Source: Agathobaculum sp. NTUH-O15-33
GTDB taxonomy: Bacteria > Bacillota > Clostridia > Oscillospirales > Butyricicoccaceae
Assembly (NCBI RefSeq): GCF_033193315.1
Contig: NZ_CP136187.1
Span: 2,131,001 to 2,195,000, forward strand
Direction of reading: 5' to 3'
Length of the DNA: 64,000 nt
In this document: piece after piece, positions 1 to 64,000 of the stretch
Layout of the letters: every line of letters starts with the position of its first letter
How positions within the stretch are numbered: position 1 is the first letter of the stretch
The notes under the pieces: generated by a model
What the model was told of the DNA's origin: nothing
The model's input: only the letters and a program-made list of their open reading frames with translations
Databases searched by the model: none
Made by a program: the position numbers and the translations under genes

Positions 1-787
1 TTCGGCGCAGCTCAAAAGCGCCATCCTGCTCGCCGGTCTTTATGCCGAGGGGCAGACCACGGTGATCGAACCCACGCCCTCGCGCGACCATACCGAGCGC
101 ATGTTCCGCGCGCTTGGCGTGGAGATCGAAACGAACGGCAACGTCATTACCTTAGACCCACCCGAGGACCTGCACGCCATCGACATCGCGGTGCCGGGCG
201 ATATCTCCTCGGCCGCGTTTTTCCTCGCCGCAGGCGCGATCGTGCCGCGCAGCGAGCTGACCATCCGGAACGTCGGCGTCAACCCGACGCGCACGGGCGT
301 GATCGACGTGCTGCGCGCGATGGGCGCGGATATCACGGAATCGAACCATCTGGACGGCGCGGAGCCGGTCTGCGACCTGACGGTGCGCCATAGCGCGCTG
401 CACGGCACCGAGATCGGCGGCGCGATCATCCCCCGGCTGATCGACGAGCTGCCGGTAATCGCCGTGGCCGCCGCCTTTGCGGAGGGCACGACCGTGATTC
501 GCGACGCGGCCGAGCTGAAGGTGAAGGAATCCAACCGCATCGCGGCCATGGTGACCGAGCTTGCAAAGGCCGGCGTCGATATCGAGGAAACGGCGGACGG
601 CATGATTATCCGCGGCGGCCAGACCGTGCACGGCGCGGATTTTGCCACCTACGGCGACCATCGCATCGCCATGAGCCTCGCGGTGCTCGCGCTTGCGGCG
701 GACGGCGCGAGCCGTATCGCCGATCCCGAGGTCGTCTCCATCTCCTATCCCGGCTTTTTCGATACGCTGGACCGGCTGGGAGGTTGA
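1..787 (+). CDS. aroA: 3-phosphoshikimate 1-carboxyvinyltransferase (EPSP synthase), 5' end outside window
   Basis: Joins shikimate-3-phosphate and phosphoenolpyruvate to give EPSP, the sixth step towards chorismate, in the cytoplasm. The frame is already open at base 2 (SAQLKSAILLAGLYAEGQT), so the start lies upstream; about 261 C-terminal residues of the usual ~430 are visible. Family signatures are clear: PSRDHTERM near the left edge, VKESNRIAAM, and YGDHRIAMS near the C-terminus. The stop codon overlaps the region just before the fused aroE-aroK gene, whose ribosome-binding site lies inside the aroA 3' end, so the two are surely co-transcribed and probably translationally coupled. The call is secure; only the N-terminus is missing. 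Confidence 0.96.
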   Translation, partial: SAQLKSAILLAGLYAEGQTTVIEPTPSRDHTERMFRALGVEIETNGNVITLDPPEDLHAIDIAVPGDISSAAFFLAAGAIVPRSELTIRNVGVNPTRTGVIDVLRAMGADITESNHLDGAEPVCDLTVRHSALHGTEIGGAIIPRLIDELPVIAVAAAFAEGTTVIRDAAELKVKESNRIAAMVTELAKAGVDIEETADGMIIRGGQTVHGADFATYGDHRIAMSLAVLALAADGASRIADPEVVSISYPGFFDTLDRLGG

Positions 788-792
788 CCGCC

Positions 793-2178
793 ATGCTGCT
801 TACCATGGAAGAGTTTCGCGCCTATCAGCCAAAGCGTGAGACCTACGCCCTGTTCGGCTGGCCGCTCGGCCATACCATGAGCCCGGAGCTGCACGCTTCC
901 CTGTTCGCGGCTTCCGGGCGCGAAGCCGATTATATCGCGGTCGCCGTGCCGCCGGAGCAGCTGCAAGAGGCGTTTGATCTTGCGAGGCAAAAGCTCGGCG
1001 GTATCAACTGCACGATTCCGCACAAGAAAGCGATCATTCCCCTGCTGGACGATGTCGACACGGCCGCGCGCGACCTGCACTCGGTCAATACCGTCGCCTT
1101 CCGGGGCGGCAAGGCGATCGGCTATAATACCGATATTTTGGGCTTTGCCGAATCGCTTACGCGCGACAAAGTTTCCCTTTCGGGCAAAAAGGTGCTGCTG
1201 ATCGGCTACGGCGGCGCGGCGTCCGTGATGGCGTACCACTGCGCGCGCGAGGGCGCGGTGCTCACGATCACGGGCCGCGATCTGGAAAAGGCGCAGGTGC
1301 TGCAGCAACAGATCGTTTCCGCCGTGCCCCGCGCCAAGGTGGCGGTGTACAGCCGCCGCCATATCCCGCGCGACGTGCAGATCGTTTTAAATTCCACGCC
1401 GGTCGGCATGTTTCCCAAGGAGGAGCAGGCGCCGCTGCACTACCTGCCGCGCAAGACCGAGTATGTGTTCGACGCGATCTATAACCCGCCGGTCACGGCC
1501 ACCATGCGTCTGGCCAACCCGAAGAAAGCGAAAACGCGCGACGGGCTGTTCATGCTGGTCATGCAGGCGGCGCACGCGCAGACCATTTGGACGGGCGACG
1601 CCTTTGATCCCGCCGCGTGCGAGACCATCCTGCGCCGCTTATACGGCAAAATGGCGGTCAAGCGCCTTTCGGAAAAGCACGGCAAGCAGAACATCGTGCT
1701 GTGCGGCTTCATGGGCAGCGGTAAAACAACCATTGGGCGCAAGCTGGCAAGGCTGACCGGCCTGACCTTTATCGACGCCGATCAGTATTTAGAGGACAAG
1801 GAAGGCCGTAAAATCTCCGATATTTTCGCGGCCGAGGGCGAAGCCTACTTCCGCGACCGGGAGACCGCTTACCTCAAGGAACTGAGCCAGAAAAGCGGCA
1901 TTGTCCTTTCGCTCGGCGGCGGCGCGGTGTTGCGCGAGGAAAACGTAAGAGCGGTTAAATCAACCGGCCTTCTCATCCACCTCGACACGCCGTATTACCG
2001 CATTTTGAAAAACCTTTCCTATTCGGATTCCCGCCCGCTGATCGCGGGTCCTTCGGGCCAATCCGAGACCACGCGCCTTTACCACGCGCGCAAGGGTACC
2101 TATCACCGCGTATCCGATGTTTCGGTACGCAGCCCCAAGATTTCCGAAGTACTCGAAAAAGTTGTTAAGAGCATTTGA
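793..2178 (+). CDS. aroE-aroK: Bifunctional shikimate dehydrogenase / shikimate kinase fusion
   Basis: One 461-residue reading frame holds two shikimate-pathway enzymes. Residues ~15-290 are an NADP-dependent shikimate dehydrogenase: GWPLGHTMSPELH shikimate site, NCTIPHKKA with the catalytic Lys, GYNTD, and the nucleotide loop GYGGAA. Residues ~296-461 are shikimate kinase: Walker A GFMGSGKTT, FIDADQYLE (the DxD magnesium/shikimate region), YFRDRE, and LGGGAV. A TTG at 784 is also in frame, but the GGGAGG at 778-783 sits 9 bases before the ATG at 793, so I prefer 793. The two activities are steps 4 and 5, and the upstream aroA is step 6. The two are separate proteins in most bacteria. Confidence 0.93.
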   Translation: MLLTMEEFRAYQPKRETYALFGWPLGHTMSPELHASLFAASGREADYIAVAVPPEQLQEAFDLARQKLGGINCTIPHKKAIIPLLDDVDTAARDLHSVNTVAFRGGKAIGYNTDILGFAESLTRDKVSLSGKKVLLIGYGGAASVMAYHCAREGAVLTITGRDLEKAQVLQQQIVSAVPRAKVAVYSRRHIPRDVQIVLNSTPVGMFPKEEQAPLHYLPRKTEYVFDAIYNPPVTATMRLANPKKAKTRDGLFMLVMQAAHAQTIWTGDAFDPAACETILRRLYGKMAVKRLSEKHGKQNIVLCGFMGSGKTTIGRKLARLTGLTFIDADQYLEDKEGRKISDIFAAEGEAYFRDRETAYLKELSQKSGIVLSLGGGAVLREENVRAVKSTGLLIHLDTPYYRILKNLSYSDSRPLIAGPSGQSETTRLYHARKGTYHRVSDVSVRSPKISEVLEKVVKSI

Positions 2179-2194
2179 GAAAACGAGGAGAACC

Positions 2195-5188
2195 ATGAAA
2201 CACTTTCGCAGATCCATCCGCGCGCTGTCGCTGGCGCTCGCGCTGAGCCTAACCCTGCTGAGCACGGCGAGCGCGGCGTTCTCGAGCGGCTTTTCCTATT
2301 CCTATCCGGTCGGTGAAGGGCTGACCTACACCAGAACCGAGGGCAAGAACGCCTCCGGCCTGCAAAAAGCCAATATTCTGACCTACGAGCCGAACGGCAC
2401 GGTATCGCCGCTGATCGTTTACGCCGATGAGCAGCTATACGGCAGCAACGCCACCATCATGAACGCGGTGAAGTACTTGGAGAACCAAGGACAGCGCGTG
2501 ATCGGCGGAACGAACGCCGACTTCTTCGTCATGTCGAGCGGCATTCCGATCGGCCTTGTCATCGACGAAGGCGAGCTGATCTCCTCCGATGCGTGGCAAT
2601 ACGCCGTCGGCTTTAAGGAGGACGGCTCCGCCGTCACCGGCAGGCCGACCATGGATATGAAGATCACCGGCGCGAGCGGAACGGTCTCGGTCTCCTATTT
2701 TAATAAAACGCGCACCACGGCGGGCGCGTACCTGCTGGACCATAATTACGATGATTCCACGCATTTTTCCGCGAACGGCACCAATATCATTTTGGAGCGC
2801 GTGGACGATACGCCGGTGCAGGTAAACGGTTCGGTCAAGATGAAGGTCATCAACAAGGGCACGGGCTCCACCCCGCTCACCATTACGGAAAACCAGATGG
2901 TGCTGACCAAATCGGACGGCGCCAAGGTGCCGAGCTGGGTCGATTTCCCGGTGGGCGAGGAAGTGACGCTGAACGTATATTCGGCGGATAAATCGTGGAG
3001 CGACGTGCAGTACGCCGTGGGCGGCAAGCTGCTGGTTGAAAACGGCACGGTCACCACCTCCGGCATCGACGCGGCTTCCTCCAAAACGGCGCGCAGCGCG
3101 GTCGGCGTCAAGGCGGACGGCACGGTCGTCCTGTACGAGATCGACGGCCTGCAATCCTCGCACAGCGTCGGCCTGTCCGCGGCTGAACTGGGACAGGAGA
3201 TGATCGAGCTCGGCTGCGTCAGCGTCATCTGTCTGGATGGCGGCGGCTCGTCCGCCATGGCGCTGCGGCAACCCGGCACGAGCGAGGCCACGCTTTTGAC
3301 CAAGCCTTCGGACGGGTCGCAGCGTTCCTGCGCCAACTATATTTTCTTTGTCAATAACGCGGTGTTTGACGGCGTAACCGCGCATGCGGTGCTCTCGCCG
3401 AGCTACCGTTATTTGATGCCCGGCGCTTCCACGTATTTTGCCGTGGGCGGCGCGGATTCGGCCTACGGACCGGCGAACGCGCCGACCGATCTTGTCTATA
3501 CGGTCTCCGACTCGCTCGGCACGGTTGAAGGGCAGACCTTCACCGCCGGTATGACGACCGGCACCGCCACAATCATTGGCTCGAACGGCACCGTGGAAGG
3601 GTCCATGACTGTTTCCGTCACGGGCGACGTTAATTCCATTTCGCTGCAAAGCGACGGAAGCGAGGTCTCCTCGATCTCTTTAAAGCCCGGCAAGACCATG
3701 CAGCTGGACGGCACCGCCTATCACCAAGGCCAGAAGATGGCTTCCATCAACTCTTCCTTCACATGGTCGGTAACGGGCGGCGTGGGCACGGTGGATGAAA
3801 ACGGCCTGTTCACCGCGTCCACCAACATGGCGAGCGGCACGCTCACCTGCGCCTACGGCAACACCAAGAAAACGGTGGATGTGAACGTCGGCATGGGTGA
3901 CCCGCAGAAGGGCCAGAAGATCGCGGACTTTGAGTCCGCGCAGCCGTTTACCGCGACCGAGGGCGTGGCCCTTTCGGTTACCGAGGATTACACGCAGGTC
4001 GCGCGCGGCGAGAAATCGCTCATGGGCGTGTTTGACGGTACCCGGGTCGACACCGCGACGCTGTCCATTTCCGGCGTAAGCGTGAGCGGCATGAAATATC
4101 TATCGCTCTACGCGCGCTCCACCGGCACGGCGGAATCGCTTCTCGCGGTGTTCACCGGCGCGGACGGCGGCGAGCTCACCGCTCCCCTATCCGCTGCGAC
4201 CACCGGCTCGTGGCAGCAGCTTAGCGCGACGATCCCCGAGGGCGCGCAGACGTTTACCGGACTGCGCATGCAGCGCTCGGGCGACGGCGCGGCAAATTCC
4301 GTTCTTTACCTCGATCAGATTATTGCGACCGACCACCACGCGATCACAAACACCGACGCGCCGAAGCTTTCCGTCAATAAGACCTCGCTCACCGTATCGG
4401 GCGGCGCCGCCGCGACGATTACCGGTTCGGCGACCATGGAAAGCGGCAAATACCCGGTGCGCGCGGAAAACATCATCGTCAAGGTGGACGGCAAGGTCAA
4501 CACGGGCGCCGCCAAAATGAGCGGCTCCTCCCTGACGGTGACCACCGCCGCGCTCGCGGCCGGCACGCACACCGTGACGATCGAAGCGCAGGACGATGCG
4601 GGCAACCGCTCGCGCAAGTCGGTTACCGTGACCGCGAGCGGCGGGTCGAATCCCTTTGCCGATACGGAGGGCAATTGGGCCAAGGGCTACGCTTCCCTCC
4701 TGTATACGACCGGCGTGATGAAGGGCGAGACTGCGGGCGGCAAGAACTATTTCAATCCCGGCCGCAATCTGCGCCGCATGGAGTTCGCGGTATCGATGGC
4801 GCGCATGCTCGGCCTCGACACCTCGTACAGCGGCAAGCTGGACTTCGCGGATGACGGCGAAATTCCCTCTTGGGCGCGCGGCGCGGTATACGCCGTATCC
4901 AAGGCGGGCATCATGGGCGGCCAAAAATCGGGCGACAAGCTCTATTTCTCACCGAACGCGGATATTACCCGCGCCGAGGTCATGACTGTGATCGGCCGCA
5001 GCCTGCCGCGCGGCTACGCGGCGGCTTCCCTCGGCTATAAGGACGCTTCCTCCGTGCCCAGCTGGGCGGCCGAGCAGGTAAAAATCTGCGTTTCCGCCGG
5101 TATCATCAGCGGCTACGAGGACAACACCCTGCGGCCCAACAACAAGATCACCCGCGGCGAGATCGCCAAGGTGCTCGCGGTGCTGTAA
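2195..5188 (+). CDS. Secreted phosphodiester-glycosidase-like protein with three SLH domains
   Basis: A 997-residue exported protein. Residues 1-28 form a signal peptide (basic start, Leu/Ala-rich core, ASA cleavage site). Residues ~70-370 match the NAGPA/phosphodiester glycosidase family (PF09992), with GTNADFF and the hallmark VICLDGGGSSAM at ~344-355. Ig-like and bacterial-Ig segments follow, then a beta-sandwich that may bind sugar (~570-720). Three SLH domains (~818-997), each ending in an ITR-type motif (LRRMEF, ITRAEV, ITRGEI), should attach the protein to cell-wall polymer. The ATG at 2195 is chosen because GAGGAG lies 5 bases before it and the signal peptide begins there. It starts 16 bases after aroEK, but its job is at the cell surface; the substrate is unknown. 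Confidence 0.85.
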   Translation: MKHFRRSIRALSLALALSLTLLSTASAAFSSGFSYSYPVGEGLTYTRTEGKNASGLQKANILTYEPNGTVSPLIVYADEQLYGSNATIMNAVKYLENQGQRVIGGTNADFFVMSSGIPIGLVIDEGELISSDAWQYAVGFKEDGSAVTGRPTMDMKITGASGTVSVSYFNKTRTTAGAYLLDHNYDDSTHFSANGTNIILERVDDTPVQVNGSVKMKVINKGTGSTPLTITENQMVLTKSDGAKVPSWVDFPVGEEVTLNVYSADKSWSDVQYAVGGKLLVENGTVTTSGIDAASSKTARSAVGVKADGTVVLYEIDGLQSSHSVGLSAAELGQEMIELGCVSVICLDGGGSSAMALRQPGTSEATLLTKPSDGSQRSCANYIFFVNNAVFDGVTAHAVLSPSYRYLMPGASTYFAVGGADSAYGPANAPTDLVYTVSDSLGTVEGQTFTAGMTTGTATIIGSNGTVEGSMTVSVTGDVNSISLQSDGSEVSSISLKPGKTMQLDGTAYHQGQKMASINSSFTWSVTGGVGTVDENGLFTASTNMASGTLTCAYGNTKKTVDVNVGMGDPQKGQKIADFESAQPFTATEGVALSVTEDYTQVARGEKSLMGVFDGTRVDTATLSISGVSVSGMKYLSLYARSTGTAESLLAVFTGADGGELTAPLSAATTGSWQQLSATIPEGAQTFTGLRMQRSGDGAANSVLYLDQIIATDHHAITNTDAPKLSVNKTSLTVSGGAAATITGSATMESGKYPVRAENIIVKVDGKVNTGAAKMSGSSLTVTTAALAAGTHTVTIEAQDDAGNRSRKSVTVTASGGSNPFADTEGNWAKGYASLLYTTGVMKGETAGGKNYFNPGRNLRRMEFAVSMARMLGLDTSYSGKLDFADDGEIPSWARGAVYAVSKAGIMGGQKSGDKLYFSPNADITRAEVMTVIGRSLPRGYAAASLGYKDASSVPSWAAEQVKICVSAGIISGYEDNTLRPNNKITRGEIAKVLAVL

Positions 5189-5221
5189 ACCGGAGCAAAA
5201 TAAAGTAATATTGCATTAGAA

Positions 5222-5267
5222 AGAGCGCCCGGATACGCGGAATGTTGCGTATCCGGGCGCTCTTTTG
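5222..5267. terminator. Bidirectional intrinsic terminator between two converging SLH genes
   Basis: A perfect 17-bp stem (arms 5222-5238 and 5247-5263, GC-rich core GCGCCCGGATACGC) with an 8-base loop, followed by TTTT on the plus strand and preceded by AAAG. It lies between the stop of the plus-strand glycosidase/SLH gene (5188) and the stop of the minus-strand SLH gene (5292), so it can serve both. Confidence 0.88.
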
Positions 5268-5291
5268 TGTTTGTCTCTATGTCGGTCGCGC

Positions 5292-8102
5292 TTATTGGCC
5301 GTCTGTAACGGTCTCGATAAAACGGCGCAATACGGCGGCGGCCTCGGCGCGTGTGGCGGTACCCTGCGGGTCGAACTTACCGCCCGGCTTACCTTGCATG
5401 ATGCCTGCCCGCTGCATCTCCGTTATCGCCTGCCGCGCCCATGCGCTGATAAGCGAGGCGTCGGCGTATGCGGTTTCGTCCTGTACTGCGGAAACGGTGT
5501 AGTCCATTTTCCCGGCGTATCCATCAAGCATCACCGCGAGCTGCTCGCGTGTGACCGGCTCGTCCGGCCGGAACAGACCATCGCTCCCGCCCCGAACAAT
5601 GCCTTGAGCCGCCGCCCACCGCACCGCGTCCGTGTAGTAAGCGTTCGCGGACACATCGGCAAAAGCCTTGCCCGCGGAATCGCTTTGCGGCGAACCCGCG
5701 AGCCGGTAAAGCGCCGTCACGAACATGCCGCGCGTGATGGTTCCCTCCGGTGTGAAAACAGTCTTGCCGGTTCCAATCAATAGGCCTTGGCTTGCCACGA
5801 ACAGGATATCGTCCTCGGCCCAGTGGCCCTTGATATCGGTGAATTCCGGATAGTCTGTGATGCCGAACACGGTAAAGTGATTCGTTTGCCCCAGTACAGC
5901 CTTGGCGTTTCCGTCATATTGGGAGCCGGCCAGATGCCGCACCGTCCCGTCCGTCTCTACCCAGGCCATGCGCAGGTCGGTGCTGCGCTCTCCGCTTTGC
6001 GGGGTATAGGGCAGCGCGATGTCCACATTGCCGCCAAAGGACGAAATAAGCTTGCCGCCGCTCGTCGCGGTGAGATCGTAGGCCGGGCGGTCCCGGAGCG
6101 CTTCCGGCAGGCTTTCGGCCTTGGTCGCGTCGATGGTCACGTCGCCGGACGCGGCGTCATAAATGGTTTGCAGGGCCGCCAAATCAATGGTCAGCGAGAT
6201 TTGCGGCGTGCGGATGGAAAGGTACCGCACCCCGGCGTCCACCAGCTTGCCGTAGGCCGTCTTGGAAAGTGTCAGCGGCAGGGTGTGAAACACGGTTTTA
6301 AGTCCGGTAAGATCGATGGACACGGCGATGCCGTTCTCCTGCGCGCCGTCCTTCTTGGCCTGCGCAAGCGCTTTGTCAATGGCGTTTTGAATGTCCCGGT
6401 CGGTGATCGTCACCCGTACTTTACCAGCCTGATCCACCCGGGCGGTGGGCGTCACCTCCCCCACTGTGGGTGGGTTGGGATCGTCTGCGGTAGGCGTTCC
6501 GGTAACGGCTGACACCTTGGCGCCGCTTGTTCCCGAACTGCCGCCGGTGACCGGAGGCACATCGCGCTGATTGATCAGAATGCTGAGCTGTTTGCTCGCG
6601 GAGCCGACAGCGTTTGTAACCGTCACGGTGAAGAGGAACGTACCGCTCTCCTCCGGCATACCGGAGAGCGCGCCGGTAGCCGGGTCAAGGCGCAATCCGT
6701 TAGGCAGACGGTTTCCTTCTTCGTTGCTGACGCTCCAGTGGAGCGGCGCGCCGCCGGTTGCCGACAGCAGTGTCTGATAGCCCGCATAGAGCATGCCGCT
6801 CTTCACTTTTTGATCGGGCACCGTGGGATAGGCCGGCGGTTGTTCGGACACTTCAAACTCCGCTATGATCGCAAGCGGCTCGGTCACGGTATATGTATCG
6901 CTGGACGCAAACGGCTGGCCGTTTACCGTAAGCGAGGCCAGAGCGTATCCCTCATCCGGCGTAGCGGTGATCCTAATTTGGGCATTCGGAGCCACCAGCT
7001 TATCAGCGGCGATCGGTGCGCCGTTAATACCGATCACGGTGAGCGTTCCGCCGGCAGGGTCCGTATCATAGGTGAGCTGGATCTTCTCCAAAATCCGGAT
7101 TTTCAAATCAGTCTTTACTTGCTCCACGGTCAGCGTGCGCGTGTTTGGATCATACTGCTTCGGCAGCTCCGCCCCCGTGAGATCCGCAGCGTTCCACACA
7201 TGGATGTTCCCTTCTGTAACAGCGTATCCCTCCTGTGGCTGGAGCACAACGGTAAGCGTTCCGCCATAAGGAACTTGGGATGGCAATTCTGACGCGGACA
7301 CATGCTCCGGCAGGCTGTACGAGACTTTTAGGGAATCCGGTAATTTCTTTGTAAGCGTCCACGTTCGGAGTCCGCTTTGTGCTGCATATGACATAAAATA
7401 TCCTTCGGGCGGATCTTCCATGATAAAATCATCTTCCAGCACATAAGGACCCGTCTTGATCAGCGGCGTCGCGGTATCCCATGTCTCCCCCGCCCCAAGA
7501 GGCGCCAACTCAACCAGCCGCTCTCCGGAGGACATCGTCGATCCGTCTAGGCCGCTCAGATCGAGCGTCTGGCCATTGTGGACGCGGATTGTTCCCTGTC
7601 CAAAAAACGCATCGGTCTGAAAAGGACCGGCCACCTCAAGTATCGATCTTTGATCGATATTGATCCCGCCGGAAATCGTGCAGTTATTGACCACTAATTC
7701 AGCGCCAGCCTGAACCAAAACCGCTTTATACGTTGAGCCGCCGCCTTTTACTTGGCCGGTTCCTTTGGCGTCCAGCAACGACAAGCGGTAGTCACCCGTT
7801 ACATAGATCGCATAACTTGTATCACGCGCCAATTCATATCCGTTCAAATCCAGTGTTGCGCTATTCTTAAATACTGTAATAGAGGACTGTAATTGTACAT
7901 CTCTCAACAGTTTCACATGTCCCGTTGCAGGGTCAATTTCCGCGCTGCCAGCACCGCCCTTCTGATTGATACTGTTTAACAAAGTATTGTTTCCCGCCTG
8001 ATCCGGATCGTCCACCGCCGTTGCCTTTACCGGAAAGAAACTAAACAGCAGACATATGACGAGCAGATAAGCCGACGCTCGCTTGATTCGTTTTTGTATC
8101 AT
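5292..8102 (-). CDS. SLH-anchored surface protein with Ig-like and InlB-type repeat domains
   Basis: A 936-residue exported protein. A signal peptide (MIQKRIKRASAYLLVICLLF, then a VKATA site) is followed by a region with right-handed-repeat character (~50-220), two divergent InlB/Flg_new-type beta-grasp repeats (~275-420, for example TPDEGYALASLTVNGQPF), a putative Ig domain of the He_PIG type (~425-512, LPNGLRLDPATGALSGMP), a Gly/Ser linker, a domain of unknown role (~550-745), and three SLH domains (~754-936, ending ITRGMF, VTREQL, ATRAEA). AAGGAGG at 8111-8117 precedes the ATG. No catalytic residues stand out, so an adhesive or structural role is inferred only. It converges on the preceding SLH gene. 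Confidence 0.83.
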   Translation of the reverse strand: MIQKRIKRASAYLLVICLLFSFFPVKATAVDDPDQAGNNTLLNSINQKGGAGSAEIDPATGHVKLLRDVQLQSSITVFKNSATLDLNGYELARDTSYAIYVTGDYRLSLLDAKGTGQVKGGGSTYKAVLVQAGAELVVNNCTISGGINIDQRSILEVAGPFQTDAFFGQGTIRVHNGQTLDLSGLDGSTMSSGERLVELAPLGAGETWDTATPLIKTGPYVLEDDFIMEDPPEGYFMSYAAQSGLRTWTLTKKLPDSLKVSYSLPEHVSASELPSQVPYGGTLTVVLQPQEGYAVTEGNIHVWNAADLTGAELPKQYDPNTRTLTVEQVKTDLKIRILEKIQLTYDTDPAGGTLTVIGINGAPIAADKLVAPNAQIRITATPDEGYALASLTVNGQPFASSDTYTVTEPLAIIAEFEVSEQPPAYPTVPDQKVKSGMLYAGYQTLLSATGGAPLHWSVSNEEGNRLPNGLRLDPATGALSGMPEESGTFLFTVTVTNAVGSASKQLSILINQRDVPPVTGGSSGTSGAKVSAVTGTPTADDPNPPTVGEVTPTARVDQAGKVRVTITDRDIQNAIDKALAQAKKDGAQENGIAVSIDLTGLKTVFHTLPLTLSKTAYGKLVDAGVRYLSIRTPQISLTIDLAALQTIYDAASGDVTIDATKAESLPEALRDRPAYDLTATSGGKLISSFGGNVDIALPYTPQSGERSTDLRMAWVETDGTVRHLAGSQYDGNAKAVLGQTNHFTVFGITDYPEFTDIKGHWAEDDILFVASQGLLIGTGKTVFTPEGTITRGMFVTALYRLAGSPQSDSAGKAFADVSANAYYTDAVRWAAAQGIVRGGSDGLFRPDEPVTREQLAVMLDGYAGKMDYTVSAVQDETAYADASLISAWARQAITEMQRAGIMQGKPGGKFDPQGTATRAEAAAVLRRFIETVTDGQ

Positions 8103-8529
8103 ACTTTTATCCTCCTTCTTGTTTGTAGACGGAGGAACAGAGCCCTTTGAACAGCTCTAGAAGAGCTGTTCAAAGGGGGTATACCCCCTTGCTTCCACAT
8201 AATTACTTTTTCTTGCATTCGTACTACGGCTTCTCTACCCTCCTTCGTTCCGGAAACACCGCTTGCTCAGAAAAACATAAAGCATCGGCTGCCCGCGCAC
8301 GATGGGCATCCGATGTTTTCATAATTATATCATAACGCTTCGACCAAAAGCGCGAAAATCAAGAAAATTTGATTTTCGACGGGACATACCCCCCCGGGGC
8401 AGGGGGCCTCCTTTTCTGCGCTTTCTTATTTTGCCCCCTGCACAATCTTCTGTACGTTTGCCGATCTTATGATATAATAATGTAATTCCAAACGAACGGC
8501 CCGTAATGATCATGGATAAGGAGGCAGTG
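8103..8529. promoter_or_regulatory. Divergent control region with nested palindromes
   Basis: No gene is visible in this 427-bp stretch. It separates the minus-strand SLH gene from the plus-strand sigma-54 activator. Palindromes: arms 8143-8158 and 8162-8177 (16 bp, 3-base loop); the perfect 18-bp palindrome AAGGGGGTATACCCCCTT at 8173-8190, overlapping the first; an imperfect hairpin at about 8283-8318; and CGAAAATCAA/TTGATTTTCG (8353-8362/8369-8378). TATAAT boxes occur on the minus strand at 8324-8329 and on the plus strand at 8473-8478, each with a poor -35, so either could be a promoter for its neighbour. The roles are inferred. Confidence 0.5.
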
Positions 8530-10260
8530 ATGGTATATCTTGAAGCGATGTGTTTTCTCTCTCAATTTGGCTTAGGTGCGGTTCTCATTTCAAACGACGA
8601 GATTATTCTGGAGAGCAACGAAGCGGCAGACTGTCTCCTTGCTGGCAAGGGAGCACTAAAGGGACGAACGCTTTCCGAAATTCTTCCCGATATGACCCGT
8701 CAGCTGCCGGGCACATATATCAATATTGCATTTTCCAAATATCTGACCCTCTGCCCTACACCCGTGGGGGTGGACCTGCCCGCGCACACGCGGCTTATCT
8801 GTTTTCGTGACGCGGCCAGCGAGGTATCTCACCGCATGCTGGGCACCATTGTGAACCTGATCCGGGAGCCGATCTTGTTGTGCGATGAAAAAAAGCGGAT
8901 CATGCTGGTCAATGACGCGCTGATGCGAATGGAATCACTGGTGCCTGAAAACGTCGTCGGCAAGGATATCAACGAGGCGTATACCTGTATCGACGGCAAT
9001 GAGTTGACCGTTCCCGTGGTGATCGCGGACAAAAAGCCCATTGAGGACCGGCGGCAAGCCTATACGACCTTGCATGGCAAACGGCTGGATATCATGTGCA
9101 ACAGCTACCCGATTTTTGAGGAAGGCGCGATCTTAGGCGTGTTTTGCATGACGGCGGACGTTTCACGTATTGAGGTATTGAGCCAACAAATCATTGATCT
9201 GCAAGAAGGTCTGCTCAAAAAGCATCCGGCCGCGAAAAAGCCGCAAAAAAGCGGCTTAAGCGCAAAATTTCATTTTGACGATATTATTTGCCAGAGCGCT
9301 CTCATGAAAGAAATGATAGAGCGGTGCAAAATGATTGCCCGGTCTGATTCTTCGGTCATGCTCTACGGTGAGACCGGGACCGGTAAAGAGCTGGTGGCGC
9401 AGAGCATTCACAACGCGAGCAACCGGGCCGACGGACCTTTTTTAGCCATCAACTGCGCCGCCATACCGGAAAACCTGCTGGAATCCATGCTGTTTGGCAC
9501 CGAAAAAGGGGCCTATACCGGAGCGGAACGCCGCCCCGGTCTGTTTGAACAGGCCAATGGCGGAACGCTGCTGCTGGATGAACTGAATTCCATGAGCATG
9601 ACGCTGCAAGCCAAGCTGCTGCGCGTGCTGCAGGACGGCGTGGTGCGCCGCGTGGGCGGGACGGAGGAAAAGCACGTTGATGTGCGGGTGCTGTCCAACA
9701 TCAATGTGCCGCCTTATCAGGCGATCGCGGAAAACGCGCTCCGTCAGGATGTGTTCTATCGCCTTGGCGTGGTCAACATCAGCATCCCTGCGCTGCGCCG
9801 GCGCAAGGAGGATATCCCGATCCTGATCCGTTCCTTTTTTCAGCAAATGAACAAAAAGCTGTATAAAAGCGTGTCCGACGTGGACGAAGAGGTGCTCGCC
9901 ATCTTTTGCGCCTACAACTGGCCGGGCAATGTACGGGAGTTGCAGCACTGCATCGAGCACGCCATGAACCTGCTCCCCTATGAGGAAACGGTGATCCGGA
10001 AAGAGTACCTGCCCGAGCATATCCAAAGCGTATGCGGCTATCAGCGGTTGGCCCTGCAAACCGCGGACGATGGTATGCTGGAACAGGTTCTTTCCAATGT
10101 GGAACGCTGCATTTTAACCAGCGCCATACAAAGGAATAAGGGGAATATCTCACGGGCCGCCCGCCAACTGGGCATCAGCCGCCAGAACCTGCAACATAGA
10201 ATGAAGCGCAACGGACTGGTCTTGGAGGACATCCTCAGCGCCAAACCGCGGGCGGATTAA
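8530..10260 (+). CDS. Sigma-54-dependent transcriptional activator (PAS, AAA+, Fis-type HTH)
   Basis: A bacterial enhancer-binding protein that would bind upstream sites and use ATP to open sigma-54 promoters. In the 576-residue product: N-terminal sensory region, PAS domain (~100-215), a linker helix, and an AAA+ domain (~245-475) with Walker A GETGTGKE (~279), the sigma-54 contact loop GAYTGA (~327; the usual form is GAFTGA) and Walker B GGTLLLDEL. The C-terminal Fis-type HTH is ISRAARQLGISRQNLQHRM. The ATG at 8530 is chosen over in-frame ATGs at 8506 and 8512 because AAGGAGG (8518-8524) precedes it by 5 bases. The isomerase-like and BCCT genes downstream, behind a sigma-54-like promoter and palindromes, are its likely targets. 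The effector is unknown. Confidence 0.92.
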   Translation: MVYLEAMCFLSQFGLGAVLISNDEIILESNEAADCLLAGKGALKGRTLSEILPDMTRQLPGTYINIAFSKYLTLCPTPVGVDLPAHTRLICFRDAASEVSHRMLGTIVNLIREPILLCDEKKRIMLVNDALMRMESLVPENVVGKDINEAYTCIDGNELTVPVVIADKKPIEDRRQAYTTLHGKRLDIMCNSYPIFEEGAILGVFCMTADVSRIEVLSQQIIDLQEGLLKKHPAAKKPQKSGLSAKFHFDDIICQSALMKEMIERCKMIARSDSSVMLYGETGTGKELVAQSIHNASNRADGPFLAINCAAIPENLLESMLFGTEKGAYTGAERRPGLFEQANGGTLLLDELNSMSMTLQAKLLRVLQDGVVRRVGGTEEKHVDVRVLSNINVPPYQAIAENALRQDVFYRLGVVNISIPALRRRKEDIPILIRSFFQQMNKKLYKSVSDVDEEVLAIFCAYNWPGNVRELQHCIEHAMNLLPYEETVIRKEYLPEHIQSVCGYQRLALQTADDGMLEQVLSNVERCILTSAIQRNKGNISRAARQLGISRQNLQHRMKRNGLVLEDILSAKPRAD

Positions 10261-10261
10261 C

Positions 10262-10290
10262 GCAAATATATTTGCTCTGCAAATATATTT
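10262..10290. repeat. Tandem GCAAATATATTT motifs, possible activator-binding sites
   Basis: Just after the activator's stop codon the 14-bp palindrome GCAAATATATTTGC (10262-10275) is followed three bases later by a second GCAAATATATTT (10279-10290). The same GCAAATAT core recurs in both arms of the inverted repeat at 10398-10458. Repeated palindromic half-sites 150-350 bp upstream of a sigma-54-like promoter are what an enhancer-binding protein needs; that assignment is inference. Confidence 0.5.
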
Positions 10291-10397
10291 TCACGCGCCG
10301 AGCCGCTTTTGAAAATCCTAGGTTTGAAGCATTTCGATCAATAGGCGATTGTAGATATCATAAAAAGTAAGGCTATTTCATTTTTTCTTCTGTTTTG

Positions 10398-10458
10398 AAA
10401 AGCGCAACCATATTTGCACCTATTTCCATCTTACAGGTGCAAATATGGTTGCGCTTTT
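10398..10458. repeat. 24-bp perfect inverted repeat containing GCAAATAT half-sites (terminator or enhancer site)
   Basis: The arms 10398-10421 and 10435-10458 are exact reverse complements with a 13-base loop, beginning AAAAGCGC and ending GCGCTTTT. With A and T tracts at the two ends it could terminate the activator transcript in either direction. The arms also contain CATATTTGC/GCAAATATG, matching the motifs at 10262-10290, so it may instead be, or also be, a binding site for the activator. Confidence 0.55.
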
Positions 10459-10611
10459 ATCTGTTCTGCAAGGCCGGTCATCATGTCCAGCAAGCCGCTT
10501 TCAGCGGTTTCTATCTGATTTGCACAATTTAAAATATCAAAAACCATAGCGAAGCAGACTTTTTTTATGCAACCCGCTGAAATATGAAAACCGTGATGAG
10601 AAAAGCGTCGC

Positions 10612-10627
10612 TGGCACGGAATATTGC
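10612..10627 (+). promoter_or_regulatory. Sigma-54-like -24/-12 promoter ahead of the isomerase-BCCT genes
   Basis: TGGCACG at 10612-10618 and TTGC at 10624-10627 match the sigma-54 consensus elements, about 90 bp before the isomerase-like start codon and downstream of a sigma-54 activator gene. The GG-to-GC gap is 11 bases rather than the canonical 10, which would normally weaken or abolish recognition. The call therefore rests on context and on the quality of the half-elements. Confidence 0.5.
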
Positions 10628-10716
10628 TTTTTATCTTTATATCAAGCTGACCGCATACGGGCGGCCCACAAAACAAATGTCCCGCCGGGGCAGAAATCAT
10701 TTTAGGAGGTAAGACC

Positions 10717-11631
10717 ATGTACAACGATCGAAAAATGAAGCTGGGTATGCACACTTACACCCTGCACCTGAACGGCTTAGGTCAAAACTGGGGGTTTGTG
10801 GGCGAGCAACGCGAACAAAGAATCAACATTTTTCAGCTCATGGATCTGGCTGTAGAGTGGAAGCTGGACGGCCTGCATGTGACGAACTGCGATCTGGTCG
10901 ATCACGATCCTGAAAACTTGGCTAGGATCAAGCAAGCCGCCGAGGATCACGGCCTATACATGGAATTCAACTGCTCACTGGATGAGGAGTTCGATCCCCG
11001 CCTAAACGAAACCTTCGAGAGCGCCTGTCTGGTCGCGGAGGCGATCGGCGCGGATCTGGTCAAGTTCAGCTTGGATATCCGTCGCCCCACGCCGCTATAC
11101 GGCAGTTGTATGCATCCCGCCGTGATGCGGCAGCTCTGCGACGTCGTCGATCAGATCAAAGAGGCGTTGCTCGAATATGAACGCACCGGCATTCGTTTGG
11201 CGATCGAGAACCACACCGAGACCTTCGCCGATGAGATCGTTTGGGTGATCGAGCAGCTCCATCATCCTCTGGTCGGCGCCTGTGTGGATACCATTAACTC
11301 GGTTTCTGTTTTGGAGAACCCACAATACGCTGTTGAGCGTTTGGCGCCTTACGCGTTCAACTGCCACTTCTGTGATAACAAGCTGGTGCGGGACGATCAG
11401 GGCGCGCATTTTCTAGGCGTCGCGCTGGGACAGGGCGATATCGACTGTAAAAAGACGCTGCAAACGCTCAAGGATCTCTCCCCCGCTTTCTTCGACCGCA
11501 TCACCTTTGAAGTCGAATATCCCAGCGCCGGAGAACCGCTGGATATCGCGCAGGAAAAGGAGGTCCAGTTCTGCATCGACAGCATCCGGTATTTGCGCGA
11601 GGAGCTGGGCTTGGGCCAAAGCGGACGGTAA
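10717..11631 (+). CDS. Sugar phosphate isomerase/epimerase-like TIM-barrel protein
   Basis: A 304-residue cytoplasmic protein of the xylose-isomerase-like TIM-barrel family (AP endonuclease 2 fold, PF01261). Likely metal and catalytic positions are visible in the usual order: Glu in AIENHTETFADE, Asp in CVDTINS, His in NCHFCDNK, Glu in FEVEYPSAG. AGGAGGT at 10704-10710 precedes the ATG by 6 bases. It sits between a sigma-54 activator and a BCCT transporter gene, so it probably acts on, or downstream of, whatever that transporter imports. The family is too broad to name a substrate. Confidence 0.8.
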   Translation: MYNDRKMKLGMHTYTLHLNGLGQNWGFVGEQREQRINIFQLMDLAVEWKLDGLHVTNCDLVDHDPENLARIKQAAEDHGLYMEFNCSLDEEFDPRLNETFESACLVAEAIGADLVKFSLDIRRPTPLYGSCMHPAVMRQLCDVVDQIKEALLEYERTGIRLAIENHTETFADEIVWVIEQLHHPLVGACVDTINSVSVLENPQYAVERLAPYAFNCHFCDNKLVRDDQGAHFLGVALGQGDIDCKKTLQTLKDLSPAFFDRITFEVEYPSAGEPLDIAQEKEVQFCIDSIRYLREELGLGQSGR

Positions 11632-11674
11632 GGAACAGGAGGTGAAACGCCCATATAGGGGGAGCTGAAATAAC

Positions 11675-13305
11675 ATGAAAAAAAGTTCAAGATCAACTCG
11701 ATCATCTTTTACCCGGGCGCGGGCATTTTGCTAGCCCTCATCCTCTATGGCTTCTTGTTCAACGAATCCTTCGTCCATATCATGACCGGCCTGTATAACG
11801 CCGTTACCGATTCCACCGGCTGGTTCATGATGCTCATCACGGCGCTCATTCTGATCCTGTGCTTTGTCGTTTGCCTGACGCCGGTAGGCAGCAAAAAGGT
11901 GGGCGGCCCGGACGCTAAGATCAAGCACGGCATGTTTTCTTGGTGCGCCATGGTCACCTGCGCCGGTACCGCCACCGCCGTGGTGTTCTATGCCGTGGGC
12001 GAACCGATCGGCTATTTCCACAATCCGCCCGCATGGTGGAACATGGCGCCCGAAACCATGGACACCGCGGTACGCGCGCTATCCCAATCGGTGTTTCATT
12101 GGAGCTTTATCTATTATGCCATGTACGCCTTCTGGGGTTTCATCTGCGGCTATATGGTGATGAACCACAAGCTGCCGCCGCGCCCCTCCTCGGCGCTGTA
12201 TCCGATCATCAAGGACAAAGCCTTCGGGCCAATCGGCAAGGTATTTGACGTGATCGCCCTGCTGGGGCTGGTCGGCGGCATGGTCACCTCCCTTGGCCTC
12301 GGCGTGCAGCAGTTCGCTTCCGGCCTGAACTATGTGTTTGGCATTTCCCCCTCCAACCTTGTTTATATCATTACCCTTGTGGTGGTCATCTGTTCCTTTA
12401 CCATGTCCTCGCTTCGCGGGGTAAAAAAGGGCATGGCCATCATCAGCAATGCAAACGCGTGGATTTATCTGGTCGTGATCGCGTTCTTATTTATCGCCGG
12501 ACCGACGGTGTTTGAATGCAAGATCATGACGCAGGTGATCGGCGAGGTATTCACCAGATTCATCCCCAACATCACGGCAACGGATTCATTTAACGTGGGA
12601 AACGGCTGGATCTCCAACAACACCGTGTTTTACGTCGCGTGGATCATGGCCTATGCGCCGCTGATGGGCGTTTTTCAGGGCAAGGTCGCCGTGGGCTACA
12701 CTTGGCGGCGCTTCCTGCTGGTCAACGTGCTCGGCCCCGGGGTTTTCAACCTGATCTGGTTTGTCGCGTTCGGCGGGAACGCCATCTTTCTGGACGCGTT
12801 TCGAGGCGCGAATCTGGGCGAAGAAATCGCCGCCAGCGGCATACCGATTGCAAACTATGCGCTGCTCAAACACATGCCGCTCAGCGGAATCATGATCCCC
12901 TTGGTCGTTGCGGCGCTATTTTTCGGCTTCATCACCCTCGCCGACGCCATGACCGGCACGTTGGCCAAAATGACCATCAAAACCTCGCGCAAGCAGGAAG
13001 ACGAGGAAGCGCCGATGGCCATGAAGATCATCTGGGGCGCGCTGGTCGGCGTGGATACCTTTTTGTGCTTGTTCTGCCTCGGCGCGGTAGGCACCGGCGC
13101 GCTGCAGTTTATGTCCGTTATCTTCGGCCTGCCCATCTTCATCGTCACGCTTTGCGTCATCTGCGGGCTTGGTAAAATGTGCAGCGGAAAGCTGGACCAA
13201 GAAATTGAGGACTTACCGCCGGAGCATAAGGCGGCCCTGTACGAAGGGCGCGTATTCAAACGCAGACCGACGGACGCGGCGCGGGAAGATCCCGCGAGCA
13301 AGTAA
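11675..13305 (+). CDS. BCCT-family (betaine/carnitine/choline-type) transporter, frameshifted near the start
   Basis: An integral membrane transporter, about 543 residues once the frame is restored, with roughly 12 hydrophobic segments and BCCT-like regions (SWCAMVTCAGTATAVVFYAV early; VFYVAWIMAYAPLMGVF in the Trp-containing signature, here degenerate). The ATG at 11675 (GGGGGAG upstream) begins MKK, then leaves frame inside an A7 run (11678-11684). One extra A would give MKKKFKINS and run straight into the long frame, whose upstream codons read FKINSIIFYPGAGILL, a normal BCCT start. As given, translation could only begin at the TTG at 11728. It follows the isomerase-like gene by 43 bp. A sequencing error or true slippage are both possible. 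Confidence 0.82.
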
Positions 13306-13356
13306 GCTTTCAGGTCCCGCAGCAAAAATTGCCCATACATACCTCTATATACCCCG

Positions 13357-13397
13357 CCGAAGGGCCGGGAATCTAAGATAGATTCCCGGCCCTTCGG
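13357..13397. terminator. Terminator between converging BCCT and fabG-like genes
   Basis: A perfect 18-bp GC-rich stem (13357-13374 with 13380-13397, core GAAGGGCCGGGAATC) and a 5-base loop lies between the stop of the plus-strand transporter gene and the stop of the minus-strand reductase gene. The T-rich stretch on the plus side is loose (TTGTTTTTCT after about 13 bases). Confidence 0.8.
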
Positions 13398-13434
13398 TCG
13401 CTTGTAGGTTGTTTTTCTATGTATTCCGCCTGCT

Positions 13435-14151
13435 TCAAAATCCGCCGGTCACGCCGATGGTCTGGCCGGTGATGAAGGAGGCGCTGTCCGAACAGAGGAA
13501 CAGGATGGTCTGCGCGACCTCCTCCGCCGTGCCCATGCGGCCAAGGGGCGTTTGCTCCGCGAGGGTGCGGATGGTATCCTCCGTGTGGGCGGCGTTCATC
13601 TCGGTATCGATCACGCCGGGCGCGACGCAGTTGACGCGAATACCGCTCGGCCCCAATTCCGCGGCAAGCGAGCGCGAAAGGCCGATCAGCGCGGCCTTGC
13701 TCGCCGCATAGTGGCTTTCGCAGGAAGCGCCCTCGATGCCCCAGACAGAGGACACGGTGACGATGCTGCCGCGCTTTTTATGGATCAGATCGGGCAGCAC
13801 CGCGCGGATGAAATGCACCGCGCCCATGAGATTGACGCCGAGCATACGATCCCAATCGTCATTTGTCAGGTCGCAAAACATTTTTTGTTGGGCGATGCCC
13901 GCGTTGCACACCAGTGCATCCAGCGGGCCGAGGCAAACGCGCGCTTCCGCGACGCAGCGCTCTGCTTCATCCCGGTGGGAAACATCGCCCGCGAGCGCGA
14001 CGGCGTGCGGAAACTCCTCGAGCAGCGACGCTGCCGCCGCGCGGTTTTCGCGGTAGGTAAAGGCCACGCGCCAGCCGGCGCGCGCAAATGCCTTGACGGC
14101 GGCGCGGCCTATGCCGCGCGTGCCGCCGGTAATGAGTACGCTTCCAGCCAT
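13435..14151 (-). CDS. fabG: Short-chain dehydrogenase/reductase, FabG-like (3-oxoacyl-ACP reductase family)
   Basis: A 238-residue Rossmann-fold NAD(P)H oxidoreductase. It has TGGTRGIG at residues 8-15, the NAG motif (VCNAGIA), the catalytic Ser in TVSSVWG and YAASK with the catalytic Tyr and Lys, plus a C-terminal FITGQTIGVTGGF typical of FabG. It most resembles 3-oxoacyl-ACP reductase, but SDRs with this signature also act on other substrates, and it is not next to other fatty-acid genes. The start codon overlaps the pfkA stop by one base (TGATG), so it is coupled to pfkA. Confidence 0.85.
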   Translation of the reverse strand: MAGSVLITGGTRGIGRAAVKAFARAGWRVAFTYRENRAAAASLLEEFPHAVALAGDVSHRDEAERCVAEARVCLGPLDALVCNAGIAQQKMFCDLTNDDWDRMLGVNLMGAVHFIRAVLPDLIHKKRGSIVTVSSVWGIEGASCESHYAASKAALIGLSRSLAAELGPSGIRVNCVAPGVIDTEMNAAHTEDTIRTLAEQTPLGRMGTAEEVAQTILFLCSDSASFITGQTIGVTGGF

Positions 14152-15125
14152 CAGATCGCGACCGTCTGCTGGGCAAGGAACAGATCCTGTTCCAGATCCT
14201 TCTGCCGCGCAAGTCCTTCCTCGATATCCAGATCGGTCACGCGGTTGTCGTCAAACACGATGACGCGGTTGGTCTTGCCCGCCTCAAGCGCCATAACGGC
14301 CTCGTATCCCATGCGGGTGGCCATGACGCGGTCGCGCGCCGTGGGCGAGCCGCCGCGCTGGATATGACCCAGAATGGTCACGCGCGTATCGATACCGGTC
14401 GATTCGTGGATACGGTCGGCCACCTCCTGCGCGGAACCGTAGCCCTCCGCCACGATGATAATGTGGTGGTTACGGCCCTTGATACGTCCGACACGCATTT
14501 TTTCGACCAGTTCGGTGTCGAAGTCGATCTCACGCTCGGGCAGCAGGATGGCGGTAGCGCCGACCGCGCAGCCGACGTGCAGCGCCAGATGGCCCGCGCG
14601 GCGGCCCATGACCTCGACGACCGAGCAGCGTTCATGAGACTGCATGGTATCGCGCAGCTTATCGATGCATTCGATCGCGGTGTTGCACGCGGTATCGAAG
14701 CCAATAGTGTAATCGGTGCAGACGATATCGTTATCGATCGTGCCGGGCACGCCGATGCAGGGCACGCCCATGCGGGAAAGCGCCTGCGCGCCGCGGAAGG
14801 TGCCGTCGCCGCCGCAGCAGATCAGGCCGTCTATCCCGAGGTATTTACAGGTATCCGCCGCCTTTTGCAGCCCTTCGTCGGTCATCATTTCCTTGCAGCG
14901 CGCCGTATACAGCATGGTGCCGCCCTTGCGGATGATGCCGTCCACGCTGCGGGAACCCATTTCAATAATGTCTCCGTTGATCAGGCCGCTGTAGCCGCGA
15001 CGCACGCCGAGCACCGAGATGTCATGCGCCGAAGCGGTACGGACGACCGCACGGATCAATGCGTTCATACCGGGCGCGTCACCGCCGCTTGTGAGTACGC
15101 CGATCCGGCGAATTTGCTTGTCCAT
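14151..15125 (-). CDS. pfkA: ATP-dependent 6-phosphofructokinase
   Basis: Phosphorylates fructose 6-phosphate to the 1,6-bisphosphate, the committed step of glycolysis. The 324-residue length fits the bacterial ATP-PfkA family. Visible signatures are VLTSGGDAPGMN (ATP site), GGDGTFRGA, GVPGTIDNDI, YTIGFDTA, EVMGRRAG and HIQRGGSP. An in-frame ATG upstream (15152) lacks a good ribosome-binding site, whereas AGGGGAGG at 15133-15140 is 7 bases before the ATG at 15125, giving the normal N-terminus MDKQIRRIGVLTSGG. It follows dnaE and is coupled to the SDR gene downstream. Confidence 0.96.
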   Translation of the reverse strand: MDKQIRRIGVLTSGGDAPGMNALIRAVVRTASAHDISVLGVRRGYSGLINGDIIEMGSRSVDGIIRKGGTMLYTARCKEMMTDEGLQKAADTCKYLGIDGLICCGGDGTFRGAQALSRMGVPCIGVPGTIDNDIVCTDYTIGFDTACNTAIECIDKLRDTMQSHERCSVVEVMGRRAGHLALHVGCAVGATAILLPEREIDFDTELVEKMRVGRIKGRNHHIIIVAEGYGSAQEVADRIHESTGIDTRVTILGHIQRGGSPTARDRVMATRMGYEAVMALEAGKTNRVIVFDDNRVTDLDIEEGLARQKDLEQDLFLAQQTVAI

Positions 15126-15253
15126 AAAGGAGCCTCCCCTGTCCGAAATCATTCAAAACTAATATTTGTGATTATTATATCATCTTTGCCCCGCATGAGT
15201 AAAGGGCTATTGTTCCCCGGCAGCCATTTCTTAGCAAGCCGCGGCAGCCTTTC

Positions 15254-18200
15254 TTACTTCATCGCTACGTTTTCTTCGCCGATGACGGCGCGCAGCTCGG
15301 TTAGCAGCGGGATACCTGCCGCGCACCAGAGCGTGCGGGGCGCCAGCATCCGCTTTCCCGTATCCGCCGGACAGAACACCACCGGCGTTTCGCCCGCGTG
15401 GCCGGCCAAAATACTTTTGATTCGGCCGCATGCGTCGCACGCCATGTCCGGCACGCGGATATACAGCTTCTGCGGCGCTTTTTGCGCTGCCTGCCGCGGT
15501 GTGAATACCGATTCCTGCGGCTTTTCACGCGAATGCGTGGAATCCACCGCCTCGACCGTCAAGGGTTGCGCTTCGTTGAGCAGCACCTTGGGCGCTTCGT
15601 CTTCGCGCGCGTCGATCTTGCCGGTGAGCAATACGGCGCTATCCTCCGTCAAATACGAACCGCACTGTTGGAGCGAACGCGGAAACACGACCAACTCGAT
15701 CGCGGCCGATTCGTCCTCCGCCATGACATAGGCCATCATGGAGCCGTTACGCGTCGATTTCAGCCGAACCGAAGTGATGACGCAGGCCAGACGCACGGTC
15801 ATACCGTCCTTATAGACCGGGGCCTCGACCTCGCCCGACAGATCGTCGATGATGGCGCGGATGGAGGCGGCGTTTGCCGCCCGCGCCAGATCGCCGTATT
15901 CGTCCATCGGGTGGCCGGATAGATAAAGGCCCGTGGTCTCCTTTTCCATGGCGAGCAGCTCGCGCTTGGATGCCTCCTGAATATCGGGCAGGGCGATTTC
16001 GCTGTCCTGCACCGATTCGTTGCCCATGCCGAACAAATCCATCTGCCCTTCGATATTGCGCTTGCGCGCCTGCGAGACCGCGTCCAGCACTAAGTTGGCG
16101 ATTTGCAGCAGTTGGCTGCGGCGATAGCCTAAAGAATCGAACGCGCCGGCTTTTATCAGGCTTTCCACCGCGCGGCGGTTTAATTCACGGTCGAACATAC
16201 GCTCGCAGAATTGCTGGAACGAGAGAAACAGGCCGTGCTGCTCCCGCTCGGCCACAAGCTGCTTCATAAAACCGCGTCCCACTCCCTTGACGGCGGCCAG
16301 ACCAAAACGGATATTGTCACCCGAAACGGAAAATCCGTCAAAGGATTCGTTCACATCGGGCGGCAGCACCGCGATACCCATTTCCCGCGTGGAAGCGATG
16401 TATTCAGAGATCTTTTCCGACCAATCGAGCACCGAAGTTAAAAGCGCCGCCATATATTCGCGCGGATAATGACACTTGAGGTAGGCCGTGCGGTACGATA
16501 CCACCGCGTAGCACACCGCGTGCGCCTTATTGAACGCATAGTTGGCGAAATCCATGATCTCGTCGAAAATCGAGGCGGCTACGCTTTCGGGCACGCCGCG
16601 CTTGACCGCGCCGTCGATGCCCTCCTCCTCGCTGCCGCTTATAAAGGTGACGCGCTCCTTGGCGAGCTCCTTCATCTTTTTCTTGCTCATCGCGCGGCGC
16701 ACCATATCCGCCTTGCCGAGCGAATAGCCCGCGAGCTGGCGGAACACTTCCATAACCTGTTCCTGATACACCATGCAGCCGTAGGTGACCTTTAGGATAG
16801 GTTCCAGCATCGGGTGCTTGTACACGACTTTTTCCGGATGGTGCTTGCATTCGATGTAGCGCGGAATAGACTGCATCGGTCCCGGGCGGTAGAGCGCCAC
16901 GACCGCGGTGATATCTTCGATCGATTGCGGACGCAGGCCTGTTACAACGTTGGTGATGCCCGCGCTTTCCAGCTGGAACACACCCATGGTCGAACCGTGA
17001 GCCAGCATGGCATAGGTCTCCTCATCCTCGGTGGAGGCCTTCTCCATGGAAAACTCCGGCGTGTGGCGGCGTATCATTTTCTCCGCGTCCGCGATGACGG
17101 TCAGGTTACGCAGGCCCAAAAAGTCCATCTTGAGCAAGCCGAGCTCTTCCAGCGTGGTCATGGAGAACTGGGTGACCATCTGCTCGTCGTTTCTGGCGAG
17201 CGGCACATAGGTATCCACCGGGTCCTTGGTGATGACCACGCCCGCCGCATGGGTGGAAGCGTGCCGCGGCATGCCTTCCAGCGCCTGCGCGGTGTCGATC
17301 AGCTCGCGCACGGTCGGATTTTCGTCGTGCATCTTTTTTAGTTCTTTATTAACGCGGAGCGCCTTTTCAATCGTGATGTGCAGTTCGTTCGGCACCTGCT
17401 TGGCAACGGCGTCCACTTCGTTATAAGGTATGTTGAGCGCGCGGCCCACGTCGCGGATCGCGCCGCGCGCGGCCATTGTGCCGAAGGTGACAATCTGCGC
17501 CACGCGATCCTTGCCGTATTTATTAGTGACATACTCGATGACCTCGGGCCGGCGGACATAGCAGAAGTCCACGTCGATATCGGGCATGGACACGCGTTCG
17601 GGATTTAAAAAACGTTCAAAATAAAGCGAATAGTGGATGGGGTCCAGATCGGTAATGGCGAGGCAGTAGGACACGATCGACCCCGCGGCCGAGCCGCGCC
17701 CGGGGCCGACCGGAATGCCGTTTCGCTTGGCATAGCCGATAAAATCCGAAACGATCAGAAAGTAATCGACAAAGCCCATTTGCGCGATCATATCGATCTC
17801 GTATTGCAGGCGCTCGCGCACCGTGCCGTCGTCCTCCGGGTAACGCTCCGCAAAGCCTTCGTCGCATAGCTTTTGCAGGTACTGGAGCGCCGTATAGCCT
17901 TCCGGCACGTCGAATTCGGGCAGGTGGTATTTGCCGAATTCAAAATCCACATGGCAGCGCTCCGCGATCTTGACGGTGTTCGCGAGCGCCTCCGGATGCT
18001 CGGGAAACAGGGCGGCCATTTCGTCCGCGTCCTTGATGTAAAACTCCTCGGTCTCAAACTTCATGCGGGTCGGGTCGTCCACCGTCTTACCCATCTGGAT
18101 GCTCATCAGCACATCCTGCAGCTTGGCGTCCTTTCGGGTGAGATAGTGCGCGTCGTTCGTGGCGACCAGCCCCAGTTCGAGTTCCTCCGCCAGCTTAAAC

Positions 18201-18769
18201 AGACCGGCGTTGACGCGGCTTTGCGCTTCGATGCCGTGGTCCTGAATTTCCAGATAAAAATGCTCGCGGTCAAAGATCGTGAGAAACTTTTCACACAGCT
18301 CGTAAGCGCCGTCGATGTCGCCGTCCGACAGCGCGCGCGGGATCGCGCCCGCGAGGCAGGCCGAAAGGCAGATCAGCCCCTCGCTGTGCTCGCGCAGCAG
18401 CTCCATATCGATACGGGGCTTCATATAGAAGCCCTCGGAAAAACCAAGGCTTACCATATGGATCAGGTTGCGGTAGCCCGTCATATTTTCGCACAGCAGA
18501 ATCAGGTGGCTGTGCCACTCGCTGCCGACATAGCTCCGTTCCAGCCGAGAGCGCGGGGCGACATACACCTCGCACCCGATGACCGGATGGATGCCCTTGG
18601 CTTTACAAGCCTTATAAAAATCGATCACGCCGTACATCACGCCGTGGTCGGTCAAGGCGACCGAGGTCTGCCCCAAATCGGCCACGCGGTCGACGAGCTG
18701 CTCGATGCGGCACGCGCCGTCCAGCAGGCTATACTCACTATGGACATGCAGATGGGCAAAGGGTTCCAT
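15254..18769 (-). CDS. dnaE: DNA polymerase III subunit alpha, DnaE type
   Basis: A replicative polymerase catalytic subunit of 1171 residues. It has an N-terminal PHP domain (HLHVHSEYSLLDGA at residues 6-19), the palm domain with the catalytic carboxylates in MPDIDVDF (~395-401) and LLKMDFLGL (~546), tandem HhH motifs, and a C-terminal OB-fold region (~980-1060). It lacks the inserted exonuclease and zinc region of PolC. In Bacillota with PolC, DnaE usually extends primers; PolC is not in this window. The ATG follows the whiA TAA with no gap (TAAATG). It is transcribed with whiA upstream; pfkA lies 128 bp downstream. Confidence 0.97.
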   Translation of the reverse strand: MEPFAHLHVHSEYSLLDGACRIEQLVDRVADLGQTSVALTDHGVMYGVIDFYKACKAKGIHPVIGCEVYVAPRSRLERSYVGSEWHSHLILLCENMTGYRNLIHMVSLGFSEGFYMKPRIDMELLREHSEGLICLSACLAGAIPRALSDGDIDGAYELCEKFLTIFDREHFYLEIQDHGIEAQSRVNAGLFKLAEELELGLVATNDAHYLTRKDAKLQDVLMSIQMGKTVDDPTRMKFETEEFYIKDADEMAALFPEHPEALANTVKIAERCHVDFEFGKYHLPEFDVPEGYTALQYLQKLCDEGFAERYPEDDGTVRERLQYEIDMIAQMGFVDYFLIVSDFIGYAKRNGIPVGPGRGSAAGSIVSYCLAITDLDPIHYSLYFERFLNPERVSMPDIDVDFCYVRRPEVIEYVTNKYGKDRVAQIVTFGTMAARGAIRDVGRALNIPYNEVDAVAKQVPNELHITIEKALRVNKELKKMHDENPTVRELIDTAQALEGMPRHASTHAAGVVITKDPVDTYVPLARNDEQMVTQFSMTTLEELGLLKMDFLGLRNLTVIADAEKMIRRHTPEFSMEKASTEDEETYAMLAHGSTMGVFQLESAGITNVVTGLRPQSIEDITAVVALYRPGPMQSIPRYIECKHHPEKVVYKHPMLEPILKVTYGCMVYQEQVMEVFRQLAGYSLGKADMVRRAMSKKKMKELAKERVTFISGSEEEGIDGAVKRGVPESVAASIFDEIMDFANYAFNKAHAVCYAVVSYRTAYLKCHYPREYMAALLTSVLDWSEKISEYIASTREMGIAVLPPDVNESFDGFSVSGDNIRFGLAAVKGVGRGFMKQLVAEREQHGLFLSFQQFCERMFDRELNRRAVESLIKAGAFDSLGYRRSQLLQIANLVLDAVSQARKRNIEGQMDLFGMGNESVQDSEIALPDIQEASKRELLAMEKETTGLYLSGHPMDEYGDLARAANAASIRAIIDDLSGEVEAPVYKDGMTVRLACVITSVRLKSTRNGSMMAYVMAEDESAAIELVVFPRSLQQCGSYLTEDSAVLLTGKIDAREDEAPKVLLNEAQPLTVEAVDSTHSREKPQESVFTPRQAAQKAPQKLYIRVPDMACDACGRIKSILAGHAGETPVVFCPADTGKRMLAPRTLWCAAGIPLLTELRAVIGEENVAMK

Positions 18770-19678
18770 TTATGCTTCCTCCCTGAGCGTACACTCCAGC
18801 GCGCGTTCGGTGATTTTCTTCAGGCGGTGGCTAAGGCCGGGCTTGGAGATGGGCGGATCGAACCGCGCGGCAAGCTCGGACAGGCTGTCAGCCGGATACT
18901 GAAGCCGCAGCCGCACGGTCTCGCGCAGGTTTTCCGGAAAAAAGGTATCTCCGTGGCTGTTCAGCGCCGCTGTGATCGCCGCCACCTGCCGGGCGGACGC
19001 GCCGGTCGTCTTCATCAGGTTGGCGGTCTCGCAGTTTACCTGACGGTTGATCGTGTTGCGCAGGTTTTTTTCCACCTTTGCTTCCATCAGCTCCATGGCG
19101 GATTGCGGCGCGCCGATCGTCGTCAAAAAATCCTCCACGCTCGCGCCGTCCTTGAAATACAGCACATGCACGCTCCTTCGCTCGGTCTGCTTGGGAAACA
19201 GGTGCAGATCGAGCAGCAGGCTCATCTGCTCGCCCGCAAGGCTTGCATGCGAGGTGGTCAGCTCCAAATGGCTTTTTTTATCCGGCCCGGCCACCGTACC
19301 CGCCATCAAAAACGCGCCGCGCAGAAACGCGGCCAGACAGCAATCGCTTTCCAACACATTGCGGTTTAAGTGATAGGCCACATGGTTTTTGATATCATAC
19401 CCAAGCGTTTCAAAGATACGCCCGATTATCTCCGGATCGGTCAGAATGAACTGTTGTTTCTTGCCTGCTTGCACCGGCTCCGCCTCGATGGAAAAGGCGC
19501 GATCGAGCAGCGCGCGGATGCGGCGCGCGACTTCCCGGTTCTCGGTCGACAGACGAATCAGCTTATGTGAAAAAACGGAGGCGTTGAGCAGCATGCCGTA
19601 TGCCTCCGCGCGGATACAGCAGGCGCGCTGCATCGGCGCGCGGCACGCCTCTGTTTTGACGAAAGCGGAAAAGGACAT
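18770..19678 (-). CDS. whiA: DNA-binding protein WhiA
   Basis: A 302-residue regulator with an N-terminal LAGLIDADG-homing-endonuclease-derived fold without nuclease function (AFLRGAFLMAGTV, HLELTTSH) and a C-terminal helix-turn-helix (LSELAARFDPPISKPGLSHR). In other Bacillota, WhiA affects cell division and chromosome segregation. It stands between rapZ and dnaE; its stop abuts the dnaE start. The gene yvcK, normally between rapZ and whiA in this order, is absent here. Confidence 0.95.
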   Translation of the reverse strand: MSFSAFVKTEACRAPMQRACCIRAEAYGMLLNASVFSHKLIRLSTENREVARRIRALLDRAFSIEAEPVQAGKKQQFILTDPEIIGRIFETLGYDIKNHVAYHLNRNVLESDCCLAAFLRGAFLMAGTVAGPDKKSHLELTTSHASLAGEQMSLLLDLHLFPKQTERRSVHVLYFKDGASVEDFLTTIGAPQSAMELMEAKVEKNLRNTINRQVNCETANLMKTTGASARQVAAITAALNSHGDTFFPENLRETVRLRLQYPADSLSELAARFDPPISKPGLSHRLKKITERALECTLREEA

Positions 19679-19711
19679 TGGGTGTTTCTCCTTCTATATG
19701 CGAAAAAGCGA

Positions 19712-20569
19712 TTAGCGCTGATAGTCCCGGTGCATGGTGACGACCCCGTAATCCCTGCCCCGGATATGGTTGCTGAGCGCTTCGGCGATCGCGACCGAGC
19801 GGTGCTTGCCGCCCGTGCAGCCGATGCCGATCACCACGCTGGTTTTGCCTTCCGACACATAACGCGGCAGCAAAAAGTCGATCAGGCTGGTCAGGTGGCT
19901 CATCAGAGCGTCCGCCGTGCCGCCTTGAAACACATAATCGCGTACATCGGGATCGGTGCCGTTTTTTTCGCGCAAGCTCATTTCATAATAGGGGTTGGGC
20001 AGAAAGCGTACATCAAACACCAGATCGGATTCAGCCGGAATGCCGTATTTAAAGCCGAAGGACTGCACGATGACCTCAAGCGCGCCCATATTGTCCGCCC
20101 CGGAAAAGAGCGAGAGCAGGCGTTCGCGCAGGCCCGCAGCCGACAAATTCGTGGTATCCACGACAAAATCCGCACGATTGCGCAGCACGGAAAGCATTTC
20201 GCGCTCTTTTTCTATCGCCGCGGTCATGCTGATGCCCTTATCCATCAGCGGATGCTTGCGCCGGGTCTCCTTGAAGCGGCGGATCAGCATCTGCGTGTCG
20301 GTATCCAGAAACAGGATGCGATATTCGCAGCCCATGTCGCGGATAGAATCGAGCGAATCAAAAAGCTGCTGAAAATCGCCGCCCGTGCGCACATCGGTCA
20401 CGAGCGCGACCCGCTCATACCGCTCGGTCGCGGCAAGGCATATCTCCGCAAAACGCGGAATGAGCGCGATCGGCAGGTTATCCACGCAGTAATAACCCAG
20501 ATCCTCCAGCGAGGCCGCCGCGCGGCTCTTACCCGCGCCCGACATACCCGAAACGATTAAAAAATACAT
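19712..20569 (-). CDS. rapZ: RapZ/YvcJ nucleotide-binding protein
   Basis: A 285-residue P-loop protein. Walker A GMSGAGKS is at residues 8-15, a Walker B-like ILFLDTDTQ lies mid-domain, and the C-terminal domain has GIGCTGGKHRSV, which in E. coli RapZ is part of the small-RNA and metabolite-binding half. The frame is open further upstream, but the family N-terminus (MYFLIVSGMSGAGKS) begins at the ATG at 20569, preceded by a GGAAAGGG ribosome-binding site. It links amino-sugar metabolism to the cell envelope in E. coli; in Gram-positives the role is less clear. It lies 35 bp after murB and 33 bp before whiA. Confidence 0.94.
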   Translation of the reverse strand: MYFLIVSGMSGAGKSRAAASLEDLGYYCVDNLPIALIPRFAEICLAATERYERVALVTDVRTGGDFQQLFDSLDSIRDMGCEYRILFLDTDTQMLIRRFKETRRKHPLMDKGISMTAAIEKEREMLSVLRNRADFVVDTTNLSAAGLRERLLSLFSGADNMGALEVIVQSFGFKYGIPAESDLVFDVRFLPNPYYEMSLREKNGTDPDVRDYVFQGGTADALMSHLTSLIDFLLPRYVSEGKTSVVIGIGCTGGKHRSVAIAEALSNHIRGRDYGVVTMHRDYQR

Positions 20570-20604
20570 TTGTTTTGCCCTTTCCTTTTCCCTGCGGTTT
20601 TTCG

Positions 20605-21520
20605 CTATCCGATAATGCGAACCTCGCATTCCAGCTGCACGCCGAACGCCTCCCGCACACGGTTTTGTACGGTTTCGATCAGCTTTAGCATATCCGCGCA
20701 GGTCGCGCCGCCGCGGTTGATCAAAAAGCCCGCGTGTTTTTCCGACACCTGCGCCGCGCCGACCGACAGGCCTTTCAGGCCGCATTGCTCAATCAGCTGT
20801 CCGGCAAAATGCCCCTCGGGCCGCTTGAACGTGCTGCCTGCGGAGGGGTAATTGAGCGGCTGCTTCTCCCGCCGCCGCTGCGCCAGATCGTTCATTTTCA
20901 GCAGAATCGCCGCGGGGTCGCCCTCGGCCAGCTCCAGCTCGGCGCGGACGATCGTCCACTCCGGATGGTCGCGGAAAATACTTTTGCGATAGCCAAAGGC
21001 ATTTTCCGGCCCTTCCGCCATACAGAGGTTGCCCTCGCCGTCCAGATATTCGGTGCGGCGCACGATGAGCGCCATCTGCCCGTCATACGCGCCGGCATTC
21101 ATAAATACCGCGCCCCCCAAGCTGCCTAGGTATGCCCCCGGCGAACTCCGCGCCGGTCAGGCCCTCGCGCTGGGCGCGCCGCGCGATCGCGGAAAGCAGC
21201 GCGCCCGCGCCCGCCGTGATCCGCCCCCGCGTACCGACCGCGATATGATCCATCTCCGAGGTGCAAACGACCGCGCCGCGCACGCCCGCGTCCGACACCA
21301 GCATATTGGAACCGTTGCCGACCATCAAATAAGGCGTTTCGGTTTGCCGCAGGCAACGCAGCGCGTTTTGCAGCGCGCCCACGGTTTTGGGCTGTATAAA
21401 CACATCCGCCGGGCCGCCGATCGCAAAGGTCGTGTGGCGGCTCATCGGCTCGTTTTCATATATTTCAATATCGCTTTCCGCCTCTTGCAGCAAAGCGATC
21501 AGTTCTTGCGTTGTTACCAT
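20605..21520 (-). CDS. murB: UDP-N-acetylenolpyruvoylglucosamine reductase, broken by a one-base insertion
   Basis: Reduces UDP-GlcNAc-enolpyruvate to UDP-MurNAc, an essential peptidoglycan precursor step. The N-terminal frame carries the FAD-binding motif VGNGSNMLVSD and runs to GAEFAGGIP. The C-terminal frame resumes at GSLGGAVFMNAGAYDG and holds YPSAGSTFKRP (catalytic Ser) and the end CEVRIIG (catalytic Glu). The conserved GIPGS junction is interrupted at 21127-21128, where the minus strand reads CCTAGG; removing one base restores a 304-residue protein of normal length. GGAGG (21526-21530) selects the ATG at 21520. MurB is essential, so I favour sequencing error unless a second murB exists. 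Confidence 0.9.
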
Positions 21521-21558
21521 ACTCTCCTCCAACACCTTCAGGAAAACTCATATAGAAT

Positions 21559-21587
21559 AGTATACCAAATTTACGCCCTTTGTGCAA
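21559..21587 (-). promoter_or_regulatory. Sigma-A promoter for the murB-rapZ-whiA-dnaE run
   Basis: On the minus strand, TTGCAC (21582-21587), a 17-base spacer and TATACT (21559-21564) form a near-consensus sigma-A promoter about 40 bases before the murB start. It follows the terminator that closes the der-plsY-gpsA transcript. Confidence 0.8.
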
Positions 21588-21632
21588 AAAATATTTCTGA
21601 CCCGGCGCACGGTTCCGGTCGAAAAATGCATA

Positions 21633-21666
21633 GAAAAGCGCCCGGATACCGATCCGGGCGCTTTTC
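21633..21666 (-). terminator. Intrinsic terminator downstream of gpsA
   Basis: A perfect 15-bp stem (21633-21647 with 21652-21666, GAAAAGCGCCCGGAT arm) with a 4-base loop lies 28 bp beyond the gpsA stop on the minus strand and ends in a short T run within the arm. It separates the gpsA transcript from the murB promoter. Confidence 0.78.
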
Positions 21667-21693
21667 AGAGTACCATCAAACAAAGTTCGTCTT

Positions 21694-22707
21694 TTATTTC
21701 AGCCACAGCTCTTCGTGCTCGCCGCGCCGCGGGCGCGCGAGAAGCTGACGGATGGCGTCCTTAGCGGCAACATCGCGGTACAAAACGCCGTACATCGACT
21801 CAACGATCGGCATGGAAACGCCCTGCTTCTGCGCCAGCATATAACCGGCTTCGGTCGCGTAATAGCCCTCTACCGTCGCACCGACCTCTTCCATGGCCTG
21901 CTTCGCGGTCTTGCCCTGACCGATCAGGATGCCCGCGCGGCGGTTGCGCGAATGCATCGAGCAGCAGGTAACGATCAAATCGCCCACGCCAGAAAGACCC
22001 GCAAAGGTCTCCTGCCGCGCGCCGAGACGCACGCCCAGACGCGCGATCTCGGTCAGGCCGCGGGTCATAAACGCAGCCTTGGAGTTGTCGCCAAGGCCCA
22101 AGCCGTCCGAAATGCCGGCGCCCAGCGCGATGATGTTTTTGAACGCGCCGCCCAGCTCCGCGCCGACCAGATCAGCGGAGGTGTACACGCGGAAAAAGCT
22201 GTCGTTCATAAAGGCGGCCTGCGTCAGCTCCGCCGCGGCGCGGCTGTGCGAGGCGGCTACGATAGCGGTCGGCACGTTGCGCGCGACCTCCTCCGCATGG
22301 GTCGGCCCGGTCAGCGCGACGACGGGGTTCTTGCCTCCCATGGCGCGGTCGATGGTCTCGGAAAAGCGGCAGTAGCCGTTTTTCGCGTCCAATCCCTTGC
22401 CCACGTTGACGATGACCGTGCCCGCCGGTACGATGTCCGCGAGCTGCTCCGCCGTTCCCGCGACCGCAAAGCTCGGCACCGCGAGCACGATCAGATCGGC
22501 GCGGGCGGCGCCCGAAAGGTCGGTCGTCAATTCGATATTTTCCGGCAAACGAACGCCGGGCAGCAGCTTTTCATTGGCGCGCTTTTCGCGCAGCAGGTCG
22601 CACTCCTCCTGCAAATAGGTCCACGAGGTGACCTCGTGCCCATTGCCGCTGAGCAGCATGGCCAAAGCCATGCCCCAGCCGCCCGTTCCAAGTACAAATA
22701 CCTTCAT
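21694..22707 (-). CDS. gpsA: NAD(P)-dependent glycerol-3-phosphate dehydrogenase
   Basis: Makes sn-glycerol 3-phosphate from dihydroxyacetone phosphate for phospholipid synthesis. The 337 residues have the N-terminal dinucleotide-binding loop VLGTGGWGMALA, the substrate region ALTGPTHAEEV, the catalytic-Lys area GGAFKNIIALGAGISDGL and the C-terminal EGYYATEAGYML. Its ATG overlaps the plsY stop by four bases (22704-22707), so the product of GpsA and the acyltransferase that consumes it are made together. The call is firm. Confidence 0.96.
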   Translation of the reverse strand: MKVFVLGTGGWGMALAMLLSGNGHEVTSWTYLQEECDLLREKRANEKLLPGVRLPENIELTTDLSGAARADLIVLAVPSFAVAGTAEQLADIVPAGTVIVNVGKGLDAKNGYCRFSETIDRAMGGKNPVVALTGPTHAEEVARNVPTAIVAASHSRAAAELTQAAFMNDSFFRVYTSADLVGAELGGAFKNIIALGAGISDGLGLGDNSKAAFMTRGLTEIARLGVRLGARQETFAGLSGVGDLIVTCCSMHSRNRRAGILIGQGKTAKQAMEEVGATVEGYYATEAGYMLAQKQGVSMPIVESMYGVLYRDVAAKDAIRQLLARPRRGEHEELWLK

Positions 22708-23342
22708 TGCTTGCTCTCCTCCTCCGGCGCGTTTTCTATCGCCTTTTTGCTGTGAAAGGAAAACCTATTTTCATTTCCATGCAGCATCCGTCCGACATTG
22801 GCGCGGTGCATGAAGATGACCGCGACGGCCATGCCAAACGCGATGCCCACCAGTACGGGATCACGGTAAAAAATGAACATGGTGATCGGAAAGCTGGCCG
22901 CGCCCAAGATCGAGCCGAGCGAGATCCACCGCGTAAAAAGCACGGCGATCAAGAAGCAGGCCAGCGCGATCAAGAAGATGCGCCAATCGAACAGCGCCAG
23001 CATCGTCGCGCCGACCAGCACGCCCTTGCCGCCCCGAAAACCGAAATAAACCGGGAACATATGGCCCAATATGACGAAAACACCCGCGAGCAGCTTGCCG
23101 AGATTGCCCGCCGCCAACGCGCCGATCGCCACGGCGGCCGCGCCCTTGGCGATATCGCCCAGCAGTACAAGCAGCGTTTTCCCCGCCCCCATGGTGCGGT
23201 ACGCGTTGGTAAGGCCCGCATTGCCCGAACCATAATCGCGGATATCCTTGTGCAGCGTCATTTTGCATACGATGATCGCAAAGCTCAAAGAACCCAGCAA
23301 ATAGGCGCTCACCGCGATGATCCCAAATTGCAGCATGGTCAT
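22704..23342 (-). CDS. plsY: Acyl-phosphate:glycerol-3-phosphate acyltransferase PlsY
   Basis: A membrane enzyme that moves an acyl group from acyl-phosphate to glycerol 3-phosphate, the first acylation in phospholipid synthesis. The 212 residues contain about five hydrophobic helices and the three family motifs: GSLSFAIIV, GSGNAGLTNAYR and FRGGKGV. The C-terminal tail is hydrophilic and acidic. It starts 24 bases after der and overlaps gpsA. Confidence 0.95.
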   Translation of the reverse strand: MTMLQFGIIAVSAYLLGSLSFAIIVCKMTLHKDIRDYGSGNAGLTNAYRTMGAGKTLLVLLGDIAKGAAAVAIGALAAGNLGKLLAGVFVILGHMFPVYFGFRGGKGVLVGATMLALFDWRIFLIALACFLIAVLFTRWISLGSILGAASFPITMFIFYRDPVLVGIAFGMAVAVIFMHRANVGRMLHGNENRFSFHSKKAIENAPEEESKQ

Positions 23343-23366
23343 ACTGTCGTCACTCCGTTTTCTGTC

Positions 23367-24692
23367 TTATTCCTTATCGCCGCGCTGCCGCACGACCATG
23401 CGCACCGGCGTACCGGTTAGTCCAAACACCTCGCGGATCTGGTTTTCCAGATAGCGCTGGTAGGAAAAATGGAACAGCCGCGCATCGTTGCAGAAGCAGA
23501 CGAAGGTAGGCGGGCATACGCCTGCCTGCGTCATATAATAAATCTTCAGGCGGCGGCCCTTGTCGGTCGGCGGCTGAACGCGGGCGGTGGCTTCAGCCAA
23601 GATCGCGTTGAGCTGGCCGGTCGGTATGCGCATATGGTTCTGCTCATACGTTTCGCAGATCAGCGAAAAAAGCTTTTCCACGCGCTGGCCGGACAGCGCG
23701 GAGATAAACAGCACCGGCGCGTAGGGCATATAGGCCAGCCCTTCGCGCACCTGCAAGGTATATTCCTTCATGGTGCTCCCGTCCTTTTCGACGAGATCCC
23801 ACTTGTTCACCACGATGATGCACGCCTTACCCGCGTTATGCGCCTCGCCGGCCACCTTGGTGTCCTGCTCGGTCACGCCTTCGGTCGCGTCGATCATGAT
23901 GACGCACACGTCGCTTCGCTCAATCGCGAGAAGCGAGCGCATAACGGAGTACTTTTCTATTTTTTCCTCCACCTTGCTTTTGCGGCGAATGCCGGCGGTA
24001 TCGACAAAGGTGAATTTGCCATATGCATTATCGAGCTGCGCGTCCACGCTGTCGCGCGTGGTACCGGCAATATCCGAAACGATCACGCGCTCTTCGCCGA
24101 GCACACGGTTCAAAAGGCTGGACTTGCCGACGTTCGGCTTGCCGATCAGCGCCACGCGGATGCGGCCTTGGTCCTCTTCCGCTTCGTCCGCGGGCGGAAA
24201 ATACTCGTAAGCCGCGTCCAGCAGCTCGCCCATGCCGTAGCCGTGCAGCGCGGAAATGCCGTACGGCTCGCCAAGGCCGAGATTGTAAAATTCGTAAAAC
24301 TCAGGCTCGGGCTGACCGGGCTTGTCACACTTGTTGACAGCCAGCACGATCGGCTTGCCCGACCGCTGCAGCAAGGCGGCCACGTCCTGATCGGCCGCCG
24401 TGATGCCGGTGCGCAGGTCGGTGATCAGGATGATCACATCCGCGTTCGAGATGGCGGTTTCGGCCTGATAGCGCATAAACTGCAATATTTCATTATCGTT
24501 CGACGGTTCGATACCGCCTGTGTCGACCACGGTAAAATCGCGGCCGCGCCAATCGCTATCCGCATACAGCCGGTCGCGTGTCACGCCGGGCGTATCCTCC
24601 ACGATGGAAAGCCGCTTGCCCGCCAAACGGTTGAACAGTTGACTTTTGCCCACGTTCGGCCGTCCGACGATCGCGACGATCGGTTTTGACAT
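23367..24692 (-). CDS. der: Ribosome biogenesis GTPase Der (EngA)
   Basis: An essential tandem GTPase of 441 residues that assists 50S subunit assembly. The first G domain has GRPNVGKSQ, DTPGVTRD, DTGGIE and NKCD; the second has GKPNVGKSS, DIAGTTRDS, DTAGIRRKSK and NKWD; a KH-like domain forms the C-terminus (KIYYMTQAG). AAAGGGGGT precedes the ATG. It heads a three-gene minus-strand run with plsY and gpsA, an arrangement common in Clostridia. Confidence 0.97.
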   Translation of the reverse strand: MSKPIVAIVGRPNVGKSQLFNRLAGKRLSIVEDTPGVTRDRLYADSDWRGRDFTVVDTGGIEPSNDNEILQFMRYQAETAISNADVIILITDLRTGITAADQDVAALLQRSGKPIVLAVNKCDKPGQPEPEFYEFYNLGLGEPYGISALHGYGMGELLDAAYEYFPPADEAEEDQGRIRVALIGKPNVGKSSLLNRVLGEERVIVSDIAGTTRDSVDAQLDNAYGKFTFVDTAGIRRKSKVEEKIEKYSVMRSLLAIERSDVCVIMIDATEGVTEQDTKVAGEAHNAGKACIIVVNKWDLVEKDGSTMKEYTLQVREGLAYMPYAPVLFISALSGQRVEKLFSLICETYEQNHMRIPTGQLNAILAEATARVQPPTDKGRRLKIYYMTQAGVCPPTFVCFCNDARLFHFSYQRYLENQIREVFGLTGTPVRMVVRQRGDKE

Positions 24693-24710
24693 TGTAAAAC
24701 CCCCTTTAAC

Positions 24711-24819
24711 TAATTAGCAATGAGAAATTAGTAATTAGTAATTTTGGCGCCGGCTATGCCGGCCATATGATCTGTCGCGCCTTGCGCGATCCATTCATTC
24801 CTAACTTCTAACTACTGAT
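24711..24819. repeat. AT-rich simple-repeat spacer resembling dispersed clostridial intergenic repeats
   Basis: Between the DUF512 gene and der lies a run of ATTAGTAATTAGTAATT-type units (24711-24743), then GC-rich palindromes (GCCGGCTATGCCGGC, GCGCCTTGCGC), then CCTAACTTCTAACTACTGATT. A comparable degenerate TTAGGAGTGAGGAGG pattern occurs at 63932-63957. No promoter or gene is evident. A dispersed intergenic repeat is my best guess. Confidence 0.4.
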
Positions 24820-26124
24820 TTATTGAAAGATTTTTTCCAAAAGGTCCGCGCCGTCGATCTCAACGGGTACGAGCGGCACGCCGATGGCTTCCGACACCTG
24901 CCGGGGCGTTAGATCGTCCAGAAACACGTCGCCGCCGTCGCGCAGCATATTGGCTGAAATCAGCACACGCTCGCCAAGATCGTTTCGGTTTTTCAGTTGT
25001 GCGATCAAATCCTGCCCCGTTATCAGACCCGCGACCGATACGCTGTGCCCAAAAAAATCGTTCTGAATCGCGCAAACATTTCCTCTTAAATTATCGCATG
25101 CGGCGGCGGCTTCGTCAAGCAGCTTTGCAAGCGAGGGCGCGGCCGCCGTACCGGTCGCTATGGTGAAGGGGCGGGCGGAACGGCCCTTGTAGTCCGGCAA
25201 CGCCAGACGGAATTCCTCGGCAAACAGCGGCAGCATGCCGATGCCGTTTTCAAACTGGGTAAAATCTTCGTAATAGTCCGCGTCCGGCAGCTTGCGCCGC
25301 GCTTTCAGGTACAGCTCATCCCCGCACCAGACAAGGCGCGTGCCGATCTCCCGCAGGCAATCCGCCGCAAAGGGTTCTACGATATCGAGAACTTCCCCCG
25401 CGCTTTCCGCCGTGGTCTCCCGCAGCGGATACAGGCCCTCGCGGTGGCGCGTCTGTCCAAACGGAACGACCGAGACACTGCTCACCGCCGGATATAAAGT
25501 CCGCAGATCGCGAAGCGAACGCCGCAGTTCTTCCCCGTCGTTAAGACCCGCACACACCACAAGCTGGCAATTCATCGTAATGCCGCCCGCCGCAAAGCGC
25601 TCCATGATCTTCAGCGCCTCGCCCGCGCGCGGATTGCGCAGCATTTCGACCCGGAGCGCGGGGTTTGTCGTCTGCACCGAGATATTGACCGGTGAGATGC
25701 GCATGCGCAAAATGCGGTCGACATCGTCCTCGGACAGATTGGTAAGTGAAATATAATTGCCCATCAGAAAGGACATGCGCGCATCGTCATCTTTGACATA
25801 AAGCGTTTCCCGCATACCTCTCGGCAGCTGATCGATAAAGCAAAAAACACAGCTGTTGGAGCAGCGCTTCATGCCATCCATCAAATAATGCTCGAAATTC
25901 AGACCGAGCGGCTCCCCTTCGCGCTTTTGCACCGACACGTCGCGGATGGTTTGTCCATCCGCCGCCAGCACGCGCAGGGTAAGCGCTGCGTCGTAGCTGT
26001 AAAATTTATAATCCAGCACATCGCGGATCGGCGTGCCGCCGATATCGAGCAGGGTCTCCCCCACGCGAAGCCCGGCCCGTTCCGCCGGACTGCCCGCGTC
26101 TATTTGCGTGATCCGTGACGCCAT
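24820..26124 (-). CDS. DUF512 protein: PDZ plus radical-SAM-type domain
   Basis: A 434-residue protein with an N-terminal PDZ-like domain (SPAERAGLRVGETLLDIGG, ~8-60), a radical-SAM-type domain with CSNSCVFCF (a CX3CX2C cluster motif, ~90) and a C-terminal DUF512 region. This combination is a known but poorly characterised family in Clostridia and cyanobacteria. The start is set at 26124 because GGAGGTG (26131-26137) lies 6 bases before it; an upstream in-frame ATG at 26139 has no such site. A terminator hairpin sits immediately before the ribosome-binding site. I assign no reaction. Confidence 0.85.
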   Translation of the reverse strand: MASRITQIDAGSPAERAGLRVGETLLDIGGTPIRDVLDYKFYSYDAALTLRVLAADGQTIRDVSVQKREGEPLGLNFEHYLMDGMKRCSNSCVFCFIDQLPRGMRETLYVKDDDARMSFLMGNYISLTNLSEDDVDRILRMRISPVNISVQTTNPALRVEMLRNPRAGEALKIMERFAAGGITMNCQLVVCAGLNDGEELRRSLRDLRTLYPAVSSVSVVPFGQTRHREGLYPLRETTAESAGEVLDIVEPFAADCLREIGTRLVWCGDELYLKARRKLPDADYYEDFTQFENGIGMLPLFAEEFRLALPDYKGRSARPFTIATGTAAAPSLAKLLDEAAAACDNLRGNVCAIQNDFFGHSVSVAGLITGQDLIAQLKNRNDLGERVLISANMLRDGGDVFLDDLTPRQVSEAIGVPLVPVEIDGADLLEKIFQ

Positions 26125-26143
26125 ACGGCACACCTCCATCCAT

Positions 26144-26175
26144 AAAAAAACGGAGAAAGCACATCCGCCTTCTCC
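26144..26175 (-). terminator. Terminator (or attenuator) between rpmF and the DUF512 gene
   Basis: On the minus strand the arms 26167-26175 and 26152-26160 (GGAGAAGGC with GCTTTCTCC, one mismatch, 6-base loop) are followed by a run of seven T (26144-26150). It lies between the rpmF stop and the DUF512 ribosome-binding site at 26131-26137, leaving no room for a promoter after it. Confidence 0.8.
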
Positions 26176-26194
26176 ATTTTCATTCTGTCTAGCC

Positions 26195-26380
26195 TTACGC
26201 TTCCTTGACGGCGACGACCTCGCGGCCGTTGTAATAGCCGCAAGCCTTGCACATTCTGTGGCTCAGCTTCATCTCGCCGCACTTGGGGCACTTGCTCATG
26301 CCGGGCAGAGAGAGCTTCCAGTGAGAATTACGGCGCTTGTCGCGACGGGCTTTCGAGATCTTTCTCTTCGGTACTGCCAT
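26195..26380 (-). CDS. rpmF: 50S ribosomal protein L32
   Basis: A 61-residue basic protein of the large subunit, with the L32 start [17 protein letters not shown] and a zinc-binding CPKCG...CKACGYY motif of the cysteine-containing form. It follows the YceD-family gene by 54 bp, the usual yceD-rpmF order. Confidence 0.98.
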
Positions 26381-26434
26381 GGTGGATACACCTCCTACTT
26401 TATCTTCTATGATTCTTTTTGACTAATGAAACGT

Positions 26435-26944
26435 TTACTCGTCCTCTTTCGGATCGAGCAGCGCGCGCAGCGCGGCAAATCGAGGATCGATCTGCTGGCT
26501 TTCGCAGTTGCAGGTCACCTTGTTGCGGTCCGCGCCGCAATGCGGACAGAGGCCTTTGCAGTCCTCCTTGCAGAGGTATGTCATTTCGACCTGCAAAATC
26601 AACTCGGGCACTAGGATATCCGCCGGATCCACGGTGTCGGTCGTGAGCACTAAGACTTCGTCGTCCTCCTCGGCCTCGGGATCGGTGGTAAGGATCACGT
26701 CGGCTTCAGCCGTCAAGAGAACCTCGAGCGGCTCCAGACAACGCGCACAGCAAGTCGAATAGATCGTCTTGATCGTTCCCGTCAATCGGATAACGCCCCG
26801 CTCGTTGGACACTTCGCCGCTGAGCGTTACCGGACTTTGGAACGGATATGCGCCGTAAAGCTTTTCCTCGCGCAGAGAGATCGTTTCCGAAAACGGTATG
26901 GAAGCGACGGCTGCGCCGGTAAGTTTTCTTAAATCAATCTTCAT
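26435..26944 (-). CDS. yceD: YceD/DUF177 family protein
   Basis: A 169-residue protein of the family encoded just ahead of rpmF in most bacteria and linked to 23S rRNA accumulation in plants and E. coli. It has CCARCLEPLEV mid-protein and an acidic stretch, then a CKEDCKGLCPHCG cysteine cluster that may hold metal. The ATG at 26944 gives the family N-terminus MKIDLRKL; the frame is open upstream but those codons overlap the promoter. Confidence 0.9.
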   Translation of the reverse strand: MKIDLRKLTGAAVASIPFSETISLREEKLYGAYPFQSPVTLSGEVSNERGVIRLTGTIKTIYSTCCARCLEPLEVLLTAEADVILTTDPEAEEDDEVLVLTTDTVDPADILVPELILQVEMTYLCKEDCKGLCPHCGADRNKVTCNCESQQIDPRFAALRALLDPKEDE

Positions 26945-26969
26945 GTCAACCTCACATGGTACATGGAAT

Positions 26970-26999
26970 AGTATACTATACCGCGCTCCCATTTGTCAA
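26970..26999 (-). promoter_or_regulatory. Sigma-A promoter of yceD-rpmF
   Basis: Minus-strand TTGACA (26994-26999), an 18-base spacer and TATACT (26970-26975) about 26 bases before the yceD start codon. The elements are close to consensus, fitting a strongly expressed ribosomal-protein operon. Confidence 0.82.
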
Positions 27000-27140
27000 C
27001 CAAAAATTGCGCAAAACGCGGCTTTTTCTGTCCATTCCCTCCCTTTCCCACAGACGGCGCGAATACCTGCCGCGGCATTTGCTTTTTTGATCAAATCCGC
27101 TATACTAAAAGGAAGAGAATAACCGGGAAAGGACCCTGCT

Positions 27141-28112
27141 ATGAAAGAGTACAGTATCGCGAAAAACGACAGCGGCCAGCGCCTGAACAAATTTCTTGAA
27201 AAAGCGGTGCCGCGGCTTGGCGGCGGCCAGATGCATAAATACCTGCGCCTCAAGCGCATCAAGGTGAACGGCAAGCGGGCCGAGGCTTCGCTCCGCTTGT
27301 CCGAGGGCGACCTTGTACAGCTCTATCTCAACGATGCGTATTTCTCCCCCGTGCGGGAGGACGAGGCGTTCCGGCTGATCTCGTCCCCCAAACTCACGGT
27401 GATTTATGAGGATGCAAACATTTTACTTGCCGACAAGGCACCCGGCATGGTCGTCCACGCCGACGAGTCCGGCGACGCCGATACGCTGATCGCGCACATT
27501 CAGGCCTATCTGGTGCAGACAGGCGCGTGGGACCCGGCGGACGCCGCGTCCTTCTCGCCCGCCCTATGCAACCGAATCGACCGCAATACCGGCGGCATTG
27601 TCGTCGCCGCAAAAACCGCCGAAGCGCTGCGTATATTAAATGAAAAGATCAAGGCACACGAATTGATCAAAAAATATCTGCTGATCGTGCACGGCGCGCC
27701 GACGCCGCCCAGCGGTCAGATCGAGAACTTTCTGCGCCGCGATGAAAAGCGCAAGCAGGTCACGTTGCATAGCGCCCGGGTGCCGGGCAGCAAAACGGCG
27801 ATCACCCGCTACCGCACGCTGGCAAAAAACGGCGGGCTTTCCCTTGTCGAATGCGAACTGCTGACCGGCCGCACGCACCAGATACGCGCCCACATGGCCT
27901 CCATCGGCTGTCCGCTGCTGGGCGACGGTAAATACGGGTCAAACGAACAAAACCGGCCGTACCATGAAAAGGGACAGGCGCTTTACGCCTACTCCCTCAC
28001 CTTTCGCTTCGGGGACGGCGCGGGCGCGCTCTCCTATTTAAACGGCAAAACCTTCCGGGTCAAGGACATTCCCTTTGTGCGAAAATATTTCCCCGGCTTC
28101 CAGCTTTCTTAG
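27141..28112 (+). CDS. RluA/RluD-family rRNA pseudouridine synthase
   Basis: A 323-residue RNA-modifying enzyme with an N-terminal S4 RNA-binding domain (LNKFLEKAVPRLGGGQMHKY, residues ~13-60) and a catalytic domain with NRIDRNTGGIVV around the catalytic Asp, followed by ELLTGRTHQIRAHMA. The length and domain order fit RluC/RluD. The uridine it modifies cannot be told from sequence. AAAGGA precedes the ATG. It stands alone on the plus strand, divergent from the yceD operon. Confidence 0.92.
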   Translation: MKEYSIAKNDSGQRLNKFLEKAVPRLGGGQMHKYLRLKRIKVNGKRAEASLRLSEGDLVQLYLNDAYFSPVREDEAFRLISSPKLTVIYEDANILLADKAPGMVVHADESGDADTLIAHIQAYLVQTGAWDPADAASFSPALCNRIDRNTGGIVVAAKTAEALRILNEKIKAHELIKKYLLIVHGAPTPPSGQIENFLRRDEKRKQVTLHSARVPGSKTAITRYRTLAKNGGLSLVECELLTGRTHQIRAHMASIGCPLLGDGKYGSNEQNRPYHEKGQALYAYSLTFRFGDGAGALSYLNGKTFRVKDIPFVRKYFPGFQLS

Positions 28113-28174
28113 GAACACGAAGCATAGGCGCTTCGTCTAAAACAATAGGGAACCTATTAAAGGAGGGAAACATT

Positions 28175-30286
28175 ATGAAAAAGGCGATCTCTATCATTTT
28201 ATCTGCATGCTTGCTTTTCGGCTCCGCCTTCGCGGCCGAAGCGCCGCAGTCCGACCAGCTCGCCAAGGTGACAAAGCTGGTTAAGGCGCAGATCGACGTC
28301 GGTGACCAGTACACCGATTTCAAGGGCTATCAGTCGAGTGAAATGGGCCTAACCTATTGGTCGCTCAGCTGGTCGGGGGACGGCGAATCCCTTGAGGTGC
28401 AGGCCGGCGAGGACGGCACGATCTATTCCTATTGGCAAAGAGGGCGAAACAGCGCCTACCGGGACGACTACGCGCCCAAGCTGCCCAAATCAACCCGCGG
28501 CGAGGCGCTTGCCGCGGCGGACGCCTTTGTATCCCGCTTGATGCGCGAGAAGGAGGGCTATGTATTTGAAAATGATAACGACGACATTTCGATCTATAAC
28601 ACCGATTCCTGTAGCTTTTCCGGACAGATGACCTATGACGGCGTGCCCACGCCCGTGACCCTGCGCGTGCACGTTTCACTGCCCGATCTGACGGTGACCT
28701 CTTATTCCCGCAACGAGGAGCCGCGCATCGGCGCCATTCCCTCCAAAACGCCCGCCGTGACCAAGGAAGCGGCGGCGGCAAAGCTGCGCGCCACAAACGA
28801 GCTGCGGCTGGAATACGTGCTGGAAGAAGGCGAAACGCAGGCGGTCTTGCGCTACGTACCGCAGGCTGCAAACGATTTTTATGTGGACGCGCAGACCGGC
28901 GCGCTCGTCGATCTGGATCAACTGTACACAAAGGCACGTGACAAAGGCTATGGCGGCGCATACGCCGGTTCCAGTGCGGACGCCGCCGCGGAAAACGGTC
29001 TCTCCGCGTATGAACAGGACGCCATCGCGGCGCTGGAAGGCGTGCTGGGTACGGATGCGCTGGATGCGAAGCTGCGCGCCATGCCCGAACTCGGCCTGAA
29101 CGGCTACAAGCTGTCCGGCGCACAGTACAGTCAGGTGGATGACGAGACCGGCGCGGTCATGTGCCGCCTGCAATATGTAAAAAACGGCACAGACCCCGCG
29201 CTGTTTAAATCGGCCGAGGTCGACGCGCGCACCGGCGCGCTGCAATACCTTTCCACCCATGGCGGCGAGGAGATCAAAAACGCTGCCACCACTTATGTGG
29301 GCGACGCTGGAAACGCCAAAGCGGCCGCGTTCCTAAAGCGCTATTTTGCCGATCAGGCGGAGCAAACCGCCCTGTACGATACGCTGGATTTCAGCAACCG
29401 CTATGTACGCTACACCTATGCGGAGCAGGCCAATGGTCACCCCTACCCCGGCAACGCCTTTACCGTAGGCATTGACCGGCAGAGCGGCTTCGTCGATTCC
29501 TTCTACTATACTTGGGACGATAGCGTGACCTTTGACCGTGCGGATGGACTAATCACCGCCGAAAAAGCGCTGGACGCGTACTTCGGCGCGCAGACGGTCA
29601 CCCTGCAATATGTGGCCGTGCCCAAGGAACTTATCCCTTCCATGCCGGACTACCCGAAATATGCCGATTATTATGCGGCCGGCGGCCGTTACCTGCTTGA
29701 ATGGAAGCTCGGCTATACCGCCATATTCGACACGTACTGCCGCGGCGTGGACGCCAAAACCGGCGAAACGCTGTTCCCCACCTCCTCTTGGAACAGCGCG
29801 ATCTCCTATTCCGATGTTACCGAGGCCTCTCACCCACAGGCCATGACGCTAGCAGAACTGGGCGTCGGCTACCGCGAAGACACGCTGCAGCCGGGCAAAG
29901 CGCTGACCCAGCGCGATCTGCTCGTTCTGCTCCTCAGCGCAAACGGCATGTACTATGAGGAGGACACCGACTCTTTGTACGAAGCCGCTTACTCCCACGG
30001 TATGCTCACCCGGAGCGAGCGCGCCCCGGATCAGCTCGTGAGCCGCGCGCAGTTGGTCAAAATACTGATCGACGGCACCGGCTTTGGCAAGACCGCCGGC
30101 TTGACCGGCATTTACCGCACCTCGTTCACGGATGACGCCGCGATTCCCAGCCAATATTACGGTTATGTCGCCACCGCGCAGGGCATGGGCCTAATCCGCG
30201 GCGACGAGCACGGCCGCTTTAACCCGAATGAAACCGCGACGCGGGGGCAGGCCGTCATCGTTCTTTACAACTTCATGGCGCGTTAA
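28175..30286 (+). CDS. Exported YcdB/YcdC-repeat protein with SLH-type C-terminus
   Basis: A 703-residue exported protein beginning with a signal peptide (MKKAISIILSACLLFGSAFA). Residues ~30-560 hold repeated YcdB/YcdC-type units (PF16244), each with a PepSY-like pattern ending in DAQTGALVDLDQL or DARTGALQYL. The last ~130 residues hold SLH-like segments ending in AQGMGLIRGDEHGRFNPNET and ATRGQAVIVL. AAAGGAGGG lies 7 bases before the ATG. The function is unknown; the domain is seen in Gram-positive envelope proteins. It is one of five SLH proteins in the window. Confidence 0.82.
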   Translation: MKKAISIILSACLLFGSAFAAEAPQSDQLAKVTKLVKAQIDVGDQYTDFKGYQSSEMGLTYWSLSWSGDGESLEVQAGEDGTIYSYWQRGRNSAYRDDYAPKLPKSTRGEALAAADAFVSRLMREKEGYVFENDNDDISIYNTDSCSFSGQMTYDGVPTPVTLRVHVSLPDLTVTSYSRNEEPRIGAIPSKTPAVTKEAAAAKLRATNELRLEYVLEEGETQAVLRYVPQAANDFYVDAQTGALVDLDQLYTKARDKGYGGAYAGSSADAAAENGLSAYEQDAIAALEGVLGTDALDAKLRAMPELGLNGYKLSGAQYSQVDDETGAVMCRLQYVKNGTDPALFKSAEVDARTGALQYLSTHGGEEIKNAATTYVGDAGNAKAAAFLKRYFADQAEQTALYDTLDFSNRYVRYTYAEQANGHPYPGNAFTVGIDRQSGFVDSFYYTWDDSVTFDRADGLITAEKALDAYFGAQTVTLQYVAVPKELIPSMPDYPKYADYYAAGGRYLLEWKLGYTAIFDTYCRGVDAKTGETLFPTSSWNSAISYSDVTEASHPQAMTLAELGVGYREDTLQPGKALTQRDLLVLLLSANGMYYEEDTDSLYEAAYSHGMLTRSERAPDQLVSRAQLVKILIDGTGFGKTAGLTGIYRTSFTDDAAIPSQYYGYVATAQGMGLIRGDEHGRFNPNETATRGQAVIVLYNFMAR

Positions 30287-30318
30287 ACGTCCAAGCCGCG
30301 ATGCAGCGGCGTTTTGAC

Positions 30319-30361
30319 AAGCTGAACCCGGCAGTCGGTGACTGCCGGGTTCAGCTTTTGT
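30319..30361. terminator. Bidirectional terminator between YcdB/SLH and polysaccharide deacetylase genes
   Basis: A perfect 17-bp stem (30319-30335 with 30341-30357, arm AAGCTGAACCCGGCAGT) with a 5-base loop and TTTTGTTTT after it on the plus strand. It lies between converging stops at 30286 and 30363. Confidence 0.88.
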
Positions 30362-30362
30362 T

Positions 30363-32168
30363 TTACGTGAATTCAGCCGGAGAATAGGTGCCGTCCTGAA
30401 TACTTTGCGCCGTGGCGTCGGACAGGTTGTTGTAAACCACGCCCGGTTCCAGCGTAATGCCCTTGATCGCCGCCAGCTCGGATATCGTTACAAACGCATA
30501 GGTCTTATCCGTTCGGCTTTGCAGATCGTCGATCGCGGCCAGACAGCCTTCGACCGAGGTGGTGTAAAGGTCGTGCATCAGCACGATATCGCCGTCGCCC
30601 GCGGTATTGACAATGGCGCTACGCACGCTTTCTTTATCGCGTATACGCCAGTCCTCGGTATCAACGCTCCAGTTGACGATCGGCACGCCGATCGCCTTCA
30701 TCTGTTCCTTCACGGTTGCGTTGACGCCGCCGCCGACCGGGCGCATGACCGTGGGCCGGTGGCCGGTCTTCTCTTCGATCAGCTTGCTGTTGGATTCCAC
30801 CTGATCGTATACGCTTTCCGCGTCCAAACCGGAAAGCTTGTCGCCGGGGTGGGTCATCGTATGGTTGCCCAGCTCGTGCCCCTCTTCCAGCAAGCGGTTC
30901 ATCGTCCCGTCGTAGCCCTTGATGCGTTCGCCCACCATGAAGAACGTGGCGTGCGCGCCGCGCTCCTTCAGGCCGTCGAGCAGATGGGCGGTCAGCCCTT
31001 CCGGATATCCGTCCAGCGGGCCGGTCGGGCCGTCGTCAAAGGAAAGCGCGATATAAACATCCGCCTCCGGAATATTGCCGCCGACAGATTGGGTCAGTTC
31101 GCTCTGCATGGAATCCAAATAGGCCTTTTGGCTGTCATAGCCGTCCAGCGGGGATTTTGTAAAAGCAAGGGTACCGTTGCCGTCATTCAGATCGCTGTAA
31201 TGCTCGCCGATCAGCGCGGCAAACAGCTGCGCCGAAACATAAAAGCGGCCGCTGTCCGGATCGGTGTGCGCCGTTAAGTTATCGCCTTTAACGCGCTTGC
31301 CGTCCACCTTGGCCTTGCCGTTGTCCTCCACAGTGGATTCACGGCCCAAGACGTTCACCGTCCATCGGTTCTTGTCATCCTTGGATGCCTCGCCGCCCAT
31401 GGCCGTTACCGCACCTTCCAACGGCACGAATTTTGTCCCGTCATTCTCCATGACCGCGCAGCCGCGCTTGCCCAGAGAATCGGTCATCGACTTTGCTTCG
31501 CCGCTGAGCAGCAGCTTATCGGAATCGACGCGCAGCAGCACGCTGCCGTCCACTACCTGTTGACGCGACGGGCCAAGCTTCGGAAGGGCTTCCTCCGCGA
31601 TCTTCGTGAGCTTTTCATCATCCAACTCCTTTTTGGATTTGGAAACGACGATCAGATCGCCCTTGGTCGCGTCGAGCGTGCCGGTCTTCCAAGAAAGCGC
31701 CTCGCAGATCTCGCGCACCGGCACATAGGTCGTACCGTCCACAATGGCGGGCGCGGTTGCCATCGTGCGCGTTTCATCATTAAAGCGCAGCGTTTTGCTG
31801 CCAACAGTCACGCGGACCGTATCTTTTTTGTGTGTGATCGAGGCGGTTTTGCTCACCTGCTCCCAGCCCGGCTCCAAGCCTAGGCTTTCGCACATTGCCT
31901 TAAGCGGTACAACGGCTGTGCCGCTGTCATCCACAAACGGCGCGGCGCCGCCCATATCCTTTATTTCGCCGCCCACATACGCCTTGGAATTATAAACCTG
32001 AAATACCACCTGATTTTTGCTGCCGCCGAATATTGCGCCGGTCACGCCCTTTACCAGCCGGAACCCAACGGGCACCGCGATCACGATCAGTAAAATCAGC
32101 GCGATCAACACGCCGTAATGGCTGTTGCGTCTTCGGCGGCGGCGATACCGCCTCGCTTGATAAGGCAT
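30363..32168 (-). CDS. Membrane-anchored polysaccharide deacetylase with copper-amine-oxidase-like N domains
   Basis: A 601-residue protein. A short Arg-rich cytoplasmic start (RRYRRRRRR) and one membrane helix (~17-40) put the rest outside. Residues ~55-320 hold copper amine oxidase N-terminal-like units (AVVPLKAMCESLG, TTYVPVREICEAL), known as wall-associated stalk domains. Residues ~368-570 are a NodB-type deacetylase with FDDGPTG (catalytic Asp and metal Asp), HELGNHTMTH (metal His pair), MRPVGGGVN and IVLMHDLY. It would remove acetyl groups from wall polysaccharide, perhaps peptidoglycan N-acetylglucosamine. AGGAAGGA precedes the ATG. Confidence 0.88.
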   Translation of the reverse strand: MPYQARRYRRRRRRNSHYGVLIALILLIVIAVPVGFRLVKGVTGAIFGGSKNQVVFQVYNSKAYVGGEIKDMGGAAPFVDDSGTAVVPLKAMCESLGLEPGWEQVSKTASITHKKDTVRVTVGSKTLRFNDETRTMATAPAIVDGTTYVPVREICEALSWKTGTLDATKGDLIVVSKSKKELDDEKLTKIAEEALPKLGPSRQQVVDGSVLLRVDSDKLLLSGEAKSMTDSLGKRGCAVMENDGTKFVPLEGAVTAMGGEASKDDKNRWTVNVLGRESTVEDNGKAKVDGKRVKGDNLTAHTDPDSGRFYVSAQLFAALIGEHYSDLNDGNGTLAFTKSPLDGYDSQKAYLDSMQSELTQSVGGNIPEADVYIALSFDDGPTGPLDGYPEGLTAHLLDGLKERGAHATFFMVGERIKGYDGTMNRLLEEGHELGNHTMTHPGDKLSGLDAESVYDQVESNSKLIEEKTGHRPTVMRPVGGGVNATVKEQMKAIGVPIVNWSVDTEDWRIRDKESVRSAIVNTAGDGDIVLMHDLYTTSVEGCLAAIDDLQSRTDKTYAFVTISELAAIKGITLEPGVVYNNLSDATAQSIQDGTYSPAEFT

Positions 32169-32245
32169 TGCTGTTCATTCCTTCCTGCCTATCCTGTTAT
32201 TGATTTGTCATATCATATGATACTACGAATGATGCTAGAATTGGG

Positions 32246-33124
32246 TTACAATTCGACAAAAAGCTCGTCTGCAAGCAGTTGAACGCCGATTCCGAGCAGA
32301 TGTGGGCCAACATACACCCCTAATGTGCAGTCGATCTCGCCCTCCATAAAATTTTCATGGTCCGGCAGGGCGCGCTGCGCCATGGAACGTATCTCTTTCA
32401 GCTCGCCCGGCGAATCGCCATGCGCCACGGCAAGGTTAAAACGCGCGCCGCGCGGCACCAGCGCCGTGGCCATTTGCACCATTTTCTCCATGGCGAATTT
32501 CCGACCGCGCACCTTGGACACGCTGACCAGTTCGCCGTCCGGAGCAAAAGAAATAATCGGCTTGATCTGCAGCAGCGTTCCGGCCACCGCGGCGATTTTA
32601 CCGATGCGGCCGCCCTTTTGCAGATATTCCAGCGTATCCACGCAGAAAAAGACATGGGTATCCGCCATCAGGCGCGGCAGCGCGCGGGTCAGCGCATGCC
32701 AGCTCCACCCTTCCTCGATCCAGCGCGCGGCCTGCAGAACCGTCATGCCTGTGCCAAGGGAACCGCTCAGCGTATCGAACGCTGCGACCTCCAGCCCGGG
32801 CGTATTTTCCCCGATCACGCGTACCAAATTATGCGTGCCGCTTAATCCGCTGGAAAAATTGATGGCCAGCACTTTGGTATATCCGGCGTCCCGGATACGG
32901 ATAAAGGCGTTTTCCACGGCTTCGCCGCTCGGCAGCGTGGTTTTGGGCAGCTCGGTCTTTAAGCGGCGGTATACCTCGTCCGGTGTGATATCAACATTAT
33001 CGGAAAATTCGCCATCGGAAAAAATCAGTTTAAGTGGAACAACGTAGATATCATACCTTTTGATCAGATGCGCGGGGATGTCCGCGCAGGAATCGGTCAG
33101 CAATGCGATCTTTTGTTGGTTCAT
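32246..33124 (-). CDS. DegV family fatty-acid-binding protein
   Basis: A 292-residue cytoplasmic protein of the DegV/FakB type, which holds fatty acids for phosphorylation by FakA. It has LLTDSCADIP at the start, TLPSGEA, INFSSGLSGTHNLV and a C-terminal HLLGIGVQLL. No fakA gene is in the window. GGGAGAGG precedes the ATG; the small zinc-ribbon gene is 18 bp upstream, so they may share a transcript. Confidence 0.9.
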   Translation of the reverse strand: MNQQKIALLTDSCADIPAHLIKRYDIYVVPLKLIFSDGEFSDNVDITPDEVYRRLKTELPKTTLPSGEAVENAFIRIRDAGYTKVLAINFSSGLSGTHNLVRVIGENTPGLEVAAFDTLSGSLGTGMTVLQAARWIEEGWSWHALTRALPRLMADTHVFFCVDTLEYLQKGGRIGKIAAVAGTLLQIKPIISFAPDGELVSVSKVRGRKFAMEKMVQMATALVPRGARFNLAVAHGDSPGELKEIRSMAQRALPDHENFMEGEIDCTLGVYVGPHLLGIGVQLLADELFVEL

Positions 33125-33142
33125 AAACCTCTCCCGCTTTTC

Positions 33143-33331
33143 TTAAAGATCTTCTCCGGCGCTCCAGTTGACGGAATGGGGCGTTCTAACAGGCTTTCGC
33201 TGATCGGGCGGCGCGACCTTGACGCCGAAAAAATCATACCACTCGCCGCAAGCGTCGCACTGCCACGCGGTGGCGTCGGTCTCGTCCATGATATAGATCT
33301 CGTTGCCGCATTCGCAGGTTAAAATAGTCAT
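33143..33331 (-). CDS. Small zinc-ribbon-like protein of unknown function
   Basis: A 62-residue protein with CECGNEIY and, 18 residues later, CDACGEW: two cysteine pairs that should form a zinc ribbon. AAAGGAGA lies about 7 bases before the ATG. A minus-strand TATACT at 33361-33366 with a weak -35 could be its promoter. It sits directly upstream of the DegV gene. I do not recognise a named family. Confidence 0.68.
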   Translation of the reverse strand: MTILTCECGNEIYIMDETDATAWQCDACGEWYDFFGVKVAPPDQRKPVRTPHSVNWSAGEDL

Positions 33332-33436
33332 TGCCGGTTCTCCTTTGCTATATTGACATTAGTATAACACAATGCGTACAGAAAGTCGAACCGAATCGGC
33401 ATTTTTCACAGTTCGGTCATACTTTTTTGAAAATGA

Positions 33437-33482
33437 AAACTCCCGTCATACCACGCTTTCGCGTGTATTTCGGGAGCTTTTG
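33437..33482 (-). terminator. Terminator downstream of the EAL-protein gene
   Basis: An imperfect hairpin (AAAGCTCCCG arm with CGGGAG, plus an inner CACGC/GCGTG stem) followed on the minus strand by TTTTCATTTTC. It lies 52 bp beyond the stop of the GGDEF/EAL gene and closes the accessory block. Confidence 0.7.
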
Positions 33483-33533
33483 ATGGAGCGATTGACGATA
33501 ATGATACGAATGGCTTTATTGGAACCTGTTTGC

Positions 33534-35327
33534 TCACTGCCTCTGTTTGAGCAGTAGCTTTTCAAACGCTTTCACCGGGATGGGTTTGGAGAAAAAGAAG
33601 CCCTGTCCGATATCGCAGCCAATGCTTTTGACGTAGTCCAGCTGGGCTTTGGTCTCTATGCCTTCGCACACGGTTTGCATTTGAGTTTCGTGCGCCATCT
33701 CCACCACCTTTTTCAGCACCACGCGGCTGCGGGCGTTCGTCTCAAAATCCTGCAACAGGCTTCTATCCAGCTTGAGCACGTCCGCGGACAGCATGCTCAA
33801 TACGTTCAGCGAGGCGTAGCCTGTTCCAAAGTCGTCTATGGCGAGCCGCACGCCGCGTTCATGCAGCCGGCGCGAAAGCGCGTACATCTCCGTATCGTTC
33901 TCTACAAACGCGCTTTCTGTTAATTCCACTACGATTCGACCGTGCGGCACCTGCCACTTGTCCAGCACCGCGCAGAATTTTTCCACGTAGTGCGCTTCAC
34001 ACAGATGCCGACGGGATTGGTTGGAGCATATCTCCACCGGCGGGAGACCCTGCTTGGCCCAGCCGTGCATCTCTTTGCAAAGCTGCTCCAAGAGATAAAA
34101 GTCCAGATCCCGGATGAACCGGTTTTCCTCAAACAGCGGAATGAACTCGTCCGGCCCAATGATTTCTTCCTCCGCCGTCACCCAACGAACCAGCGCCTCC
34201 CCGGCCGTCACCTGTCCGGTCTTTAAGTCCACCTGCGGCTGGATGTATAGCTTGAATTCTCCGTTTTTCAGCGCGTCCGAGGCGCGCTCCATCAGATCGT
34301 TCCTTCGGAACAGCTGCGTTTCCAGTGCATCGTTATAATACGCATACCTGCTCGCGCCCTCCTCGCGCGGAGCGCTTTGCAGCGCGATCAGCGCCTTGTC
34401 CAGCATCTGCCGCACACCGCGCCGGCTTTTGGCTGGTATCGGATACACCCCCGCCGCAAAGGTCACATGGATGCGAAGCTCCTGCTGCATCGCTTCATCC
34501 AGCAGGCAATCGCGTATCTCTTCTATGCGCTGCTCCAGATCTTTTGTGGCCGAGTAGGTCAGCAGCATGGCAAAGTGATCCTTTTCCAGACGCGCGCACA
34601 GCTCGCCTTCCACGCATTTGTCCTGTATGTTCTGCGCAACGCTCCGCAAAACATTATCCCCCACATCAAAACCGTGCAGTTGGTTGATATAGCGGAAATG
34701 GTTCACCCCGAACGTCAGCACCGCAAACCGTTTTTCACTCGGCTTTGCCAGCGCCTCCCGACACCTGCTTTCAAAGCCCGGGCGGTTCAGCAGGCCCGTC
34801 AGGCCGTCCTGCTCCTGCAACTTTCGGCCTTGCTGCTCCAGCATCTGACGCAGGGACCGCTCTATCTCCATATAGTCCCGCCGCGCCTTTTCCACGTTGA
34901 ACCCGGTTTCCCCGGCCTGCTCTTCAAACGGCATAGAATGATGGAACTGTACCACCTTCCAGCCGTCACGCTCCCGCCGGAACACGCCGGAAAAGCGCAC
35001 CGGCTTACGGAACGCCACTCCACCGGTAAGATCGGACTGCACGGTAAGGGTAATGATACCGCCCGCGATATCCGGCCCCAGCTGTTCGATATGATACTGC
35101 TCGTCCGATATCACCCAGCCGCCCTGATACGTTTGTCGCTCCCGCGCAAAAAGCTCTATCAGCGACCGGCGGTCGTAGCCGATTTCCACACGCCCGGCGC
35201 CTACCCAGCTGATCCGTTCGGAAATTAAAGAAAGCAAGCTAGTATAGTCGCGCTCTACAAAATATGCCTTTATCAGCCGCTTTGCCAGACCTTCTATTTC
35301 GTCCCGGCTATCCTGCATCGTTTTCAT
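33534..35327 (-). CDS. NTF2-like, degenerate GGDEF and EAL domain protein (probable c-di-GMP phosphodiesterase)
   Basis: A 597-residue soluble protein. Residues ~8-140 look like an NTF2/SnoaL-like sensory domain (ISWVGAGRVEIGYDRRS, FSGVFRREROGW-type strand region). A coiled-coil linker leads to a GGDEF domain (~190-330) in which the signature is ARLEKDHFAM instead of RxGGDEF, so cyclase activity is unlikely. The EAL domain (~345-597) keeps the expected residues: GEALVRW, SNQS, VELTES, IDDFGTGYASL, LKLDRS, EGIET and GQGFFFSKP. It should therefore hydrolyse cyclic di-GMP. It starts 18 bases after the HTH gene and is last in the minus-strand giant-protein block. The start could also be the Met at 35318. 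Confidence 0.86.
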   Translation of the reverse strand: MKTMQDSRDEIEGLAKRLIKAYFVERDYTSLLSLISERISWVGAGRVEIGYDRRSLIELFARERQTYQGGWVISDEQYHIEQLGPDIAGGIITLTVQSDLTGGVAFRKPVRFSGVFRRERDGWKVVQFHHSMPFEEQAGETGFNVEKARRDYMEIERSLRQMLEQQGRKLQEQDGLTGLLNRPGFESRCREALAKPSEKRFAVLTFGVNHFRYINQLHGFDVGDNVLRSVAQNIQDKCVEGELCARLEKDHFAMLLTYSATKDLEQRIEEIRDCLLDEAMQQELRIHVTFAAGVYPIPAKSRRGVRQMLDKALIALQSAPREEGASRYAYYNDALETQLFRRNDLMERASDALKNGEFKLYIQPQVDLKTGQVTAGEALVRWVTAEEEIIGPDEFIPLFEENRFIRDLDFYLLEQLCKEMHGWAKQGLPPVEICSNQSRRHLCEAHYVEKFCAVLDKWQVPHGRIVVELTESAFVENDTEMYALSRRLHERGVRLAIDDFGTGYASLNVLSMLSADVLKLDRSLLQDFETNARSRVVLKKVVEMAHETQMQTVCEGIETKAQLDYVKSIGCDIGQGFFFSKPIPVKAFEKLLLKQRQ

Positions 35328-35345
35328 GTCATTTCAGCCCTTTTC

Positions 35346-35732
35346 CTATGCGCTCTTTCCCTCTTTGCTCCTCGCCCGTCTCAGTTCCTTTTGCAGCTTG
35401 CGAATCTGCGCCTGCTGTTCACGGATCACATTCAGCAGCAGCTTGCGGGGCGTGCGGTCGTTATTGATCTCCTTCCATTTCCCCAGCTGGCCCGCCTCAT
35501 ACGCCCGCCGCCAGTGATAGGAAGCCCGTTCCACGCGCTTATACCCCAGCATTTCCACGGAGAAGCCCGCGTCTGTAAAGATCTTCGTCGGTCCTTCTCC
35601 CGCCATGTACCGCTCGATAAAATGCTCTTTAAACGCGTTGGTATACTGTATCTCACGCGGCGATACCGAAAAAACGTTTGGGTTTTGCTCCAATGTTTCC
35701 ACTTCGTCCTGTGTAAATAACCGTTTACCCAT
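35346..35732 (-). CDS. Small HTH protein resembling the helper ORF of IS3-type elements
   Basis: A 128-residue protein: an HTH-like N-terminal half (FTQDEVETLEQNPNVFSV, then FIERYMAGEGPTKIFTDAGF and a Trp/Arg-rich SYHWRRAYEAG) and a basic coiled-coil tail (IREQQAQIRKLQKELRRA). This pattern is like the DNA-binding first ORF of IS3-related elements, but no transposase partner is present, so it may be domesticated or regulatory. A GAGAGG site precedes the ATG at 35732; a GTG three codons earlier is also in frame. It lies between the second giant gene and the EAL gene. The resemblance is from memory of the family and is moderate. Confidence 0.65.
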   Translation of the reverse strand: MGKRLFTQDEVETLEQNPNVFSVSPREIQYTNAFKEHFIERYMAGEGPTKIFTDAGFSVEMLGYKRVERASYHWRRAYEAGQLGKWKEINNDRTPRKLLLNVIREQQAQIRKLQKELRRARSKEGKSA

Positions 35733-35770
35733 ACTGCCCACCTCTCTATCCAGAGAATTATATTTTTAAT

Positions 35771-35836
35771 CTCCCGCTCCAAACCCACCTTATAAACAGA
35801 TGGGCTTGGAGCGGGAGGGGACGAAAGTCCCCTCCC
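35771..35836 (-). promoter_or_regulatory. Overlapping alternative stem-loops downstream of the second giant gene
   Basis: Two hairpins share bases. The arms 35771-35787 and 35801-35817 pair with one mismatch (CTCCCGCTCC with GGAGCGGGAG), while 35813-35822 pairs with 35827-35836 (GGGAGGGGAC and GTCCCCTCCC around GAAA). Both cannot form at once. There is no T tract, so a simple terminator is not assured. It ends about 40 bases before the HTH start codon. Similar pairs occur before the second giant gene and before the SLH gene at 8102. A TATAAT at 35757-35762 (minus strand) lies just downstream. Confidence 0.55.
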
Positions 35837-35852
35837 CCAATGCCTTTGGGTT

Positions 35853-38800
35853 TTATAGGCTGACGTAACGCATCAGCATGGCCGCCACTTCGGCGCGGGT
35901 GGCGTTGCCCTTGGGATCGAGCAGCCCGCCGCCCTTGCCGGTAATGATGCCCTTACCGGATGCCCAGCGCAGCGCATCCGCCGCGTACGCAGATACCTGA
36001 TCCGCGTCGCTGAACGCCAGCTCGCCGCCATCCACCGCAGGCGAGCCCGCAAAACGGTACAGCATGGCCGCGAGCTGTTCCCGGGTGATGCTGCCATCCG
36101 GGTTGGTGCCGTCCGAAATGCCGGTCTGCACCGCCCACGCCATGGCCTTGGAATACCACTGCTCTCCGCCAGCCGTGTCCTGCCCGTCCAAACGGGCCAG
36201 CACGGTCATCAGCATGGCGCGGCTCATTTGCGCGTCCGGCGCAAAGGTTCTGTCGCCCATGCCGCTGAACAGGCCGCGCGAGGTGACGAAGCTGACTGCG
36301 TCCGCGTACCACTTTTCCGCGGGCACGTCGTCGAACTGCTTGGCGTTATCCACCACCTTGAGCGTGGCCGACTCATCCAGCCATACGCGCAGGCCGGTCT
36401 CGGTGACAACGCACTGATTCACCGGTTTCTCGCTGCCATCCGGCTTGACGATAACGACTGTCATGCCCGGTGTGGGATTTTCCACCGGGATATCTACCAC
36501 AACGTTGTTCATTCCGTTCGGTATGGTCACGTTCGCGGTGATATCGCCATTCTTTCCAATGGTTGTCTCCACCTTCACGCCGTCCTTGCGTGTTTCGGTG
36601 ACGGTGACGCCGCCGTCCTTATCGGTTACCTTGATGATTACGGAACCATCCGGATAAGTGGTGGTTTCGGTGGTCGTGCCTGTTTTTTCATCGGTCAAGG
36701 TCTCGGTCTTGGAGCCGTCCGGATTGGTCACCGTATCACTCGCGCCGGTATCCGGTGCGGCGGCTCCGCCGCCACCTCCACCGCCTCCACCACCGCCGCC
36801 GGAGCCGCCGCTGCCGGAATCATCCGGCTTGGTGCCGTCGCCGCCGGAGGGTTCGGAGTCGCCGAACTGCGCGTAGAGGGTTGTGTCTCCCATCAGCTTG
36901 ACCACGGTATCCGCCGTGATCTTCGTGCCGCCGCTTGCCGCGGTGAACCAGCCCTGAAATACCTTGCCGGACAGGCTGGCGCGGGGCAGCTTGCCGTATT
37001 TCGCATCGTATGTCACGGTAAGTTTATTGCCGTCCGTCAGCTCTACGCCGTTGGAGCTGATGGAACCGCCTTCACCGGGAACAAAGGTCACCACATGCGT
37101 ACCTGCTTTCCAGCCTGCCGTGGCGATAAGGTCCGCCGCCGGCATATGGGCCGGGATCTCCGTGACTGCCGCATCGGCCGGTGTGAGCGCGACCGTCCAG
37201 CCGTTAAAGCTGTAGCCGGTACGCGTCAGTTCTGCACCGTCCGCGTCCGTTTTCGGCGCGGTGATGACCGTGCCCCAGCGGTAGGTTCCGTTCGGCGTAT
37301 AGCCGCCGTTTGCCGCGAATGTACCGCCGTTCGCGTTCCAGTTCAGCGCAAACTGGTCGCGCGCGTAGTAAATCTTCACAACGACGGGATTTACCGTCGT
37401 ACCCTTTTGGTTATTGCCGTCCGGATCGACGCCGAGAATCTCGACGTTCCGCACGCCCTTCCCCTCTGCGGTATCCAGATGATAATTTGTGTAGGCGTAC
37501 TCGTTTCCGGTAAGCGCTGTTTGCCGGCCGGTAACGCCCTGATACGTGACCGCGTCCGCGTCGCTGAATTTGTGCGCCGCGTCATATGTGTGATCCGGCT
37601 CGGCCTTGTAACTTCCGTCCACCTGCTCCAGATAGACCGCCACCTGATACGGAGTGTCGCTGTTCGGCTGATACGTGACTGTATAGGTCAGGTCGTTTGA
37701 CGCCATATTGCCCGCGATCCTTGGATTTTGCGAAGAGAACGCGTTATTGTCCGGCGAAACCGTTTTGGGCGTAAAGCCGGGCACGGCGGGCGCCGTTACA
37801 TCAAACGTGGTGCCCACGTTCAGCTTTTGAACCACGGTTGCCGGTGTGACTGCGGAGCCGGGGTTTTCCAGTTTGTGCTCCACCTTCAACTCGTATTTCC
37901 GCTCCTCTGTCTTCCATTTCGCGTGAAACGTCTGATCCAACGCGGGCATGGTCATGCCTTCGCTAAAGTTCAGCCACGAATCGAAAGCGTAATCGCTCGT
38001 ACGGTCGCTGTCCCTCCCCATTTCCATGGTCGGGGCGATAATGGTAGCACCGTAGCGGTAATCCGCTGTCTGTTTGTCGGCGTGATCACCGTTCGGGAGA
38101 ATGAAATAACCTTCCACCGCATCCCAGATCACTGTGTTTACATCGCGGTCATAATAGACCTCTACCACGGTCGTGCCGTCCGCCGCGATATCGACCTGCG
38201 TCAGTTTTTTATCCTCCTGCTCCGAAGGATGGAACCCTAAGGTGGTTCCCGCCGACACCTTGGTCTTTGCATTCGTCGTTCCCGTGAGGGTTTTGTTATC
38301 GCTCTCGCTATGGTCGTAACCGTCGCCCGTGACCTGCTGGTAGTAATACTTGACGGTATACGGCGTGTTCCCATTCGGCGAATAGACGACCGTTACCGTT
38401 TTATCTTCCGCCGGCATTGTTCCAGATACCGTTGCACTATTCGGAGTGTAACCGTTTACTTCCGGTGAGGCCACCGAATAAGGAGCGTTAAAATGCAGGG
38501 TATCGTCCACATGCCGCTGCGGCGCCAGCTCGGTATGTCCATCCGCCATCACGTAATCGATGGTCAGTGTGTACGGGTGCTCGTCTTTCGACCACTCCGC
38601 GCGGTAGTAAATGGTCCGGGCAGGCATTCGGACGGCGCTGAATGGATTATTGTCTGCATCCAGCCATTTATTAAAGGTGTACTCGTAAAGCGCATCCGCG
38701 TCGTGTGTGAATCCTTCGGCTTCCAACTCCGCTTGCGTCGGCGCCTTGATCTCATCGTCGTACGCTACGCGTGTCGTCAGCGTTGTACCGTCGTGATACT

Positions 38801-41800
38801 TACCGCCGTTCGCGTCCCATACGACCTGATACAGGTTGCGGGTGTAGTAGATTTTGACCACCCGCTCTCCATCCGCGTCGATGTTTGCTTGGGTAAAGGT
38901 TTGCGGCGTAAATCCCTCGTACGTCATGGCGGACGCTCTGGTCGATGTATTGGTCGTACCGGCAAGCGACTGGGCGCTGTCCGCGACCTCGGCATAGCCG
39001 TTTTCATAGTCCGTCTCGCTGCCGCCGATTTTTTGCTGGAAATGCTTTACCGTATAGGGGGTATCCGTGTTGGGGCTGTAAATCACGGTGACCGTCATAT
39101 CGCCCGTTGGCATGGTGCCCTCTATAACGGACTGGTTCGGCGTGTAACCCTGCACGTAATAATCGGAAGTGTGATCCGCAGGCTTCAGTTCCAGCTTATA
39201 CGCTTCGCCCTTTGCCAATGTTTGTGTGTACGTTGTGGGGAACTTCGGTACGTTCTCCACACTGCCCGCGTCCGAGCGCTCAAACAGAATGGTCAGCGTA
39301 TAGCTTTGTTCGGTCTGCGACCACTGCGCAAGATACGTCTTGTTTTCGGCCGGCATCGTATCCGTTTCCGTCCAGTTCTGCCATGCGTCAAACGCATAGG
39401 TATAGTCGTTATCCGCATCGCGCGTGGGAATCTCCGCAGGCGGAGCGATCTTGCCTTCGTAATATACCGTGCTTGTCGCGACGGTTTCATTGGTTGCGAA
39501 CTTACCGTACACCGCGTTCCATGTTACGGTATACTGCTTGCGGTCGTAATAGATATCGACTTCCGTCGTGCCGTCCGCTTGGATATTCTTTTGCGTGAAC
39601 TCACGCGGTGCAAAACCTGTAATGTTTTTGGCCACGGCCGCGGTTTGCGTATCGGTCATGCCGTAGTAAGTATCCTCTTCGGCGCTGTACAGCGTGAACT
39701 GCGCGGTATCCGTGATAACGCCCGTCTTATCGCTGTTCAAGGGCTGCAAGTAGTGGTTTACTTTATACTTCGTCGCAGCGCCGGCGAGATAGGGAACCTC
39801 GATCGTCACATCCGCGGCCGGCATATAGCCCGTTACGGTCGCCAGACTGGGCGTATAGCCCGACACATCAGCCGGTGAAGCAACGCTATACTGTTCGCCG
39901 ACCTTGTACTGCGCTTCATATGGCGCCGCCGCCGTGCTGCCGTCCGGCAATTTATACACGATCGTCAGCTTATACGCAATCGCCTTCTCGTTCCAGTTGG
40001 CGTAGTAGGTCTTGCCCGCCACCGTATCCATGGTGGGCTTGTTGTCTGCGTCGTAGCCCTCCCATGTATCCGCGAAGGTATATGCGTGCTGCGCGTCCGA
40101 ATCGCGCGACAGAGAGGTATAATCCGCCGCCGTCGGCATTGCGATTGCGCCGCCGTACTTGACCTGCTGGGTATAGGTCTTTTTGTCGGCGGTTTTCTCC
40201 CCGAAATAACCGCCGTTCGCGTTCCACGTCACGGGGTAGCTGTTGCGGTTATACCGGATTGTGATCACCTTTGTACCATCCGGGTCGATCGGCGTCGCTG
40301 CAACGGGCTGCGCGGTAAAACCGGTATAGGTGCGCGGCGCCGGGGTCACTTCCGAATCCGTTACGCCGCTGAAGGTCTGCGCATCCTCGGTTTTCTCTAC
40401 ATAATCCGTGCCTTCTACATTTTGCAGCTCGTGTTTTACCACATACTTTGTATTGGTGTTTGGGTAGTAGGTCACCGTGATCGTGAGCGACTCGGCGGGC
40501 ATTTTGCCCGTCAAGGGGTGATCCGCCACCCAGTGGTAGCCCGGTTTTTCCTCCGGCTTATTCACGTCCGCCGTAAAATCATAGGCGGCGTTATACGCCA
40601 GTTGCTTGCTTGTGCCCGCGGGCAAGTCCAGTGACAGGCCTGTATCTGACTTTTCATAGGCCAGCGTCAGCGTATATTGAAGCTCTGTGGAATTATACGC
40701 CGCCTGATAGGTCTTGCCGCCGACGGGCATCGTGTCGCTCGCGGCCCAGCCTGTCCATTCCTTGAACGTATAGCTATACTGGCTGTCCGCATTCATACTC
40801 GGAGGTGCATCGGGCGCTACTATTTTCGCGCCATATTTCGCCGAGGTAATTTTGGTCTTTTGATTGCCGCTGAACATGCCGGTACCCGCATCCCAGATCA
40901 CGTTGTAGGTCATGCGGTCGTAATAGACGTTAACAATGGTGTTTCCATCCGCGCTGATTTTTTCCTGCTTGATACTGGCGTCAATCAGCTTGAAGCCCTC
41001 ATAATTTTTTTCAGTTGCGGCGGTGTCGGCGTTCGTCACGCCGTTCAGCGTTTGTTCGTCCTCCGTGACCTCCACGTACTTATCCGTAGCGTCCGTCCAT
41101 TCCAGCTTCTCCCGCCAGTGCTTTACAGTATAGGCTGTTGAAGTGCCCTCGTAATACGGTATAGTCACGGTAAGGTCTTTTGCCGGCATGATGCCGGTAA
41201 GCGTTGTCTGCGCTGCGAAATAACTCTGCACGCTAGGCATATTGACCGTATATTCTTCGCCATAGCGATAAGCCTTGTCCTCTACCGTAGGCGTACTGCC
41301 GCCAAAGCCGTCCGGCATCTTGCATACCACATGCAGCGTATATGCCTTGGGGGTTTTGGTCCACTCCGCCGTAAACGTCCTATCCTGCGGCGTATCCAAC
41401 TTCTGTCCCAAAGAAAAGTCCTTCCACTTGGGATCGGCATAGCTGAAACCCGGATCGTTGGTTTTACCGGCGGCGCTTTCTGCGGGCGGTACGATCGTCT
41501 GTCCCAAAGTGACCTCCGTGGTCGTCTTGGTCGAACCGCTCGGCCAAGTGCCGTCGATCAGGTCCCATGTCATGGTGTATTTTTTTCGGTCATAATACAC
41601 CTTGATGGCCGTCGATCCGTCCGCCTTGATCTTCTCCTGCACGATCGAGCCCTTGAGCGCAAAGCCGTCGTAGGACTTTGCCGCCGCCGCCGTGTCACCA
41701 TCGGTCGTGCCGGTCAACGTCTGCGTATCCGCTGCTTGCAATTCATAGTCGCTTAGAGAATCCGCTTTTTGCAGGTAGTGCTCCACCTTGTATGCTGTAT

Positions 41801-44800
41801 TAGTTTCGGGAAAATATTTCACCGTGACCGTAACATCCTGCGCGGGCATGGTAACCGTTACCGTCTGCTGGGCGGGTGTGTAGCCCTTTACCGGTGTCGG
41901 CGTAACCGTGACCACGTCGCCTGCTTTTTTACCGGTTTCCACAATATCCTCCGGGGTGGTAACGCCCGTCTGCGTACCGCTCGGCAGTTCGGATTTCACC
42001 GTAAGCGTGTAAGTCAGCGAGGTGGCCGTCCACTCCGCGCGGATGGTGATATTCTGTGCGGGCATCGTACTGTCATGAGCCGCCCATTTGCTAAACGTAT
42101 AGCTGCTTGCGTTGTCCGGTTCGCGCGTCGGCTTAGCGCTGTGATCGGTAATGGACGCACCATACCGCAACTGCTCGGTTTGATAGGTGGTGCCGTCTTC
42201 ATACTTGCCCTGCCCCGCGTCCCATGTGATCGTGTACATATTGCGCTTGTAGTACACATTTACAACCGTAGTACCTTGCGGATCGATCGTTTGCGGCTGT
42301 ACGGTTTCCGCCGTAAAGCCGGTTACCGGCTTGGCTGTCACACTCGTTTGCTGTCCGGTCGTTCCATTGCAGGTCTCATTCGGCGCAAGCGCTGTGTCTT
42401 GTACAAAATCATTATGGTCCGCGCTGCCTGTCGCTGGTTCAAACCAATATTTTACGGTATACTGTGTAGTCGTTGCCGGGAAATACATTACCGTTACGGC
42501 GATATCATGATCCGGCATAAAGCCGGACACGGTTTCCTGCCCCGGTTTATAGCCGGTGACTGTGGGCGAAACCACACGGTATGCCGTTCCCACATCAACG
42601 GTTTGCGTTTGATCTTCCGCCGCTTTGCTCCCATCGGGCTTTTGATATGAGATTGTGACCGTGTGTTGCTGCTTTATGGAATTCCATTCGGCAAGGAAGG
42701 TCAAATCATTCGCGGGCATGGTCATATCCGCGGCGTAACCCTGCCATTGAGAGAATTCATAACGGTAGGTGCCATCCGCCGTTTTGGTAGGCGCGGTTGG
42801 CGGCGTGATCGTTTCACCAAAGGATACCTTTTGTATAAGGCTCGCCACCTCCGTCCCGCCATCTTGGAGCGTGCCGCCGTTTGCGTTCCATGTAATCGTA
42901 TATTGGTGCGGCTTATAAATCAGGTCGATGACGGTCGAACCATCCGCATTGATCTGCGTGATTTCCGGCGTGGGCGCGTCATAGCCGGGAATGGAGATCG
43001 CCGCTGGCCTTATTCTTGCGTCTGTCGTACCGGTAAGCGTGTCGGCCTGCTGTAAATGATCGGCGCTTTTGCTTCCTCTATAATGATTTACCGTGTACTT
43101 TGTATCTGTCTTAGCGTAAAATGTAACTTCGATCGTTAGATCGGCCGCGGGCATAGATGGGCCTTTTAATGGATGCTCTGCGCGCCAGCCATAGCCCTTT
43201 TCCTCTGCCGGGGCCCATGCTGTTACATCAAACTCCGAACCCGCGGCCACTTTTTTAGTTTTCGCTTTGAATTTGTCCTGACTCATGTCCAAGCGCAGGC
43301 CCGATTCCGCCTCATACTTCACCGTTAGATCATATTCTCTGGGCGAGGATTGGAAGGATGCGACATAACTGACTGCGCCGGTCACGTTCGGGAAGGGATT
43401 GGAAGCGTTATACACCGTATCGCCGCCGTCCACGTTTTTCCATCCCTCAAACGCATAGGTATACTGGCTGTCTTCCGCCTTGGTCGGGTCGCCGGTGCCC
43501 GGATAGACCGGTTTATTCCCATGCTGCGCGTAGCTTGTGGTCACCTTGCCATCCACGATCCAGATCACTTTATAGGTCCGTATCGTGCTCGCATAAACCG
43601 CGTAATAGGTACGGGCTTCCGTTACATTAGGCAGGGCTTCACCGTTTTTTATATTGATCAGCGTCTCGCCGTTTTTACCGATGCTTCCGGTGTAATCCTT
43701 GATATCCGTGCTGACCGTGCCGGCGCCGTATGCCCAGCCGATAAACTCATAATCGGTACCTGTGCTGTCATCGGACGGTTTTGCGGTCATACCTGCGAAT
43801 TTCGGCTGATCGCCGTGCGTATAGCTTTCCGTGCTCGTCACGCCGTTTACATTCCATGTGACGTTGTACTTTTGGCCCGCGGCATTGAGTGCCGTGAGCG
43901 TCATGTTGCCGGTCACCTTAACTTTAAAGGTCAGCTTGTAAGGATCCGCGGCGTCCGCCGTCGTGGTCACGGTTTCCGTACCAGCCATCACGACGACCGT
44001 GGTGGGATCGACCGCGGGATCCACCTGAAGCGAGCATTCCAGCTCTGTACCGGTCGCGACCGTAATGCTTGAAACGCCAGGGGCTGCGGTTGGCACGGTA
44101 AATTTGTAAAGAGCGTGGTCGATCCAGTTTACCGTACTCGTTCCCGGCCTGATCCCTTCGACGCTGATCTCCACATCGCCGGTCACGCCCGTTATGGTAT
44201 ATTGTCCGTTCATGCCTGTTTGGACAGATAAGGCGCTGCCGCCCGCATATTTGGCGGTAACCGTGGGTGTGCCGGAATATCCGCTTGATACCGTTACAAT
44301 AAATGAAAAAGTGCCGTTATGCTCCACGGTCATCATACCGCTTGTACTGGTAATGGTATAGCCGTCTTGCGTAACGGGAAAGGCAACGGTATGCTTGTTT
44401 GCCGCCGCCGCGTCGACCGCCACGGTTAAATTGCTGGTGACAGAAGCAATGGTATACGTCACTTTATTATCTGTTTTATTGGATGGCAGCGTCGTCCCGC
44501 CAACCGTTGCCTTGGGCTGTGCATCCGTATAACCCTCGGCCAATGCAATCGTAAAAATAACCTGATCTCCGTGGGTCGCTATGGCCGTATGCGCGCCGCT
44601 TACATCGTTGATCGTGGTCGACACACCGCCTACATTCACCTGTGTTAATTGGTATCCTATGCCGGATTTCGGGATCGTAACATTATACTTGTTTTTCTCC
44701 CATCCTATTGCACCGCTGCCCGGTTCTACCGACACTGTGGTATCGGCAGTCACCGTCGGGATCGTATACGTTTTCTCAGCCGTTGGATAGATTTCATTTC

Positions 44801-45382
44801 CATTGACGGTTACTTTCATTGCGGATTGGGTATAGGCGTCCTTTAGTTTCAAGCTAAATGTAAAGTTACTGCCGCTTGTAATGGAATACTTCTGCTGATT
44901 CCCAGAAACCGCTGGGCTGCCGTATCCATCGGCGGTGATCGTAAACACTTCGTCGTTTTTCGGCAAGGTGACCGTCACCTTATCCGCAATGGACATTATC
45001 GCATTGCCGGCCGGACGGATGGGTTCTATCGTCACCTCGGTGTCTTCCGTCACGCCGGAGAGCGTATAGGTCCCCTCTTCCGAGGGGGGCACGCCTTACC
45101 GTTCGCCGCTACCAGCACCTGCGTGCCGGCATGATCTTCCGCCATTTTTACACGGAAGGTAAAATCGCTGTCCTTATTGATCCGGTATATTTGCGCCGTA
45201 TCCGTTTCTTCATACGGTTCCACCGTGCTTTCTACTGCAACGGTAAACGTATCGCCGCCCTTCGGCAGGGTCACCGTCGCCTTGTCGGCGGCCAGCGCGG
45301 CGGTTGGCAGCATCGTCAGCAGCATTACTGCCGCCAGCAAGCTGCTGACACAGCGTTTTAACCTGCTTTTATTTCTGCTCAT
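35853..45382 (-). CDS. Giant SLH-anchored repeat protein 2, frameshifted near the N-terminus
   Basis: An exported surface protein of about 3176 residues if one base is restored. The first 104 codons hold a signal peptide (MSRNKSRLKRCVSSLLAAVM, LPTAALAA) and the first small beta-repeat (TVTLPKGGDTFTVAV). The frame is lost at a G6 run (45084-45089, C6 on the coding strand); one more C gives GKACPPSEEGTYTLSG and the long frame. It then has several ~85-residue repeats, about nine composite modules of ~190 residues (MucBP-like TPYTVKHFQQ part plus InlB/Flg_new-like TVTWNAVYG...W part), a Gly/Ser linker, a Thr/Asp-rich domain, and three SLH domains. GGAGGAG precedes the ATG. Adhesion or matrix function is inferred. 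Confidence 0.85.
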
Positions 45383-45423
45383 GCCTTCTCCTCCATTTCA
45401 TTATTGCAAAGTCGCTGCGGATT

Positions 45424-45489
45424 CCCTCCCGCAAGCCCTTAAAATTAAGGGCTTGCGGGAGAGGGGGAGCGGAAAGTTCCCCCTCCGCC
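45424..45489 (-). promoter_or_regulatory. Paired stem-loops between the two giant genes
   Basis: A 16-bp stem (45427-45442 with 45445-45460, arm TCCCGCAAGCCCTTAA) and a second G-rich hairpin (GAGGGGGA 45461-45468 with TCCCCCTC 45478-45485) sit back to back in the 128-bp gap. Either could slow or end transcription from the first giant gene, yet there is no U tract. The arrangement mirrors that at 35771-35836. I see no clear promoter in the gap, so the second giant gene probably depends on read-through. Confidence 0.55.
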
Positions 45490-45510
45490 CGTGCGTTGCT
45501 TATCCCTGTT

Positions 45511-57239
<11,729 letters not shown>

Positions 57240-57243
<4 letters not shown>

Positions 57244-57344
57244 TTCGCCGCACCCCCCTCACTGCCGGTATGTCCCACAGTATCGATTATCCCCCACCCA
57301 TTTTGCATGCCGTGGGATAAAAGCAAAAATTCCTGCCACACCAT
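57240..57344 (-). CDS. Possible 34-codon leader ORF coupled to the giant gene
   Basis: An ATG at 57344 with AGAGGAG about 9 bases before it opens a 34-codon frame (MVWQEFLLLSHGMQNG at the N-terminus) whose TGA overlaps the giant gene's ATG (ATGA at 57243-57240). The length, the Shine-Dalgarno and the overlap together suggest translational coupling, though a frame this short can arise by chance. In the ON orientation it would lie about 120 bases into the transcript. No function is known. Confidence 0.42.
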
Positions 57345-57388
57345 TTGCTTCGCTCCTCTTTTCGTTTTCTGGAAACGCGCAAAAGCTT

Positions 57389-57424
57389 CCGCCTACCACA
57401 TAATCAGAATTATGTGGTAGGCGG
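57389..57424 (-). terminator. GC-clamped hairpin over the left recombination site, present only in this orientation
   Basis: The 26-bp left repeat is extended in this orientation by outside CCGCC (57389-57393) pairing with inside GGCGG (57420-57424), giving a 16-bp stem with the loop CAGA. On the minus strand it is followed by AAGCTTTTGC. After inversion the inside flank would become AGCAC and the clamp would vanish. It may act as an OFF-state block ahead of the giant gene; that is inference. Confidence 0.5.
57394..57419. repeat. Left inverted repeat (recombination site) of the switch
   Basis: 26 bp, exact reverse complement of 57677-57702. Arms TACCACATAA and TTATGTGGTA flank the 6-bp core TCAGAA, which is not symmetric, so the site has a direction. 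Identity stops sharply at both ends. The size and layout suit a tyrosine recombinase core site. It lies 150 bp upstream of the giant gene's start codon. Confidence 0.88.
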
Positions 57425-57443
57425 CTGGGCGCGATCCGGTACG

Positions 57444-57499
57444 AAAAAAGAAAAAACCAAGCCTGCGCTCAAAAGGAGAGCGCGCGCAGGCTTGGTTTT
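57444..57499 (-). terminator. Strong intrinsic terminator inside the invertible segment
   Basis: Arms 57453-57468 and 57484-57499 (AAAACCAAGCCTGCGC with its complement) form a 16-bp stem. On the minus strand it runs into TTTTTTCTTTTTT (57456-57444), so in this orientation it stops transcripts coming from the recombinase gene towards the giant gene. After inversion it would lie upstream of the promoter. Confidence 0.82.
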
Positions 57500-57595
57500 G
57501 ATGCATGTAAATAGGGGGGATTTTTCATAAAGACAAAAAATCCCCTAAAAATATATTATTATTCAAAAACAGATTTGTTTATTTCACCCCACCCC

Positions 57596-57624
57596 TTGAC
57601 TTTCGGCAAACTTTATCTCATAAT
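57596..57624 (+). promoter_or_regulatory. Sigma-A promoter inside the invertible segment, now facing away from the giant gene
   Basis: TTGACT (57596-57601), a 17-base spacer and CATAAT (57619-57624), each one base from consensus at the key positions, in an AT-rich setting. It reads to the right, into the right repeat and the 3' end of the recombinase gene on its antisense side. The right repeat is itself palindromic and followed by TTTTTATTTT, so the short transcript could end there. Confidence 0.78.
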
Positions 57625-57676
57625 AGTGTTGTCATAGAAAAAAACAACCAAATATGTAACCGACGGGGCTTGTGCT

Positions 57677-57702
57677 TACCACATAATTCTGATTATGTGG
57701 TA
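57677..57702. repeat. Right inverted repeat (recombination site) of the switch
   Basis: 26 bp, exact reverse complement of 57394-57419, with core TTCTGA. Its 11-bp arms can form a hairpin with loop TCTG, and the plus strand continues TTTTTATTTT (57703-57712), making a terminator for rightward transcripts. The recombinase stop codon lies 8 bp further on. Confidence 0.88.
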
Positions 57703-57710
57703 TTTTTATT

Positions 57711-58565
57711 TTATCCGCACTCCACCAGACCCAAACGGGACAGCAGCTTCTTCTGCTCCACGCCGCTGGTGGCCGTGTAAATGCGCGTGGTCTCCACGCT
57801 GGAATGACCCAGAATATCCGCCAGACGGATGATATCCTTTTCCAGCTGGTAATACGTGATCGCGAACAGGTGCCGCAGGTTATGCGGGAATATCTTTTCC
57901 GCGGGTACGTTCGCTTTTTGGCTCAGGCGCTTCATATCCGCCCAAATATTGCTTCGGTCCAGCGGGCGGCCCGAACGGGATACAAACACAGGTCCCCGCT
58001 CCACGCCGTGCGCCCGGCAAAAACGAAGGAGCGGCCCTTTTAGTTCCGCGGGAATAAAAACAACGCGCTCCTTCCCCTTATTGACGATGCGCGCATAGCC
58101 GGTCTTGATTGCCGACACCGTAATGAAGCGGTGCTCGCTTACCCGGATACCGGTGGCGCAGATCGTCTGCATCAGCAGATACAGGCGCTCGTTTTGTTTG
58201 TGCTTTGCCGCGTGCAGCAGGCGCTGGTATTCGTCCTTCGTCAGCTCGCGGTCGGCTCGCCGGAAATTTTGCCGTTGTATGCGCAAGAGCTTTACCCGGC
58301 ATTCGCTCCATCCCAGAAACGTCAGCAAGCCGTTTACCGCCACCAGCATGGAATTAGCGCTGCTACCCTTATAATGCTGCGAAAGGTGCTTTTTATAGGA
58401 TATCACGGTTTCCTTATCCACGGTCTTGTCCGCCGATAAGAAGGTGAAAAAGTGCCGTATATCTCTTAAATATTTGACAATGGTCTCCGGGCTGCGCTCA
58501 TCCTCGATCAGCTGTTGATGATAGCGTTCCAGCGAGCTTAAAGAGAGAATATAGTGCTGCGTCAT
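57711..58565 (-). CDS. Tyrosine recombinase (probable invertase for the adjacent switch)
   Basis: A 284-residue integrase/recombinase of the XerC/XerD type. It has an N-terminal SAM-like core-binding domain (~10-100) and a catalytic domain with the full residue set: Arg in ATGIRVSEH, Lys in NKGKERVVF, His/Arg in HNLRHLFA, His in LGHSSVE, and the nucleophile Tyr in TTRIYTATSG. AAGGAGG (58569-58576 region) selects the ATG at 58565; an upstream frame extension lacks such a site. No phage or transposon genes flank it, and its 3' end abuts a recombination-site-like repeat, so the likely substrate is the promoter segment next to it. The target is inferred from position. Confidence 0.92.
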   Translation of the reverse strand: MTQHYILSLSSLERYHQQLIEDERSPETIVKYLRDIRHFFTFLSADKTVDKETVISYKKHLSQHYKGSSANSMLVAVNGLLTFLGWSECRVKLLRIQRQNFRRADRELTKDEYQRLLHAAKHKQNERLYLLMQTICATGIRVSEHRFITVSAIKTGYARIVNKGKERVVFIPAELKGPLLRFCRAHGVERGPVFVSRSGRPLDRSNIWADMKRLSQKANVPAEKIFPHNLRHLFAITYYQLEKDIIRLADILGHSSVETTRIYTATSGVEQKKLLSRLGLVECG

Positions 58566-58698
58566 GTTGCTTCCTCCTTTTCGTATGCGGATAGTATGGC
58601 CCGATGGGCCGCTCCGCAACCGAAAAGCTATTTTATATGGAGCGCATCCTAAAAGGCGCGCGGGTGTGTCTTCTACTAATCATAGCCGGAATTTCCGT

Positions 58699-59586
58699 TC
58701 ATACAAGGTCTTCATCCCGAACAACCTTTTTGACATTCCCAATCGCCCTCTTGCAGATCTGCTCCCGCACCTCCGTGTAACGCTTAACCGGTATGGGCAG
58801 CACATGACCGCCATATAAGTGCAGGGCAAAGCGCCTAACGCCGATCACGTAATGCGCGTTTACCAGAAAGCTGCGATGGCTGCGTACAAAATGCACAGGC
58901 AGCTTTTGGTGAAGCTCCCCTAATTTTGCGTACACCTCGATCGTGTCGTCCACACCGTGCAGAATGCAGTGCGGCTTTTGCGCTTCAATAAATAGGATTT
59001 CATCCGCCAGCACAATGTGGGTGTTGTAGCGGATATCCCGCACGGTTATTTTTTTGTGCTTTTTCTTCTCCTTTCGCAAAATTTCCTGCATATAGCGGTA
59101 GGTCTCCCGCCCCGCCCGAAAGGGGAACAGTTCGCCCGGCTCCGTTAGGTCAAAGCTGTTGGAAACATGGATATGTACGGCCTTCGGGCCGTCCTCAAAC
59201 AGCGCGTATTGAAATGTGGCGCGCTGAAGGCTCGCCAGCACCATTTCTGACGCCCCTGTTGTTCGCGCATGCAGCCGGCCGGCCACGGTACAGCAGTGTT
59301 CATCCGCGTAGATCACCCCATATTCTGAATCCGCGACCTCGCGCAAGATCCCCTTTTCCGCGGATAGCATTTCCAGCATCGTTTCCGCGCCTTCGATAAA
59401 CTGCCATTCCATCGCACCGATCCATATCAGGTTCGGCGCAAAAAATCCGGCGGCTTCCCTGATCCGGCCCGCGTAAACCAGCTCCATGATCTCCTTTGTG
59501 ACCTCCGGTAATTCCTTACACCAGTCCGGTATTTGCTCTTCATGTCGATAGCCGTAAATAAACGGCCGCTTTTCTTTGTACTGCAT
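58699..59586 (-). CDS. LytTR-family transcriptional regulator with NTF2-like N-terminal domain
   Basis: A 295-residue protein. Residues ~15-150 resemble an NTF2/SnoaL-like sensor (IMELVYAGRIREAAGFFAPN, LIWIGAMEW). Residues ~190-290 are a LytTR DNA-binding domain (ADEILFIEAQKPHCILHG, then FVRSHRSFLVNAHYVIGV). There is no receiver domain, so phosphorelay control is unlikely and the N-terminal domain may bind a ligand. GGAGGT precedes the ATG by 7 bases. It lies directly upstream of the recombinase gene, with 133 bp between, and could control it or the giant genes. The same kind of N-terminal domain begins the EAL protein at the other end of the block. Confidence 0.87.
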   Translation of the reverse strand: MQYKEKRPFIYGYRHEEQIPDWCKELPEVTKEIMELVYAGRIREAAGFFAPNLIWIGAMEWQFIEGAETMLEMLSAEKGILREVADSEYGVIYADEHCCTVAGRLHARTTGASEMVLASLQRATFQYALFEDGPKAVHIHVSNSFDLTEPGELFPFRAGRETYRYMQEILRKEKKKHKKITVRDIRYNTHIVLADEILFIEAQKPHCILHGVDDTIEVYAKLGELHQKLPVHFVRSHRSFLVNAHYVIGVRRFALHLYGGHVLPIPVKRYTEVREQICKRAIGNVKKVVRDEDLV

Positions 59587-59697
59587 TTTTTAACCTCCGC
59601 GCAGCTCATCTAAAATTCCGTTCATTATTCTACAATAACGTGCGCAAAAAGGCTATATAAAGTCATGATTTGGTTCATATTACCTTGCTTCGTTCCC

Positions 59698-59754
59698 AAA
59701 AAATATAAAAAAACTCCCGGAACACAACGCTTTCGCATTGTGTTCCGGGAGTTT
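59698..59754 (-). terminator. Terminator of the rRNA-tRNA operon
   Basis: A 17-bp stem (59711-59727 with 59738-59754, arm AACTCCCGGAACACAA) followed on the minus strand by a long T-rich tail (59713-59698). It lies 5 bp beyond the last tRNA. Confidence 0.9.
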
Positions 59755-59758
59755 GCTA

Positions 59759-59834
59759 TGGAGCTGTTGACGAGATTCGAACTCGTGACCTCATCCTTAC
59801 CAAGGATGTACTCTGCCTACTGAGCTACAACAGC
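59759..59834 (-). tRNA. tRNA-Thr (GGT)
   Basis: A 76-nt cloverleaf with acceptor arms GCTGTTG and CAACAGC, anticodon loop TTGGTAA (anticodon GGT), TTCGAATC T loop and encoded CCA. It is the last tRNA of the minus-strand cluster. Confidence 0.95.
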
Positions 59835-59876
59835 AGATAAAAGAAACCGACGGCTACGCCGCCGGTTTCTTTGCTG

Positions 59877-59953
59877 TGGCGACCCGGATGGGACTTGAAC
59901 CCACGGCCTCTAGCGTGACAGGCTAGCGCTCTAACCAACTGAGCTACCGGGCC
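59877..59953 (-). tRNA. tRNA-Asp (GTC)
   Basis: 77 nt; acceptor GGCCCGG with CCGGGTC, anticodon loop CTGTCAC (GTC) and encoded CCA. A hairpin (GAAACCGACGGC region, 59842-59872) separates it from tRNA-Thr and may guide processing. Confidence 0.95.
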
Positions 59954-59970
59954 AGATAGTGAAAAAAATA

Positions 59971-60047
59971 TGGTGGGCCTTCAGGGACTCGAACCCAGGA
60001 CCGACCGGTTATGAGCCGGTTGCTCTAACCAACTGAGCTAAAGGCCC
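59971..60047 (-). tRNA. tRNA-Met or tRNA-Ile2 (CAT)
   Basis: 77 nt; acceptor GGGCCTT, anticodon loop CTCATAA (CAT) and encoded CCA. It lacks initiator features, so it is elongator Met or the lysidine-modified tRNA-Ile; the two cannot be separated by eye here. Confidence 0.92.
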
Positions 60048-60114
60048 ATATTCCAAGGAATGAACAGCACTTTGCCGCCACGGTATATGGGTGGCGGCAA
60101 AGCCTGATCGCTTA

Positions 60115-60190
60115 TGGCTCCTCAAGTTGGACTCGAACCAACGACCCTGCGGTTAACAGCCGCATGCTCTACCAACTGAGCTATTGAGGA
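60115..60190 (-). tRNA. tRNA-Asn (GTT)
   Basis: 76 nt; acceptor TCCTCAA with TTGAGGA, anticodon loop CTGTTAA (GTT) and encoded CCA. The spacers on both sides form hairpins (60070-60102 and about 60196-60222). Confidence 0.95.
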
Positions 60191-60228
60191 ATATAGAAGC
60201 GAATCAGTTAAAAACTAATTCGCTTAGT

Positions 60229-60344
60229 GTGCGCATTGAGTTATCTTCCCGGGCCGTCGCCAGCCAAGTATTGTCACCGTAAGCGAGCTTAACTACTGTG
60301 TTCGAAATGGGAACAGGTGTACCCTCGCCACCATTAACACGCAC
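60229..60344 (-). rRNA. rrf: 5S ribosomal RNA
   Basis: About 116 nt with complementary ends (GTGCG at the 5' end, CGCAC at the 3' end) and conserved internal segments GTACACCTGTTCCCATTTCG and AACACAGTAGTTAAGC. The ends are set by the terminal helix. It stands between two tRNAs, not next to 23S. Confidence 0.94.
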
Positions 60345-60426
60345 TATATTTGGTAAACACTCTCGTGCTTAACCGCTTGTCTAACATACCACGTTTCGCC
60401 GCTTCTGTCAAGTCCATTCTTTGGAA

Positions 60427-60501
60427 TGGTGACCCGTGGGAGAATCGAACTCCCGTTTGCGGCGTGAGAGGCCGCCGTCTTAACCGCTTGACCAACGGGC
60501 C
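60427..60501 (-). tRNA. tRNA-Glu (CTC)
   Basis: 75 nt; acceptor GGCCCGT with ACGGGTC, anticodon loop CTCTCAC (CTC) and encoded CCA. It lies between 23S and 5S. Confidence 0.94.
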
Positions 60502-60576
60502 ATTTCAGCTTCTCCGGTATGTCTTTCGGCACCACCGTGGGAATCGGCTTTTCCCCGATCCCACAGCGCACCGTTC

Positions 60577-60652
60577 TGGTACACCATCACGGGCTCGAAC
60601 CGTGGACCCACTGATTAAGAGTCAGTTGCTCTACCAACTGAGCTAATGGTGC
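60577..60652 (-). tRNA. tRNA-Lys (CTT)
   Basis: 76 nt; acceptor GCACCAT with ATGGTGT, anticodon loop CTCTTAA (CTT) and encoded CCA. It is the first tRNA after 23S in the transcript. Confidence 0.95.
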
Positions 60653-60700
60653 ATACTTCCCTCAAGATCGCTCTCTCGGAAACTCTTTCAAGGTTTATAC

Positions 60701-60720
60701 CCTGAAAACTGAACAACAAC
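60701..60720 (-). other. 3' strand of the 23S processing stem
   Basis: On the transcript this reads GTTGTTCAGTTTTCAGG and can pair with CCTTGAAAACTGAACAA from the upstream spacer (63896-63912), bringing the ends of 23S together in a long helix of the kind cut by RNase III. Confidence 0.7.
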
Positions 60721-60763
60721 TACTTACAAGCTATAAGAGATTTGAGGTTACCTCTAATAATGA

Positions 60764-63610
<2,847 letters not shown>

Positions 63611-64000
63611 AGCTGTAAGACCTATGGCGGTTAACCATAGGAATTATTTAGCGGGCAGTTCCATATTTCTCAAAATACTTTCCTGCCTTTGAATTATTAG
63701 AGTAATCTCGGTTCTTTTTTAGCTATTTTGTAGTATGATCTTTCGATCATATTTCCCAACAATATAAACGTCAAAACCTTTATGCTGATCTTTTAAAGAT
63801 CGGAATAACATTTTAACATTTTCCTCTATCGATTTTTCAATCGATATGATGTTAGCATTCCTGCTTCCATCATATTGTTGCTTTTGCTTTCGTTATTGTT
63901 CAGTTTTCAAGGTACAAATTCAGTTAGGAGTGAGGAGGTAGGAACTAGGAGTTACCCTATTCCTTCTTTCCTTTTAGCAGCTAGCTTTCAGATCTCTCCT
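63611..64000 (-). other. 16S-23S internal transcribed spacer, part
   Basis: No tRNA or protein gene is visible in this AT-rich stretch. It holds small hairpins (CCTATGG/CCATAGG at 63622-63643; GATCTTTCGATC; ATCGATTTTTCAATCGAT) and the 5' strand of the 23S processing stem (63896-63912). From 63932 a degenerate TTAGGAGTGAGGAGG-type repeat appears. 16S is not reached before the window ends. Confidence 0.75.

Follow-up and report, generated by a model that had tools for sequence, protein, structure and literature searches.

A likely promoter inverton of XerC/D type before a giant SLH protein gene in Agathobaculum, one of a family of related cassettes whose spacings tend to repeat with the DNA helix

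A short promoter-bearing segment in the window (the whole 64,000-nucleotide stretch of Agathobaculum sp. NTUH-O15-33 DNA analysed here) is very probably flipped between two dif-like sites by the XerC/D-like recombinase encoded beside it, switching a giant SLH protein on and off. An invertible promoter beside its recombinase gene and aimed at a giant surface protein was the core of the original prediction for this DNA, and our analyses support it, with related cassettes found in both promoter states. The features of the locus are collected in Table 1.

Table 1. Features of the predicted switch and its immediate neighbourhood (positions within the window)
Feature	Position	Strand	Basis or remark
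Left recombination site	57394..57419	+	Core TCAGAA; exact-repeat comparison and genome search
Right recombination site	57677..57702	-	Exact inverted copy of the left site
Segment predicted to invert, 257 bp	57420..57676	.	Between the sites; homologous segments in relatives in either orientation
Predicted sigma-A-type promoter, TTGACT-17-CATAAT	57596..57624	+	Consensus match, paralog and family; faces the recombinase (OFF)
TATGTA motif	57653..57658	+	Between the promoter and the nearer site
Internal hairpin, 16-bp stem, T-rich tail	57453..57499	-	Terminator-like for transcripts that leave the recombinase gene in the direction of the giant gene
XerC/D-like tyrosine recombinase, 284 aa from the likely ATG	57711..58565	-	Pfam, PDB and NCBIfam matches
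LytTR-domain protein	58699..59586	-	Upstream of the recombinase on the same strand; domain match
Predicted target, 3,910 aa, with SLH, List_Bact and MucBP repeats	45511..57243	-	ORF and domain matches
34-codon leader ORF	57240..57344	-	Stop overlaps the giant ATG (overlap ATGA)

The segment lies between exact 26-bp inverted repeats with directional 6-bp cores, as originally described. The site reads TACCACATAA[TCAGAA]TTATGTGGTA, the cores match within the pair, the site spacing is 283 bp and the whole element, both sites included, measures 309 bp. With up to three mismatches allowed, the window held these two copies only (shuffle mean 0.00 over 100 shuffles), and an exact search for the arms around any 6-bp core found just these two places in the 4,005,854-bp genome. 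An exact search for the site in viral contigs and a search for the segment in phage records returned no match. The arm letters CATAA...TTATG resemble those of dif.

The recombinase has an open frame, a Pfam Phage_integrase match (2.3e-26) covering the catalytic region and, as its best solved relatives in the PDB, XerC-like/XerA and XerD proteins, and thus combines the catalytic domain and the Xer-like sequence of a Xer-type tyrosine recombinase. The NCBIfam XerA, XerD and XerC models match it with scores below their cut-offs, and it is therefore not taken as an equivalog of any of them. Translation probably begins at the ATG at 58565, which follows AGGAGG, and not at the TTG at 58619; its closest homologues are mostly 279-290 aa long. 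The ORF extends to 57711, leaving 8 bp to the right site, the distance that had been given before.

The giant gene shares the strand of the recombinase and has an N-terminus that looks by eye like a signal peptide. A leader ORF resembling the one in Table 1 (by eye) also precedes the paralog's target in cassette L027. Downstream of the giant gene is a second giant SLH/MucBP gene (35853-45382, minus strand), in which a signal-peptide ORF (45050-45382) and the main ORF (35853-45092, 3,079 aa) do not share a frame, with six consecutive C nearby; the break may be an assembly error, decay or slipped-strand variation. A SnoaL-GGDEF-EAL protein gene (33534-35327, minus strand) adjoins this second giant gene. 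A cluster of 5S rRNA and tRNA genes (59762-60500, minus strand) is directed toward the LytTR and recombinase genes, and a strong hairpin (59711-59754) lies between them.

The promoter predicted inside the segment matches 10 of 12 consensus positions. Its own match does not make it credible: four promoter-like sites were found in 1.5 kb against a shuffle average of 2.1, which alone is not beyond chance, and it has no TG element before the -10, a feature we count against the preferred reading. The promoter is credible because the 83% identical paralog keeps identical hexamers at the identical place and because the family follows the same pattern. Consensus match, paralog and family thus agree on an outward promoter within the segment, and the earlier claim that it is directed away from the giant SLH gene stands at the level of a prediction. 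It faces the recombinase, in keeping with the proposal that the assembly captured the OFF state. The distance after inversion, originally put at about 220 bp, agrees with the coordinates, which place the end of the -10 about 229 bp before the giant ATG.

Relatives of the recombinase are common. In a first species-genome scan, all 14 relatives (44-58% identity) had an inverted pair just behind the gene. Within the genus, 10 of 25 genomes had relatives at E 1e-30; at E 1e-60, they were present in 22 of 87 genomes of the family and in 109 of 396 and 39 of 392 sampled genomes of the order and class, respectively, these samples overlapping and including the genome under study. That genome alone encodes six relatives at E 1e-30, the window copy among them, and two weaker ones. 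Its cassettes comprise the window copy (OFF, giant SLH protein), the 83% paralog (OFF, before a 1,310-aa List_Bact repeat protein), L042 (OFF, before a GGDEF protein), one before a small ORF (OFF, read by eye), one before a 1,373-aa SLH protein (ON) and L045, where no credible site pair was seen. Like L045 in this genome (G000), the copy L020 in the second genome of the species (G004) is a family recombinase with no credible pair behind it. Paralog L041 has an in-frame TGA that precedes the likely ATG, and the gene is therefore not considered broken.

Several cassettes have neighbours of other kinds. L042 precedes its GGDEF protein and L014 a sigma-70-type factor, so some of the switches may control regulators. 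A look-alike protein of about 90 aa (by eye) follows soon after the segment in L003, L022, L023, L033, L034 and L037. In L013, L016 and L054 the first gene behind the segment resembles another tyrosine recombinase (by eye), giving recombinases in tandem. When L028/L048 were compared with L032/L042, the same-species copy was seen to have an extra stretch, a second site and an inverted copy of 21 bp of the downstream flank, as if from a past rearrangement.

A total of 197 cassettes were read, of which 9 were cut by contig ends and 188 were scored. Left out were L026, L031, L036, L039 and L040 (distant or partial recombinase matches), L020 (the same-species copy of L045), L102 (duplicating L071), the duplicates L174, L177 and L179, L008 (which coincides with L047) and further short loci replaced by longer stretches, and L228 and L229, the latter with a site pair by eye. 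Many recombinase places in the family, order and class samples lie outside the cassette set, several of them at contig edges, and so do the order-sample matches beyond those listed.

Site pairs were sought with a finder that looked no further than 150 bp behind the recombinase match and scored nothing but the 8-bp arms; the core was inspected afterwards. In the first set (133 cassettes, 6 cut, 127 scored), 99 pairs reached at least 24 of 32 and 96 of these had cores identical at all six positions; in the second (64 cassettes, 3 cut, 61 scored) the figures were 51 and 49. Cores were thus identical in 145 of the 150 best arm-only pairs. As a control, the 800 bp upstream of 47 cassettes reached the threshold once, with one of six core positions matched, and gave no core above four of six. 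These counts supersede those from exact-seed or by-eye pairs, which are biased because of the way the pairs were found. Accepting scores of at least 22 with a full core gave paired dif-like sites just behind the recombinase gene in 157 of the 188 scored cassettes (107 from the first set and 50 from the second, the window's included). The family consensus is CCACATAAT-nnnn-ATTATGTTG, and at the four middle positions the commonest base reaches 32-37%. The 157 cassettes have 97 core spellings between them, a few of which come from a shifted register; since TCAATA and TCAACA each turn up repeatedly, not every core is private.

There are exceptions, which we count against the preferred reading. The remaining 31 scored cassettes, L045 of the same genome among them, were rejected for want of an acceptable pair, and some accepted pairs are in a shifted register or belong to another repeat (L014, L075, L016). 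The arm-only finder also passed over L013 and settled on a different repeat in L016, although an earlier reading had given a pair for each.

Promoter direction was called by plain consensus score, which placed an outward promoter near one site in 142 of the 157 cassettes (101 OFF and 41 ON, with 15 unclear). A TG one base before the -10, a feature absent from the score, was present in 69 of 94 distinct first-set promoters. The calls are imperfect, and this too counts against the reading: six same-strand segment alignments carry opposite calls, and the segments of L155 and L213 align over 250 bp in the same direction. The motif TATGTA occurred between the promoter and the nearer site in 35 of the 94 first-set intervals (mean 4.4 and maximum 12 in 200 shuffles) and in reverse in 1 of 94; on the longer far side the counts were 14 and 11. 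We did not take up TATGTA as an extra recombinase half-site, as it also accompanies TTTTGTC arms and its positions follow no clear phase.

Site spacing and promoter-to-site distance tend to repeat every 10.3-10.5 bp or so, about one turn of the DNA helix. Among 98 first-set cassettes (recombinases less than 90% identical, spacing at most 360 bp), the site spacings gave a mean vector of 0.55 at 10.25 bp, a value that none of 5000 jittered sets (shifts of at most 8 bp) attained. Measured from the -10 to the nearer site, the distance gave 0.605 over 88 cassettes, against a largest jittered value of 0.396. Across all 157 cassettes, 121 spacings fall within 2 bp of a fitted 10.4-bp grid where about 75 are expected, and the window spacing lies on this grid together with the spacings of 231 and 241 bp published for inverton group 139. 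The periodicity might instead reflect shared ancestry of segment lengths and not helix alignment at pairing, since related cassettes share lengths and the tests treat cassettes as independent. We regard this alternative as rather unlikely. The phasing persists in 44 cassettes after dereplication at 65% recombinase identity (0 of 5000 jittered sets reach the value), and the gap between recombinase and site shows little of it (0.19). With the phase fixed beforehand from the first set, 37 further cassettes, less than 75% identical to that set and to each other, agree in site spacing (p 7e-5 to 2e-4, depending on the period) and 34 new promoters agree in their distance (p 1e-8 to 3e-8), these p-values assuming independence. 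We infer that the phasing is caused by the pairing of the two sites across a loop.

Comparison of orientation between related genomes had been suggested as a check on inversion, and in two pairs of cassettes the homologous segment was found in opposite orientations. L191 and L192 have collinear recombinases (87.7% identical) and a segment that is reversed (83.4% over 253 bp), although the downstream stretches shown differ; between L091 and L124 the segment is turned round (70.6% over 293 bp), with collinear flanks on either side. More broadly, segment alignments of at least 50 bp gave 15 reverse-strand pairs with both states called, 12 of them ON against OFF and 3 OFF against OFF. Within single species a search for flipped segments gave none: orthologs of two cassettes other than the window's share orientation in the same species, which counts against the preferred reading. 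Among the matches listed, and leaving aside places in G000, G001 and G269, a contig end lay within 300 bp on the recombinase 3' side for 11 of 74 minus-strand matches versus 2 of 72 plus-strand matches on the 5' side (p 0.0097). The contrast weakens with distance (p 0.015 at 500 bp and 0.14 at 1000 bp). Such an excess is expected from mixed orientations, and other causes are possible.

It is improbable that the window copy is a dead or locked switch with intact sites that no longer invert. Its flipping is something we infer, and G004, of the same species, has no close copy of the window recombinase (best match 53% identity). Against a locked switch, the sites and cores are exact, the recombinase frame is open with its catalytic region matched, and the 83% paralog keeps the layout with a core that differs from that of the window but is matched within its own pair. 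Inversion of the window copy stays the preferred reading.

Read on the plus strand, the right site forms an 11-bp hairpin (-12.3 kcal/mol) followed at 57703-57712 by TTTTTATTTT, directly before the end of the recombinase gene, and from these letters we predict a terminator-like end for the OFF transcript. The internal hairpin, for its part, could block read-through into the giant gene. Across the 157 cassettes the recombinase-side flank is A-rich (5 A or more among 8 nt) in 63 and T-rich in 10, whereas the far flank is T-rich in 25 (63 versus 25, p 2.6e-6) and A-rich in 38, so part of the recombinase-side signal is general A-richness. The OFF promoter might also silence the recombinase through antisense RNA; this idea is weakened wherever a site hairpin and T-tract end the OFF transcript (A-rich flank, 63 of 157) and is possible in the other cassettes. 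Least probable of the alternatives is a terminator switch like cwpV, with a minor internal promoter and inversion moving the internal hairpin in and out of LytTR-recombinase read-through: the hairpin folds equally on both strands with a long T-tail on one only, and terminator-like hairpins oppose the promoter in 36 of 94 segments and run along it in 18 (7% on the opposing strand in shuffles), but the outward promoters near one site and their TG elements argue against it, and the promoter of cwpV lies outside its segment according to the available text of the cwpV paper. The terminator and promoter mechanisms can act together.

In the mechanism we favour, the recombinase would pair the two sites across one short loop and exchange strands at the identical 6-bp cores, and the spacing rule of about 10.4 bp would reflect the need to align the sites on the helix. 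At present the promoter would fire toward the recombinase, its RNA ending at the right-site hairpin and T-tract, and the internal hairpin would stop LytTR-recombinase read-through before the giant gene; in the inverted state the promoter would lie about 220 bp ahead of the giant gene and transcribe it. Because their cores differ, most sister cassettes would be prevented from recombining with one another. The wider generalization, that these are helically tuned loop switches with both spacings in whole turns, a site that in many doubles as a terminator shielding the recombinase gene and a pair-matched core serving as an address, we hold to be about evenly poised between right and wrong.

The window cassette is a promoter inverton, a known kind of element, and probably belongs to inverton group 139, to which we liken it by description and spacing. 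The available text on this group and invertase group 35 reports that 32 of 33 invertons are from Clostridia, with a tyrosine-type recombinase nearby in nearly all, and that orientation changes in culture in Clostridium sp. D5 and Intestinimonas butyriciproducens (Microbiome 2025; PMC11892184). Its one example with a full repeat has 26-bp repeats, two examples have the grid spacings noted above (from printed coordinates), and the window recombinase, 8 bp away, is within the 5 kb used there; helical phasing, a core rule and a site hairpin are not mentioned in that text (PMC11892184). The E. coli fim switch is alike in that inverted repeats enclose a short promoter-bearing segment and a tyrosine recombinase is found close by, as far as the available text goes (PMC2784873), but the window has one XerC/D-like gene, dif-like sites and a giant SLH target, and no FimB/FimE pair was seen in it. 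The cwpV/RecV system of Clostridioides difficile, in the available text of the cwpV paper, shares a recombinase of the XerC/D family, a large cell-wall protein and a segment of about 200 bp. The original prediction had cited it as an example of a flipped promoter, which does not hold: in that text the segment is without a promoter and the authors' model is one of termination, whereas the window segment holds a predicted promoter. There, recV was identified by testing scattered recombinase genes, and in C. difficile R20291, by the available text, Cdi7 alone among the invertible sites has a recombinase close to it (PMC5903667). The XerCD/dif system of chromosome dimer resolution likewise has two half-sites around a 6-bp central region, according to the available text (PMC5357621), but the window has two inverted sites 283 bp apart, one recombinase gene and inversion as the predicted outcome.

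What appears new are the spacing of about 10.3-10.5 bp, the site hairpin as a terminator-like end and the internal hairpin; the original prediction was silent on these and on the sister cassettes in the genome. Within titles and abstracts on invertible promoters, invertons and helical phasing (subscription papers and supplements being outside this scope), neither the phasing nor a site serving as terminator was found.

One suspected switch has thus become a family readable from sequence, with close recombinase relatives in 109 of 396 sampled genomes of the order and predicted targets that include SLH proteins, a diguanylate cyclase, a sigma-70-type factor and a BTAD activator. Since assemblies are enough to score the sites, the cores and the direction of the promoter, the state of large Clostridia surface proteins becomes predictable, and through the spacing rule the way in which a tyrosine recombinase brings nearby sites together in the cell can be tested directly.
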